IMG/VR virus record: IMGVR_UViG_3300018428_003547
Coordinates: 1 to 40,194 of that record
Source: a virus
Length of the DNA stretch: 40,194 nucleotides
Direction: 5' to 3' (one strand)
Position numbers and translations under genes: made by a program. This document shows, in pieces, positions 1-40,194 of the stretch. The notes under the pieces are model-generated. The model made no database searches. It was given only the letters and a program-made list of their open reading frames with translations, and was not told where the DNA came from. Position 1 is the first letter of the stretch, and each line of letters starts with the position of its first letter.

Positions 1-338
1 AAACTCTCTCCTATCAAATAGGATTCTATATTACTTCCATAACCATCGTGTACATATAATCTAACTAATTCAAATACCGCTGTTCTCGGTACTGCTAATG
101 ATATCGAAGCGCCTGAGTTCCTACCTATTGGGTCTCCATAACATATAGCCCCAATTAATTTCTCTTCAGGTTCGTCAAAAAAAGAGTGTTCTCTACCCGT
201 TGTGGTAAACAAACCTAAAGCGTGAGTACACTTTGTCCATTGATGTGAATAATGATTCTCAACGATTAGTTTTTTAGCAATCTTCCTATCTATTTCTCTG
301 ACAGATAGTTTAGACGTATCTACATATTTTTTATTCAC
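1..338 (-). CDS. Mom-like DNA adenine modification protein, partial (C-terminus beyond window)
   Basis: The N-terminal 112 or so residues are present and the gene runs off the left edge. It begins MNKKYVDTSKLSVREID and closely follows the complete Mom-like protein at 35772-36539: both share a KYVD start, an NHYS motif, FF.EPEEKL.G, a CYG.P.GR block and HDGYG.NIES. Mom of phage Mu is a GNAT-fold enzyme that changes adenine to a carbamoylmethyl form and so blocks restriction. The Asp/Tyr catalytic region would lie past the edge, so activity cannot be judged. The start is a GTG that overlaps the TGA of the upstream gene by 4 nt, with GAGGAA just before it. No in-frame ATG fits near this N-terminus. 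Confidence 0.82.
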   Translation of the reverse strand, partial: MNKKYVDTSKLSVREIDRKIAKKLIVENHYSHQWTKCTHALGLFTTTGREHSFFDEPEEKLIGAICYGDPIGRNSGASISLAVPRTAVFELVRLYVHDGYGSNIESYLIGES

Positions 339-502
339 TCTTCCTCATCTAAGTATTCTGATTTTTCGTGTACAACAACTATGCTACCACTCATATCTGA
401 TGGATGTTTTTCATAGTCTAATTTCATTTGAATAGCCTCAGCCTCTATCTCAGCTGCTATCTGTTCTAATTCTTTTTGTTGTTCTTTAGTTAACTTTTCC
501 AT
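335..502 (-). CDS. small acidic hypothetical protein (55 aa)
   Basis: A 55-aa reading frame starting MEKLTKEQQKELEQI and ending YLDEEE. The first 30 residues are rich in Glu, Gln, Lys and Ala and look like one amphipathic helix or short coiled coil. The C-terminus is acidic. It fills the space between the 84-aa protein upstream (2 nt away) and the partial Mom-like gene, with which it overlaps as GTGA. That exact coupling is the main reason to believe it. No family is recognised, and no cysteine, signal peptide or membrane segment is seen. Confidence 0.7.
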   Translation of the reverse strand: MEKLTKEQQKELEQIAAEIEAEAIQMKLDYEKHPSDMSGSIVVVHEKSEYLDEEE

Positions 503-504
503 AG

Positions 505-759
505 TTAATAATCAAATCCCTCATCTGGATTTGTCGCTTCTTCTTTCCACCATTCAATTTGTTCTGATGAAGCTTTTCTAGCAAAGGCTTCTACATTTAA
601 ATTGTGTTCTTTTTTGGTTTTAATTTGCCATAGACTATAAAACTTGTCTTTGTCTTTTATTTGCTTTCTACCCATAAAATAGTGTTCAGCACCGCCAGGT
701 GTAACAGAATCTACTTCATCTATCACCTCATAGCTCTTATTAATAAGAACATATTTCAT
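505..759 (-). CDS. hypothetical protein (84 aa)
   Basis: A small soluble protein beginning MKYVLINKSYEVIDEV and rich in Lys, Glu and Trp. It has no recognised motif, signal or membrane segment. The start is well supported by AGGAG 7 nt upstream (AGGAGATTGATATG). It lies 9 nt after the lipoprotein gene and 2 nt before the 55-aa gene, so it is probably in the same message as the Mom-like protein at the window edge. The function is unknown. Confidence 0.75.
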   Translation of the reverse strand: MKYVLINKSYEVIDEVDSVTPGGAEHYFMGRKQIKDKDKFYSLWQIKTKKEHNLNVEAFARKASSEQIEWWKEEATNPDEGFDY

Positions 760-768
760 ATCAATCTC

Positions 769-1305
769 CTAATCAAATATTACATAAAAATCACCATATG
801 TGGTTTCTCCTCTCCATTCATCATAAATAGAGTATTGTATTTTCGCTGTATCTCCCTTCATAGTCCTAACAGGAGCCATCATCGTGTTTACTTCTCCATC
901 CTCTCTACTATAGGAAGCACCATTAACTATTGGAACTTCAAAACCACTAAACCAAGTAATGTATGTAGTATCATATCCAACATAAACTAAGTCATCATTT
1001 AATCCGTGGTTAGCTATAACATAACCAAAGTCATCTCCTATTATCCAATGATGAGAACTATACCAAGCAAATTTTGTTACATTCATAGGTTCACCATTCC
1101 TATAAATGTGTCCACTTATTCTGTGTAAACTTTGCCACTTTGTAGTGTCTAAATTAAAGTGGTAAAACCCGTTAGCGTCTTCAGTTAAATTAGATTCTAA
1201 CTCAAAATATATAGGTTCAATTTCGTTGGTGTCTTCACACCCAATAAAAAAACTAAATACGGCTAGGGTGATTACTCCAACTATTTTTCTTATCACGTTT
1301 GGCAT
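769..1305 (-). CDS. putative outer-membrane/periplasmic lipoprotein (178 aa)
   Basis: The N-terminus is a clear lipoprotein signal peptide: a short basic start with R6 and K7, a hydrophobic stretch at about residues 8-21, and a lipobox SFFIGC with the lipidated Cys at residue 23. The mature part (about 155 residues) is rich in Tyr, Trp, Asp and Thr, with blocks such as WQSLHRISGHIYRNG and DGEVNTMMAPVRTMKGDTA, and is probably beta-rich. I do not recognise the family. The start at 1305 has AGGAAGAGG upstream and lies inside the previous gene, overlapping it by 53 nt. A secreted lipoprotein is unusual next to phage replication and modification genes. It could be a host-acquired surface gene or a superinfection-exclusion factor, but this is speculation. 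Confidence 0.8.
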   Translation of the reverse strand: MPNVIRKIVGVITLAVFSFFIGCEDTNEIEPIYFELESNLTEDANGFYHFNLDTTKWQSLHRISGHIYRNGEPMNVTKFAWYSSHHWIIGDDFGYVIANHGLNDDLVYVGYDTTYITWFSGFEVPIVNGASYSREDGEVNTMMAPVRTMKGDTAKIQYSIYDEWRGETTYGDFYVIFD

Positions 1306-1420
1306 TCTTTACCTCTTCCTTTTTATATGATTTCTTTTGTTTCTTTGGTTTTCTTTTTGGTTTTATTTTATCTTGAAAAGCCTGTTCCTCAAGCTCTTCG
1401 TAATAATCATAATTTCCCAT
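1253..1420 (-). CDS. very basic small protein (55 aa)
   Basis: Begins MGNYDYYEELEEQ, then turns into a strongly basic tail with repeated KPKRKPKKQKKSYKK-like runs of Lys and Arg. This acid-then-base layout suggests binding to DNA, RNA or polyphosphate, but no family is recognised. The start at 1420 is chosen over an upstream in-frame one at 1462 because AGGAG sits 8 nt before it and because the -35/-10 promoter at 1434-1462 would cover the longer start. The 3' end overlaps the lipoprotein gene by 53 nt in another frame. Confidence 0.7.
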   Translation of the reverse strand: MGNYDYYEELEEQAFQDKIKPKRKPKKQKKSYKKEEVKNAKRDKKNSWSNHPSRI

Positions 1421-1433
1421 TTTATCACTCCTA

Positions 1434-1462
1434 AATATACAAACAATATTCTTAATTGTCAA
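1434..1462 (-). promoter_or_regulatory. sigma70-like promoter
   Basis: On the minus strand a perfect TTGACA (1462-1457) is followed after 17 nt by TATATT (1439-1434). The start codon of the basic 55-aa gene is at 1420, with AGGAG in between. The -35 box overlaps the last codons of the upstream gene. The context GCTTGAC is shared with the candidate promoters at 32750-32779 and 39844-39872. Confidence 0.75.
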
Positions 1463-1676
1463 GCATTATTTTCCAATCCTTTACAGTATCTAAAAACTCT
1501 GTAACAGTATAGGATTTCTTTTTCTCATCTATTATCTTTATACTATCCAATGCTTCTGGTTTTTTCTGTATGATGTAGTTTAATGCCGTAAAACCATTAC
1601 CAGTGTAAAACTTACCAAAAGACTCCTCTCCTAAGATATTTTCATCCCATAAATCTTCTGGCGTTTTATTATCCAT
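1452..1676 (-). CDS. hypothetical protein (74 aa)
   Basis: A small acidic protein starting MDNKTPEDLWDENILGEESFG. No motif, signal or membrane segment is recognised. An in-frame ATG at 1694 would add MLYYII. The ATG at 1676 is preferred because the 15-bp AT-rich element at 1695-1709, a likely promoter core, ends right before the longer start. Neither start has a good Shine-Dalgarno, so the start is uncertain. It is the first gene after the glycan block and is followed at once by a strong sigma70-like promoter that overlaps its stop region. Confidence 0.65.
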   Translation of the reverse strand: MDNKTPEDLWDENILGEESFGKFYTGNGFTALNYIIQKKPEALDSIKIIDEKKKSYTVTEFLDTVKDWKIMLDN

Positions 1677-1694
1677 TATTATATAGTACAACAT

Positions 1695-1709
1695 ATATAT
1701 AAATATATA
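1695..1709 (-). promoter_or_regulatory. 15-bp AT-rich near-palindromic element, copy 1
   Basis: Plus-strand text ATATATAAATATATA, identical to the copy at 37282-37296 and one base different from 30521-30535. It lies in the gap between the last glycan gene (ends 1711) and the start at 1676, 18 nt upstream of that ATG. Its recurrence at the only real gaps suggests a promoter core. The plus-strand reading contains TATAAATA, the T4 late promoter word, but all genes lie on the minus strand. Confidence 0.5.
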
Positions 1710-1710
1710 C

Positions 1711-2619
1711 TTACTTTTTTAAAACATAATTTTCTTTTACAAATTTTACGATGTCACCTTTTGGATTCCATCCTAAAACTTCTCTAGCTTTTCTGTCCTC
1801 ATTCAGAGACTCTCTAACTTCACCTGGACGAGCGTCAATGTGTTCTTTTGGATAGTCTTCACCAAAAGCGTTAGCCACTTCATTTACAGAATAGTTTTTA
1901 CCATTACCCAACTCAAAAGATTCGCCATTAATCTCAGCCATAAACAATGCTTTTCCACATCTGACTAACCCATCTACGATATCTCCAACATAGGTAAAGT
2001 CTCTTCTTTGTTCACCATCACCTGTAATTGTTAGAGGTTCATCATCGAAAAACTTTCTTTGAAAGATACCTAATACATTACAGTAACTTCCCTCATTTGC
2101 CTGATGTTCTCCATAGACATTATAAAACCTACATATAGAAGTTGGAACATTAAATACCTTATTATATAACTCTAATAAATGTTCATTTTGCCATTTAGTA
2201 AATGTGTAAGGATTAGCATATACATCTCCTTTTACAGAGGAAGAACCAGCATATATTACAGGTGTGTTGTGATGTCTAGCCCAATCCAAAACATTTATTG
2301 TAGCCATTGGACCTGATTTAAATGTGTCAATAGGTTTCTTAAACGATGGAACTATTCTTGGTAAAGCAGCTAAATGAAATATTATATCAACAGGTTCTAT
2401 CTGACAATCACAACTAAATTGGCACTCACAATTATCCCACAACGACCACCATTGGCTATTTGACAAATCTCTGTGATGATATTCACAACCCTTTTGTTCA
2501 TTACTCTTTTTACCTGTTGTATAATTATCCACCGACACTACTTCGTGACCATCTTTCAACAATCTTTTTATTAAGTTAGTGCCAACAAATCCAGCACCGC
2601 CTGTTACTAAGATTCGCAT
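1711..2619 (-). CDS. NAD-dependent sugar epimerase/dehydratase (SDR, GalE-like)
   Basis: An extended SDR of 302 aa. It has the Rossmann motif GGAGFVG (residues 7-13), the catalytic YTFTK Tyr/Lys pair in the middle, the conserved RFYNVYG block, and RRDFTYVGDIVDGL near residue 210. The family changes nucleotide sugars (UDP- or dTDP-hexoses) by NAD-linked oxidation at C4. The start has AGGAG and overlaps the upstream glycosyltransferase by 13 nt. It is a paralogue of 17358-18212, with RFYNVYG, IVDGLVRC and FELG.G.NYS.NEVA in common. An oddity is a CECQFSCDC cluster at residues 64-72 that the paralogue lacks. The substrate is not known. It is the last gene of the glycan block. Confidence 0.88.
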   Translation of the reverse strand: MRILVTGGAGFVGTNLIKRLLKDGHEVVSVDNYTTGKKSNEQKGCEYHHRDLSNSQWWSLWDNCECQFSCDCQIEPVDIIFHLAALPRIVPSFKKPIDTFKSGPMATINVLDWARHHNTPVIYAGSSSVKGDVYANPYTFTKWQNEHLLELYNKVFNVPTSICRFYNVYGEHQANEGSYCNVLGIFQRKFFDDEPLTITGDGEQRRDFTYVGDIVDGLVRCGKALFMAEINGESFELGNGKNYSVNEVANAFGEDYPKEHIDARPGEVRESLNEDRKAREVLGWNPKGDIVKFVKENYVLKK

Positions 2620-3827
2620 ATTATCAACTCCTTTTCGTATGTTTTAAGTGATTTAATTTCAAATTCAAATATATCATATTCCATATTACCAACCTCACCA
2701 CTATCAGCTAATAACTGAGACATATTAACGATTATTTGAAAGTTTTGTGGTGTTAATTTTTGAGCATCAAATCTTACAACCACATCATTGGTAGCTTCAG
2801 TATGGATTGAGTGTAACTTCTTACTTAAATCAAATTTAGTATTTGGTTGTTCTTCTTCAATATATTTATTCACACCAAATCCTTTGTGTCCAACCCAATC
2901 ACCATACATATCAGAACACCAAGGTTCTAATTCACTTAACATATTATTATCACAATTCTTAACAATAAATCCTATGTCATATTTATGTGGTATTACTGGC
3001 TTTAGATATTGGTCGTGATTTACCATATGCCCCCATTTACGAATAAAATTACGAGTTGACCTAAGATTCTGAGCTAACCACTCTGATGATTCTCTACCCT
3101 TCATAAATACTTGACCTGCTGGATTTCTCATAGCTCCATCTTTGAATCTACTACCTCTACAAGTCATATGATATACAAACCCTCTCCAAGTCTGTATTGT
3201 TTCGTATCCAGCCAATTGAAATCTATTAAAGATATCAGAGTCCTCTTTTGATTGTGGAGCGTACAAAGGATCGTGTCCACCGATAGATTGGAAGTCTTCT
3301 TTGTATATAGCCCACGGAGCAAATATCCCCTCTGTTGGTTTCTTAGAGTAGTCCACACCCTCATCCAAAAATGTCATCAAAGATAGTTCATCAAACTCTT
3401 CTGGCTCTATACCAAAGTCTTTTAGCATCTTTTCAGGTCCATCTGGATGTAGTGGTGGTTCAATACGAGTAGCAGAAACAACCTTACCTTTTTCTAAATG
3501 TTTGAGAACTTCTTCATCCATTTTAGGACAGGCGTACATATCAGCGTGGTAAATCATTACAATATCGTTTGTAGCCATATCTACCAATGTGTCATATAAT
3601 ATGGTATGTCCTAACCTATCAGGTCCTTCATTACGATGTATCTTTATATTACCATCCTTTTCTGCTGTTTTTTGCATCCACTCCCAAGTTCCATCATCAG
3701 AGAAATCATCAGCCCAACATATCTCGTGACGATATCCTAAATTCTTTCTGATACTATTGTAAGACCATTTAAGGTACTTTAGATTGTTTCTACTTGGTTG
3801 TATAAAACTTATAACTCTGTTATCCAT
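2607..3827 (-). CDS. family 2-like glycosyltransferase with C-terminal extension
   Basis: A 406-aa protein. The first 270 or so residues look like a GT-A, GT2-type fold: ISFIQPSRNNLKYL start, ADDFSDDGTWEW, an HADMY motif in the DxD position, and later IGGHDPLY and KEDSDIF. The last 130 residues are an extra domain I do not recognise (VGHKGFGVNKYIEEEQP region). The start at 3827 is chosen because GGAG lies 12 nt upstream. An upstream in-frame start at 3878 would add a Lys-rich leader lying inside the previous gene. The enzyme would transfer a sugar from a nucleotide donor; donor and acceptor are unknown. Confidence 0.82.
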   Translation of the reverse strand: MDNRVISFIQPSRNNLKYLKWSYNSIRKNLGYRHEICWADDFSDDGTWEWMQKTAEKDGNIKIHRNEGPDRLGHTILYDTLVDMATNDIVMIYHADMYACPKMDEEVLKHLEKGKVVSATRIEPPLHPDGPEKMLKDFGIEPEEFDELSLMTFLDEGVDYSKKPTEGIFAPWAIYKEDFQSIGGHDPLYAPQSKEDSDIFNRFQLAGYETIQTWRGFVYHMTCRGSRFKDGAMRNPAGQVFMKGRESSEWLAQNLRSTRNFIRKWGHMVNHDQYLKPVIPHKYDIGFIVKNCDNNMLSELEPWCSDMYGDWVGHKGFGVNKYIEEEQPNTKFDLSKKLHSIHTEATNDVVVRFDAQKLTPQNFQIIVNMSQLLADSGEVGNMEYDIFEFEIKSLKTYEKELIICES

Positions 3828-4731
3828 TTGTAAATCTCCAATTTTCTTTCCATTTTTCTTCTGTGTAGTTTTGTTCAAACCTTTTTAATGCTGTCTCACT
3901 ACACAAATCCCAAAATCTTTGTGACCTTAGTTTTTTAGCTATTTCTTTAGCTCCATCCAAATCACCAATTTCAACTGTAGTTAGTGGATGTAGTATCTGT
4001 TGTGTATCTAATCCTTTGTATCCAATACAAGGTATTCCGTGAAATCCACAGTTCATAGCAAATGTGCCAGCTGCGTGTGTTCTCATAAGATGTACACCTA
4101 TACTGAAACCACCTAATGTGTCTATCCAGTCTCTCCAAGTCATATAAGGTAAATACTCTATGTCCTCAATAGCATCCTCTTGCTTTTGTTTTCTACCCAT
4201 TGATGGAGCTGACATAGGATATCCTATTTCTCTAGCTACTATGTAAGAATCAAATCCACCATACCAACTGACAAAGTTGCCACCAATAATTACACTATCA
4301 CTCCAACCAAATTCTCTTCTGTTTATCCCATCAGTAACCATCAAACTTCTCATTACTCTCACATCTTTACATCCTAACCCTAAATAGTAATTGACATCAG
4401 ACTCATTATGACAGTAGACTATATCAGCTGAAACTAATGTATTATAGTAATGGAACTGCCACTCTACAGCGTAGTCTTGAAAATACCAATGTGGGCCTTC
4501 TTGCATTACAGCAACTTTATCACATATCTTTCTAACAGGTTCTAAACTAATATTTGGATTACTTTTAGGTACTATTACAATACCCAAATCAAACTTTTCA
4601 TTTGGTAGTTGCTTTAAACTACACATCGGAGCATCTAATGCCAGACACCAAGCAAACTCTGTTCTTGCATCTACAAAGTCTCTCGGATACTTTTGATTCA
4701 AACCAAATTCAGAAAAGAAAGCTACTTTCAT
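3820..4731 (-). CDS. GT-B-like glycosyltransferase
   Basis: A 303-aa protein beginning MKVAFFSEFGLNQ. It has a C-terminal half resembling group-1 glycosyltransferases: IGVHLMRTHAAGTFAMNCGFHGIPCIGY fits the donor-binding region, where retaining GT-B enzymes have an E-x7-E-like stretch, though the classic glutamates are not clear. The start at 4731 has AGGAGT upstream and follows the previous stop by 1 nt. A longer in-frame start at 4797 would lie inside the previous gene and was not used. The sugar specificity is unknown. It overlaps the next gene by 8 nt. Confidence 0.68.
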   Translation of the reverse strand: MKVAFFSEFGLNQKYPRDFVDARTEFAWCLALDAPMCSLKQLPNEKFDLGIVIVPKSNPNISLEPVRKICDKVAVMQEGPHWYFQDYAVEWQFHYYNTLVSADIVYCHNESDVNYYLGLGCKDVRVMRSLMVTDGINRREFGWSDSVIIGGNFVSWYGGFDSYIVAREIGYPMSAPSMGRKQKQEDAIEDIEYLPYMTWRDWIDTLGGFSIGVHLMRTHAAGTFAMNCGFHGIPCIGYKGLDTQQILHPLTTVEIGDLDGAKEIAKKLRSQRFWDLCSETALKRFEQNYTEEKWKENWRFTNG

Positions 4732-4732
4732 A

Positions 4733-5458
4733 CTAACTCCTAAAAGCCATATTATTGTCATAATCCACCTTTGCTCGTGGATAAAACTTTGGTTCAATGT
4801 ATCTAAATATATCTTGGTCTTGTGAACCTTTTGGGTAATCTTTAGGATTGGTTTCTAACCAACTATGATACTCACCCATAATAACGCCAGGAGGAACAGC
4901 ATATTTCATAGCCTCTTCTATCATCTCTTTTATGAAAGATGTTTTTCCTATGTAAACCCCACTATTCAAATATCTTCCTGGCTTATTAATAGTATCCACC
5001 CATTGTTTTACATCTGACATACAGCTATAACCATCCGTTGAATGAGTAGACATAAAAAGAGCATCACAATTAAAAGACTTAAATATATCTACAACTTTCT
5101 GTGGTTCATCAACCCATATAACATCGATAGCATCTAAACACATAAAGTATTCTGTTGGACAATCCTTTAAATAATTATTCAGCATTTCAAACTTAAATGT
5201 ATTCCTCCACGGAAGTCTAGCATCTCTGAGAACAACTAAATCCAAACCTAAATACTCCATATTTTTTTCTAAAATAGAAGTATCTTCGTAACCAGCTAAG
5301 TGTGGTATTATCCTATCTGACAATGTTCCTTCGTTTCTACAAGTAGCTATCGTCAAATCTTTAGGGTGTTCAAACTTTATAGGACCAGACTCTTTTAACT
5401 GTTCAAAAGCTTGTTTGACTAAATGTCTATCGTGTATTATTGGTTGTGTTATAACCAC
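4733..5458 (-). CDS. PLOD/procollagen-type glycosyltransferase
   Basis: A 241-aa GT-A-like enzyme. Features that match the glycosyltransferase domain of PLOD and related enzymes are MCLDAIDVIWVD (DxxD metal region), RYLNSGVYIGKT, and SQDQDIFRYI near the C-terminus. These proteins usually move galactose or glucose from UDP-sugars. It overlaps the upstream gene by 10 nt and sits in the middle of the glycosyltransferase series. No signal peptide is present, so it acts in the cytoplasm. Confidence 0.75.
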   Translation of the reverse strand: MVITQPIIHDRHLVKQAFEQLKESGPIKFEHPKDLTIATCRNEGTLSDRIIPHLAGYEDTSILEKNMEYLGLDLVVLRDARLPWRNTFKFEMLNNYLKDCPTEYFMCLDAIDVIWVDEPQKVVDIFKSFNCDALFMSTHSTDGYSCMSDVKQWVDTINKPGRYLNSGVYIGKTSFIKEMIEEAMKYAVPPGVIMGEYHSWLETNPKDYPKGSQDQDIFRYIEPKFYPRAKVDYDNNMAFRS

Positions 5459-6342
5459 CCTATTTCCTTTAATTGTTTCTGTAAACTTTCTAAATAATTT
5501 TCTCCGGCATTAAAGTTTCTGATAAATCCTCTTTCTCCTTCTATACAATATTTACTAACTCTCTTTGTATTAGAGAACCATCTAGTTTTATTAACCAATT
5601 CTAAATCACCCACTCCGCTGTAAAGAAAGTCTCTAAAAGTTCCAGCATGCGTATTCCAAGCTTTTATACCATCATAGCCAACACTATCTGTTTTACCAGT
5701 TCTTTCTACTATTCCCAAACCACCATCTTCTTTCATATTGAATCTATTATTTGGCAGTAAGTCTATTAACTCTCTTTTGTAAAAACTAAATGAACCTCTC
5801 GGTGTGAAAGCTTTTGGTATCTCCTCTGAATATCCGTTATCTAAAAAATACCAATCGTTTTTATTCTTTACCAAATCTACTTTGAATTGGTCTCTACCAA
5901 CTCTAGTTTCTGTTAGTGGCTTGTATAGATTAGTTTCTTCGCTAACGACATCTGCAAATATCATATCTGATAATATAAAGTTATCGTCGTGTGTAATTAA
6001 AATAATATCATACTCTCTGTAGTCATAATGTTCAGCCCATTGATTAAAACACTCCATATCACCAACAGTGTTTTCTTCCAACATAAACTTCCAACCAAAG
6101 TCTTCTATTTCTTTTGTAGTGATTGGATATTCATACATCATTTGGTCTAACTCATCTAAAAAACTACCTTCGTTGAAATTTCTAACACCATCTTTTTCTT
6201 TGATTGTGTTCTCATCCTCTGGCATTCTGTGAGCAACGCAGTAATAATCTACTTCCCACCCATCAGGTATTATTTGTTGAGACATCCTTTTATAAAAATG
6301 TGAACTAAAATGCCAACCAGTAGCTACAACTAATATCTTCAT
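5449..6342 (-). CDS. putative glycosyltransferase (GT-A-like)
   Basis: A 297-aa protein starting MKILVVATGWHFSSHFYKR. A GT-A-like metal site is suggested by ILITHDDNFILSD near residues 130-145, with RGSFSFYKRELIDLLP and WNTHAGTFRDFLYSG further on. It is flanked by a methyltransferase (4-nt ATGA overlap upstream) and a PLOD-type glycosyltransferase. I do not recognise a specific family, so assignment rests on the DD site and the context. Confidence 0.55.
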   Translation of the reverse strand: MKILVVATGWHFSSHFYKRMSQQIIPDGWEVDYYCVAHRMPEDENTIKEKDGVRNFNEGSFLDELDQMMYEYPITTKEIEDFGWKFMLEENTVGDMECFNQWAEHYDYREYDIILITHDDNFILSDMIFADVVSEETNLYKPLTETRVGRDQFKVDLVKNKNDWYFLDNGYSEEIPKAFTPRGSFSFYKRELIDLLPNNRFNMKEDGGLGIVERTGKTDSVGYDGIKAWNTHAGTFRDFLYSGVGDLELVNKTRWFSNTKRVSKYCIEGERGFIRNFNAGENYLESLQKQLKEIGWL

Positions 6343-6896
6343 TCAAAATCCATATTGTAAATTTTAGAATTGTAAATTGTAGAAGCAGAATACTTTACAT
6401 TTTCTGTTAATACTTCGTATCCTATTTTGTCTTTTATGTCATACATATTCTTACCAGCTACTCCGTGTAAGTCTCTTTCTTTAGAACCACCTTCAAAGAA
6501 AACAACTGAACCATTTTTTATTTGGTCTTTGACTCCATTGTATAACATCTCCAACTTTTCTCCAGTATTATCTACATCAAAGTATAGAAAGTCAAATTCT
6601 TCTGGCTCTTTAATCCACTCAAAAAAATCCATTTTACCCAAAGTAATATAATCAGTAACTCCCCATTCTTTATATGTGTTCTGTGTTTTGGAACTATCTC
6701 CCCAATATTCATCAACCCACATATCATAAGATTTTATGTGACCATTTATATTACACTCACTAAGAGCTTTAGCCATAGTTACTGTAGTGAATCCTCTTCC
6801 TGGTCCAAACTCTACTATTGTTTTCGGTTCAACAGAAGCTACGAATTTATACAATATCGGCAGCCACTCATATTTTCCGTGATGTGGTATGTTCAT
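6339..6896 (-). CDS. class I SAM-dependent methyltransferase
   Basis: A 185-aa single-domain Rossmann methyltransferase. Motif I is IVEFGPGRGFTTVTMAKAL (about residues 28-46). The acidic strand-4 region DFLYFDVDNTGEKLEML and the later VVFFEGG fit the O-methyltransferase layout. It starts in a TAATG overlap with the aminotransferase upstream. It probably methylates a hydroxyl or amino group of the sugar made by this cluster. The exact target cannot be read from the sequence. Confidence 0.75.
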   Translation of the reverse strand: MNIPHHGKYEWLPILYKFVASVEPKTIVEFGPGRGFTTVTMAKALSECNINGHIKSYDMWVDEYWGDSSKTQNTYKEWGVTDYITLGKMDFFEWIKEPEEFDFLYFDVDNTGEKLEMLYNGVKDQIKNGSVVFFEGGSKERDLHGVAGKNMYDIKDKIGYEVLTENVKYSASTIYNSKIYNMDFE

Positions 6897-7828
6897 TATA
6901 TATTTTCTTTTACCTTATCAATAACATACTCCAACTGATTGAAGCTTAACCTTTCATTCATAGGTAGACTCACAGTTCTTTTTTCTATCTTTTCTGATTT
7001 AGGACAATCAAACTTTTCAGCATTACGATATACTGAATTTTTATGAAGAGCTGAATAATGTATACCACATACTATACCAGCATTTTTCATATTGTCTACG
7101 AATTGTTGATTATCTAAAACTTCTATTCTGTACAAATGTTTACTACTATTTTCGTAACCTAATTCTTTATTATAAATATCAACTAAATTTCCTAAACCGC
7201 TCATTTTTTTATCAAAGTTTACAAAGTTATTCATAACTATTTTTGCTTGTATGGAACTCATATAAAATTTATAACCAGGAAAAGATATACCTCTTTCCCA
7301 ATTATTATCAGCGAATGTTGTTCCATTTAGAACAGCCTCTTTCATCCATTTGTATTTTTCATAATCATCGGTAACAATAACTCCACCATCAGCACCACCT
7401 AAAGGTTTTGTTGGATAGTGACTAAAAAACATAATATCATTTGGTTCACACTCTTTTCTAAATTGTTGTGATTCTAATTTTTGAGCAGAATCAACAACTT
7501 TGTATTCTTTAAATTTATGTAAAATATAAGAGTCACCAACCCAATCTACATCATCACTAAATCTCACTTTATTACCACTTGTTATTATAGCGTTAGCTAC
7601 CACAGGTGGGATTATGCTCGGAATAGTTATTATGTGAGGCTTATGGTATTCTTCCATCTTCATAATCAGATATATAGCATTTGTGGCACTGTTTACTGCG
7701 CAAGCATATTTAGCACCAACATATTCAGCTATCATTTTTTCGTATTCGATTACTATACTATCATGCAGTAAATTACTAAATTCAGATGTATCTATAGTAT
7801 GATTATTTATGTGAAATAATTGTATCAT
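6896..7828 (-). CDS. DegT/DnrJ/EryC1/StrS-family sugar aminotransferase
   Basis: A 310-aa PLP enzyme, somewhat shorter than the usual 370 or so. The family puts an amino group on a keto-sugar nucleotide. Visible features: CAVNSATNAIYL (residues 43-54, phosphate region), VVDSAQ with Asp113 for the pyridine nitrogen, SHYPTKPLGGADGG with the PLP Lys at 141, and the C-terminal HYSALHKNSVYR. With the FdtA-like isomerase at 12327 it would make a 3-amino-3,6-dideoxyhexose, a standard FdtA-FdtB pairing. The actual product is inferred. The start directly follows the previous stop. Confidence 0.88.
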   Translation of the reverse strand: MIQLFHINNHTIDTSEFSNLLHDSIVIEYEKMIAEYVGAKYACAVNSATNAIYLIMKMEEYHKPHIITIPSIIPPVVANAIITSGNKVRFSDDVDWVGDSYILHKFKEYKVVDSAQKLESQQFRKECEPNDIMFFSHYPTKPLGGADGGVIVTDDYEKYKWMKEAVLNGTTFADNNWERGISFPGYKFYMSSIQAKIVMNNFVNFDKKMSGLGNLVDIYNKELGYENSSKHLYRIEVLDNQQFVDNMKNAGIVCGIHYSALHKNSVYRNAEKFDCPKSEKIEKRTVSLPMNERLSFNQLEYVIDKVKENI

Positions 7829-8356
7829 TTAATTACCACTAAACACAACTCCATATAATTCCAAAAGTTCTACTCCATACTTCATACAACTATCGTGAAC
7901 TCTATCTTTTAGATTCAGAAACAAATTAACATCATTTCTAACATCTGTGTATAAGTCTTCGCTATCCAACATAATGTGGTATATTTTTTCAGTATCGAAT
8001 AATTTGTTTAGATTGAGAACCCCTTTCAGAGTTTCTATTTTAGGAACAAAGCTTACGTGTTCAGGCAACATATCACATATCAAATCAACTTCAGCCACCT
8101 CTTCTATATTAGATGTTGCAAAGTACTTTATATTATCGTATTTATGTGTAAATGTAATCGCATCTGTCAAAGATAATGATGGAACAGGTGGTTTCGTTCT
8201 ACCTTTTGGGTAGTCTAAAAACACATCATAGTCTCTATTAACGAACTGTTTCAACTCCCGTAAATCCTTTACGTGAGCCATATTAATTCTTATTACCACA
8301 TCATCTACCTTTTCAAATTGTGGTAAAGTTAGTAAGTGATTAGATATCAGTATCAT
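7829..8356 (-). CDS. pyruvate-kinase/HpcH-like TIM-barrel protein, reduced
   Basis: A 175-aa protein that reads like a shortened pyruvate-kinase or HpcH/HpaI barrel: RINMAHV (22-28) resembles the RxNxSH motif, VFLDYPKGRTKP the LDTKGPEIRT strand, VPKIETLKGVLNL (104-116) the KIENxEGVxN strand with Lys106 and Glu108, and MLDSEDL (129-135) the metal-binding ARGDL strand. The lid and regulatory domains of pyruvate kinase are absent. The family handles phosphoenolpyruvate or pyruvate enolates. A role in adding a pyruvyl or related group, or in making a keto-acid sugar, is only a guess. It begins in an ATGA overlap with the 46-aa gene. Confidence 0.5.
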   Translation of the reverse strand: MILISNHLLTLPQFEKVDDVVIRINMAHVKDLRELKQFVNRDYDVFLDYPKGRTKPPVPSLSLTDAITFTHKYDNIKYFATSNIEEVAEVDLICDMLPEHVSFVPKIETLKGVLNLNKLFDTEKIYHIMLDSEDLYTDVRNDVNLFLNLKDRVHDSCMKYGVELLELYGVVFSGN

Positions 8357-8493
8357 ATTATTCTCTCCAAATATTTACTTAAAAGTGACAAGACTACAGC
8401 AACAATTACATCAGCAATAGGAGGAACGGATGGATATCCAAAGTTCCAAACAATAACTAAAAGTAACCAAATAGAAAATATCTTATAATTCAT
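8353..8493 (-). CDS. small membrane protein (46 aa)
   Basis: A 46-aa frame: MNYKIFSIWLLLVIVW, then a GYPSVPP turn, then IADVIVAVVLSLLSKYLERII. Two hydrophobic stretches of about 12-16 residues joined by a Pro-rich turn suggest a helical hairpin in the inner membrane. Both ends are coupled: the start overlaps the nucleotidylyltransferase upstream by 11 nt, and the TGA overlaps the next ATG (ATGA). No homologue is recognised. Confidence 0.65.
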   Translation of the reverse strand: MNYKIFSIWLLLVIVWNFGYPSVPPIADVIVAVVLSLLSKYLERII

Positions 8494-8830
8494 TTCTTAT
8501 TTTCGTTGCCGATATCTCTCTTATTTCTTTAGGTGGCACTAACTCATTTAAATCATAGCCAACATCTCTACCATAGTTAACAGATTCAATAGCTGGTATT
8601 ACTATTACTTTAACATCTTCCGAATCCATTTCTTTGATAAATCTTTTTTCTATTATATCCTTAACTCTGTAAGTTGGAAATGGATTGTTTTCAGGCTCGT
8701 GTTCGTGAATATCCATAATAGCTATACAGACTCTTTTACCTTCTTCTAACATTTGTCTGACGCACCATTCGTGACCATCGTGAAATGGTTGAAATCTTCC
8801 TATGTAAAATGAATATCTTTTAAAACTCAT
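8483..8830 (-). CDS. nucleotidylyltransferase, NMN-adenylyltransferase (NadM)-like
   Basis: A 115-aa alpha/beta phosphodiesterase-type enzyme. The N-terminal GRFQPFHDGH (residues 11-20) contains the HxGH signature. ENNPFPTYRVKDIIEKRF resembles the NPF..xER region of NadM, and the end EISATKIRNEL matches the C-terminal ISxTxIR nucleotide-binding motif. NadM joins NMN and ATP to make NAD. Such genes occur in phages as NAD-salvage enzymes. Here, inside a glycan block, it could also activate a sugar phosphate. It is short for the family. The ATG at 8830 overlaps the sulfotransferase stop by 11 nt. Confidence 0.72.
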   Translation of the reverse strand: MSFKRYSFYIGRFQPFHDGHEWCVRQMLEEGKRVCIAIMDIHEHEPENNPFPTYRVKDIIEKRFIKEMDSEDVKVIVIPAIESVNYGRDVGYDLNELVPPKEIREISATKIRNEL

Positions 8831-9467
8831 AATCAAATAACTCTAAATCTTTTCTATAAATATCACAAAACTTTTTCTTAACAGATTTTTTCTTAAACAT
8901 TTCTTTGTAATTTGGTTTAGCGTCTAAATTAGAAATAGTCATATTAGATGTGCATTCACTAATATTTTCTATTAAATTTTTATTTACGCTTTTTAAATTT
9001 TCATACTTTCCTATATAATCTACAAATTGTACACCATTCTCATAGAAAGCGTAGTAGTGTTGTGGAAACCAATGGTCGTTAGTGAAAGAACCATCTTCGT
9101 ATCTCAGATGACCTACACCTTTATCTAATATAAAAGAATCAAAATCATCAGTTACTTTTCTCTTTCTATTGTAAGCTTTCCAAGCAGCAACAACTCTAGC
9201 AAATGGGTTTCTAACAACAGTAAATTTGAAATACTTTTTAGCGTCACCATCTTTTAATTTCTCTAGTATTTCATTTGTATCGTTTGTATCTCTAGATATA
9301 CTATGAAAGTAAGGTAGGCTAACCTCTTCATAGTTTCTACCAACATATCTTGTTATCATAGTGGAAGCAGTTCTTCCAACCTTAAAGTAAATTACTTTTT
9401 GATTCCTGTAAACTAATGTCGTTACATATGGATTGGTTTTAATATGGTTTCTTAATTTAAAAGACAT
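8820..9467 (-). CDS. carbohydrate sulfotransferase 1
   Basis: A 215-aa cytosolic sulfotransferase-like protein. The 5'-phosphosulfate loop is KVGRTAST (29-36), and the 3'-phosphate site is VRNPFARVVAAW (85-96), followed by FVDYIGKYENLK, a usual C-terminal landmark of carbohydrate sulfotransferases. These enzymes move sulfate from PAPS to a sugar hydroxyl. There is no membrane anchor. It lies directly after a second sulfotransferase and shares the same motif order, so the pair probably arose by duplication or acts on two positions. Confidence 0.82.
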   Translation of the reverse strand: MSFKLRNHIKTNPYVTTLVYRNQKVIYFKVGRTASTMITRYVGRNYEEVSLPYFHSISRDTNDTNEILEKLKDGDAKKYFKFTVVRNPFARVVAAWKAYNRKRKVTDDFDSFILDKGVGHLRYEDGSFTNDHWFPQHYYAFYENGVQFVDYIGKYENLKSVNKNLIENISECTSNMTISNLDAKPNYKEMFKKKSVKKKFCDIYRKDLELFDYEF

Positions 9468-10134
9468 AGTTAAAGTACTCTAAATCTCTTTTGTAAACTC
9501 TCTCTACTATTTCTCTAGTTTCATCTGTGTAATAGTCTTTGTAATCTTCTTTCTTTTTTATATCACCGCTCCTTATATGAGAAAGATTCAGATGTGGTAT
9601 CCCAATCTCCTGACATAAATGTTTCCAATCATAATTTATGTTTTCTACTTTACCAAACCAATCTAAAAATATTTCTCCATCATCAAACTCACTGTAAAAC
9701 TTTGATGCAAAATAATGTGGATTCCACCAACCGTGCCATCTTTTTAGATTTACATCTTCCAATCTATCTGACATCCAGAGTTCTTCTTTTACGTGTTTAT
9801 TAAAATCCTTTGAAACTCCGAATCTATAACCATCTCCCCAACAAGATAACACCCTACTAAATGGATTTCTTACAAATGAAAAAATAAAGTAATCATCCCT
9901 TATCTCTTCATCTGTAATTTCTTCCAACCACTCAGGTTTTTGTCTTGATTGTTGTCCGTAAAACCAACAGTCTGAACTATGTTTGTTTATATACTGCTCT
10001 AAAGTTTTCATTACAGAAGTTCCTGCGCTCCTACCAGGTTTCATATAGATAACCTTTTTTCCGTGAAACCCCATTGGAATAAAATTTATTATGTCTTTGT
10101 ACTTTTTGAAATGTTTACTTAACTTAGAGTTCAT
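9457..10134 (-). CDS. carbohydrate sulfotransferase 2
   Basis: A 225-aa paralogue of the previous sulfotransferase. It has MKPGRSAGTSVMK (31-43) as the PAPS 5' loop, FSFVRNPFSRVLSCW (85-99) as the 3'-phosphate site, and LDWFGKVENI near the end. It probably sulfates the glycan made by the surrounding genes. The start overlaps the upstream reductase stop by 4 nt (ATGA). PAPS would have to come from the host, because no PAPS-synthesis gene is visible here. Confidence 0.84.
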   Translation of the reverse strand: MNSKLSKHFKKYKDIINFIPMGFHGKKVIYMKPGRSAGTSVMKTLEQYINKHSSDCWFYGQQSRQKPEWLEEITDEEIRDDYFIFSFVRNPFSRVLSCWGDGYRFGVSKDFNKHVKEELWMSDRLEDVNLKRWHGWWNPHYFASKFYSEFDDGEIFLDWFGKVENINYDWKHLCQEIGIPHLNLSHIRSGDIKKKEDYKDYYTDETREIVERVYKRDLEYFNYVF

Positions 10135-10841
10135 ATCTTACTCTTCATCTTATCTGTATTCATAGAACAATCTGTAGCCATATTTACATCAGATATGTCT
10201 TTTAAATAAATAGGTTCTATGTCACTATTTTCATTTTTTACGAAGTCGTAAACCGATTGTGATTTACCACCTACATTAATTATACCATTTTGATTTAATA
10301 ATTTCAAAGTAACCTTTGCTGCATCTTCAATATACATAAGACTTTTTCTCATATCCTTCAAAGCTTTTGGGTGTGGAAATGGTTTTTTATTCATAGCCAT
10401 TCTTAGTATTAAATGATTATCATACATCTGAACAGCACACTCTCCACCTAATTTAGACCAACCATATTTGGTAAATGGTTTCATAGCATCTGTTTCTTTG
10501 TAATTTCCATCGATACCTTCGTAAACATAATCGGTAGAGATATAAACTATCTTTTTCTTATATCTCTCACACATCAAAACAACATTTGAAGTGCCGATTA
10601 TATTCGTTTTTATACTTAGCTTTGGATTATCTTCGTGTATAACCATTGGTCTCGTTATAGCACCCGCGTGTATAACGATATCAAATTCAGATTGATGTGC
10701 GTAAAAGTAACTATCCAAATTCCAATAGTCTCTTACATCAGCTTCTTTTTTAGATGGTGTTAGAAATGATAAGTCTTTTCCTTCTCTAACTAAGTGTTTA
10801 CAGAACTCACCATCACCACCTGTTATTAATATTTTAGTCAT
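10131..10841 (-). CDS. RmlD-like dTDP-4-dehydrorhamnose reductase / SDR
   Basis: A 236-aa SDR. ILITGGDGEFCKHL (4-17) is the nucleotide-binding start; DVRDYWNLDSYF, DIVIHAGAITRP, IVYISTDYVYEG and KYGWSKLGGE (Tyr-x3-Lys) are the RmlD-type order. RmlD reduces the 4-keto group of dTDP-sugars, the last step to dTDP-rhamnose and similar sugars. It is about 50 residues shorter than typical RmlD, and the GGxGxxG motif is altered (GGDGEF), so another reductase or epimerase role is possible. RmlC- and FdtA-like cupins nearby support a deoxysugar route. Confidence 0.75.
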   Translation of the reverse strand: MTKILITGGDGEFCKHLVREGKDLSFLTPSKKEADVRDYWNLDSYFYAHQSEFDIVIHAGAITRPMVIHEDNPKLSIKTNIIGTSNVVLMCERYKKKIVYISTDYVYEGIDGNYKETDAMKPFTKYGWSKLGGECAVQMYDNHLILRMAMNKKPFPHPKALKDMRKSLMYIEDAAKVTLKLLNQNGIINVGGKSQSVYDFVKNENSDIEPIYLKDISDVNMATDCSMNTDKMKSKI

Positions 10842-11646
10842 TAAGTTTATAAAGTTCTATACACTCATTTCCTTGTGGCATTTGTGTTCCACTTTCTGAT
10901 GATGTTAAGTGAAACTCCTCATCAGAAAACACCTTTTCATAGTTCCAATCTGAATGTAAATCTAAATTAATTGGCATATTTCTGACATCTTTTGTTTTAC
11001 CATCCCAATGGCCTGGCCACCAGACACCTGTTTCTTCGGGAGTATTTTTAAACTCGTTGTTCTCCCACTCCATTCTTTTCAGAGAAAAGTTGTTAGTTAA
11101 AACATACTTAACATCTGCTTTCTTCAGAAAACTAATTATCTCTTCTATCTCTGATTGAATACAATGATTTAGTATGTCAAACAGAAGAACTAAATCCCAA
11201 CCCTTTTGTCTATGAGTAAATGTTCTAGCAAAGTGAAATCTTCTGTTATCTTCTGGATCTGTAATATCACATTGGTATATCTCTAATATGTTTGTTTCTT
11301 TATACAAATTCTGAGCAATACACTCAGATGAAACATCTAACCCAGCATATCTTGTTATGTTTCTAAAATCTAATCTAGTAGCCCAATACAAATCTCCACA
11401 TCCGATATCCATTATTGTTTTAACATCATAGTCTTTTACAATATTATTTATTATCTCTATTCTTCTTTCAGATTGTTTTACAGTTCCTTCACCACTCTTA
11501 GAATCAGGATGCCACCAATTTAGATAGTTATCTTTGTAAACTTTATCCCAAAGTTCTTTTGGTGACTCATCAGTATCTTTCCACCACGGGTTAGTAGAAG
11601 TTCCTATTCCAGCTTTGTGTTTCTCTAAATCTAATACCTTTGCCAT
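10834..11646 (-). CDS. class I SAM-dependent methyltransferase
   Basis: A 270-aa methyltransferase. An N-terminal region of about 75 residues (GTSTNPWWKDTDESPKELWDK) precedes motif I IMDIGCGDLYWATRL (about 79-93), then YAGLDVSSECIAQN and the motif IV-like WDLVLLFDILNH. The fold resembles small-molecule methyltransferases. Whether it acts on a sugar is inferred from its place between the oxygenase and the reductase. It overlaps the next gene by 8 nt. Confidence 0.76.
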   Translation of the reverse strand: MAKVLDLEKHKAGIGTSTNPWWKDTDESPKELWDKVYKDNYLNWWHPDSKSGEGTVKQSERRIEIINNIVKDYDVKTIMDIGCGDLYWATRLDFRNITRYAGLDVSSECIAQNLYKETNILEIYQCDITDPEDNRRFHFARTFTHRQKGWDLVLLFDILNHCIQSEIEEIISFLKKADVKYVLTNNFSLKRMEWENNEFKNTPEETGVWWPGHWDGKTKDVRNMPINLDLHSDWNYEKVFSDEEFHLTSSESGTQMPQGNECIELYKLND

Positions 11647-11647
11647 A

Positions 11648-12334
11648 TTACCACTCCAAATCTTTATTGAATTTTGCTTTTATTTGTTTTCCTTCTTCAT
11701 CTTTAGACCAAAACATAACACCTAAAGTCTTTCTATCTTTGCCCTCTGATATTTCAGGCAATCCGTGCCACGAGTTTTCAGAACATTTGAATACATTTAA
11801 TTGGTTAAATTTGTAAGGTATAGTTCCTTTTCTTTTCCCATCATTAACAACCAAATCAAAAGATGAATCATAATCTTCTGACAAACAAAGTATAGCACTA
11901 AATTCTCTTTTCCAATCTGTATGTATTCCGTGATGACTTGCATCAACATGCATTCCTAAGTAACCACCCTCACCATTTCTGTTAGGTGTAATCATCATAC
12001 CACCACCATAGTGAGACATATCAGGAAAACATTTAGTATCGAATCCCATCATAAAATCAGGGTTACAATGTGTTGCTATATAATCTAATAAAAGTAATGC
12101 AGGTGGCGGTACATTTTCACGACCCAACTTAGAACAATATTGAATTTGTCCATCTTCTCCACCACCATATTGAACCCAATCTTTTACATCATCAAAGCTC
12201 TCAGCAGCTGCTCTTACCATCGCTTCTGATGGATGAAAATTTTCTATAGTCATCCACGGATATGGTGTATGAGAATGAGTTATACTTCCTCTCATTCTCC
12301 AATCATCTTCTTTTTTAATAGGTGTTTCAGCCAT
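11648..12334 (-). CDS. 2-oxoglutarate/Fe(II)-dependent oxygenase
   Basis: A 228-aa protein with a double-stranded beta-helix iron site: MHVDAS (His129, Asp131), NSWHGLPE (His190), and an Arg at 201 (DRKTLGVMFW) in the usual 2-oxoglutarate position. The family hydroxylates proteins, sugars or small molecules. Hydroxylation of the lipid or sugar product is a fair guess. Iron oxygenases are common in marine T4-like phages. The start overlaps the FdtA-like gene stop by 8 nt. Confidence 0.82.
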   Translation of the reverse strand: MAETPIKKEDDWRMRGSITHSHTPYPWMTIENFHPSEAMVRAAAESFDDVKDWVQYGGGEDGQIQYCSKLGRENVPPPALLLLDYIATHCNPDFMMGFDTKCFPDMSHYGGGMMITPNRNGEGGYLGMHVDASHHGIHTDWKREFSAILCLSEDYDSSFDLVVNDGKRKGTIPYKFNQLNVFKCSENSWHGLPEISEGKDRKTLGVMFWSKDEEGKQIKAKFNKDLEW

Positions 12335-12740
12335 TCTTTATTCTCCTAAATTCTTCATAATCCTCTATGTAATCAGAAGGATCGTACAAAGTATTAGCTA
12401 ATACTAATAATGTGGCATTTTGACCAACATATATTTGTTCATCCCATATCATCTCAGGTATGTATAATGCCTTCCAAGGTTGGTTTAACTGCCAAGTTCT
12501 TTCACCACCCATTCCATCATCACACCTAACATCAATAGCTCCATTTATAGATATTAAAAGTTGTTTAGTTTTATGATGACTATGCTTTCCTCTATCGTTT
12601 TGGTTGTGAACTCCGAATACATAAAACATTCTTTTAACCTCAAACGGAACATCTTTTTCAAATTCTATTGGAGCGAGCCTACCATCTGACTCATCAAAAA
12701 ATTTTAGATTAAGTCTTTTTACATCATCAATTGTTGTCAT
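12327..12740 (-). CDS. fdtA: FdtA/WxcM-like dTDP-4-keto-6-deoxyglucose isomerase (cupin)
   Basis: A 137-aa single-domain cupin. The signature RGKHSHHKTKQ (50-60) gives the paired His53 and His55 of FdtA-type sugar isomerases, followed by LLISINGAIDVRCDDG, and WKALYIPEMIWDEQI later. FdtA changes dTDP-4-keto-6-deoxyglucose to the 3-keto form, which a DegT aminotransferase then aminates. Such an aminotransferase is at 6896-7828. Length fits the stand-alone enzyme. It overlaps both neighbours by a few bases. Symbol given by motif similarity only. Confidence 0.82.
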   Translation of the reverse strand: MTTIDDVKRLNLKFFDESDGRLAPIEFEKDVPFEVKRMFYVFGVHNQNDRGKHSHHKTKQLLISINGAIDVRCDDGMGGERTWQLNQPWKALYIPEMIWDEQIYVGQNATLLVLANTLYDPSDYIEDYEEFRRIKNG

Positions 12741-13120
12741 TTATTCTCCGTTGTCCATTCCTCTCCAAAGTGTCCAACCGGCACTCTAAACTCATCTTTT
12801 GGATTATACTTCTCTGTTAGATAGTATAATAAAATTGAGCCTGGTTCTAATGCTTTATATCCGTGATATACTCCTGGTTTCATTTCAATAACTCTCGGAT
12901 TCTTATCAGATAAATAAACAAATTCAGCACCATCTTCTTCCGTAGCCATTCCTACTTTGAAAGAACCCTTTATACAAGTCCAATAATCAGATTGTATATC
13001 GTGTTTGTGCCAAGCTACAATGTGTTCCGTACTATTTACATAGGACACATTTATCTGTCCATCTATAACTTCAAATACATCTAATAATCTTTGAGCTCTA
13101 TCGTCTTCATTGTAATACAT
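12737..13120 (-). CDS. RmlC-like dTDP-sugar 3,5-epimerase (cupin)
   Basis: A 127-aa cupin: VAWHKHDIQSDYWTCIKGSFKVG (start near residue 36) fits the RmlC His and Lys motif region, VIEMKPGVYHGYKAL the PxGxxHGF strand, and KDEFRVPV the C-terminal DE motif. RmlC epimerises C3 and C5 of dTDP-4-keto-6-deoxyglucose. This protein is about 50 residues shorter than typical RmlC, and the RGLH motif is replaced by WHKH, so it could be a related sugar isomerase. AGGAG sits 9 nt before the start. It pairs with the RmlD-like protein at 10131. Confidence 0.7.
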   Translation of the reverse strand: MYYNEDDRAQRLLDVFEVIDGQINVSYVNSTEHIVAWHKHDIQSDYWTCIKGSFKVGMATEEDGAEFVYLSDKNPRVIEMKPGVYHGYKALEPGSILLYYLTEKYNPKDEFRVPVGHFGEEWTTENK

Positions 13121-13129
13121 AAAATTCTC

Positions 13130-14317
13130 CTATGAAAATGACATTACTTGTGGTACGTGAGTTATAAACTGCCCACCATTATCTACAAATTCTCTTTCAC
13201 CATTAGCTATAAAATCTTTGAAATTCCAAGCTCCTAAGAAAGCGTAGTCATAGTCGTTTAGATTTACAGACTCTCTATCAACTACAGGTATATGACTACC
13301 AGGCGCTAGTAAACCTTGTTTATCTGGTGTAGTATCAGTAATACAATCTATTAGAGAGCTATCAATACCACAATAGTTGAATACTGTTGTTGATTTGGAT
13401 GTAGCACCAATGCTAATTACTTTCTTGCCATTATGTTTTAAATTAGACAACATTCTTTTAAGTTCATCTTTAGATGATTTAACTCTTTGTGCGAATGTTT
13501 CGTAAGTATCAAAGTTACCAATTCCAAATTCTTCTTCCTCTCTTAGATTCCTATACACATTCTCAGAGATTGTATTGTTAGATGGAATGTTTGGTTTTTT
13601 GGCATATATTCTGTTCGAACCACCGTGAACTGATAAGTTATCTACATCAAATATAATCAATCCATTCTTTCTTAAAATATTATCAAGTGCTGTGACTGAA
13701 AATACATGCGCGTGTTCATCATATATTTGGTCGTATGAACCTCTCTCTAACATTCTAAGCAAAGATGGGTCTTCAAATACAAACACTCCATCATCACTAA
13801 GTAAGTTAGCGACTGCTGAAAAACAATCATCTAAGTCTTGTATGTGGCATATACAGTTAGCAGAATATATTAAATCCATCTCACCATCAGACTCTTTTAT
13901 TCTTTCAGATAAATCTGTATCCCAAAACTCTGTTCTTGTTTTGTATCCCATATCACCCGTAACCTTTGCAAAATTGTCACAAGGCTCTACACAAAGAGAT
14001 TTCTCTTTTTCAAAGTTAGTTATAAAAGGCCCATCATTAGAACCTATCTCTAATATACTATTAGGTTTAAATCTTTCATCCAACATACTAGCGGTGTTTT
14101 TGAAGTGATTTACCATAGGTACTGACAAAGAAGTGGTGTACTTATAGTCATCGTTGAACATTAATTCTGGCTTTACAAACTCTTTCATAGAAACTAACTT
14201 AGTCTCTTCGTCAAACACAACTTTTAAATCAAAAAAGAACTCATCATTTATTTCATCCTTTTTAATAAAATTGTTAGCGATAGGTTGTTTACCTAAATCT
14301 AAAAACTCTCTCTTCAT
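13130..14317 (-). CDS. NDP-sugar C-methyltransferase (TylCIII/TcaB9-like)
   Basis: A 395-aa protein with the layout of C3-methyltransferases for branched deoxysugars. It has an LDLGKQPIANNF start, SAM motif I ILEIGSNDG (88-96), YDQIYDEHAHVFS (195-207) with the Glu-His of the active site, and a C-terminal Rossmann-like domain with VISIGATSKSTT and TPDKQGLLAPGSHIPV. The family adds a methyl carbon to keto-sugars. The usual CxxC zinc-binding start just ahead of the LDLG motif is missing, as the protein begins there. The start overlaps the FkbM gene by 4 nt. The keto-sugar is probably the FdtA or RmlC product. Confidence 0.85.
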   Translation of the reverse strand: MKREFLDLGKQPIANNFIKKDEINDEFFFDLKVVFDEETKLVSMKEFVKPELMFNDDYKYTTSLSVPMVNHFKNTASMLDERFKPNSILEIGSNDGPFITNFEKEKSLCVEPCDNFAKVTGDMGYKTRTEFWDTDLSERIKESDGEMDLIYSANCICHIQDLDDCFSAVANLLSDDGVFVFEDPSLLRMLERGSYDQIYDEHAHVFSVTALDNILRKNGLIIFDVDNLSVHGGSNRIYAKKPNIPSNNTISENVYRNLREEEEFGIGNFDTYETFAQRVKSSKDELKRMLSNLKHNGKKVISIGATSKSTTVFNYCGIDSSLIDCITDTTPDKQGLLAPGSHIPVVDRESVNLNDYDYAFLGAWNFKDFIANGEREFVDNGGQFITHVPQVMSFS

Positions 14318-14967
14318 TTAATTAACTCCTTATTTGTAAACAATAAATCTTTTTGAACTACAGTCTCTCCATCGTAATGTTCTCCAATACTCATTTTTTC
14401 TACGAATCCAATTTCATTCATATAATTAATAGTTTCTTCAGCAGTAGGTGCGCCCTCGTTATATTCTATCAAAGATATTTCTAACACAACAGCTGAAGCC
14501 TTTCTTATTAATTCTCTACCACCTTTTAATATATCTAATTCAGAACCTTGTGTATCTATTTTAATTAGTTCAAACACAGCGTCATCTTCAAAAATATTAT
14601 CTAATTTTTGTAAAGTAATTTTATTTTCTTGAACAAGTTGTGGTATATCCCAATAGTTAGCTTCTTTGTAGTATGAGTTACCCTCTGTATGTGGTTTATC
14701 ACTTCGAGTATAAAAAGTCACTTCTCTTTCTTCATCTCCCAAAGCAGCAATAAGATAGTTACCGCCATTCATCATAGACAATCTATCCAATGCACTTTCG
14801 TGAAGTGGATTGGCTTCTATCATAAATATAGCAGAATCAGGCCATACTCCTTTAGCCCAATTATGAAATTGTCCTGTGTGAGCTCCTATATCTAAAATAG
14901 CATTTGGTTGTATTCCCATATCATTTACTTCATACAACCTCATTATTTGTCCATCTCTATAAGCCAT
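14314..14967 (-). CDS. FkbM-family methyltransferase
   Basis: A 217-aa SAM enzyme. AILDIGAHTGQFHNW (28-42) is motif I, IFMIEANPLHESAL the acidic loop, and FELIKIDTQGSELDILKGG the FkbM signature. The family methylates sugar or polyketide hydroxyls. The C-terminus is short, and no extra domain is visible. It sits 1 nt after the carbamoyltransferase, so both probably decorate the same sugar. Confidence 0.84.
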   Translation of the reverse strand: MAYRDGQIMRLYEVNDMGIQPNAILDIGAHTGQFHNWAKGVWPDSAIFMIEANPLHESALDRLSMMNGGNYLIAALGDEEREVTFYTRSDKPHTEGNSYYKEANYWDIPQLVQENKITLQKLDNIFEDDAVFELIKIDTQGSELDILKGGRELIRKASAVVLEISLIEYNEGAPTAEETINYMNEIGFVEKMSIGEHYDGETVVQKDLLFTNKELIK

Positions 14968-14968
14968 A

Positions 14969-16579
14969 TTAAACCTTTTTAATTAGTAAACCATAATCTC
15001 TAAAGTATAAATAGTCTATATTTGTTCTTAAAAAACAATTTATTGCGTGTTCGGGAGTTTCTACAATAGGTTCTCTATCATTGAAGCTAGTATTCAAAAC
15101 TATCGGAACATTTGTTTTCTCATAGAACTTACTTATAAAACTATGATACCATTCGTTGTCATTTTTGTCCACACTTTGTAATCTAGCGGTATCATCGTTG
15201 TGAGTTACTGCAGGAACAATCTCTGATTTACCTTCTTTGAATGGTAAAGCCACACTCATATATGGACTGTCAGCATCGTGTTTAAACCAATTACCAACCT
15301 CTTCTCTCAGTATGGATGGAGCAAATGGTCTAAACCATTGTCTATGTTTTACTTTATCATTTATAATCTCTTTCATATTTTTACTTCGAGGGTCTGCTAA
15401 TATACTTCTATTTCCTAAAGCTCTTCTACCAGACTCAGAACCGCCACCATAAACTGATATTACATTGTCATCTTTACAAAGCAATTCTACTACAGCATCA
15501 TCATCGGTTTCTACTACTGACACTTTTTCTTTACTAATCTCTAAAGCCGATTCAACTTCTTCTTTACTGTAAACTCTACCTAAGTATGGTGTCCTATTTT
15601 GAAAAACATCATTAGATATTTTAGGATTATCTAATATATGATGCCATACATATCTACATCCACCTAATGTCAAGCCCGCGTCATATGGTATTGGATCACA
15701 AAATATATTAACATCATCATACCAATCAAACATCTTACCAACCATAACACAATTTAGACTAACTCCACCTGATAAGCATATGTTCTTTGGTTTGTATTTA
15801 TCAATGTATTTTTTGAATAATCTTTTACAAACCATTTCTGTTTCTTTTTGTAATGCAGCTGCTATATCAAATCTATTTTGTTCTGATTCATTAGCTTCTT
15901 TGATTAAGAATCCCATATCAATTGGTTCGTTTGCACCATCGCCCATATTAGAAAAGTATTTTATGTATTTTTTGTAGTCACCCCAAGCTGCCATACCCAT
16001 AACAGTTCCTTCTTCACCCCTTTTTACAGCATTTCTATTTAATCCAAATATATGGTATGTACAATGATCCCAATACCAACCAATGTTCAATGTTTTAACA
16101 TCAATTACTTCTATTGGCTCTATCTTATTTCCTTTACCCAACCAAAATGTAGTCGCTGTAATCCTAGCATCTGAATTAGGATTACTATCTAAGTCACCCC
16201 AATTATTTTCTCTACCATCTTTGTAGTCTACTCCACCGCCATCTATTGTTATTATAAGAGCATCATCAAATGGACTTGTATAAAAGGCATTAGCTGCGTG
16301 AGCTTGATGGTGATTAGTTATGAATAGTTTAGCTGACGGAACTTTTGAATTAAAAGTCTTCTCTGTATATTCATAGTATTGTTTGAACTTACCAGTTCTG
16401 TTTGTAACGATGTAATCAAAGTCTCTGTCTTTTTCTACATCCAAAAACAATTGCAGAGAATCTCCTTTACACCCTTTTTGTCTGTTAAACCTTTCTAATT
16501 CATTATGTGTAGTAGGTACACCATCTTCTAATATAGCGTAAGCTGAATCGTGTCCACCATGCAATCCTAATATTTTCAT
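14969..16579 (-). CDS. carbamoyltransferase (TobZ/NodU/CmcH family)
   Basis: A 536-aa protein. The N-terminal YrdC-unrelated, ASKHA-like domain starts with ILGLHGGHDSAYAIL; the metal-binding HQAHA is at 91-95; IITIDGGG at 109-116; LSGGVSLNCV at 269-278; and the C-terminal domain has GGGSESGRRALGNRSI (378-393). These enzymes use carbamoyl phosphate and ATP to carbamoylate a hydroxyl on a sugar or antibiotic (as in Nod factor or nebramycin). Length is close to the family norm. It is translationally coupled to the upstream glycosyltransferase (4-nt overlap) and begins the decorating section of the block. Confidence 0.92.
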   Translation of the reverse strand: MKILGLHGGHDSAYAILEDGVPTTHNELERFNRQKGCKGDSLQLFLDVEKDRDFDYIVTNRTGKFKQYYEYTEKTFNSKVPSAKLFITNHHQAHAANAFYTSPFDDALIITIDGGGVDYKDGRENNWGDLDSNPNSDARITATTFWLGKGNKIEPIEVIDVKTLNIGWYWDHCTYHIFGLNRNAVKRGEEGTVMGMAAWGDYKKYIKYFSNMGDGANEPIDMGFLIKEANESEQNRFDIAAALQKETEMVCKRLFKKYIDKYKPKNICLSGGVSLNCVMVGKMFDWYDDVNIFCDPIPYDAGLTLGGCRYVWHHILDNPKISNDVFQNRTPYLGRVYSKEEVESALEISKEKVSVVETDDDAVVELLCKDDNVISVYGGGSESGRRALGNRSILADPRSKNMKEIINDKVKHRQWFRPFAPSILREEVGNWFKHDADSPYMSVALPFKEGKSEIVPAVTHNDDTARLQSVDKNDNEWYHSFISKFYEKTNVPIVLNTSFNDREPIVETPEHAINCFLRTNIDYLYFRDYGLLIKKV

Positions 16580-17361
16580 TCTTCTACTCCTTGTAAGTAA
16601 TATAAATCTTCTACTCCTTCACAAACTAATTTTATATTTCCCCAAGCACCACCTTTGTTAGCCCACGGTTTGTGTATACCAAATGGAGCTTTCATATCTA
16701 ATGGTGAAATATAACCATTGTCTATACCGAAAGTAATTACATCTCTTGTTGTTGGTTTAGTGACATATTCAGAAAAGAAGTAGTCCTCTGAATATGGTTT
16801 TCCTGCTGCTAAGTAATCATCAAAGTGATTTTTTACTAAGTCTAACATAGCTTGTTTGTTTCTAACAGACAATGCCCCATTCATTGGCAAAACTTGAGGA
16901 CCTTTATATGGTTCTGAATAATCACCACCAGGCTTCAATGTTGGATATAAATCATCTAATGGTTCGTACAACTGATTTCCCCAATAACCACCGATGTAAT
17001 CGTAATTTTCAAACTGACTTATTTTGTATTCTGAATTTGGACAAAGCATAGTATCACATTCAAATTTAAGTAATATATCTCCGTCTATATTATCCCAAAA
17101 TCCCTCAGTTCTAAGAAGATTACTCTCTCCTTCGTGAGTCATATTCTCAACACCTAAGTTATACAGAATAAATCTACCATTAGAATCTGCTTTTGATATT
17201 ATCTCACTTTCGTCAACTATCTTTTTTATGTAATCAATATTTTTTGTTCCGTGATTTATCTGAACATCCCATTCTTCTGGCAAAATACTGATAAAGTTTT
17301 CTAAAACAAATTTAAGTGCTCTGTGTTTTCTCGGTTCTGATAAGAATGCTATTTTCTTCAT
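16576..17361 (-). CDS. DUF5672-type glycosyltransferase
   Basis: A 261-aa GT-A-like protein. DILLKFECDTMLC (about 93-105) is the metal-binding region, NYDYIGGYW follows, VLPMNGALSVRNKQAM is the sugar-binding turn, and YSEDYFFSEYV and FGIHKPW close the site. The order fits the DUF5672 glycosyltransferases. Donor and acceptor are unknown. It overlaps the carbamoyltransferase by 4 nt downstream and the SDR by 4 nt upstream. Confidence 0.75.
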   Translation of the reverse strand: MKKIAFLSEPRKHRALKFVLENFISILPEEWDVQINHGTKNIDYIKKIVDESEIISKADSNGRFILYNLGVENMTHEGESNLLRTEGFWDNIDGDILLKFECDTMLCPNSEYKISQFENYDYIGGYWGNQLYEPLDDLYPTLKPGGDYSEPYKGPQVLPMNGALSVRNKQAMLDLVKNHFDDYLAAGKPYSEDYFFSEYVTKPTTRDVITFGIDNGYISPLDMKAPFGIHKPWANKGGAWGNIKLVCEGVEDLYYLQGVEE

Positions 17362-18212
17362 AAGACTCCCTTTATATATTCCTCTAAGTTTTTAGTTGGT
17401 TTCCAACCAAGCTTCAGTTCAGCTTTAGAGTAGTCTGCTAAAGTAACATCGTACTCACCTCTACGAGCTGGTAGATATTTTTTTGGATAGTCTTTACCAA
17501 ATAAATCAGCAACTTCATTTATAGAGTAATTTGTTCCAGTTCCCAATTCAAAAAACTCTGCTTTAAAATCACCACTAGCACATCTCACTAATCCATCTAC
17601 TATGTCTTCCACGTGAGTGAAGTCTCTTCTCTGTTGTCCATCAGCAGTTATTGTTAGTGTTTCTCCATTTCTATATTGTCTTTCAAAGATACCAATTACT
17701 GTAGAATAGTCTCCGTCTTCTAATTGATGAGGACCGTACACATTGTAAAATCTACAAATAGATGTTTTTAAATCATACACATTACTATATAGTTTACACA
17801 ATTCTTCTCCACTCCATTTAGACCAAGCGTATGGACTTTCATATAATCCGTGATGAAAAGAACTAGAGCCAGCGTAAACAACTGGTATATTTTTAACTCT
17901 TGCGTAATCTAGTATATTTAGTGTTGATATAAAATTGTTTTTTATATGTGGTAAAGGGTCTGTTAGTGATGGTTGTATTCTAGCCAAAGCTCCTATGTGA
18001 AATATAACATCTACATCATCAACGATAGTATCATAGTCTCTAACTTCAGATAGTTCTACATCGAAATACTGAACCCTTTTGTGTTCTACTTCGTTTGTAG
18101 TTTTACCAGTAGAATAGTTATCCAAACTAATAACCTTATGCCCATCTAATAATAACCTTTTTACTAAATTAGTGCCAACAAATCCAGCACCACCAGTGAC
18201 TATAACTTTCAT
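17358..18212 (-). CDS. NAD-dependent sugar epimerase (SDR, GalE-like), paralogue
   Basis: A 284-aa extended SDR. GGAGFVG (7-13) binds NAD, YAWSK is the catalytic Tyr-x3-Lys, and RFYNVYGPHQLEDGDYST and RRDFTHVEDIVDGL are family landmarks. It is the closest relative in the window of 1711-2619 and lies 15 kb away, but it lacks the CECQFSCDC insert. The substrate may be UDP-glucose/galactose or an N-acetyl form. Starts at an ATG 3 nt after the upstream stop. Confidence 0.88.
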   Translation of the reverse strand: MKVIVTGGAGFVGTNLVKRLLLDGHKVISLDNYSTGKTTNEVEHKRVQYFDVELSEVRDYDTIVDDVDVIFHIGALARIQPSLTDPLPHIKNNFISTLNILDYARVKNIPVVYAGSSSFHHGLYESPYAWSKWSGEELCKLYSNVYDLKTSICRFYNVYGPHQLEDGDYSTVIGIFERQYRNGETLTITADGQQRRDFTHVEDIVDGLVRCASGDFKAEFFELGTGTNYSINEVADLFGKDYPKKYLPARRGEYDVTLADYSKAELKLGWKPTKNLEEYIKGVL

Positions 18213-18215
18213 AAC

Positions 18216-18983
18216 TTAACCCTCTATTGAATGAACTCTAGTTCTTTTATCTTTATCTCTAAATAAATAGTTTCTTAATTCTATTAATTCAAATTTTATT
18301 TTATTATTTTCTAAATGTCTTTGTACTATTTGTTCGTGACCTACATTACCTGGTTGAGTACAATAAGGCGCTGTAAAAATATCTGTCTTATGTGAATTAA
18401 TAATCTCTTCCATCTTTGGATAAGCATCACAATAAACATCCATATTTTTACTTGAACCCACAGCAAACTGATCGTTGAATCCATATCTATGACTATTATC
18501 GTTTGGAGCATAGATAATAGAATTGTCAAAGCTATCTATGTTCAATTCATCTAACATACCAAAATCAGATCTAGTTCTTATTACCCAATCATATACAAAA
18601 CCATTTTCAGATTCGTATTGTCTTTTCAGTTCATTACATTTGTATACACTGTATAAACTACTACATATTCCAAAAGTGTGTGAAAACTTCAACTTCCTAT
18701 CGTCTAAAACTTTGGGAACTTTCAGTTGTATCTGTTCTTCTATTGCCATTTTCTTAACATCAAACGATTTGTAAAGATGTGATATCCAATCATTATCCAT
18801 TGGTGAACTGACTTCATCTTTGCTACCATCGTATAGTATTTTTTTGAATGTCTCTTTATTCGAATCTTTATCCCACCATGCGTGCATAAAAACATCGAAA
18901 TCAAATTTCATATTTTGTAATATATTTTCTATTCCCCTATCTATATTTCTAGGTTGTCCAGATATACATAATGCTACTTTCAT
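18216..18983 (-). CDS. putative glycosyltransferase (GT-A-like)
   Basis: A 255-aa protein starting MKVALCISGQPRNIDRGIENI. DWVIRTRSDFGML (about 127-139) looks like the nucleotide-sugar/metal region, and YGFNDQFAVGSSKNMD follows. The SGQPR start and RTRSD motif occur in uncharacterised glycosyltransferases of marine phages and giant viruses, as far as I recall. It directly follows an FkbM methyltransferase with no gap. Function beyond glycosyl transfer is unknown. Confidence 0.6.
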   Translation of the reverse strand: MKVALCISGQPRNIDRGIENILQNMKFDFDVFMHAWWDKDSNKETFKKILYDGSKDEVSSPMDNDWISHLYKSFDVKKMAIEEQIQLKVPKVLDDRKLKFSHTFGICSSLYSVYKCNELKRQYESENGFVYDWVIRTRSDFGMLDELNIDSFDNSIIYAPNDNSHRYGFNDQFAVGSSKNMDVYCDAYPKMEEIINSHKTDIFTAPYCTQPGNVGHEQIVQRHLENNKIKFELIELRNYLFRDKDKRTRVHSIEG

Positions 18984-19805
18984 TTAATTATCTCCTATGT
19001 ATTCAAATGTATCGTTTACATCAATTCTTTCTATGAATTTATATCCCGTAGGTAATAATTTTAAATAATCATTACACTTAACAGGATTTCCAACAGCTTT
19101 CCCTTTTCTTAGTTTTCCAGCCGCACTACTGACCGCATCTTCCAAACTTAAATATGGTTTATATTTTTTAATAGTCATAGTGGATCCTCTTAACACATCT
19201 TCTTCCATTTCTTGTACATCTAAATGTATTATTTTAATAGGACAATTAATCTGTTTATCTTTAGACTTTGATGACATTAAATAATCAAGTTTGTAAAATT
19301 TTACAACTTCAATTCCTTCTGAATCTTCTGTGTTTTTTCTCCAAGACCACCCTCCTGAATTAGTACTACACATTCTCTCCTCATTCGCATCATACATATA
19401 CTCACTATTTTCATTTCCTAATCCAGCACATATAACTTTTATATTATGTAAGTTGTTTATATCAGCAATTTTTTTTAAAAAATCACATTTATATTTTGAG
19501 GGATCTATTGCATATATAATTATATCATCACGTCCCATGTTTATTAATGCATGAGCTATAGGAACAGTTCCATCTCCTATATGAGCACCAGAATCTATAA
19601 TACCATTATTTAAAGGTATGGATAAAGCTTTCTCTACAATATCCATTTTTATATTTACATCATATTCAAAATAATTTGGATTATTTCTCTTCATAAATTC
19701 AAGTTTCTGGCTAGGCCACTTTATTAACTTATTCTCATTTATTAAAGGATTTTTTATCTCTTCAATAGTATCAAAAGCTGTCTTATATTCTCTACGAAAA
19801 TCCAT
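18984..19805 (-). CDS. FkbM-family methyltransferase, long form
   Basis: A 273-aa SAM enzyme. After about 70 residues of N-terminal extension comes GIIDSGAHIGDGTVPIAHAL (motif I), then IYAIDPSKYKC, and IKIIHLDVQEMEEDVLRG, the FkbM motif. It is more AT-rich than its neighbours (many AAA, ATA, TTA codons), which may hint at a separate origin. GGAGG lies close before the start at 19805. An 18-nt space separates it from the GDPD gene, the largest gap in the glycan block. Confidence 0.78.
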   Translation of the reverse strand: MDFRREYKTAFDTIEEIKNPLINENKLIKWPSQKLEFMKRNNPNYFEYDVNIKMDIVEKALSIPLNNGIIDSGAHIGDGTVPIAHALINMGRDDIIIYAIDPSKYKCDFLKKIADINNLHNIKVICAGLGNENSEYMYDANEERMCSTNSGGWSWRKNTEDSEGIEVVKFYKLDYLMSSKSKDKQINCPIKIIHLDVQEMEEDVLRGSTMTIKKYKPYLSLEDAVSSAAGKLRKGKAVGNPVKCNDYLKLLPTGYKFIERIDVNDTFEYIGDN

Positions 19806-19823
19806 ACTATATCCTCCTGTAAT

Positions 19824-20243
19824 TCAAATCCATCTTACAACCTCATCTGTACAAACGCCATAACAATTTAGATTCTTATCAATTTCTTTAGGTAAAACTG
19901 CTATAGAGTTCTTAGTCAAACCTTTTTCAGGATAAGTCCACAAGTAGCCTTTTGAAGTCAATGTAACATCATCTGTCTGGTGCCAAAAGCAATGAACTCC
20001 CTCTTTATTCATATCGTATAGAGCTTCTATATTTTTAGCGTGACACCACAATTTTTCATTCTTCAAAAACTTCATACTAACTTTGTATTGTGGTTCATCG
20101 TGACCTAAATAGTATTCATCTAAAACTTTCCACACATCAATTTCTACATCAAAACCTTGTGCTAAAGCCATGTCGATATGGTCTGGATGATTCTCCTCAT
20201 CACATTTACCATTTAAGTTACCTCTATGTGAAATCAGAAACAT
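19824..20243 (-). CDS. glycerophosphodiester phosphodiesterase-like protein, short
   Basis: A 139-aa GDPD-type domain. SHRGNL (5-10) carries His6/Arg7, FDVEIDVW (31-38) gives Glu34 and Asp36, and LGHDEPQY (46-53) gives His48. These are the metal and general-acid/base residues of GDPD. The usual barrel has about 240 residues, so the C-terminal half is missing or reduced. HAKNIEALYDM in the middle is often seen in short phage versions. The role may be to release glycerol phosphate or trim a phosphodiester-linked glycan. It overlaps the fusion gene by 20 nt. Confidence 0.75.
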   Translation of the reverse strand: MFLISHRGNLNGKCDEENHPDHIDMALAQGFDVEIDVWKVLDEYYLGHDEPQYKVSMKFLKNEKLWCHAKNIEALYDMNKEGVHCFWHQTDDVTLTSKGYLWTYPEKGLTKNSIAVLPKEIDKNLNCYGVCTDEVVRWI

Positions 20244-21594
20244 ACCGCTCTAAATCCTCAGGTGTTCCCAAACCCCACATCTTTTCTATTGGAAATACCT
20301 TTACTTTTCTTTTGTCCTCAATGGCTTCATTGTAAACAGGACAAACATAAAACTCATTATTTGTTCTAATGTCTTTATCAATCATTTGTTCAGCATACTT
20401 TACATAATCAGAACCTTTTCTCCAATAGTAAACACCTGCAGTTGCTACATCGGATATTGGTTTTTTCTCAGCTACTTCCGATACAAATCCGTCTTCACCT
20501 AATTTAGCAAAAGACCATTTAGGATGAGTAGCTTTAAAAGAAACTATGCCACCATCTACATCATCAGCAACCATAGAATACATAAACTCATTAGAATCCC
20601 AGTCTAAAAATTGGTCTGAATTTGCCATAACCAATGGTTCGTCATTGTCTATAAACTCTTTTGCTAGTAAAGTAGTACAAGCCGCACCTTCAGTAATACC
20701 ATCTACCTGTACTATCTCACAATTATCATTAGTGATTAGGTTTAGTAAGTATTTTAGATTGTATTTCTCATAGTGTTCTTTCTGAACTATAAAGATGTGT
20801 TTAGCATCAATATTTAAATTTTCCACTACAACTTGAATCATAGGTTTACCATCAACCTCTATCAATGGTTTTGGAAAAGTGTAGCCAGCTTTTTCAAATC
20901 TAGAACCAGCACCAGCCATTGGTATTAAAACATTCATATTACCACCTTGCCATTTCGGTTTTATCTCTTCATTTTCATTAGCAGAGTCAATCACCTTTTT
21001 TATTTTTTCATACGAAACATCGTAACTATCTTCTACTGCACATAAGTAAGCGCCACTACTTAAAGCAGCCTTTCTACCAATGTGAGAGTCTTCAACTATA
21101 ACAGTTTCATTTGGATTGACTTGTGAATCTATCATACATTTTAGATACATTTCTGAGTTTGGTTTTGCATTTCTAACATCTTGATTAGAGTAAAAGAAAT
21201 CTATATATTCAAAAAATCCTCTTCTTATCAATTGTAATTTAGCAGTAGACCTAATAGAGTTTGTAGCACAAGCTATAATGTAACCATCTGATTTAATTTT
21301 TTTCAAAATAGATTGTATTCTTTTGTCCACACCCAAACCATCTATTATTTCCATCGTTGTCTCTTGCTTACTTTTCCAAACATTTTCGTGTTCGTTTATA
21401 GAAAGTCCTTTGTTCTTTGTCAATAGTCTCAGTTTCTTTGTGGTTGTTAAACCATCATATGTAGACAAATGTTCATCTCTGTCAATAACATACTTTTTAT
21501 CAATCGAAAGCAACGCTTTATTTAGAGCTTCATAATGCAACTCTCTAGCGTCTACTAAAACTCCATCTAAATCAAATATAATTAACTTTATCAT
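20224..21594 (-). CDS. HAD phosphatase - sugar nucleotidyltransferase fusion
   Basis: A 456-aa two-domain protein. Residues 1-205 form a HAD hydrolase of the beta-phosphoglucomutase type: FDLDGVLVD (7-15, Asp8/Asp10), CATNSIRS, and VEDSHIGRKAA (167-177). Residues 220-456 form an NTP transferase: NVLIPMAGAGSRFEKAGY (221-238), FPKPLIEVDGKPM, VMANSDQFLDWD, and GVYYWRKGSDYV. The phosphatase or mutase step is thus joined to sugar activation. An internal ATG at residue 220 with a weak GGTGG before it could also start the second domain alone. Coupled to the next genes by 4- and 20-nt overlaps. Confidence 0.88.
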   Translation of the reverse strand: MIKLIIFDLDGVLVDARELHYEALNKALLSIDKKYVIDRDEHLSTYDGLTTTKKLRLLTKNKGLSINEHENVWKSKQETTMEIIDGLGVDKRIQSILKKIKSDGYIIACATNSIRSTAKLQLIRRGFFEYIDFFYSNQDVRNAKPNSEMYLKCMIDSQVNPNETVIVEDSHIGRKAALSSGAYLCAVEDSYDVSYEKIKKVIDSANENEEIKPKWQGGNMNVLIPMAGAGSRFEKAGYTFPKPLIEVDGKPMIQVVVENLNIDAKHIFIVQKEHYEKYNLKYLLNLITNDNCEIVQVDGITEGAACTTLLAKEFIDNDEPLVMANSDQFLDWDSNEFMYSMVADDVDGGIVSFKATHPKWSFAKLGEDGFVSEVAEKKPISDVATAGVYYWRKGSDYVKYAEQMIDKDIRTNNEFYVCPVYNEAIEDKRKVKVFPIEKMWGLGTPEDLERYVSDFT

Positions 21595-22340
21595 ATTCTA
21601 CTCTCCAAATAATGGTCTTGAACATTCACATGCCCTACATGCAATATGATTTCATTCCCACATCCTATATAACCACTACCAACACCCCACTGTTGTGGCA
21701 TTGAGTAAGGATGTATACCTGTATTCCAACTAGCTCTGCTCATTTGAAGTGGAGCTCTTTTAGGATTCGTTTCCATCAGCCTACAAAACTCACTTAACCA
21801 AGCTCTACCTCTATTATCCTCTGTATCAAAACTGCACCACCACAAATCATAAGTTAATAAGTTTCCTCTACTTTCATCTTCATCTAAATAGTAGTCGCCG
21901 TCATTATTTCTAGTGTGTATACCATCAACTTTAACCATTTGTCTTTCATTAGTTGGAACACACACTCCAAACTTTTTGGTTATTGGTAAAATTGTTCTAA
22001 CTTCATCAGACACAAACATTAAATCAGAGTCTACTGATATTGCAATATCTGCAGTTGATTCTAGTAAACCCTTAGCTTCATAGTAATCACAACAATGCCA
22101 ACCCCAACGATGATTTGATTTTGAAAAAGGGCTTTTATCTACATCAATCACCCTCACCTCAACATCAGAATAATTCTTAGCTAACTCAGGCACATCGGTG
22201 TAAAGAACAAGCTTAGCTTCTGGAAAAAACTTTTTTACAGAAGAGTATGTTGGGTCTAATCTATATTCATCAGTAAAACTATCAGGTTGATTAGCGGTAG
22301 ACCTTAACCCAAATTCAGAAAATATAAATTCTACATTCAT
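21591..22340 (-). CDS. putative glycosyltransferase (GT-A-like)
   Basis: A 249-aa protein starting MNVEFIFSEFGLRSTANQPD. ADIAISVDSDLMFVSD (98-113) has the DxD metal motif, and LLTYDLWWCSFDTEDNRGRAWL and WGVGSGYIGCGNEI fit the acceptor side. The exact family is not recognised. It overlaps neighbours by 1 and 4 nt and lies between the TagD-like nucleotidyltransferase and the HAD fusion. Confidence 0.62.
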   Translation of the reverse strand: MNVEFIFSEFGLRSTANQPDSFTDEYRLDPTYSSVKKFFPEAKLVLYTDVPELAKNYSDVEVRVIDVDKSPFSKSNHRWGWHCCDYYEAKGLLESTADIAISVDSDLMFVSDEVRTILPITKKFGVCVPTNERQMVKVDGIHTRNNDGDYYLDEDESRGNLLTYDLWWCSFDTEDNRGRAWLSEFCRLMETNPKRAPLQMSRASWNTGIHPYSMPQQWGVGSGYIGCGNEIILHVGHVNVQDHYLESRI

Positions 22341-22765
22341 TAGGTTCTTTCCTCAATTATCTTTTTTATTGTATTAGTAGTACTATAACTATGGTTTCTA
22401 CTATTAAATATAATGTCAATCGGTAAATCATCACCTGTAAATGGTTTACCTTTATGGTCTGCTCCTAAAATTCTTACATCTATTCTATCCTTATTTGAAT
22501 CTAAGTAGTTATAGAGCTCTTCTTCACCATCGTATAAAAAAGGTTCGTCTACATATCTGTTTGAATCAACCATCAAAAATCTTTCTTGTGGTGTCCAAAT
22601 AGGATCGTCTTTATGTCTACCATCTGGTTGCTTTGTTTTCGTTTTATATTCATTGATAGCAACAATTAGGTAATCACAATATCTCTTACATTCTTTTAAC
22701 ATCAGAACATGACCTGGATGCATAATATCAAAATAACCGCTAGTAAATCCTACTATTTTTTTCAT
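22340..22765 (-). CDS. TagD/HldE-C-like nucleotidylyltransferase
   Basis: A 141-aa enzyme. SGYFDIMHPGHV (9-20) carries the HxGH signature, WTPQERFLMV follows, RILGADHKGKPF resembles the GxDxKGK motif of glycerol-3-phosphate cytidylyltransferase, and NHSYSTTNTIKKI is the STT signature. TagD makes CDP-glycerol, while the HldE C-domain makes ADP-heptose. The next gene downstream, coupled by 4 nt, is an HldD-type epimerase that uses ADP-heptose, which favours the second, but the GKP motif favours the first. Both are left open. Confidence 0.8.
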   Translation of the reverse strand: MKKIVGFTSGYFDIMHPGHVLMLKECKRYCDYLIVAINEYKTKTKQPDGRHKDDPIWTPQERFLMVDSNRYVDEPFLYDGEEELYNYLDSNKDRIDVRILGADHKGKPFTGDDLPIDIIFNSRNHSYSTTNTIKKIIEERT

Positions 22766-23568
22766 AAACTTTTACCATTCAAATATTTTTTGTATTTAGA
22801 AATACCTTTCTCCAAACTATAAATAGGTTTCCAATTATCCATAAACAATTTTTTATTTGCTTTTGTGTAAAACTGATAACCTTTTGGTGTTTTGTTTTCG
22901 TGCCAATACTCAAATGGTATATCCATCATCTCTAATACATCTTCAAAAGAGCGAGCTTCTCCACTACCAACCTCATATACACCTGGCATTACATTATTAA
23001 ATAACGGATACAAAGTGGCATCAACAACATCATCTATGTAAACAAAATCTCTTTTTGGTTTACCACCAAACAATTTAAACTCACCCTTTAAATAAGCTTG
23101 ATAAGCAACAGAAGCCATCTTATCTTTATGTTCTTCACCAGGCCCGTATACATTGAAGTATCTAAGAGCGTAAAAATCATTTACTCTTAGGCAACCATAC
23201 TCTTCAGTAATATATTTAGACCAACCATAGATATTCGATGGCGTTCCACTTTCACCTGTGTTAGCTGCTGATGATGAGTATACAACTTTTTTGTCATATA
23301 TCTGTGCTAAGTCAAATAGTTCTTTACTGAATATATAATTGTACTTCATCATTTCATTAGCGTCTTTCAACATAGTATCTGATATAGCACCTATGTGAAG
23401 TACAGCATCACAATCCTCAACACACTTTGATAATGTAGACTCCCAACCAATATGGTTCATATAATCTTTTTCTAATGAAGTTACTGTAGTAACACCTTCT
23501 GTAGACACAAGTTTTCTATAAACATTCTTTCCAATAAAACCTTCTGAGCCAGTTATTAATACTCTCAT
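22762..23568 (-). CDS. hldD: ADP-L-glycero-D-manno-heptose 6-epimerase-like SDR
   Basis: A 268-aa SDR that follows HldD over its whole length. GSEGFIG (7-13) is the NADP loop, HIGAISDT with MMKYNYIFSKELF echoes the HldD HEGACSST and MMxNNYQYSKELL block, and YGWSK gives Tyr114/Lys118. YFNVYGPGEEHKDKMASVA (137-155) has the second active-site Lys at 148, and TPKGYQFYTKAN matches KGRYQxFTxAD. HldD changes the C6 configuration of ADP-heptose for the LPS inner core. It is about 40 residues shorter than E. coli HldD. Partner steps may be the PfkB protein at 34082 and the nucleotidyltransferase at 22340. Confidence 0.85.
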   Translation of the reverse strand: MRVLITGSEGFIGKNVYRKLVSTEGVTTVTSLEKDYMNHIGWESTLSKCVEDCDAVLHIGAISDTMLKDANEMMKYNYIFSKELFDLAQIYDKKVVYSSSAANTGESGTPSNIYGWSKYITEEYGCLRVNDFYALRYFNVYGPGEEHKDKMASVAYQAYLKGEFKLFGGKPKRDFVYIDDVVDATLYPLFNNVMPGVYEVGSGEARSFEDVLEMMDIPFEYWHENKTPKGYQFYTKANKKLFMDNWKPIYSLEKGISKYKKYLNGKSL

Positions 23569-24371
23569 TTATATAACTCCTCATATATTCTTTTCATCCA
23601 ATAATTTCTATCCCTATTCATAGGATTTTGAGGTATGGCATTAAATTGATAAATCCAACCTGAATTGTACAAATTGGTTAAATCATCTTCCCACCAGCAT
23701 CTTTCATCAACATAGAATAAATTTTTTCTGTATAAATCCATTAAACTGAACTCTCTCGGTAGAAGATTCATATCAACATCAAACTCTTTTCTCATACAGT
23801 TCATTAATGTTATATCACTACCAGTAAGAAGTACATCATATGATTGTATTATCTTCTGTTTGTTTGTTTCGTAAAAATCAAAAACCTTATCAAAAAACTC
23901 TTTGTGTTTTTTGTTAACGATTACAAAGCCTGTCTGATAAAACTCAAATGATGGTATACAATATTCTTTATTAAAAAACATTTTAGAGTAACCATTTATA
24001 GCTCTATTTACCCACTCATAATCCCCATCAGTTAAAACAGTTGTGAATCTATCATCTGTTATTTCAAAAAAGTTTGGACAATCGGGATGTACTATTGAGT
24101 CTGCATCAACCACTAAAACTTTTTCATATTCTATTCCATTATGTTCTAATATATTTAAAACTTGCCACCTTTGCCAAGTTATTAACATTTCTGATTCTGG
24201 ACAAAGTAAGTCTTCCATAATGTATATTTCACAATCATTCTTCTTACACCAACTTTTCCAAGATGCTATACCATAATCGTAACCACTATGTCTGTTAGCG
24301 TGTCCTATGCTAGAACCACGAGTTTGGTTTTCAGTTCTTTTGATGTAAGGTATAAAAACTATATTCTTCAT
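23565..24371 (-). CDS. glycosyltransferase (GT-A-like)
   Basis: A 268-aa protein. VLVVDADSIVHPDCPN (about 91-106) is a DxD-type metal site, FYQTGFVIVNKKHKEFF is a conserved turn in GT8-like enzymes, and YNSGWIYQFNAIPQ closes the protein. It probably moves a sugar from a nucleotide donor to the growing glycan. Coupled to HldD (4 nt) and to the DUF616 protein (4 nt). Confidence 0.7.
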   Translation of the reverse strand: MKNIVFIPYIKRTENQTRGSSIGHANRHSGYDYGIASWKSWCKKNDCEIYIMEDLLCPESEMLITWQRWQVLNILEHNGIEYEKVLVVDADSIVHPDCPNFFEITDDRFTTVLTDGDYEWVNRAINGYSKMFFNKEYCIPSFEFYQTGFVIVNKKHKEFFDKVFDFYETNKQKIIQSYDVLLTGSDITLMNCMRKEFDVDMNLLPREFSLMDLYRKNLFYVDERCWWEDDLTNLYNSGWIYQFNAIPQNPMNRDRNYWMKRIYEELYK

Positions 24372-25054
24372 TTTTTTCCCGTATGTTTTTCTAAATAAAA
24401 ATATGGATTATCTCTACAATCATACTCCATATAATTAAATCTAAATTTATTTTTCCAAGCTACATAGTTGAAACTGAGTTGGTCTCTTTTACTTCCGTAT
24501 CTTATTTCTTTCCACCAATCTTCCATAACTCTCACACAATCTTTTTGATTATGTTTTCTTAGAATAACACCACCAGTTATTAATCCATTGTTTTTTGGAT
24601 ACTGATTATCCATATATCTCTGCATCTGAGAAACTATTATGTTTGGATTGTCTTTATAATTTTTCATACCTCTTTCAGGAGTTATCTTCATATTCCTTTC
24701 ACCGAACATCAAAATAGTTCCTGCTTCATCGTAGATACAATTTCTTTTATCATAGTCTGGTTGAGCATTGTGGTTATGAAAAGCTGCGTTAACATCTTTT
24801 AGATATGTATCTATCAATTCATTAATATCTCCTCTGATAATATAGTTACCATCTATGTAAATACTGATATCATATTGACTTAAATATCTATGTGGAAGTA
24901 TTTTGTATCTTTTAGCACTCCTCATATTGTCTTCGTATAATCCCAAACTATTGGTTTCATTGAAAAATTTCCAATCCCAATCTGATGGTAATTTAGGTTC
25001 TATAACATTATCGTAGTTGCCAAACACAGATGTATAAACTACTTTTTTGTTCAT
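24368..25054 (-). CDS. DUF616/TOD1-like glycosyltransferase
   Basis: A 228-aa protein. VVYTSVFGNYDNV starts it, AKRYKILPHRYLSQYDISIYIDGNYIIRGD (48-77) is the DUF616 hallmark, and GVILRKHN and RDQLSFNYVAW follow. The family is viewed as a GT-A-like glycosyltransferase (bacterial and plant members). Specific reaction unknown. The translation start overlaps the upstream stop by 4 nt. Confidence 0.76.
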   Translation of the reverse strand: MNKKVVYTSVFGNYDNVIEPKLPSDWDWKFFNETNSLGLYEDNMRSAKRYKILPHRYLSQYDISIYIDGNYIIRGDINELIDTYLKDVNAAFHNHNAQPDYDKRNCIYDEAGTILMFGERNMKITPERGMKNYKDNPNIIVSQMQRYMDNQYPKNNGLITGGVILRKHNQKDCVRVMEDWWKEIRYGSKRDQLSFNYVAWKNKFRFNYMEYDCRDNPYFYLEKHTGKK

Positions 25055-25920
25055 AAGTATGTCTCTCCATCTATAAAGTTATGAGCTATAGGAAATTGTC
25101 TTTGTATCTCATAACAATCTGAATATCTAGCTACGATATGATTAGCACCACATTGATTGCTTATGTTTACTTTGGCTTTAGATTTTATGTAAAGTTGTAT
25201 TCTCAAAGACATATGTTTCATATCTAAGGTTTTATTTACATTCACCAAACCAATCTCATCTAAATCTTTGTAAGACCAATAGAAATATGGCAAAGTATTT
25301 TCTCTAATAAAGTTTGAAAGTTTGTTGAAATCATTATCATAACTCTCTTTATCAAAATTGCCGTATTGAGTACCAAACCTATTTGATATCAGAAGACACC
25401 CAAACTCTTCCCCACCTACAAACTCATCAATAATTTTGTTACCAAAATCTATTTCTTCTTCTGACCAATAAATTTCTGGTTGACAATCTTTCATATCTTT
25501 TTCTTCAAACTGCCAAAACTTTAACATCTGCTTTATCAATGGTATATTTTTGTTATCTTTATCATAGATTCTGTAATGGTCGTGAAATACCTCACCATCA
25601 TATGAATCAACAAAATCATCTACATAAGGATTATTCTGAAATATTTGATTAACAATATCTGTTTCTTCTCCAAACAGTTTACTAATTAATTTTTTTGTGG
25701 GAACATATACTTTACAATCAGAGTATTTTTCTTTTAGTAGTCTTGGCATAGATGAAATGATACCCCAATCACCAACACCAAAAGCAGTCCTCATAACCAT
25801 AAACTTTTTACTGTCTAAATACTCATCAGGTATTCTCAAACCTTCAGAAGTTTCAAATCCTAATTCATTTACTTCTTCTACGTGATATAAAGTATTATCT
25901 AATATTCTGTAAAATATCAT
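25051..25920 (-). CDS. possible GT9/heptosyltransferase-like GT-B protein
   Basis: A 289-aa protein. MVMRTAFGVGDWGIISSMPRLL (42-63) followed by a Tyr-Val-Pro strand and NPYVDDFVDSYD resembles the opening of GT9 heptosyltransferases, where a GDxxxxxP motif is followed by the next strand and a PYVD turn. INISNQCGANHIVARYSD near the end could be the donor-binding turn. The match is only by pattern. If right, it would use the ADP-heptose that the HldD-type enzyme handles. Confidence 0.45.
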   Translation of the reverse strand: MIFYRILDNTLYHVEEVNELGFETSEGLRIPDEYLDSKKFMVMRTAFGVGDWGIISSMPRLLKEKYSDCKVYVPTKKLISKLFGEETDIVNQIFQNNPYVDDFVDSYDGEVFHDHYRIYDKDNKNIPLIKQMLKFWQFEEKDMKDCQPEIYWSEEEIDFGNKIIDEFVGGEEFGCLLISNRFGTQYGNFDKESYDNDFNKLSNFIRENTLPYFYWSYKDLDEIGLVNVNKTLDMKHMSLRIQLYIKSKAKVNISNQCGANHIVARYSDCYEIQRQFPIAHNFIDGETYL

Positions 25921-26561
25921 ATCTTCCTTACATTCAACTCTTTACTGAAGTTTTGATTGTAAAATAGATTCTGTTGCTCCTGCTTTTGGATTGTTTTTGG
26001 ATGATATAAACTTAACTCTTCATTAGGTGGTAGGTGAGCGTATGTTTTACAACCTGTAATGTATTCGTGTAGTGGTCTTGTCCACCTTATATTCTTATCG
26101 TTACGAAACACACGAGCTTGGTAATCAGGATAGTTTACCCATCTGTTCTCCGTAACTCTCCATCCCCATTTTCTTATATGATGCTCTTCCATACCCTCTA
26201 TGGTATTTACTCTTGGAATCCATACCAAATCAACATCGTTCATTTCTAATATTTGTTTCAATTGTTGTAATAATATTTTGTTTGGGTACTCATCAGCATC
26301 TATATGAAAAATGTAATCACCACTACTCTTTTCTATAACTGAATTTTTTTGGTCTGAAAAGTTACCATCAAGTTTTCTATCATAGTGTATAACTCTACTA
26401 TCTATAGAATATAACTCAATTACATCTCTTACCTTTTTATCATTTCCATCGACACAGATTACTACTTCATCCTCTTCATCTATGCTTACGAGAAGTTTAC
26501 CCAACAATAACTCAAGCTCTTTGTGTTCATTGTGTACTGTAATTCCATAACTAATCTTCAC
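25917..26561 (-). CDS. family 2 glycosyltransferase (WaaE-like)
   Basis: A 214-aa GT2 enzyme: ISYGITVHNEHKELELLL start, VVICVDGNDKKV, GNFSDQKNSVIEKSSGDYIFHIDADEYPN (the DxD is in HIDADE), and HEYITGCKTYAHLP at the end. The FSDQKN motif and DADE pair are like those of WaaE/KdtX lipopolysaccharide core glucosyltransferases. It overlaps the gene upstream by 11 nt. Probably adds a hexose to a core sugar. Confidence 0.82.
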   Translation of the reverse strand: MKISYGITVHNEHKELELLLGKLLVSIDEEDEVVICVDGNDKKVRDVIELYSIDSRVIHYDRKLDGNFSDQKNSVIEKSSGDYIFHIDADEYPNKILLQQLKQILEMNDVDLVWIPRVNTIEGMEEHHIRKWGWRVTENRWVNYPDYQARVFRNDKNIRWTRPLHEYITGCKTYAHLPPNEELSLYHPKTIQKQEQQNLFYNQNFSKELNVRKI

Positions 26562-26964
26562 CGACTAACTCCTTTACAAATGTTGGTGGCAATCGCAAGT
26601 CTTCCAAAAATACTTGACTTTTCTTAGCTTTTTTAAGACTATAAGTTCTATAGATATCGTGTCTCTTTATCAATCTTTTTAGTTTCTGATATATTTGTTT
26701 AGAACTACCATCTAATTCTACTCTGTATATCTTTTTGTTTTCGTCTACAACCTCTGTCTTTCCAGCCATTTCTAATAACTTTTTTAATTCTCTGTTAGTA
26801 GCTACATTAGATATCTCTAATTGTATTCCGTGTAACAACTTTTTTCTGTCTGGCTCTAATACCAATATAGTTCTACGAAGTCTTCTACCTTCTTTAGTCT
26901 CATATACAAAGGATATGATATCTCCTCTGTCTACTTTGCTCCAAGTATATGGAAGTTTAGCCAT
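26551..26964 (-). CDS. hypothetical phage protein (137 aa)
   Basis: A basic, Lys-rich protein starting MAKLPYTWSKVDRGDIISF. RGDIISFVYETKEGRRLRRTILVLEPDR suggests a small beta-barrel, and the C-half KQIYQKLKRLIKRHDIYRTYSLKKAKK is helical and basic. I recall similar unnamed proteins in marine T4-like phages but cannot name a function. It breaks the run of glycosyltransferases, together with the next gene, so it may be a phage core gene around which the glycan genes were inserted. Confidence 0.72.
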   Translation of the reverse strand: MAKLPYTWSKVDRGDIISFVYETKEGRRLRRTILVLEPDRKKLLHGIQLEISNVATNRELKKLLEMAGKTEVVDENKKIYRVELDGSSKQIYQKLKRLIKRHDIYRTYSLKKAKKSQVFLEDLRLPPTFVKELVGED

Positions 26965-27409
26965 CTTCTTTTATTATTCCCATAGATTTACAAGCTTTCA
27001 TAAATTCAAACTGACCAAACTTTTCAGAATTTTCTACATCCAATCTCTTTTCGTGTCCATCATACTTTTCTCTTTCTTCTTCGGGTATATCTACAACTTT
27101 AGCGTAGTGCCAATACCAATCATTGATAGTGCCATCAGGATATATTATACCCTTTTCTCCCATATTAATTACAGATGGAAACCACACAATTCCTCTTTCC
27201 TCATCCATCACTTTTAAGTCATTCATCAAAGCACTTTGATTCTTTGTATATTCTTCTAATTTTTCGCTGTCATATGAAAGGTAAGAGTTTGATGTCATTC
27301 CACAATCAAAACACATATAAGATTCAAATGGTTTATCATCTATCTCTGTTTGTTCTACAAAGCAATTATTTGAATTTAAATCACAAGGACATTTAGTTTT
27401 TGTTTCCAT
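26957..27409 (-). CDS. hypothetical zinc-ribbon protein (150 aa)
   Basis: Begins METKTKCPCDLNSNNC with cysteines at 7, 9 and 16, and MCFDCGMTSNSYLS with two more, a zinc-ribbon-like layout. The central WFPSVINMGEKGIIYPDGTINDWYWHYAKVVDIP is very aromatic and probably beta-rich. I recall unnamed homologues in marine myoviruses. It overlaps both neighbours by 8 and 1 nt. No function can be given. Confidence 0.7.
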   Translation of the reverse strand: METKTKCPCDLNSNNCFVEQTEIDDKPFESYMCFDCGMTSNSYLSYDSEKLEEYTKNQSALMNDLKVMDEERGIVWFPSVINMGEKGIIYPDGTINDWYWHYAKVVDIPEEEREKYDGHEKRLDVENSEKFGQFEFMKACKSMGIIKEDG

Positions 27410-28695
27410 TAGTTCACCTTCTTCAATTTTGGTAGTTTTAAACTTACTGGTTGTGGTTGTTCAATCTTCGGTACATATTGTTCTAATATAGATTGAAACT
27501 TTTTTGTCATAGCATCCATAGAAAACTTTGATTTGTTAAAGTTAGCTAACTTTCTAGCTTTCTGATTATCTTTTTTCAAAGTCTTATACATTTTCTTCAT
27601 AACTTTAGAAGCATATTGATAGTTTACAGAAAACCATTGAGCCCCTTCTACCATCATCTCTGGCGGAAAAGCTTTATCTGGAACTTTAGTCATAGCACCT
27701 GACAAAAGAGTAGAATATTGTTTTTCTAAAAAGTCAATATGTCCACTCCAATTAGAAGCAACTACTGGCTTTTCACTCATAGTAGCTTCTAATAGTGGTC
27801 TTCCATATCCTTCTCCGTGAGTGAAAGAAATATGCACTTTTACTTTACTATGATTGTAAAGTTCGTTCATCTGAACATCTGTTAAGTCTCCATGCAAAAA
27901 GTATACATTTGGTAATTTACCATTTACAGAAGCTTTTATAGATTCAATTTTTTCTTGAATATCATTTCTATCAATAACAGAAAAGGTAGCGCCACTTGTT
28001 TTCATAACCAAAGCTGGTGGATTTGAATAGTTCTTAAATGTCTCTAAGAATGTTTTAACCAACATACCTGTATCTTTTCTATCTTCCCCAAGATTACCTT
28101 GCAACCAATGACCAGTGTATAGAAAAGCAAATTTTTCTTTTATCTTACTCATTTCAGATTGTAACTCATCCGAAATTTCAGATGTTTTTTTATATATGTT
28201 GGTATCCACTCCCTCAAACAAAACTTCAATCGGTTTATTAACTCTAATATCTCCTGTTTTTTGTTTTGTTACCTCATCTATCTTTTCGAAAACAGTCTTA
28301 CCCATAACTTCTTTTGTGAAGTTAGACGGAACTAAAATCAAATCCATTCTATTACAACCCTCTATCCAAGTAGCTGCACAAGCAGTTGTTTCTATACCAG
28401 CAGTAACACCTATGTTATATCTTCCTACCGCTGTAAACTCATTAGGAACACTTATCTGAATATGAACATCTGGTTGTCTTTCCATTCTAGGCTCTAACAA
28501 TATTTTGTCTTTTATCATTCTATCTTCTGGATTGTTTTCATCTAAAGCGTTCATCGGGCAATTACCCCACTTTAATGAGTTTATTTTTATATCATATTTA
28601 TCCATTTTGATTAAGCTTTTAACTAAATCTCTTGTGTGTGAACCATAACCGCTTCTGGTTGCAACAGGTCCTGTAACTAATAATAGTGGTTTCAT
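27409..28695 (-). CDS. GT4 (group 1) glycosyltransferase
   Basis: A 428-aa GT-B protein. The N-terminus LLLVTGPVATRSGYGSHTRDL starts the acceptor domain, FAFLYTGHWLQGNLGEDRKDTGMLVKTF begins the donor domain, and VHISFTHGEGYGRPLLEATMSEKPVVASNWSGHIDFL holds the E-x7-E sugar-donor motif. A short Pro/Lys-rich tail follows. AGGAG precedes the start. The family is a retaining glycosyltransferase. It lies next to the other large GT4. Confidence 0.88.
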   Translation of the reverse strand: MKPLLLVTGPVATRSGYGSHTRDLVKSLIKMDKYDIKINSLKWGNCPMNALDENNPEDRMIKDKILLEPRMERQPDVHIQISVPNEFTAVGRYNIGVTAGIETTACAATWIEGCNRMDLILVPSNFTKEVMGKTVFEKIDEVTKQKTGDIRVNKPIEVLFEGVDTNIYKKTSEISDELQSEMSKIKEKFAFLYTGHWLQGNLGEDRKDTGMLVKTFLETFKNYSNPPALVMKTSGATFSVIDRNDIQEKIESIKASVNGKLPNVYFLHGDLTDVQMNELYNHSKVKVHISFTHGEGYGRPLLEATMSEKPVVASNWSGHIDFLEKQYSTLLSGAMTKVPDKAFPPEMMVEGAQWFSVNYQYASKVMKKMYKTLKKDNQKARKLANFNKSKFSMDAMTKKFQSILEQYVPKIEQPQPVSLKLPKLKKVN

Positions 28696-28703
28696 TCTAA
28701 CTC

Positions 28704-30086
28704 CTAAACTTCAAAAAGTTCAAATCTTTTTCTAGGTTTCCATTTATCAAAAGCATTGTCCATTTGAGAAATAAAATTATCGGACATAGCTTCAGCTGAC
28801 ATCATTATATCATCTCTCATAACAAACTCATTTCCTAACTTACCTCTTCTTTCTCTTTCTTCTGCTCCCATATCATACCATTGTTTTAAAGCATCAGCAA
28901 AGTCATCTGAACGAGGTCTATCATCGTAAATATATGGTGTTGGTATTGAACCTTGCAGACTTCTATTAGACGGCCATACTGGTATAGCCCATTCACCCCA
29001 AGTCAAATCATCATTGTCTTTCCACTTCTTATCATCATGTAATGATTCTATCCACTCATAATCTTTATATGTTAACTCTTTACCTTTGTATTTAAATCCA
29101 CACTGGTCTTGTAATCCACCTGTAACATTTACTGATATTGGTGTACCACAATGAAGTGACTCACAAGTACCCAAACCAAATCCTTCATTGGATGCCATAT
29201 TGATAGTAACATCAGCCATATTGTATATAAAAGATAGTTCTTTGTTAGGTAGTTTTTGTGATGAAAAAATTACATCGTAAGGACATAGTTCACTTACGAG
29301 AGCTGGTAAATCTGTACCATTCTCATCACGAGGTTGAGTGTGCATTATAAGAGCACATTTTTCAGATTCTTCTTTTGGTAACATATCACAGAATTGTTTG
29401 AATGCCATAACCACATCACCTGGTAATTTTCTTCTAATGTTTCTGTTATTCCAAAATACTATGAATTTGTAATCTTTATCTTTAGTTAGTAATCTTTTAA
29501 ATTGTAAAAAGTCTCCATCCTTCTTATCTACAATTTTGAATTGATGGTGATTTATCCCATGCGGTAAATAAGTATTGTTCCAATCATTTCTCGGAGTTTT
29601 TCTACAAACCTTATCAACTATGTTGTGAGTTTGTTTTGAAATGTTCATAACCAAATCACAGCTTTCATAAAATGGTTCATTCCATCTCGGATACGGCAAG
29701 TCATCCCAAATATTGTAATAAAATATAGGCATAGTTCTTCTTATCTCGTGTTCCATCTGATACAACCATCCCCAAAATCTTGGGTCTGTGTAATGAAGTA
29801 TAGCTGATACATTTTTTTCTATAGCTATAATCTGTTTTAGTATATCTGGATTACCATAACCACTAACAGGATATATTTTTAGGTAAGCATCTTCAACACC
29901 AGTTTCTTTACGAACTGAATCATTCATATCAACAATTTTACCTTCGTCTGGATGTTTTATAGCACCACCAATCTGCACCCATTCGTAGTGTTTTAGTGTA
30001 CCCATAACAAATTCTCTAGACATAGTTCCTACACCTGAAGACATCCTTAAATCATCAGATAGTAGTAGAATCTTTCTTTTAGCCAT
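28704..30086 (-). CDS. GT4-like glycosyltransferase (460 aa)
   Basis: A 460-aa GT-B protein. KILLLSDDLRMSSGVGTMSREF starts the acceptor domain, FIVFWNNRNIRRKLPGDVVMAF is the second Rossmann start, and NMASNEGFGLGTCESLHCGTPISVNVTGGL gives the E-G-x-G-x-x-x-x-E donor motif. GPxxxx and E-x7-E positions fit retaining GT4. Such paired GT4 genes are common in marine T4-like phages. The start overlaps the 78-aa gene by 8 nt. Confidence 0.86.
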   Translation of the reverse strand: MAKRKILLLSDDLRMSSGVGTMSREFVMGTLKHYEWVQIGGAIKHPDEGKIVDMNDSVRKETGVEDAYLKIYPVSGYGNPDILKQIIAIEKNVSAILHYTDPRFWGWLYQMEHEIRRTMPIFYYNIWDDLPYPRWNEPFYESCDLVMNISKQTHNIVDKVCRKTPRNDWNNTYLPHGINHHQFKIVDKKDGDFLQFKRLLTKDKDYKFIVFWNNRNIRRKLPGDVVMAFKQFCDMLPKEESEKCALIMHTQPRDENGTDLPALVSELCPYDVIFSSQKLPNKELSFIYNMADVTINMASNEGFGLGTCESLHCGTPISVNVTGGLQDQCGFKYKGKELTYKDYEWIESLHDDKKWKDNDDLTWGEWAIPVWPSNRSLQGSIPTPYIYDDRPRSDDFADALKQWYDMGAEERERRGKLGNEFVMRDDIMMSAEAMSDNFISQMDNAFDKWKPRKRFELFEV

Positions 30087-30315
30087 TTAAAACCTCTTTG
30101 TCATTTACATATTGATTGAAGAAATATTTATCCAATACTTCCAACTTATCATCATACTCAGCAATAATTGCTAACTCTTTTTCTATCGTTTCCATAATAT
30201 CAGGATGTTCAGCAACACCCACACCATTTCTCAAAAGATTGTTTACATTCACTTTATGTTTTTCAATGTGTGCTTTAAAGTGTAATCTGCTAGCATCTAA
30301 TATTTCTTTTCTCAT
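30079..30315 (-). CDS. small conserved phage protein (78 aa)
   Basis: A mainly helical 78-aa protein: MRKEILDASRLHFKAHIEKHKVNVNNLL, then NGVGVAEHPDIMETIEKELAIIAEYDDKLEVL. I recall the HIEKHxxNV and GVAEHPD motifs from unnamed proteins of marine T4-like phages, which argues for a phage origin. Function unknown; the helix content could suit a scaffold or a regulator. Coupled on both sides by short overlaps. Confidence 0.75.
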   Translation of the reverse strand: MRKEILDASRLHFKAHIEKHKVNVNNLLRNGVGVAEHPDIMETIEKELAIIAEYDDKLEVLDKYFFNQYVNDKEVLNG

Positions 30316-30500
30316 AACGCACTCCCACTTGGACTAAGATTGTTCCACTCCGTTATTTGTTTTCTATATTCTTCATTATGAACATACAAATCCATTGAGC
30401 GATTAACTAATTTTTGTAATGTAAAGCTATCATCCAAATTACTTATTTTAAATTTTTTGTATAGATTATCCAATAACTTTACAGATGTAAGTTTTAACAT
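30312..30500 (-). CDS. small conserved phage protein, possible DNA-binding (62 aa)
   Basis: A 62-aa protein. LTSVKLLDNLYKKFKISNLDDSFTLQKLVNRSMDLYVHNEEYRKQI has a beta-strand followed by two helices and resembles the ribbon-helix-helix type and small proteins of marine T4-like phages. It is the first gene of the long glycan block, immediately after the element at 30521-30535, so a regulatory role is possible. GGAGG lies 8 nt before the start. Confidence 0.72.
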   Translation of the reverse strand: MLKLTSVKLLDNLYKKFKISNLDDSFTLQKLVNRSMDLYVHNEEYRKQITEWNNLSPSGSAL

Positions 30501-30520
30501 AACTTTTCCTCCGTATATAC

Positions 30521-30535
30521 ATATATAAGTATATA
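30521..30535 (-). promoter_or_regulatory. 15-bp AT-rich near-palindromic element, copy 3
   Basis: Plus-strand text ATATATAAGTATATA, one base different from the copies at 1695-1709 and 37282-37296. It lies in the 39-nt gap before the glycan block, 20 nt from the start at 30500, with CGGAGGAAAAG between. It is the only obvious candidate promoter for the 29-kb run of genes that follows. Confidence 0.5.
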
Positions 30536-30539
30536 AGAG

Positions 30540-30941
30540 TTAGGTTATTATTACAAATTTTTTATTATTTTCTTTGGCTTCGTTTAAGGCACTTTCTGTA
30601 CCTTTTGATTTTAGACTTTTTGGCATAAATGCAACCATTACATCACAATACTCAGCTATCTGTTTGTTTCTTTTGTGGTAATTATTTTTGTAGAAAGCTT
30701 TACCATATCTGTATCGTGGTAGTACACAATGTATATTGTGACTGTAATGAACAGGTGGAAACTCTGAATATTTTACATCGAACTCTAAAGCGTACTTCTT
30801 AGCATATCCATCAGCTCCCTCTTTTTGTCCACCGCTGACAATCTCTAACAACTCACCATACTTTTGTTTTAGTTTAAATACAAACTCTTGTATTTTTCTT
30901 TTGTTGGTGTATTGTCTGCTACCGACTATCGCTACTTTCAT
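30540..30941 (-). CDS. SLOG/DUF2493-like nucleotide-binding protein
   Basis: A 133-aa protein beginning MKVAIVGSRQYTN. The Rossmann-type GSRxY start and IVSGGQKEGADGYAKKYA (34-51) are the DUF2493 (YspA-like) signature of the SLOG superfamily, which binds nucleotides or nucleotide-derived signals. GAGG lies 8 nt before the ATG at 30941; longer starts would fall inside the previous gene. No partner enzyme is seen. It overlaps the upstream gene by 23 nt and ends just before the element at 30521. Confidence 0.78.
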   Translation of the reverse strand: MKVAIVGSRQYTNKRKIQEFVFKLKQKYGELLEIVSGGQKEGADGYAKKYALEFDVKYSEFPPVHYSHNIHCVLPRYRYGKAFYKNNYHKRNKQIAEYCDVMVAFMPKSLKSKGTESALNEAKENNKKFVIIT

Positions 30942-31341
30942 AATCATTCCTCTTTTGTTTTTTTGGTTTTTCTGATGTACAAAATTTAGCACACTTATGA
31001 AATTCTTCTAAACCTTCTAAAAGACTTTCCTCTTTACTATAAGTATATTGAAATCTAACTTGATTACCACTCATATCATATTTATTTGTTAAATCGAACC
31101 AAATAAAATCATTCGGTTTTAAGTAATCGCCCACTTTCATTGTTGTTTTAAAATGTAAATCAGATTCATACTTTAACATAAAATCTTTTAAATCTTTTGG
31201 CTTCAAAGCACCTTCTTCATACCACAAAATTAAATAAAATTTAATATTATCTTTATGAACAACATTTAACTTTTCTATAACATCTTTCTCAAAAGGTTTG
31301 TTTATAAAATGGGATAAGTTCATTCTTAGATTTACTTTCAT
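30919..31341 (-). CDS. hypothetical protein (140 aa)
   Basis: A soluble 140-aa protein starting MKVNLRMNLSHFINKPFEKD. It has KFYLILWYEEGALKPKDLKDFM and FKTTMKVGDYLKPNDFIWFDLTNKYD, and a charged tail with KKQKRNDYESSD. No family is recognised. It follows the nuclease with a 1-nt overlap and overlaps the SLOG protein by 23 nt, so it belongs to the same message. Confidence 0.7.
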   Translation of the reverse strand: MKVNLRMNLSHFINKPFEKDVIEKLNVVHKDNIKFYLILWYEEGALKPKDLKDFMLKYESDLHFKTTMKVGDYLKPNDFIWFDLTNKYDMSGNQVRFQYTYSKEESLLEGLEEFHKCAKFCTSEKPKKQKRNDYESSDSR

Positions 31342-32207
31342 TACTTCACTCCTGCGTCACAATATTCTGTCTGATTAAAATCACAAAACCTGCAATTCTT
31401 TTTAGATGCTTCTTTTCTATAAATATGTTCAGTATTATATTCTCCATCAGAAGTAAAGCATTCTGTCATAAACTCCGATAGTCTTTTTGTCACCTGATTA
31501 ATTGATGGTGTACCATTTGCTGGTGTAAACTTTTGAACTCTCTTCTGAGGAAAGTCTAAGTTCTCATACAGCTTTCTCTTTACGATAAAATACTCCACCT
31601 CAATCTTATCCATTGGATGATTGAATTGTTTAGAGTAAAATTGTTTGTACAACAGCAGTTGGTCTGTCTTTATTTTATCAGCCTTTTGCCATTTGTTCCA
31701 ACCCATAGTAGAAGTCTTTATATCATATATCTTTATTACATCCCTTACAGTATCTCTAATTACAACATCTATGTAACCGATAAACTTTACACCATTTGGT
31801 AAATCGTACTCTAATGGAACTTCGATACCAACCAACTCATATCCCTTCTTACTAAAGTATTGTGCTCTTTTCTTTTTTATAAAATCTAAGATGAGTAATC
31901 CGTGTTCGTAAAATTCTACCATATCTCTTTGAGTACAAAATTCTTCTCCACCATTCTTTACCATAGCTTCTTCGTAATTTCTTTTCATTCTTATTCTTAA
32001 CATTTCTTCTAATGGTAGAGCTTCTGCAGCTTTAGCAGTATCTTCATACATAACAGTTAAGAAAGCTTGAATAACTTCGTGCATTGATGTCCCGAACAGA
32101 GTGTGTATACTCTCTTTAAACTCTCTTTTGTCGTCTATGTATGCAGTTTTCCATCTATGTGGACATTGAGCCCACATTGAATATTGACTATAACTTATCT
32201 TTTTCAT
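31341..32207 (-). CDS. PD-(D/E)XK nuclease with Fe-S cluster (RecB/AddB/Cas4-type)
   Basis: A 288-aa nuclease. SQYSMWAQCPHRWK is the usual start of PDDEXK_1 proteins; FGTSMHEVIQ holds His43, the strand around EVPLEYD an acid, GYIDVVI Asp147, and IYDIKTST Asp162/Lys164. Cysteines at 15, 272, 275 and 283 form the one-plus-three pattern of the 4Fe-4S cluster in AddB and Cas4. It would cut or process DNA ends in phage recombination or replication. It follows a 45-aa gene by a TAATG overlap. Confidence 0.88.
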   Translation of the reverse strand: MKKISYSQYSMWAQCPHRWKTAYIDDKREFKESIHTLFGTSMHEVIQAFLTVMYEDTAKAAEALPLEEMLRIRMKRNYEEAMVKNGGEEFCTQRDMVEFYEHGLLILDFIKKKRAQYFSKKGYELVGIEVPLEYDLPNGVKFIGYIDVVIRDTVRDVIKIYDIKTSTMGWNKWQKADKIKTDQLLLYKQFYSKQFNHPMDKIEVEYFIVKRKLYENLDFPQKRVQKFTPANGTPSINQVTKRLSEFMTECFTSDGEYNTEHIYRKEASKKNCRFCDFNQTEYCDAGVK

Positions 32208-32344
32208 TAATCAGCCCATTTTCCGTGCTTTAGTAGATGCCAGAATCTATGTAAAATAATCTGACAAAATAAGAAAAACAAATTATCAGATTCGTAAAAA
32301 CCTTCTTCTACTTCAAGTTTGTATTTAGGTTTGTATTCTTTCAT
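32207..32344 (-). CDS. small protein (45 aa)
   Basis: A 45-aa frame MKEYKPKYKLEVEEGFYESD then NLFFLFCQIILHRFWHLLKHGKWAD. The second part is hydrophobic and aromatic, perhaps a membrane-touching helix with a basic end. Its start overlaps the Nmad1 stop (TAATG) and its stop overlaps the nuclease start (TAATG), which is strong support in this compact genome. No known homologue. Confidence 0.68.
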   Translation of the reverse strand: MKEYKPKYKLEVEEGFYESDNLFFLFCQIILHRFWHLLKHGKWAD

Positions 32345-32727
32345 TATTTTGCCCACTTTCCTCTAGCTACGACCTGAGCCATAACTCCATAATTAGATAT
32401 ATCTGAATAACTATCCACCAAACCTTCACCTTTAAGAGAACCATTATCACCTCTCATCAGTATAGTTTTGATGCGTTCTACTTTATCATTTATCCTAAAC
32501 CATATACCCATAAGAGATAATCTCTTCTCTTCTTCGTTTACTAACATCTGACCAACGGCTATATTTTGCGGGCCGTAGTCGTGTTGTTTATGTAGAAAGA
32601 GTTCGTATTGTTCTCTTTGTATTTTTTGAAACTCTGATGTCATTTCGGGATACTTATCTTCCATATAAGATATAACATCGATATCTTCTTTGGGTGTTCC
32701 TTTAGGTGTATCTTTTATAACCTTCAT
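32344..32727 (-). CDS. Nmad1/DUF1599-family protein
   Basis: A 127-aa protein. KQHDYGPQNI (47-56), GIWFRINDKVERIK (74-87) and GLVDSYSDISNYG (102-114) match the DUF1599 (nucleotide modification associated domain 1) pattern of K.DYG..N, FRI.DK.ER, and E...D...D...Y. The family is all-helical and tends to occur with phage base-modification genes. Three Mom-like proteins in the window fit that. GGAGTG precedes the start, and the promoter at 32750-32779 is just upstream. Confidence 0.82.
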   Translation of the reverse strand: MKVIKDTPKGTPKEDIDVISYMEDKYPEMTSEFQKIQREQYELFLHKQHDYGPQNIAVGQMLVNEEEKRLSLMGIWFRINDKVERIKTILMRGDNGSLKGEGLVDSYSDISNYGVMAQVVARGKWAK

Positions 32728-32749
32728 ATATCACTCCAATTTACAGTTA

Positions 32750-32779
32750 AATATACACACTTTTATGTATACAAGTCAA
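32750..32779 (-). promoter_or_regulatory. sigma70-like promoter
   Basis: Minus strand TTGACT (32779-32774), an 18-nt spacer, then TATATT (32755-32750). The Nmad1 start codon follows at 32727. The -35 box lies in the last codons of the Mom-like gene upstream. The AAAAAAGCTTGACTT context repeats almost exactly before the polymerase gene (39864-39880). Confidence 0.68.
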
Positions 32780-33395
32780 GCTTTTTTATTTGTCTTTTAA
32801 TTCTTTTGTTAAGATAGTAAACATAAATATGCTTTGGTTCTGTGTTCTTCCAAAATATATTTTCGTCACCAGCTTTATATCTACGATTAAGTTCTCTACC
32901 ATATGGTCTATCTAATTGATTTAGAGAGCGACTGTGCATCTCTTTTCCATCCACCATCAAAACTCTACCCCTTGCAGTTTCTCCTAAGTATTCAAAGTTA
33001 GTAGCTTTGTATATTACACCTGTGTGTCCGTGGTGTTGGTCGGCAAAAGAAACTACAACTTCCATATCTGTATCTCTTTTCAACATTTTAAATGTCTGTC
33101 CTATGAAATAACTTTCTGTATTCTTAGGCGTATCATCTATACAAACTAATCTTCTAAGTTCTAAACACTTAGTTGGATTGATTGGATTGTATTTAGCAGC
33201 TGTTGCTGGCATTGATGGATAAGCATACATCATAGCCCCAATCATTTTAGGTAAACCAAAGTTACCTTCTGTGTATAAACCATAATGATATAAAGATTGT
33301 ACACCATTTACATTATGTGAATAATGGTGCTTTTCAATAAATTTTACAATAGACTTTCTACTAACTTGTTCTACTGTAAAGTCCGTTACGCTCAT
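32763..33395 (-). CDS. Mom-like DNA modification protein (210 aa)
   Basis: A complete 210-aa Mom-type protein. KHHYSHNVN (22-30) is the NHYS region, LELRRLVCIDD corresponds to the LELTRLFIHD strand of the longer paralogue, and SFADQHHGHTGVIYKATNFEYLG (116-138) is the signature block with Asp119 and Tyr129. These are ten apart, as I recall for the Mu Mom Asp139/Tyr149 pair. It ends with a basic helix KRIKRQIKKLD. It starts in an ATGA overlap with the gp62-like gene. It probably modifies DNA adenine, but a different nucleotide target is possible. Confidence 0.84.
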   Translation of the reverse strand: MSVTDFTVEQVSRKSIVKFIEKHHYSHNVNGVQSLYHYGLYTEGNFGLPKMIGAMMYAYPSMPATAAKYNPINPTKCLELRRLVCIDDTPKNTESYFIGQTFKMLKRDTDMEVVVSFADQHHGHTGVIYKATNFEYLGETARGRVLMVDGKEMHSRSLNQLDRPYGRELNRRYKAGDENIFWKNTEPKHIYVYYLNKRIKRQIKKLDLYT

Positions 33396-33841
33396 AATCC
33401 AATCTTACGGCACTCATCCTCTGTTTTACCATACTTCATTAGTATGTCTGTCAATTCTGATTGTCCACCAGCTGACAACTCAAACATATCTACAGCATCA
33501 CCAGCTTCTCTAATACTACATTGTAGATGTTTAGATACTATTTCATAAACCCATTTAGGATACTTCATTTTTTTATCTCCTTTAATATATTTCAACCATT
33601 GTTTTTTCTTTGGCAATATATCAATGTAAACTTTGTACAACTCTCTTGGTTGAAGTGGATACTTTTGAACTTCATTTACAAAATCAATCCACTCAGGTTT
33701 CATAGATAAGAATCTATTTATCATATAATTAGACCAAGACTTTTTATCATCATCTGAAATTTCATCCCAATAATTAGGATGTTGCTGACTAGTTACAGCA
33801 TTTACGTGGTCGAATAAACTTTTCTTTTTAATTTTCGCCAT
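33392..33841 (-). CDS. clamp-loader small subunit (gp62-like)
   Basis: A 149-aa helical protein. SWSNYMINRFLSMKPEWIDFVNEVQKYP resembles the T4 gp62 block Y..FMVENALSQFPE, and PKKKQWLKYIKGDKK resembles PRGKRYGKWAK. The position two genes after the clamp-loader ATPase agrees. gp62 forms a complex with gp44 that opens the gp45 clamp on DNA. It overlaps the Zn-ribbon gene by 14 nt. It is shorter than T4 gp62 (187 aa), as in marine relatives. Confidence 0.78.
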   Translation of the reverse strand: MAKIKKKSLFDHVNAVTSQQHPNYWDEISDDDKKSWSNYMINRFLSMKPEWIDFVNEVQKYPLQPRELYKVYIDILPKKKQWLKYIKGDKKMKYPKWVYEIVSKHLQCSIREAGDAVDMFELSAGGQSELTDILMKYGKTEDECRKIGL

Positions 33842-34085
33842 CTATTTCTGACATCATTTTGTTAGGAACTTTACCACAATTGCCACAACTAAATACTTGA
33901 ATAGGAATTATACCCTCTTTACCATTTGGAGAAACTAATGGGGATAATCTTCTAAGAAAAAAGGATTGTATGAAAGAAGCATTTCCACAGTCCTCACAGG
34001 TTATTGTTTCTGTATCAGCTATGTTTACATTCACATTAGCACTTGGTTGTTTGCCTGGCACAGGCTTTACTGGTTTCATACTCAT
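33828..34085 (-). CDS. zinc-ribbon protein (85 aa)
   Basis: An 85-aa protein. After about 28 low-complexity residues (KPVPGKQPSANVNVN) come CEDCGNASF (30-38) and FSCGNCGKVPNKM near the end. The paired CxxC motifs form a zinc ribbon. Between the PfkB protein and gp62 this could be a DNA or RNA polymerase accessory factor, but no name can be given. The start (ATG at 34085, with another at 34079) overlaps the upstream stop. Confidence 0.75.
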   Translation of the reverse strand: MSMKPVKPVPGKQPSANVNVNIADTETITCEDCGNASFIQSFFLRRLSPLVSPNGKEGIIPIQVFSCGNCGKVPNKMMSEIDGEN

Positions 34086-34849
34086 TTAATATCCTCCGAA
34101 TTTATTATTGAAACTCCACTTTTCTTTACAACTGCTGTAGCAGCTTTTAAAGCATATTCTATAGCTCTATCTATTTTATTTGTTTTTAGGTATTCTGTAA
34201 CTAAAGCAGCCATAAAGGTATCTCCAGCGCCCGATACATCTCCACCAGTAACATTTTCTGTTGTGTAATGTTTATTATTGAATCTACAACCTCTACCACC
34301 TAAAGTAACTATAGTCTTTGTATCGTACCAACTAGTACTACCGAAGTTCCTTAATTGTTTCCACTCAATTTCATTTATTTTTATATATGAGCATTCGCTC
34401 ATATAGTGTTCAATCTGCTTTTTAGTATCTATAAAGACATTTGTGTTGTTCTGACAAAGGTATGCGATATCATCTTCTTCTAAAAAACCTTTGTTGTAAT
34501 CTGCAATTATCAAAGCATCAAACTCAAATCCATCGTAGTTATTGTTTCTTACACTGTATAGTATATCTTTTTCAACTCTATCACAACTATCATTATCATC
34601 AACTCTTAAAAGCAATTGATTAGAGCGTTCATCAACATATCTTGTTTTAGTTATGATATTTTCATTAGTAATCCACTTTACTTCGTTTCCTAAAGATTGT
34701 AAATTAGTTACCACATTCATAGCCATTCCGTTGTTACCCTTTTCCCAATCTTTTTTTAACACTGGTACAGGTCCTTCAGGACATATTCTATCTACAGCGC
34801 CGTAAATAAACACATCTCTACAACTATCCCCTATAACTACTACTCTCAC
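34082..34849 (-). CDS. PfkB-family kinase, HldE-kinase-like
   Basis: A 255-aa ribokinase-fold protein that matches the HldE kinase domain: VVVIGDSCRDVFIYGAVDRICPEGPVPV (2-30), NGMAMNVVTNLQSLG (40-54), TKTRYVDERSNQLLLRVD, ADYNKGFL, and VTGGDVSGAGDTF (200-212) with the catalytic Asp210. HldE kinase phosphorylates heptose 7-phosphate at C1. About 60 residues shorter than E. coli's kinase domain. It sits inside the replisome operon between gp44 and gp62, 11 kb from the HldD-like gene. Another sugar kinase role cannot be excluded. Confidence 0.82.
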   Translation of the reverse strand: MRVVVIGDSCRDVFIYGAVDRICPEGPVPVLKKDWEKGNNGMAMNVVTNLQSLGNEVKWITNENIITKTRYVDERSNQLLLRVDDNDSCDRVEKDILYSVRNNNYDGFEFDALIIADYNKGFLEEDDIAYLCQNNTNVFIDTKKQIEHYMSECSYIKINEIEWKQLRNFGSTSWYDTKTIVTLGGRGCRFNNKHYTTENVTGGDVSGAGDTFMAALVTEYLKTNKIDRAIEYALKAATAVVKKSGVSIINSEDIK

Positions 34850-35784
34850 TTTATTATTCCTAATAACTCTATCATCATAGCCATAACATTTATTTCTTTG
34901 TCTACAACCTGTGCGTCTGATAACTGATATTTAGCAATAGTCAATATACAATCTGCTACATGACCTTTACCATAATCATCAACTTCATCATATAACAATC
35001 TGAATACATCAGCGAAGTCCGATATCTGATTATCACCTAACATTTTTCTTATGGTTACGAAAGCATCTTTCTTACTCTGTGTCTTCAATACATTTACAAC
35101 TTGCGTAGAAAAAACATTCACATTTAAATCAACTGCTACTAAGTTGTTTTGGTCTATCGATAGTTTACCATCAACCACCTGTCTTTGAGCAAAGTTTATC
35201 ACTCTACGAATATCTGGATAACCACCATTGACTAATGTAGCTACATCATCTACTTCAGATTCAACACTTTCTTTCTTTAGTATATCACTAAGATGTACAG
35301 CAACTTCTTTTCGAGATGGTGGAACTATCTGAAATGGTTGGCAACGACTTTGTATAGGATCGATAATCCTCTCTACATAATTACAAGTTAAAATAAATCG
35401 AGTGTGTTTAGAGAAAGTCTCCATAAGATTACGAAGAGCCGCTTGTGCATTTGGTGTGATGTAATCACACTCATCTAATATAACAACTTTCATATCTTTG
35501 AATCCGATAGTGGAAGCGAATCCTCTAACCTTATTACGAACAACATCAACACTATTTTCATCTGAAGCGTTAATGTATAGATAATCACACTCTATATTGT
35601 TAACGAGTAGTTTAGCGAGAGTGGTCTTACCTGTACCAGCCCTTCCATATAGTAAAAGGTGTGGTAAGTCTCCACTCTCTAAATACACCTTAACCTTACT
35701 TTTTAGATGTTCATTTCCAATGTAAGATTCAAGTGAATTAGGGCGGTACTTTTCAACCCAAAGGGTATTTTTTATTTCTTCCAT
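34846..35784 (-). CDS. clamp-loader ATPase large subunit (gp44-like)
   Basis: A 312-aa AAA+ protein. LWVEKYRPNSLESYIG start, Walker A GRAGTGKTT (47-55), Walker B VVILDECD (100-107), and the arginine finger SRC (146-148). The C-terminal collar domain is complete. It corresponds to T4 gp44 (319 aa) and RFC-type loaders. It loads the gp45-like clamp at primer-template ends. It overlaps the Mom-like gene upstream by 13 nt. Confidence 0.95.
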   Translation of the reverse strand: MEEIKNTLWVEKYRPNSLESYIGNEHLKSKVKVYLESGDLPHLLLYGRAGTGKTTLAKLLVNNIECDYLYINASDENSVDVVRNKVRGFASTIGFKDMKVVILDECDYITPNAQAALRNLMETFSKHTRFILTCNYVERIIDPIQSRCQPFQIVPPSRKEVAVHLSDILKKESVESEVDDVATLVNGGYPDIRRVINFAQRQVVDGKLSIDQNNLVAVDLNVNVFSTQVVNVLKTQSKKDAFVTIRKMLGDNQISDFADVFRLLYDEVDDYGKGHVADCILTIAKYQLSDAQVVDKEINVMAMMIELLGIIK

Positions 35785-36539
35785 TTTTCGTTATCAACCT
35801 CTATTTTTCTTATTTCTATATCGTGTTTGTAATTTTTAGGATACTTCATTTCAGGATGTTTCATAACACTACGAAACTTTCTGTTCTCTTTTTTATTACC
35901 GAGAAAATAAATGTATCTATGTTTACTAGCCTCTTTCTTCAACCAAAAATCGTGTCCGATAGACTTAACCATCTTCTTTGGGTCAGCTGAACCAAAGCGA
36001 GAGTAAACAGTTCGACTATGTATCCATTCCCCACCCTCTTCTAATCTTAGAGAGTAGGTTGGTGCTAACTGAAAGTCTCCACAACCTTGATATATCCAGT
36101 TAGTAGCCTGATAGATAGCACCATCATGCGATTGTTCGGGATCAGCATAAGATATCAAAACCTTTATATTTGGTGCATTTTCTTTCAACCATTTGAAAGT
36201 CAATCCCAATGCCAAAGACTCAATGTTTTTTCCATATCCATCGTGGATGAAGAGTCTCGTAAGCTCTAATATGTTTCTGTTCTCTAATATTTCTTCAGAG
36301 AATATAGAACCGAGAACTCTTCTTCCAACTGGAAAACCATAACAAGCTACACCTACTAGCTTTTCTTCTGGTTCAGAAAAAAACTTATGTTCATTATCTG
36401 TTTGATAAAATATACCAATCGGATAACGACACGAAGATAATCTTCCGCTATAATGATTTTTCTCTATTATATCTTTAGCCAATGGTTTATGTATTGGTCT
36501 AACAGATACTCTAGATTTATCTACATACTTTTCTTCCAT
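35772..36539 (-). CDS. Mom-like DNA modification protein (255 aa)
   Basis: A complete 255-aa Mom-type protein. NHYSGRLSSC (28-37), EPEEKLVGVACYGFPVGRR (56-74), LELTRLFIHDGYGKNIESL (91-109), and SYADPEQSHDGAIYQATNW (130-148) with Asp133 and Tyr143 spaced by ten. The C-terminal extension of 55 residues is basic (KKENRKFRSVMKHPEMKYPK). Mom proteins use an acyl-CoA-type GNAT fold to modify adenine. It lies exactly between clamp and clamp loader, with overlaps at both ends, so it is expressed with replication genes. It is a near paralogue of the gene at 1-338. Confidence 0.88.
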   Translation of the reverse strand: MEEKYVDKSRVSVRPIHKPLAKDIIEKNHYSGRLSSCRYPIGIFYQTDNEHKFFSEPEEKLVGVACYGFPVGRRVLGSIFSEEILENRNILELTRLFIHDGYGKNIESLALGLTFKWLKENAPNIKVLISYADPEQSHDGAIYQATNWIYQGCGDFQLAPTYSLRLEEGGEWIHSRTVYSRFGSADPKKMVKSIGHDFWLKKEASKHRYIYFLGNKKENRKFRSVMKHPEMKYPKNYKHDIEIRKIEVDNEKWKK

Positions 36540-37255
36540 TACACATCTTGTTCAGCAACTAAGTAATATGTAGCGTCATACTCATCAACTTTAAAATTGA
36601 TTCTAGCGAGACCATCTGAACTTACTTCTAATGTAGCGCCCTCACATTCTTTATTAGCAACTAACACATCTCTGAAAAGATTAGCGTTGAAAGAAACATG
36701 CTCAATCTTATCGTAAGATTCTGTCTCTACAGGAAGAGTGACACGATTAGTGTTTATCTCAGCATAACCAATCACAACCTTTACACCATCATCATCAGTT
36801 ATTACTGTAAAGTTATCTGTATCTGCAAGAGCACTTTTACCTGCTATAAACTTTTGCATAAATGATTTATCAACTTTAATCTTAACTTCAAAATCTGGAA
36901 TAGATTTTAGATTAGGTGGAGAACTAATAACAGATAAATCTGAAAGCATATAGTTAACATCAGAATTACTATCTGATATTTTTAGAGATACTGCTTTATC
37001 TCCAGCTTTTGTAAGATTCATACTTATATTCTCTGATAGAACTGAAAGTAACTTTACAAGCTGTTCTGTATTGTAAACACCTAAGTCAGCTGCATCAAAC
37101 TTCCAACCTGTCATAGTCAATTCTCCAAGTAGATTCTTATCACCAGTTATAAAACGAGTTGAAAGATTCTCTCCATCACTCTTTAATACAACCGATGAAC
37201 AATTTCCGCTAAGATAATACTTATCTATAAAACGGCTCAATGAGTGTTTGTTCAT
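36539..37255 (-). CDS. sliding clamp (gp45-like)
   Basis: A 238-aa processivity clamp. There is no short motif, but length (T4 gp45 is 228 aa), position between polymerase and clamp loader, and the two-domain pattern fit: FIDKYYLSGNCSSVVLKSDG, then LKSIPDFEVKIKVDKSFMQKFIAGKSALADTDNF in the linker, and EYDATYYLVAEQDV at the end. It would ring DNA as a trimer and hold the polymerase. AAGGAG lies 5 nt before the start, and the element at 37282-37296 is 26 nt upstream. Confidence 0.86.
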   Translation of the reverse strand: MNKHSLSRFIDKYYLSGNCSSVVLKSDGENLSTRFITGDKNLLGELTMTGWKFDAADLGVYNTEQLVKLLSVLSENISMNLTKAGDKAVSLKISDSNSDVNYMLSDLSVISSPPNLKSIPDFEVKIKVDKSFMQKFIAGKSALADTDNFTVITDDDGVKVVIGYAEINTNRVTLPVETESYDKIEHVSFNANLFRDVLVANKECEGATLEVSSDGLARINFKVDEYDATYYLVAEQDV

Positions 37256-37281
37256 TTTTACTCCTTATTATGTAGTTTGTG

Positions 37282-37296
37282 ATATATAAATATATA
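37282..37296 (-). promoter_or_regulatory. 15-bp AT-rich near-palindromic element, copy 2
   Basis: Plus-strand text ATATATAAATATATA, identical to the copy at 1695-1709. It lies in the 60-nt gap between the polymerase stop (37316) and the clamp start (37255). The minus strand also has TTAACA about 18 nt before TTATAT, which is a loose sigma70-type pair. Confidence 0.5.
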
Positions 37297-37315
37297 TCAG
37301 TTTTTATTGTTAAAA

Positions 37316-39811
37316 TCAAAAAAATCTTTCCATTGATGTCTTTTTATTTACAGGCTCATTCCATTTCAATGTGTCGTAGAACATCATTATTTTTTTCTCT
37401 AACATCTGAGCGTACATCTTTTTATAATCTATATTCTTCTTTATGAAATCTATTATCTGTGGTGGGTCCTCATAACCTTTGTAACCACAAGACTCTAGTC
37501 CTAATTCATTTTGTCTTAGGTAAACCCATTTAATCTTTTCTGAGTTGCTTATCTTTTCGTATTTTTTACCAACTCCAAAGTGTCTAAGCAAATCATTGTA
37601 AGTTATAGCAGCTTTTATATGAGCTGGTGCACCTTTAGCAAACTTTGTAAACTTACCCGCTTTACCATCTGAGTATTTCTTTAGGTTGTTAATGCCAGTT
37701 GGCATAGCTATTCTATCAAAATCTACTAATTTCATAGACTCTTTAAAATTTATTATTCTTTCGTCTATCTTTTCTTTTGGTACTGTAGCCAATATATCTT
37801 CTAACACATTTTTCAATAACTCACCCATAGCTTTTGGAAAGTTACTACGAACCAAATCCAAACCTTTAACATGCAGTTTGTTTACCTTTACTCCATTGTC
37901 ATTGATAATCTTCATACCATATCGTTTCTTTACAATGAACAAACCTGACTTAGCTATCAATTCCTGCTTTATTTCAAATCTATGTTTATCCAAATTCAGA
38001 AACTTCTTACCAAAGTAATCGTAAGACTTATTTAAAAATCCCTGCATTTCATCAGCTACATCCAATATCCTCTTACTCATCATAGTCTCACTATCATAAT
38101 CCATATTAGGAAATCTCTTTTTCACTATAGGAAGAGCTGAATAGAATACCGAATCGGTATCGATGTAAATACAATAGTCTTTTGTATCACCCAATTCTTT
38201 ATTGTAAAAGTGATTACCAATCTTTTTAGTAAACTTAATTAGTTCTTGACCTGTAAGTGTGGTAGCCTCAGCATTATCTAAGTCATAAAATCGAAATACT
38301 GGCAAACCTAACACACCATATAAAGAATTTAAAACCACTTTCTGAATTAATTGTCGGCTTTTGAAATATGTATATTTTTCATTATCTCCAGCGTCACCGA
38401 ACTTCTTCATCAACTTTCTATACTCCACACGAGTATCGAACCACTTTTCTAATAGGGCTGGAATCAATCCTTTCTTATCACTACGATATAATACACCATT
38501 AGAAGATACTGAAACTTTATTGTTATCAAAGAAATCTTTCAGTTCTGTTTCACTAAGTTTGCCCATCTCTTTTTCGCCTGCTATCAAAGTATAAGTCTTT
38601 TTGTCTCCTCTAATAAACTCCTCTGAATCCCAACCTATTATCTTACCCATTTTAGTTTCAGGTGACACATTCAAAGACATAATAACAGATGGATACATAG
38701 AGGTAATATCTAAATCAAATACCCAATCGTGCTTTCCTCTTTGTGGTGGTTGTACATAAGCACCAGCAAACTTTTCATCGTTATTCATATTTGGTTTAGT
38801 TGGTTTGTTTGGTGCGATAATACCTAAGTTTTTTAGGTATACTAATATAGCACCCTCTAAATAACGAGAAGAAAAGTAAACATCTTCATAAGGTACATGC
38901 CCTACGTGACAAACACCTCTAGCCATATCTATTAAATCTAATTTGTCGTGTAACCTTTTAACCAGTCTAACATCGTGTATATTATATTCTACAAATTTGT
39001 TTATGTTGTTCTCATATAAATCATTGAGAGTGCCGGTATACTCTACTTTCTTCTCACTAAGTTCGTGTTCGGCTACAGCGTCTAATCTGTAAGATGATAA
39101 TTGTGTATAAGTAAATAGTTTGTATAATGCCAAATAGTCTAAACAACTAACACCAGCAAACATAAATCTTTTGCGATGTTTATTCCATTTGACTTCTCTT
39201 ATAGGAGATATTAAATTAGCTATATCTGAACCAACTACCTTACAAGCTCTGTTGTAAAGGTAAGGCATATCAAATGTATCAGAGTTCCAACCAGTTATTA
39301 TTGTTGGTTTCCAATCTAAATATTTTAAATAAAATCTTTGTAGTAAATCAAACTCATTATCAAAAGATTCGATAATCACATTATCTTTTGATTGTAGAGT
39401 AAGTTTCTTTTTATCATCTAACACTAAACAATAGTATTCATCTTCCTCTGAATTGTGGATAGCTATAGCAGTTATCTTATCATTAGCATCTTCTGGATAT
39501 GGGAATCCATCTGTAACCTCAACCTCAATATCAATTGTCATAATACGATGACCAGTTGACATCTCTTCTGAATCAGTATATTGGTCTACTAATATACGAG
39601 TTTCGGGAGGAACATCTGATTCAAATAAGTTTGGCATATCAGGTTCAAATCGATAAACCTTTCTAAGTTTATCTCCATATAAAGATATATGTGTTCCAGC
39701 TCTGTCTTTTACATAAGCATATTTTTTGTAAGGAAGAGTATAGTAACCATTCTCATCATCCCATATATGAAACAACTGCTTTTTATTATCGAAGTAAACA
39801 TTTTGATACAT
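37316..39811 (-). CDS. family B DNA polymerase (gp43-like)
   Basis: An 831-aa replicative polymerase. The 3'-5' exonuclease has TIDIEVE (Asp94, Glu96), GWNSDTFDMPYL (174-185) and YNIHD (276-280). The polymerase has DLDITSMYPS (366-375), KVVLNSLYG (491-499) and YIDTDS (549-554). All catalytic acids are in place, so both activities are expected. T4 gp43 has 898 residues. It is the first gene after the promoter at 39844-39872 and heads the replisome order 43-45-44-62. Confidence 0.96.
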   Translation of the reverse strand: MYQNVYFDNKKQLFHIWDDENGYYTLPYKKYAYVKDRAGTHISLYGDKLRKVYRFEPDMPNLFESDVPPETRILVDQYTDSEEMSTGHRIMTIDIEVEVTDGFPYPEDANDKITAIAIHNSEEDEYYCLVLDDKKKLTLQSKDNVIIESFDNEFDLLQRFYLKYLDWKPTIITGWNSDTFDMPYLYNRACKVVGSDIANLISPIREVKWNKHRKRFMFAGVSCLDYLALYKLFTYTQLSSYRLDAVAEHELSEKKVEYTGTLNDLYENNINKFVEYNIHDVRLVKRLHDKLDLIDMARGVCHVGHVPYEDVYFSSRYLEGAILVYLKNLGIIAPNKPTKPNMNNDEKFAGAYVQPPQRGKHDWVFDLDITSMYPSVIMSLNVSPETKMGKIIGWDSEEFIRGDKKTYTLIAGEKEMGKLSETELKDFFDNNKVSVSSNGVLYRSDKKGLIPALLEKWFDTRVEYRKLMKKFGDAGDNEKYTYFKSRQLIQKVVLNSLYGVLGLPVFRFYDLDNAEATTLTGQELIKFTKKIGNHFYNKELGDTKDYCIYIDTDSVFYSALPIVKKRFPNMDYDSETMMSKRILDVADEMQGFLNKSYDYFGKKFLNLDKHRFEIKQELIAKSGLFIVKKRYGMKIINDNGVKVNKLHVKGLDLVRSNFPKAMGELLKNVLEDILATVPKEKIDERIINFKESMKLVDFDRIAMPTGINNLKKYSDGKAGKFTKFAKGAPAHIKAAITYNDLLRHFGVGKKYEKISNSEKIKWVYLRQNELGLESCGYKGYEDPPQIIDFIKKNIDYKKMYAQMLEKKIMMFYDTLKWNEPVNKKTSMERFF

Positions 39812-39843
39812 TTAGATTATAAAATCCCCATTTTCAACACTGT

Positions 39844-39872
39844 AAGTTAAGAAGAATAACAATTAAAGTCAA
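39844..39872 (-). promoter_or_regulatory. sigma70-like promoter for the polymerase gene
   Basis: Minus strand TTGACT (39872-39867), 17-nt spacer, TAACTT (39849-39844). The -10 box is weak, but the AAAGCTTGACTT context matches the promoter at 32750-32779. It lies right after the terminator of the upstream receptor gene and 33 nt before the polymerase start at 39811. Confidence 0.6.
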
Positions 39873-39885
39873 GCTTTTTTTTTGG

Positions 39886-39911
39886 AAAAAATGGGGGGAA
39901 ATTTTCCCCCC
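39886..39911 (-). terminator. rho-independent terminator
   Basis: Minus strand: six G, AAAATTT, six C, then A and six T. The stem has 6 GC pairs and 2 AT pairs with a 3-nt loop, followed by a T run. It starts 12 nt after the TAA of the TonB-receptor gene and ends the transcript before the polymerase promoter. It is the only strong intrinsic terminator noticed in the window. Confidence 0.88.
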
Positions 39912-39922
39912 AAATTCACCTT

Positions 39923-40194
39923 TTAGAAATTGACAGATAGTCCTAAGTTGAAACTTCTTGGTGTACCCAAAAAGACTTCAGCGTTATGAGCAGCGTGAAC
40001 TTTGTCACCATACCCATTGTATTGACTATTGTCTACTGCATCTTGAACATAAACATTATCAAGAGCATTAAATATATGACCACTAAGTGTCATATCTAAA
40101 CCAGCGATTTCTGGTAGTTTGTAAGATAGATGTAAGTCTAACTTACCATAAGATGGAGATTTCCAAACTTGTGCTCTGTCAGCATCACCATCAA
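39923..40194 (-). CDS. TonB-dependent receptor, C-terminal end (partial)
   Basis: The last 89 or so residues of a beta-barrel. SYGKLDLHLSYKLPEIAGL is the penultimate strand of TonB-dependent receptors, IFNALDNVYVQDAVDN the usual turn, and AEVFLGTPRSFNLGLSVNF the final strand, ending in the terminal Phe needed for outer-membrane insertion by BAM. The N-terminal signal, plug and most of the barrel lie past the right edge. Such receptors import siderophores, vitamins or glycans. Base composition and codon use look like the neighbouring phage genes. Its presence next to a phage replisome is unexpected. Confidence 0.88.
   Translation of the reverse strand, partial: DGDADRAQVWKSPSYGKLDLHLSYKLPEIAGLDMTLSGHIFNALDNVYVQDAVDNSQYNGYGDKVHAAHNAEVFLGTPRSFNLGLSVNF

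Follow-up and report, generated by a model that had tools for sequence, protein, structure and literature searches.

The window, that is, the whole stretch of DNA analyzed here, is a complete IMG/VR fragment of 40,194 bases; relatives supplied the sequence beyond its right edge. At this edge lies the 3' end of a gene for a TonB-dependent receptor (39923..40194, minus strand), cut by the end of the contig. The open reading frame (39923-40192) leaves the window 89 codons in; the C-terminus, ...LGTPRSFNLGLSVNF, and the end of the reading frame, ...PRSFNLGLSVNF, are each given up to the stop codon. By itself, the 89-residue piece is too short to be recognized by any receptor model of Pfam or PHROG. 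It matches the end of the full-length, 909-residue receptor encoded in IMG/VR contig 3300023178_002147 (L002) at 99% identity, which bears out the initial annotation of this edge as the C-terminal piece of a receptor ending in phenylalanine.

An intrinsic terminator (39892..39912, minus strand) lies 3' of the receptor gene and consists of a 9-bp GC-rich stem (39912-39892) followed by T6. It is represented by five overlapping hits, compared with 0.5 +/- 0.7 in shuffled sequence. Next is the promoter of the polymerase gene (39844..39872, minus strand), in which TTGACT (39872-39867) and TAACTT (39849-39844) are separated by 17 nt. The terminator stem and the TTGACTT / -10 promoter that follows it are kept in aligned relatives, where the promoter columns read TTGACTT and TATATT. 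The gene behind the promoter encodes a family-B (gp43-like) DNA polymerase (37316..39811, minus strand; phrog_262, E 3.8e-185). Further replication genes follow on the same strand: a sliding clamp (gp45-like; 36539..37255; phrog_223, E 6e-14), the large (gp44-like; 34846..35784; phrog_168, E 2e-82) and small (gp62-like; 33392..33841; phrog_225, E 4e-14) subunits of the clamp loader, and an exonuclease (31341..32207; phrog_69, E 2e-25). The terminator, the promoter, the polymerase and the T4-like replisome beside the receptor had all been proposed from the letters alone, and the searches and alignments agree with each of them.

A Mom-like DNA modification protein is encoded at 35772..36539 (minus strand; phrog_1384, E 2e-48). 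It is one of two Mom-like genes assigned by PHROGs in the window, the other being at 32763-33395 (minus strand); a partial frame at the left edge (3-338, minus strand) is possibly a third, by a resemblance seen by eye. A long series of apparently glycan-related genes, mostly read by eye, occupies positions 1711-30086 of the minus strand. The series includes epimerases, glycosyltransferases, and carbamoyltransferase-like, sulfotransferase-like and methyltransferase-like proteins; one glycosyltransferase was confirmed by PHROGs. Many of these genes have homologues in a colinear 164.8-kb relative. Given its glycan-related genes, the window's phage may remodel the surface of its host.

The receptor is carried by a marine T4-like lineage

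Scanning viral contigs with the 89-residue piece yielded 315 stretches encoding relatives, of which the best 80 were kept. Since these 80 loci were chosen by receptor similarity, average conservation of receptor versus polymerase is biased in this set; the pairwise argument for gene exchange made below is unaffected. Presence of the receptor was counted only in contigs picked by their polymerase and with enough upstream sequence (n=41), and the receptor is found upstream of polB in 39 of them. On the coding strand, the gene order in relatives is gp32, UvsX, 5'-3' exonuclease, DnaB-like helicase, ribonucleotide reductase (RNR), receptor, polB, clamp, (Mom) and clamp loader. The receptor gene sits between polB and an adenosylcobalamin-dependent (class II) RNR, which scores above the cut-off of the RTPR model. 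Dozens of contigs, assembled from different metagenomes, share this receptor-polymerase junction.

One relative, a contig of 164,845 bases, is colinear with much of the window and shares the whole replisome side, its polymerase being 92% identical. Genes for the gp23 capsid and a terminase accompany the complete receptor on this single molecule; the structural genes expected beyond the window's edge if the receptor is phage-borne are present in relatives. With homologues of the gp23-type capsid, the gp17-type terminase, gp43/44/45/62, UvsX and gp32, the lineage belongs to the T4-like phages.

The gene is not indispensable, as two of the 41 polymerase-sampled contigs, L100 and L115, lack it. 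L100 has a clean empty site at the receptor position. In L115 (4400-4562), the tail of the RNR gene runs directly into the final receptor codons, either a deletion allele or an assembly join. The receptor is mostly absent from more distant relatives of the polymerase. Some distant relatives (L255, L262, L301 and L308) have a different frame, of 345-397 residues, between RNR and polymerase.

Judged from these contigs, the receptor is phage-borne, placed between a class II RNR gene and the DNA polymerase gene, and near-constant in a marine T4-like lineage. The initial annotation had considered that a phage carries a host receptor, and this reading is upheld by the recurrent junction, the phage genes on both sides, and the presence of gp23 and terminase on one contig. 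An assembly chimera, or a phage-derived element ending at a host junction in a chromosome, has a negligible probability and is refuted by the presence of the receptor in 39 of 41 contigs, by an identical junction in dozens of independent contigs, by capsid and terminase genes on the same long contigs, and by the empty-site allele of L100. The earlier statement that such receptors are not standard in T4-like phages is right for the phages in GenBank and wrong for the present lineage: the receptors retrieved by searches of viral folds and of full-length GenBank phage proteins are all dissimilar, reaching about 30% identity at most. Our search of an open-access library of the literature found no report of this phage-borne receptor.

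Domains and predicted structure of the receptor

Full-length relatives are about 910 residues long and comprise a putative signal peptide, a CarbopepD_reg_2 domain, a plug, a barrel and a terminal Phe. In L015, a close full-length homologue, the Pfam models Plug and CarbopepD_reg_2 both score above their cut-offs (Plug, PF07715, which falls outside the window: E 6.7e-13, 49.5 bits against a cut-off of 23.9). The N-terminus is basic, followed by a hydrophobic helix at residues 4-18, and looks like a signal peptide by eye. A conserved segment, EVLASRA, lies between the regulatory domain and the plug, and its position fits that of the presumed TonB box. All 115 readable viral copies end in Phe, in keeping with the C-terminal aromatic residue of TonB-dependent transporters.

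An AlphaFold model computed from 66 diverse sequence rows has a mean pLDDT of 84.5; an earlier set of 20 close phage copies gave 46. In a Foldseek search, the model matches Fiu and PqqU with an E of 1e-35, consistent with a beta-barrel closed by a plug. The matching folds are Fiu, PqqU, YncD, FhuA, FecA and BtuB, all at 11-14% identity, with Fiu, PqqU and FhuA the closest. The protein falls outside the SusC/RagA class: TIGR04056 scores 55.7 bits against a cut-off of 368, and the neighboring genes are RNR and polymerase, with no SusD partner.

Host origin, selection and exchange

The closest cellular proteins all come from Fidelibacterota (Marinimicrobia, SAR406). They are full-length orthologs, 60-67% identical to the phage receptor, and nine of ten host genomes have one strong copy (G027 has two). 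A 78-protein tree nests the phage copies in Fidelibacterota, with the main set of 42 forming one clade (SH-aLRT 100). The nearest cellular branch to this clade is L137, a 4.3-kb contig of a Fidelibacterota MAG, which branches between the main phage clade and a more divergent phage copy, L252. On the L137 contig, the receptor is followed by the start of a second receptor, 46% identical. Alignment to marine bacterial receptors had been suggested earlier as a way to identify the host; the tree places the origin of the receptor in a Marinimicrobia (Fidelibacterota) host. Judging from the gene tree only, these phages most likely infect Marinimicrobia (SAR406). A search for the phage polymerase in 245 Fidelibacterota genomes found nothing close, the only matches being three at 32-35% identity.

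None of the 68 full-length phage copies contains a stop or a frameshift, and the median dN/dS of the receptor is 0.13, indicative of purifying selection. By these sequence measures the phage receptor is host-derived, intact and under selection and, lying in a phage context, it has the sequence hallmarks of an auxiliary metabolic gene, a class whose activity would raise phage production.

The receptor has also moved between divergent phages, because in some pairs a low receptor pS (0.20-0.30) accompanies a saturated polymerase pS (0.66-0.73). For L007 and L042 the values are 0.20 and 0.72, and for L015 and L059 they are 0.26 and 0.66. Receptor distances correlate with those of the RNR (Mantel 0.61), less with those of the polymerase (0.28) and not with those of the clamp (-0.13). 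The idea that RNR and receptor form an inseparable cassette proved only partly true, as some pairs swapped one alone: L044 and L047 have an RNR pS of 0.02 and a receptor pS of 0.49. The RNR genes of these two phages are nearly identical despite saturated polymerase divergence, a sign of recent RNR exchange.

A pseudoknot precedes the receptor gene

The spacer between the RNR and receptor genes contains a nearly invariant sequence, GCGGACAGGCAGACGACACACCTGTAGAAAAATGTGTC. This leader element corresponds to a 38-nt H-type pseudoknot, with helices ACAGG/CCUGU and GACACA/UGUGUC and an A-rich third loop. Across an alignment of 31 distinct sequences, 98.5% of the pair cells are standard. Four of the 11 pairs are changed on both sides (ATAGG/CCTAT, GCAGG/CCTGC, GGCACA/TGTGCC and GACGCA/TGCGTC), with compensatory changes in both helices. 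The pairing score was reached by none of 500 shuffles, and slid versions of the pairing collapse. The predicted fold is supported by this covariation, and its form is that of the conserved folded aptamer expected in the 5' leader of a riboswitch.

Scanning viral sequence with the 22-base core of the pseudoknot gave 60 stretches, 58 of which are new loci. In all 58 the pseudoknot occurs with the receptor; the start codon is 66-70 nt downstream in 56, and the remaining two contigs break off shortly after the start of a matching receptor. The pseudoknot stays with the receptor even in six loci where another gene separates it from the RNR. Each of two long phage contigs contains a single copy.

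Compared with Rfam at E values up to 10, the phage leader returned nothing credible and no described riboswitch class. A pseudoknot that precedes the phage receptor and matches no Rfam family is new here. The host receptor loci gave no Rfam match at the gathering cut-off. A covariance model of the pseudoknot, applied with strict filters to 245 Fidelibacterota genomes and to 42 cellular loci, did not find it convincingly; the hits were weak, partial or atypical, and we judged them to be chance matches.

A similar layout is known from the translational operator of T4 gene 32, in which a small H-type pseudoknot stands before a leader of looser structure that contains the ribosome-binding site (PMC535899). 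Both elements belong to T4-like phages. The present pseudoknot differs in preceding a receptor gene, and the motif was not seen by eye in those leaders of gene 32 that were read for these phages.

The Shine-Dalgarno sequence is predicted to pair with the 3' part of the pseudoknot with a mean of 0.27, versus 0.07 in controls (0 of 40), but the value is high in only about one third of the leaders. This alternative pairing is suggestive, and only suggestive, of two mutually exclusive states. It is possible, if on the doubtful side, that the pseudoknot represents a new class of metabolite-sensing RNA in phages, one that switches the synthesis of an outer-membrane importer during infection. If so, the virus would tune the uptake of replication precursors to the state of the infected cell through a pseudoknot RNA.

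Neighbors of the cellular orthologs

We clustered the genes surrounding 80 cellular homologues. The commonest neighbor is a secreted type I phosphodiesterase/nucleotide pyrophosphatase (PF01663). Among 39 loci with enough sequence from FCB phyla other than Marinimicrobia, it lies directly downstream on the same strand in 13 and within 6 kb in 15. As the host genomes searched contain 2 to 7 PF01663-family matches each, this adjacency is far beyond chance. The PF01663 gene comes right after the receptor in L183, L191, L197, L207 and other FCB loci, in one case together with a PhoD-like phosphatase. The Marinimicrobia loci have PF01663 within 6 kb in just 1 of 23. In one Marinimicrobia locus, PF01663 lies upstream together with an S1/P1 nuclease; one more locus has an S1/P1 nuclease, and in two a deoxynucleoside kinase is encoded within 1.5 kb. 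The window and the two long phage contigs contain no such phosphodiesterase, nuclease or kinase.

The receptor and PF01663 enzyme of FCB bacteria possibly constitute an unrecognized unit for uptake of nucleotides or organophosphates. PF01663 enzymes also accept non-nucleotide substrates. With PF01663 beside relatives in other FCB phyla, and RNR and polymerase as neighbors in the phages, a nucleotide or organophosphate is the best guess for the substrate. We tentatively propose that extracellular nucleic acid is the source, in the form of nucleotides, nucleosides or other phosphate esters.

Discussion

That a large group of ocean viruses keeps a complete, strongly conserved receptor copy amid its replication genes suggests that the virus makes infected cells take in something it needs. 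We infer that the phage receptor is an importer active in infected cells. Taken as a whole, the data make it reasonably probable that this intact, host-derived transporter, controlled by a pseudoknot, imports a scarce substrate, perhaps of the nucleotide class, for synthesis of the phage genome. The receptor would most likely be made early in infection, together with the replication genes, and its translation would probably be set by the H-type pseudoknot that lies 66-70 nt before the start codon. Placed in the host outer membrane and energized by the host's TonB, it would bring in a compound in short supply and so aid phage genome synthesis. Imported nucleotides, nucleosides or phosphate esters would feed the dNTP pool used by the RNR and the polymerase. 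Uptake, a decoy and exclusion had each been offered at the outset as the purpose of such a gene, and the evidence leans towards uptake.

A receptor acting as a surface decoy or in superinfection exclusion would replace or titrate the host's own version, shutting out competing phages that use it or keeping released virions from sticking to debris. Phages commonly adsorb to TonB-dependent receptors, the fold matches include FhuA with T5 pb5, and the many glycan-active genes of the window's phage may remodel the host surface. However, an arms race predicts fast-changing loops, whereas the long loops of the phage receptors (conservation 0.83) are almost as conserved as the barrel strands (0.85) and more so than the loops of the Marinimicrobia receptors (0.58); the plug reaches 0.95. 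Such a pattern is easier to reconcile with retention of a ligand than with a rapidly evolving decoy. The phage copies also retain the plug, along with the linker that contains the presumed TonB box; a pure decoy would need neither. The gene is located among replication genes. We consider a decoy or exclusion role unlikely.

The adjacent adenosylcobalamin-dependent RNR raises the idea that the receptor supplies it with B12. The receptor gene comes directly after the class II RNR, its distances correlate best with those of the RNR, and Wu et al. (2023; PMC10547690) suggested that B12 uptake might be raised by viruses that have RNRs of this kind. A B12 receptor is nevertheless disfavored, because the cobalamin riboswitch of the host controls a different receptor. 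This riboswitch is present in 7 of 10 Marinimicrobia genomes and, in the loci read, lies upstream of a receptor of 664-705 residues, which matches the phage receptor at best at 22% over 172 residues. In L238-L244, the riboswitch is followed by a BtuB-like receptor and, in most, by a BtuG-like protein (weak DUF5074 match). Orthology to BtuB was rejected: the phage receptor shares with BtuB/BtuG of Bacteroidota TonB-dependent transport across the outer membrane, and adjoins a B12-dependent RNR, but is not an ortholog of the host's riboswitch-linked receptor. Furthermore, no Rfam riboswitch lies near 10 cellular orthologs or in the phage leader, and RNR and receptor were exchanged separately in some pairs, such as L044 and L047. 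Cobalamin import is improbable on these grounds.

We hold import of iron or another metal chelate, the function of most characterized TonB-dependent receptors, to be similarly improbable. The nearest solved folds are the siderophore receptors Fiu, FhuA and FecA, along with PqqU and YncD, but fold matches of this kind, at 11-14% identity, are seen throughout the superfamily. Among NCBIfam models, a haemoglobin/transferrin receptor scores best, though far below its cut-off. In the neighbor clusters, read by eye, genes for siderophores, haem or metals do not recur next to the cellular orthologs.

A precedent for the uptake reading comes from the marine megaphage Mar_Mega_1 and from LR745206, where a TonB-dependent receptor annotated as SusC was proposed to raise uptake in infection (PMC9723777). 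The present gene differs in being lineage-wide within a T4-like replisome, in its traced host origin and in having its own RNA leader. The two are different receptors: the sole whole-length viral fold match to our model is BFVD A0A8D9FQQ5, at 13% identity, which we presume to be the SusC of Mar_Mega_1/LR745206. A closer counterpart is the single-copy receptor of Fidelibacterota and other FCB bacteria (CarbopepD_reg_2 and Plug), a full-length ortholog with 60-67% identity in its closest Fidelibacterota copies. Unlike the phage gene, the cellular copies have no pseudoknot leader, and PF01663 follows them in 13 of 39 loci of other phyla. The phage receptor resembles the nutrient-uptake auxiliary metabolic genes of phages, for example those for phosphorus acquisition, in being a host-derived transport gene under purifying selection. 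Here, in contrast, the product is an active transporter of the outer membrane, encoded among the core replication genes of a single lineage.

Marinimicrobia are abundant bacteria, most of them uncultured, and descriptions of their phages are few. The finding bears on what a receptor conserved across FCB phyla transports, on how lytic phages obtain precursors beyond the host's own pool, and on phage control of host-derived genes by small structured RNAs. A selected, lineage-wide viral gene of this kind should alter outer-membrane import of the infected cell, rather than its internal metabolism.
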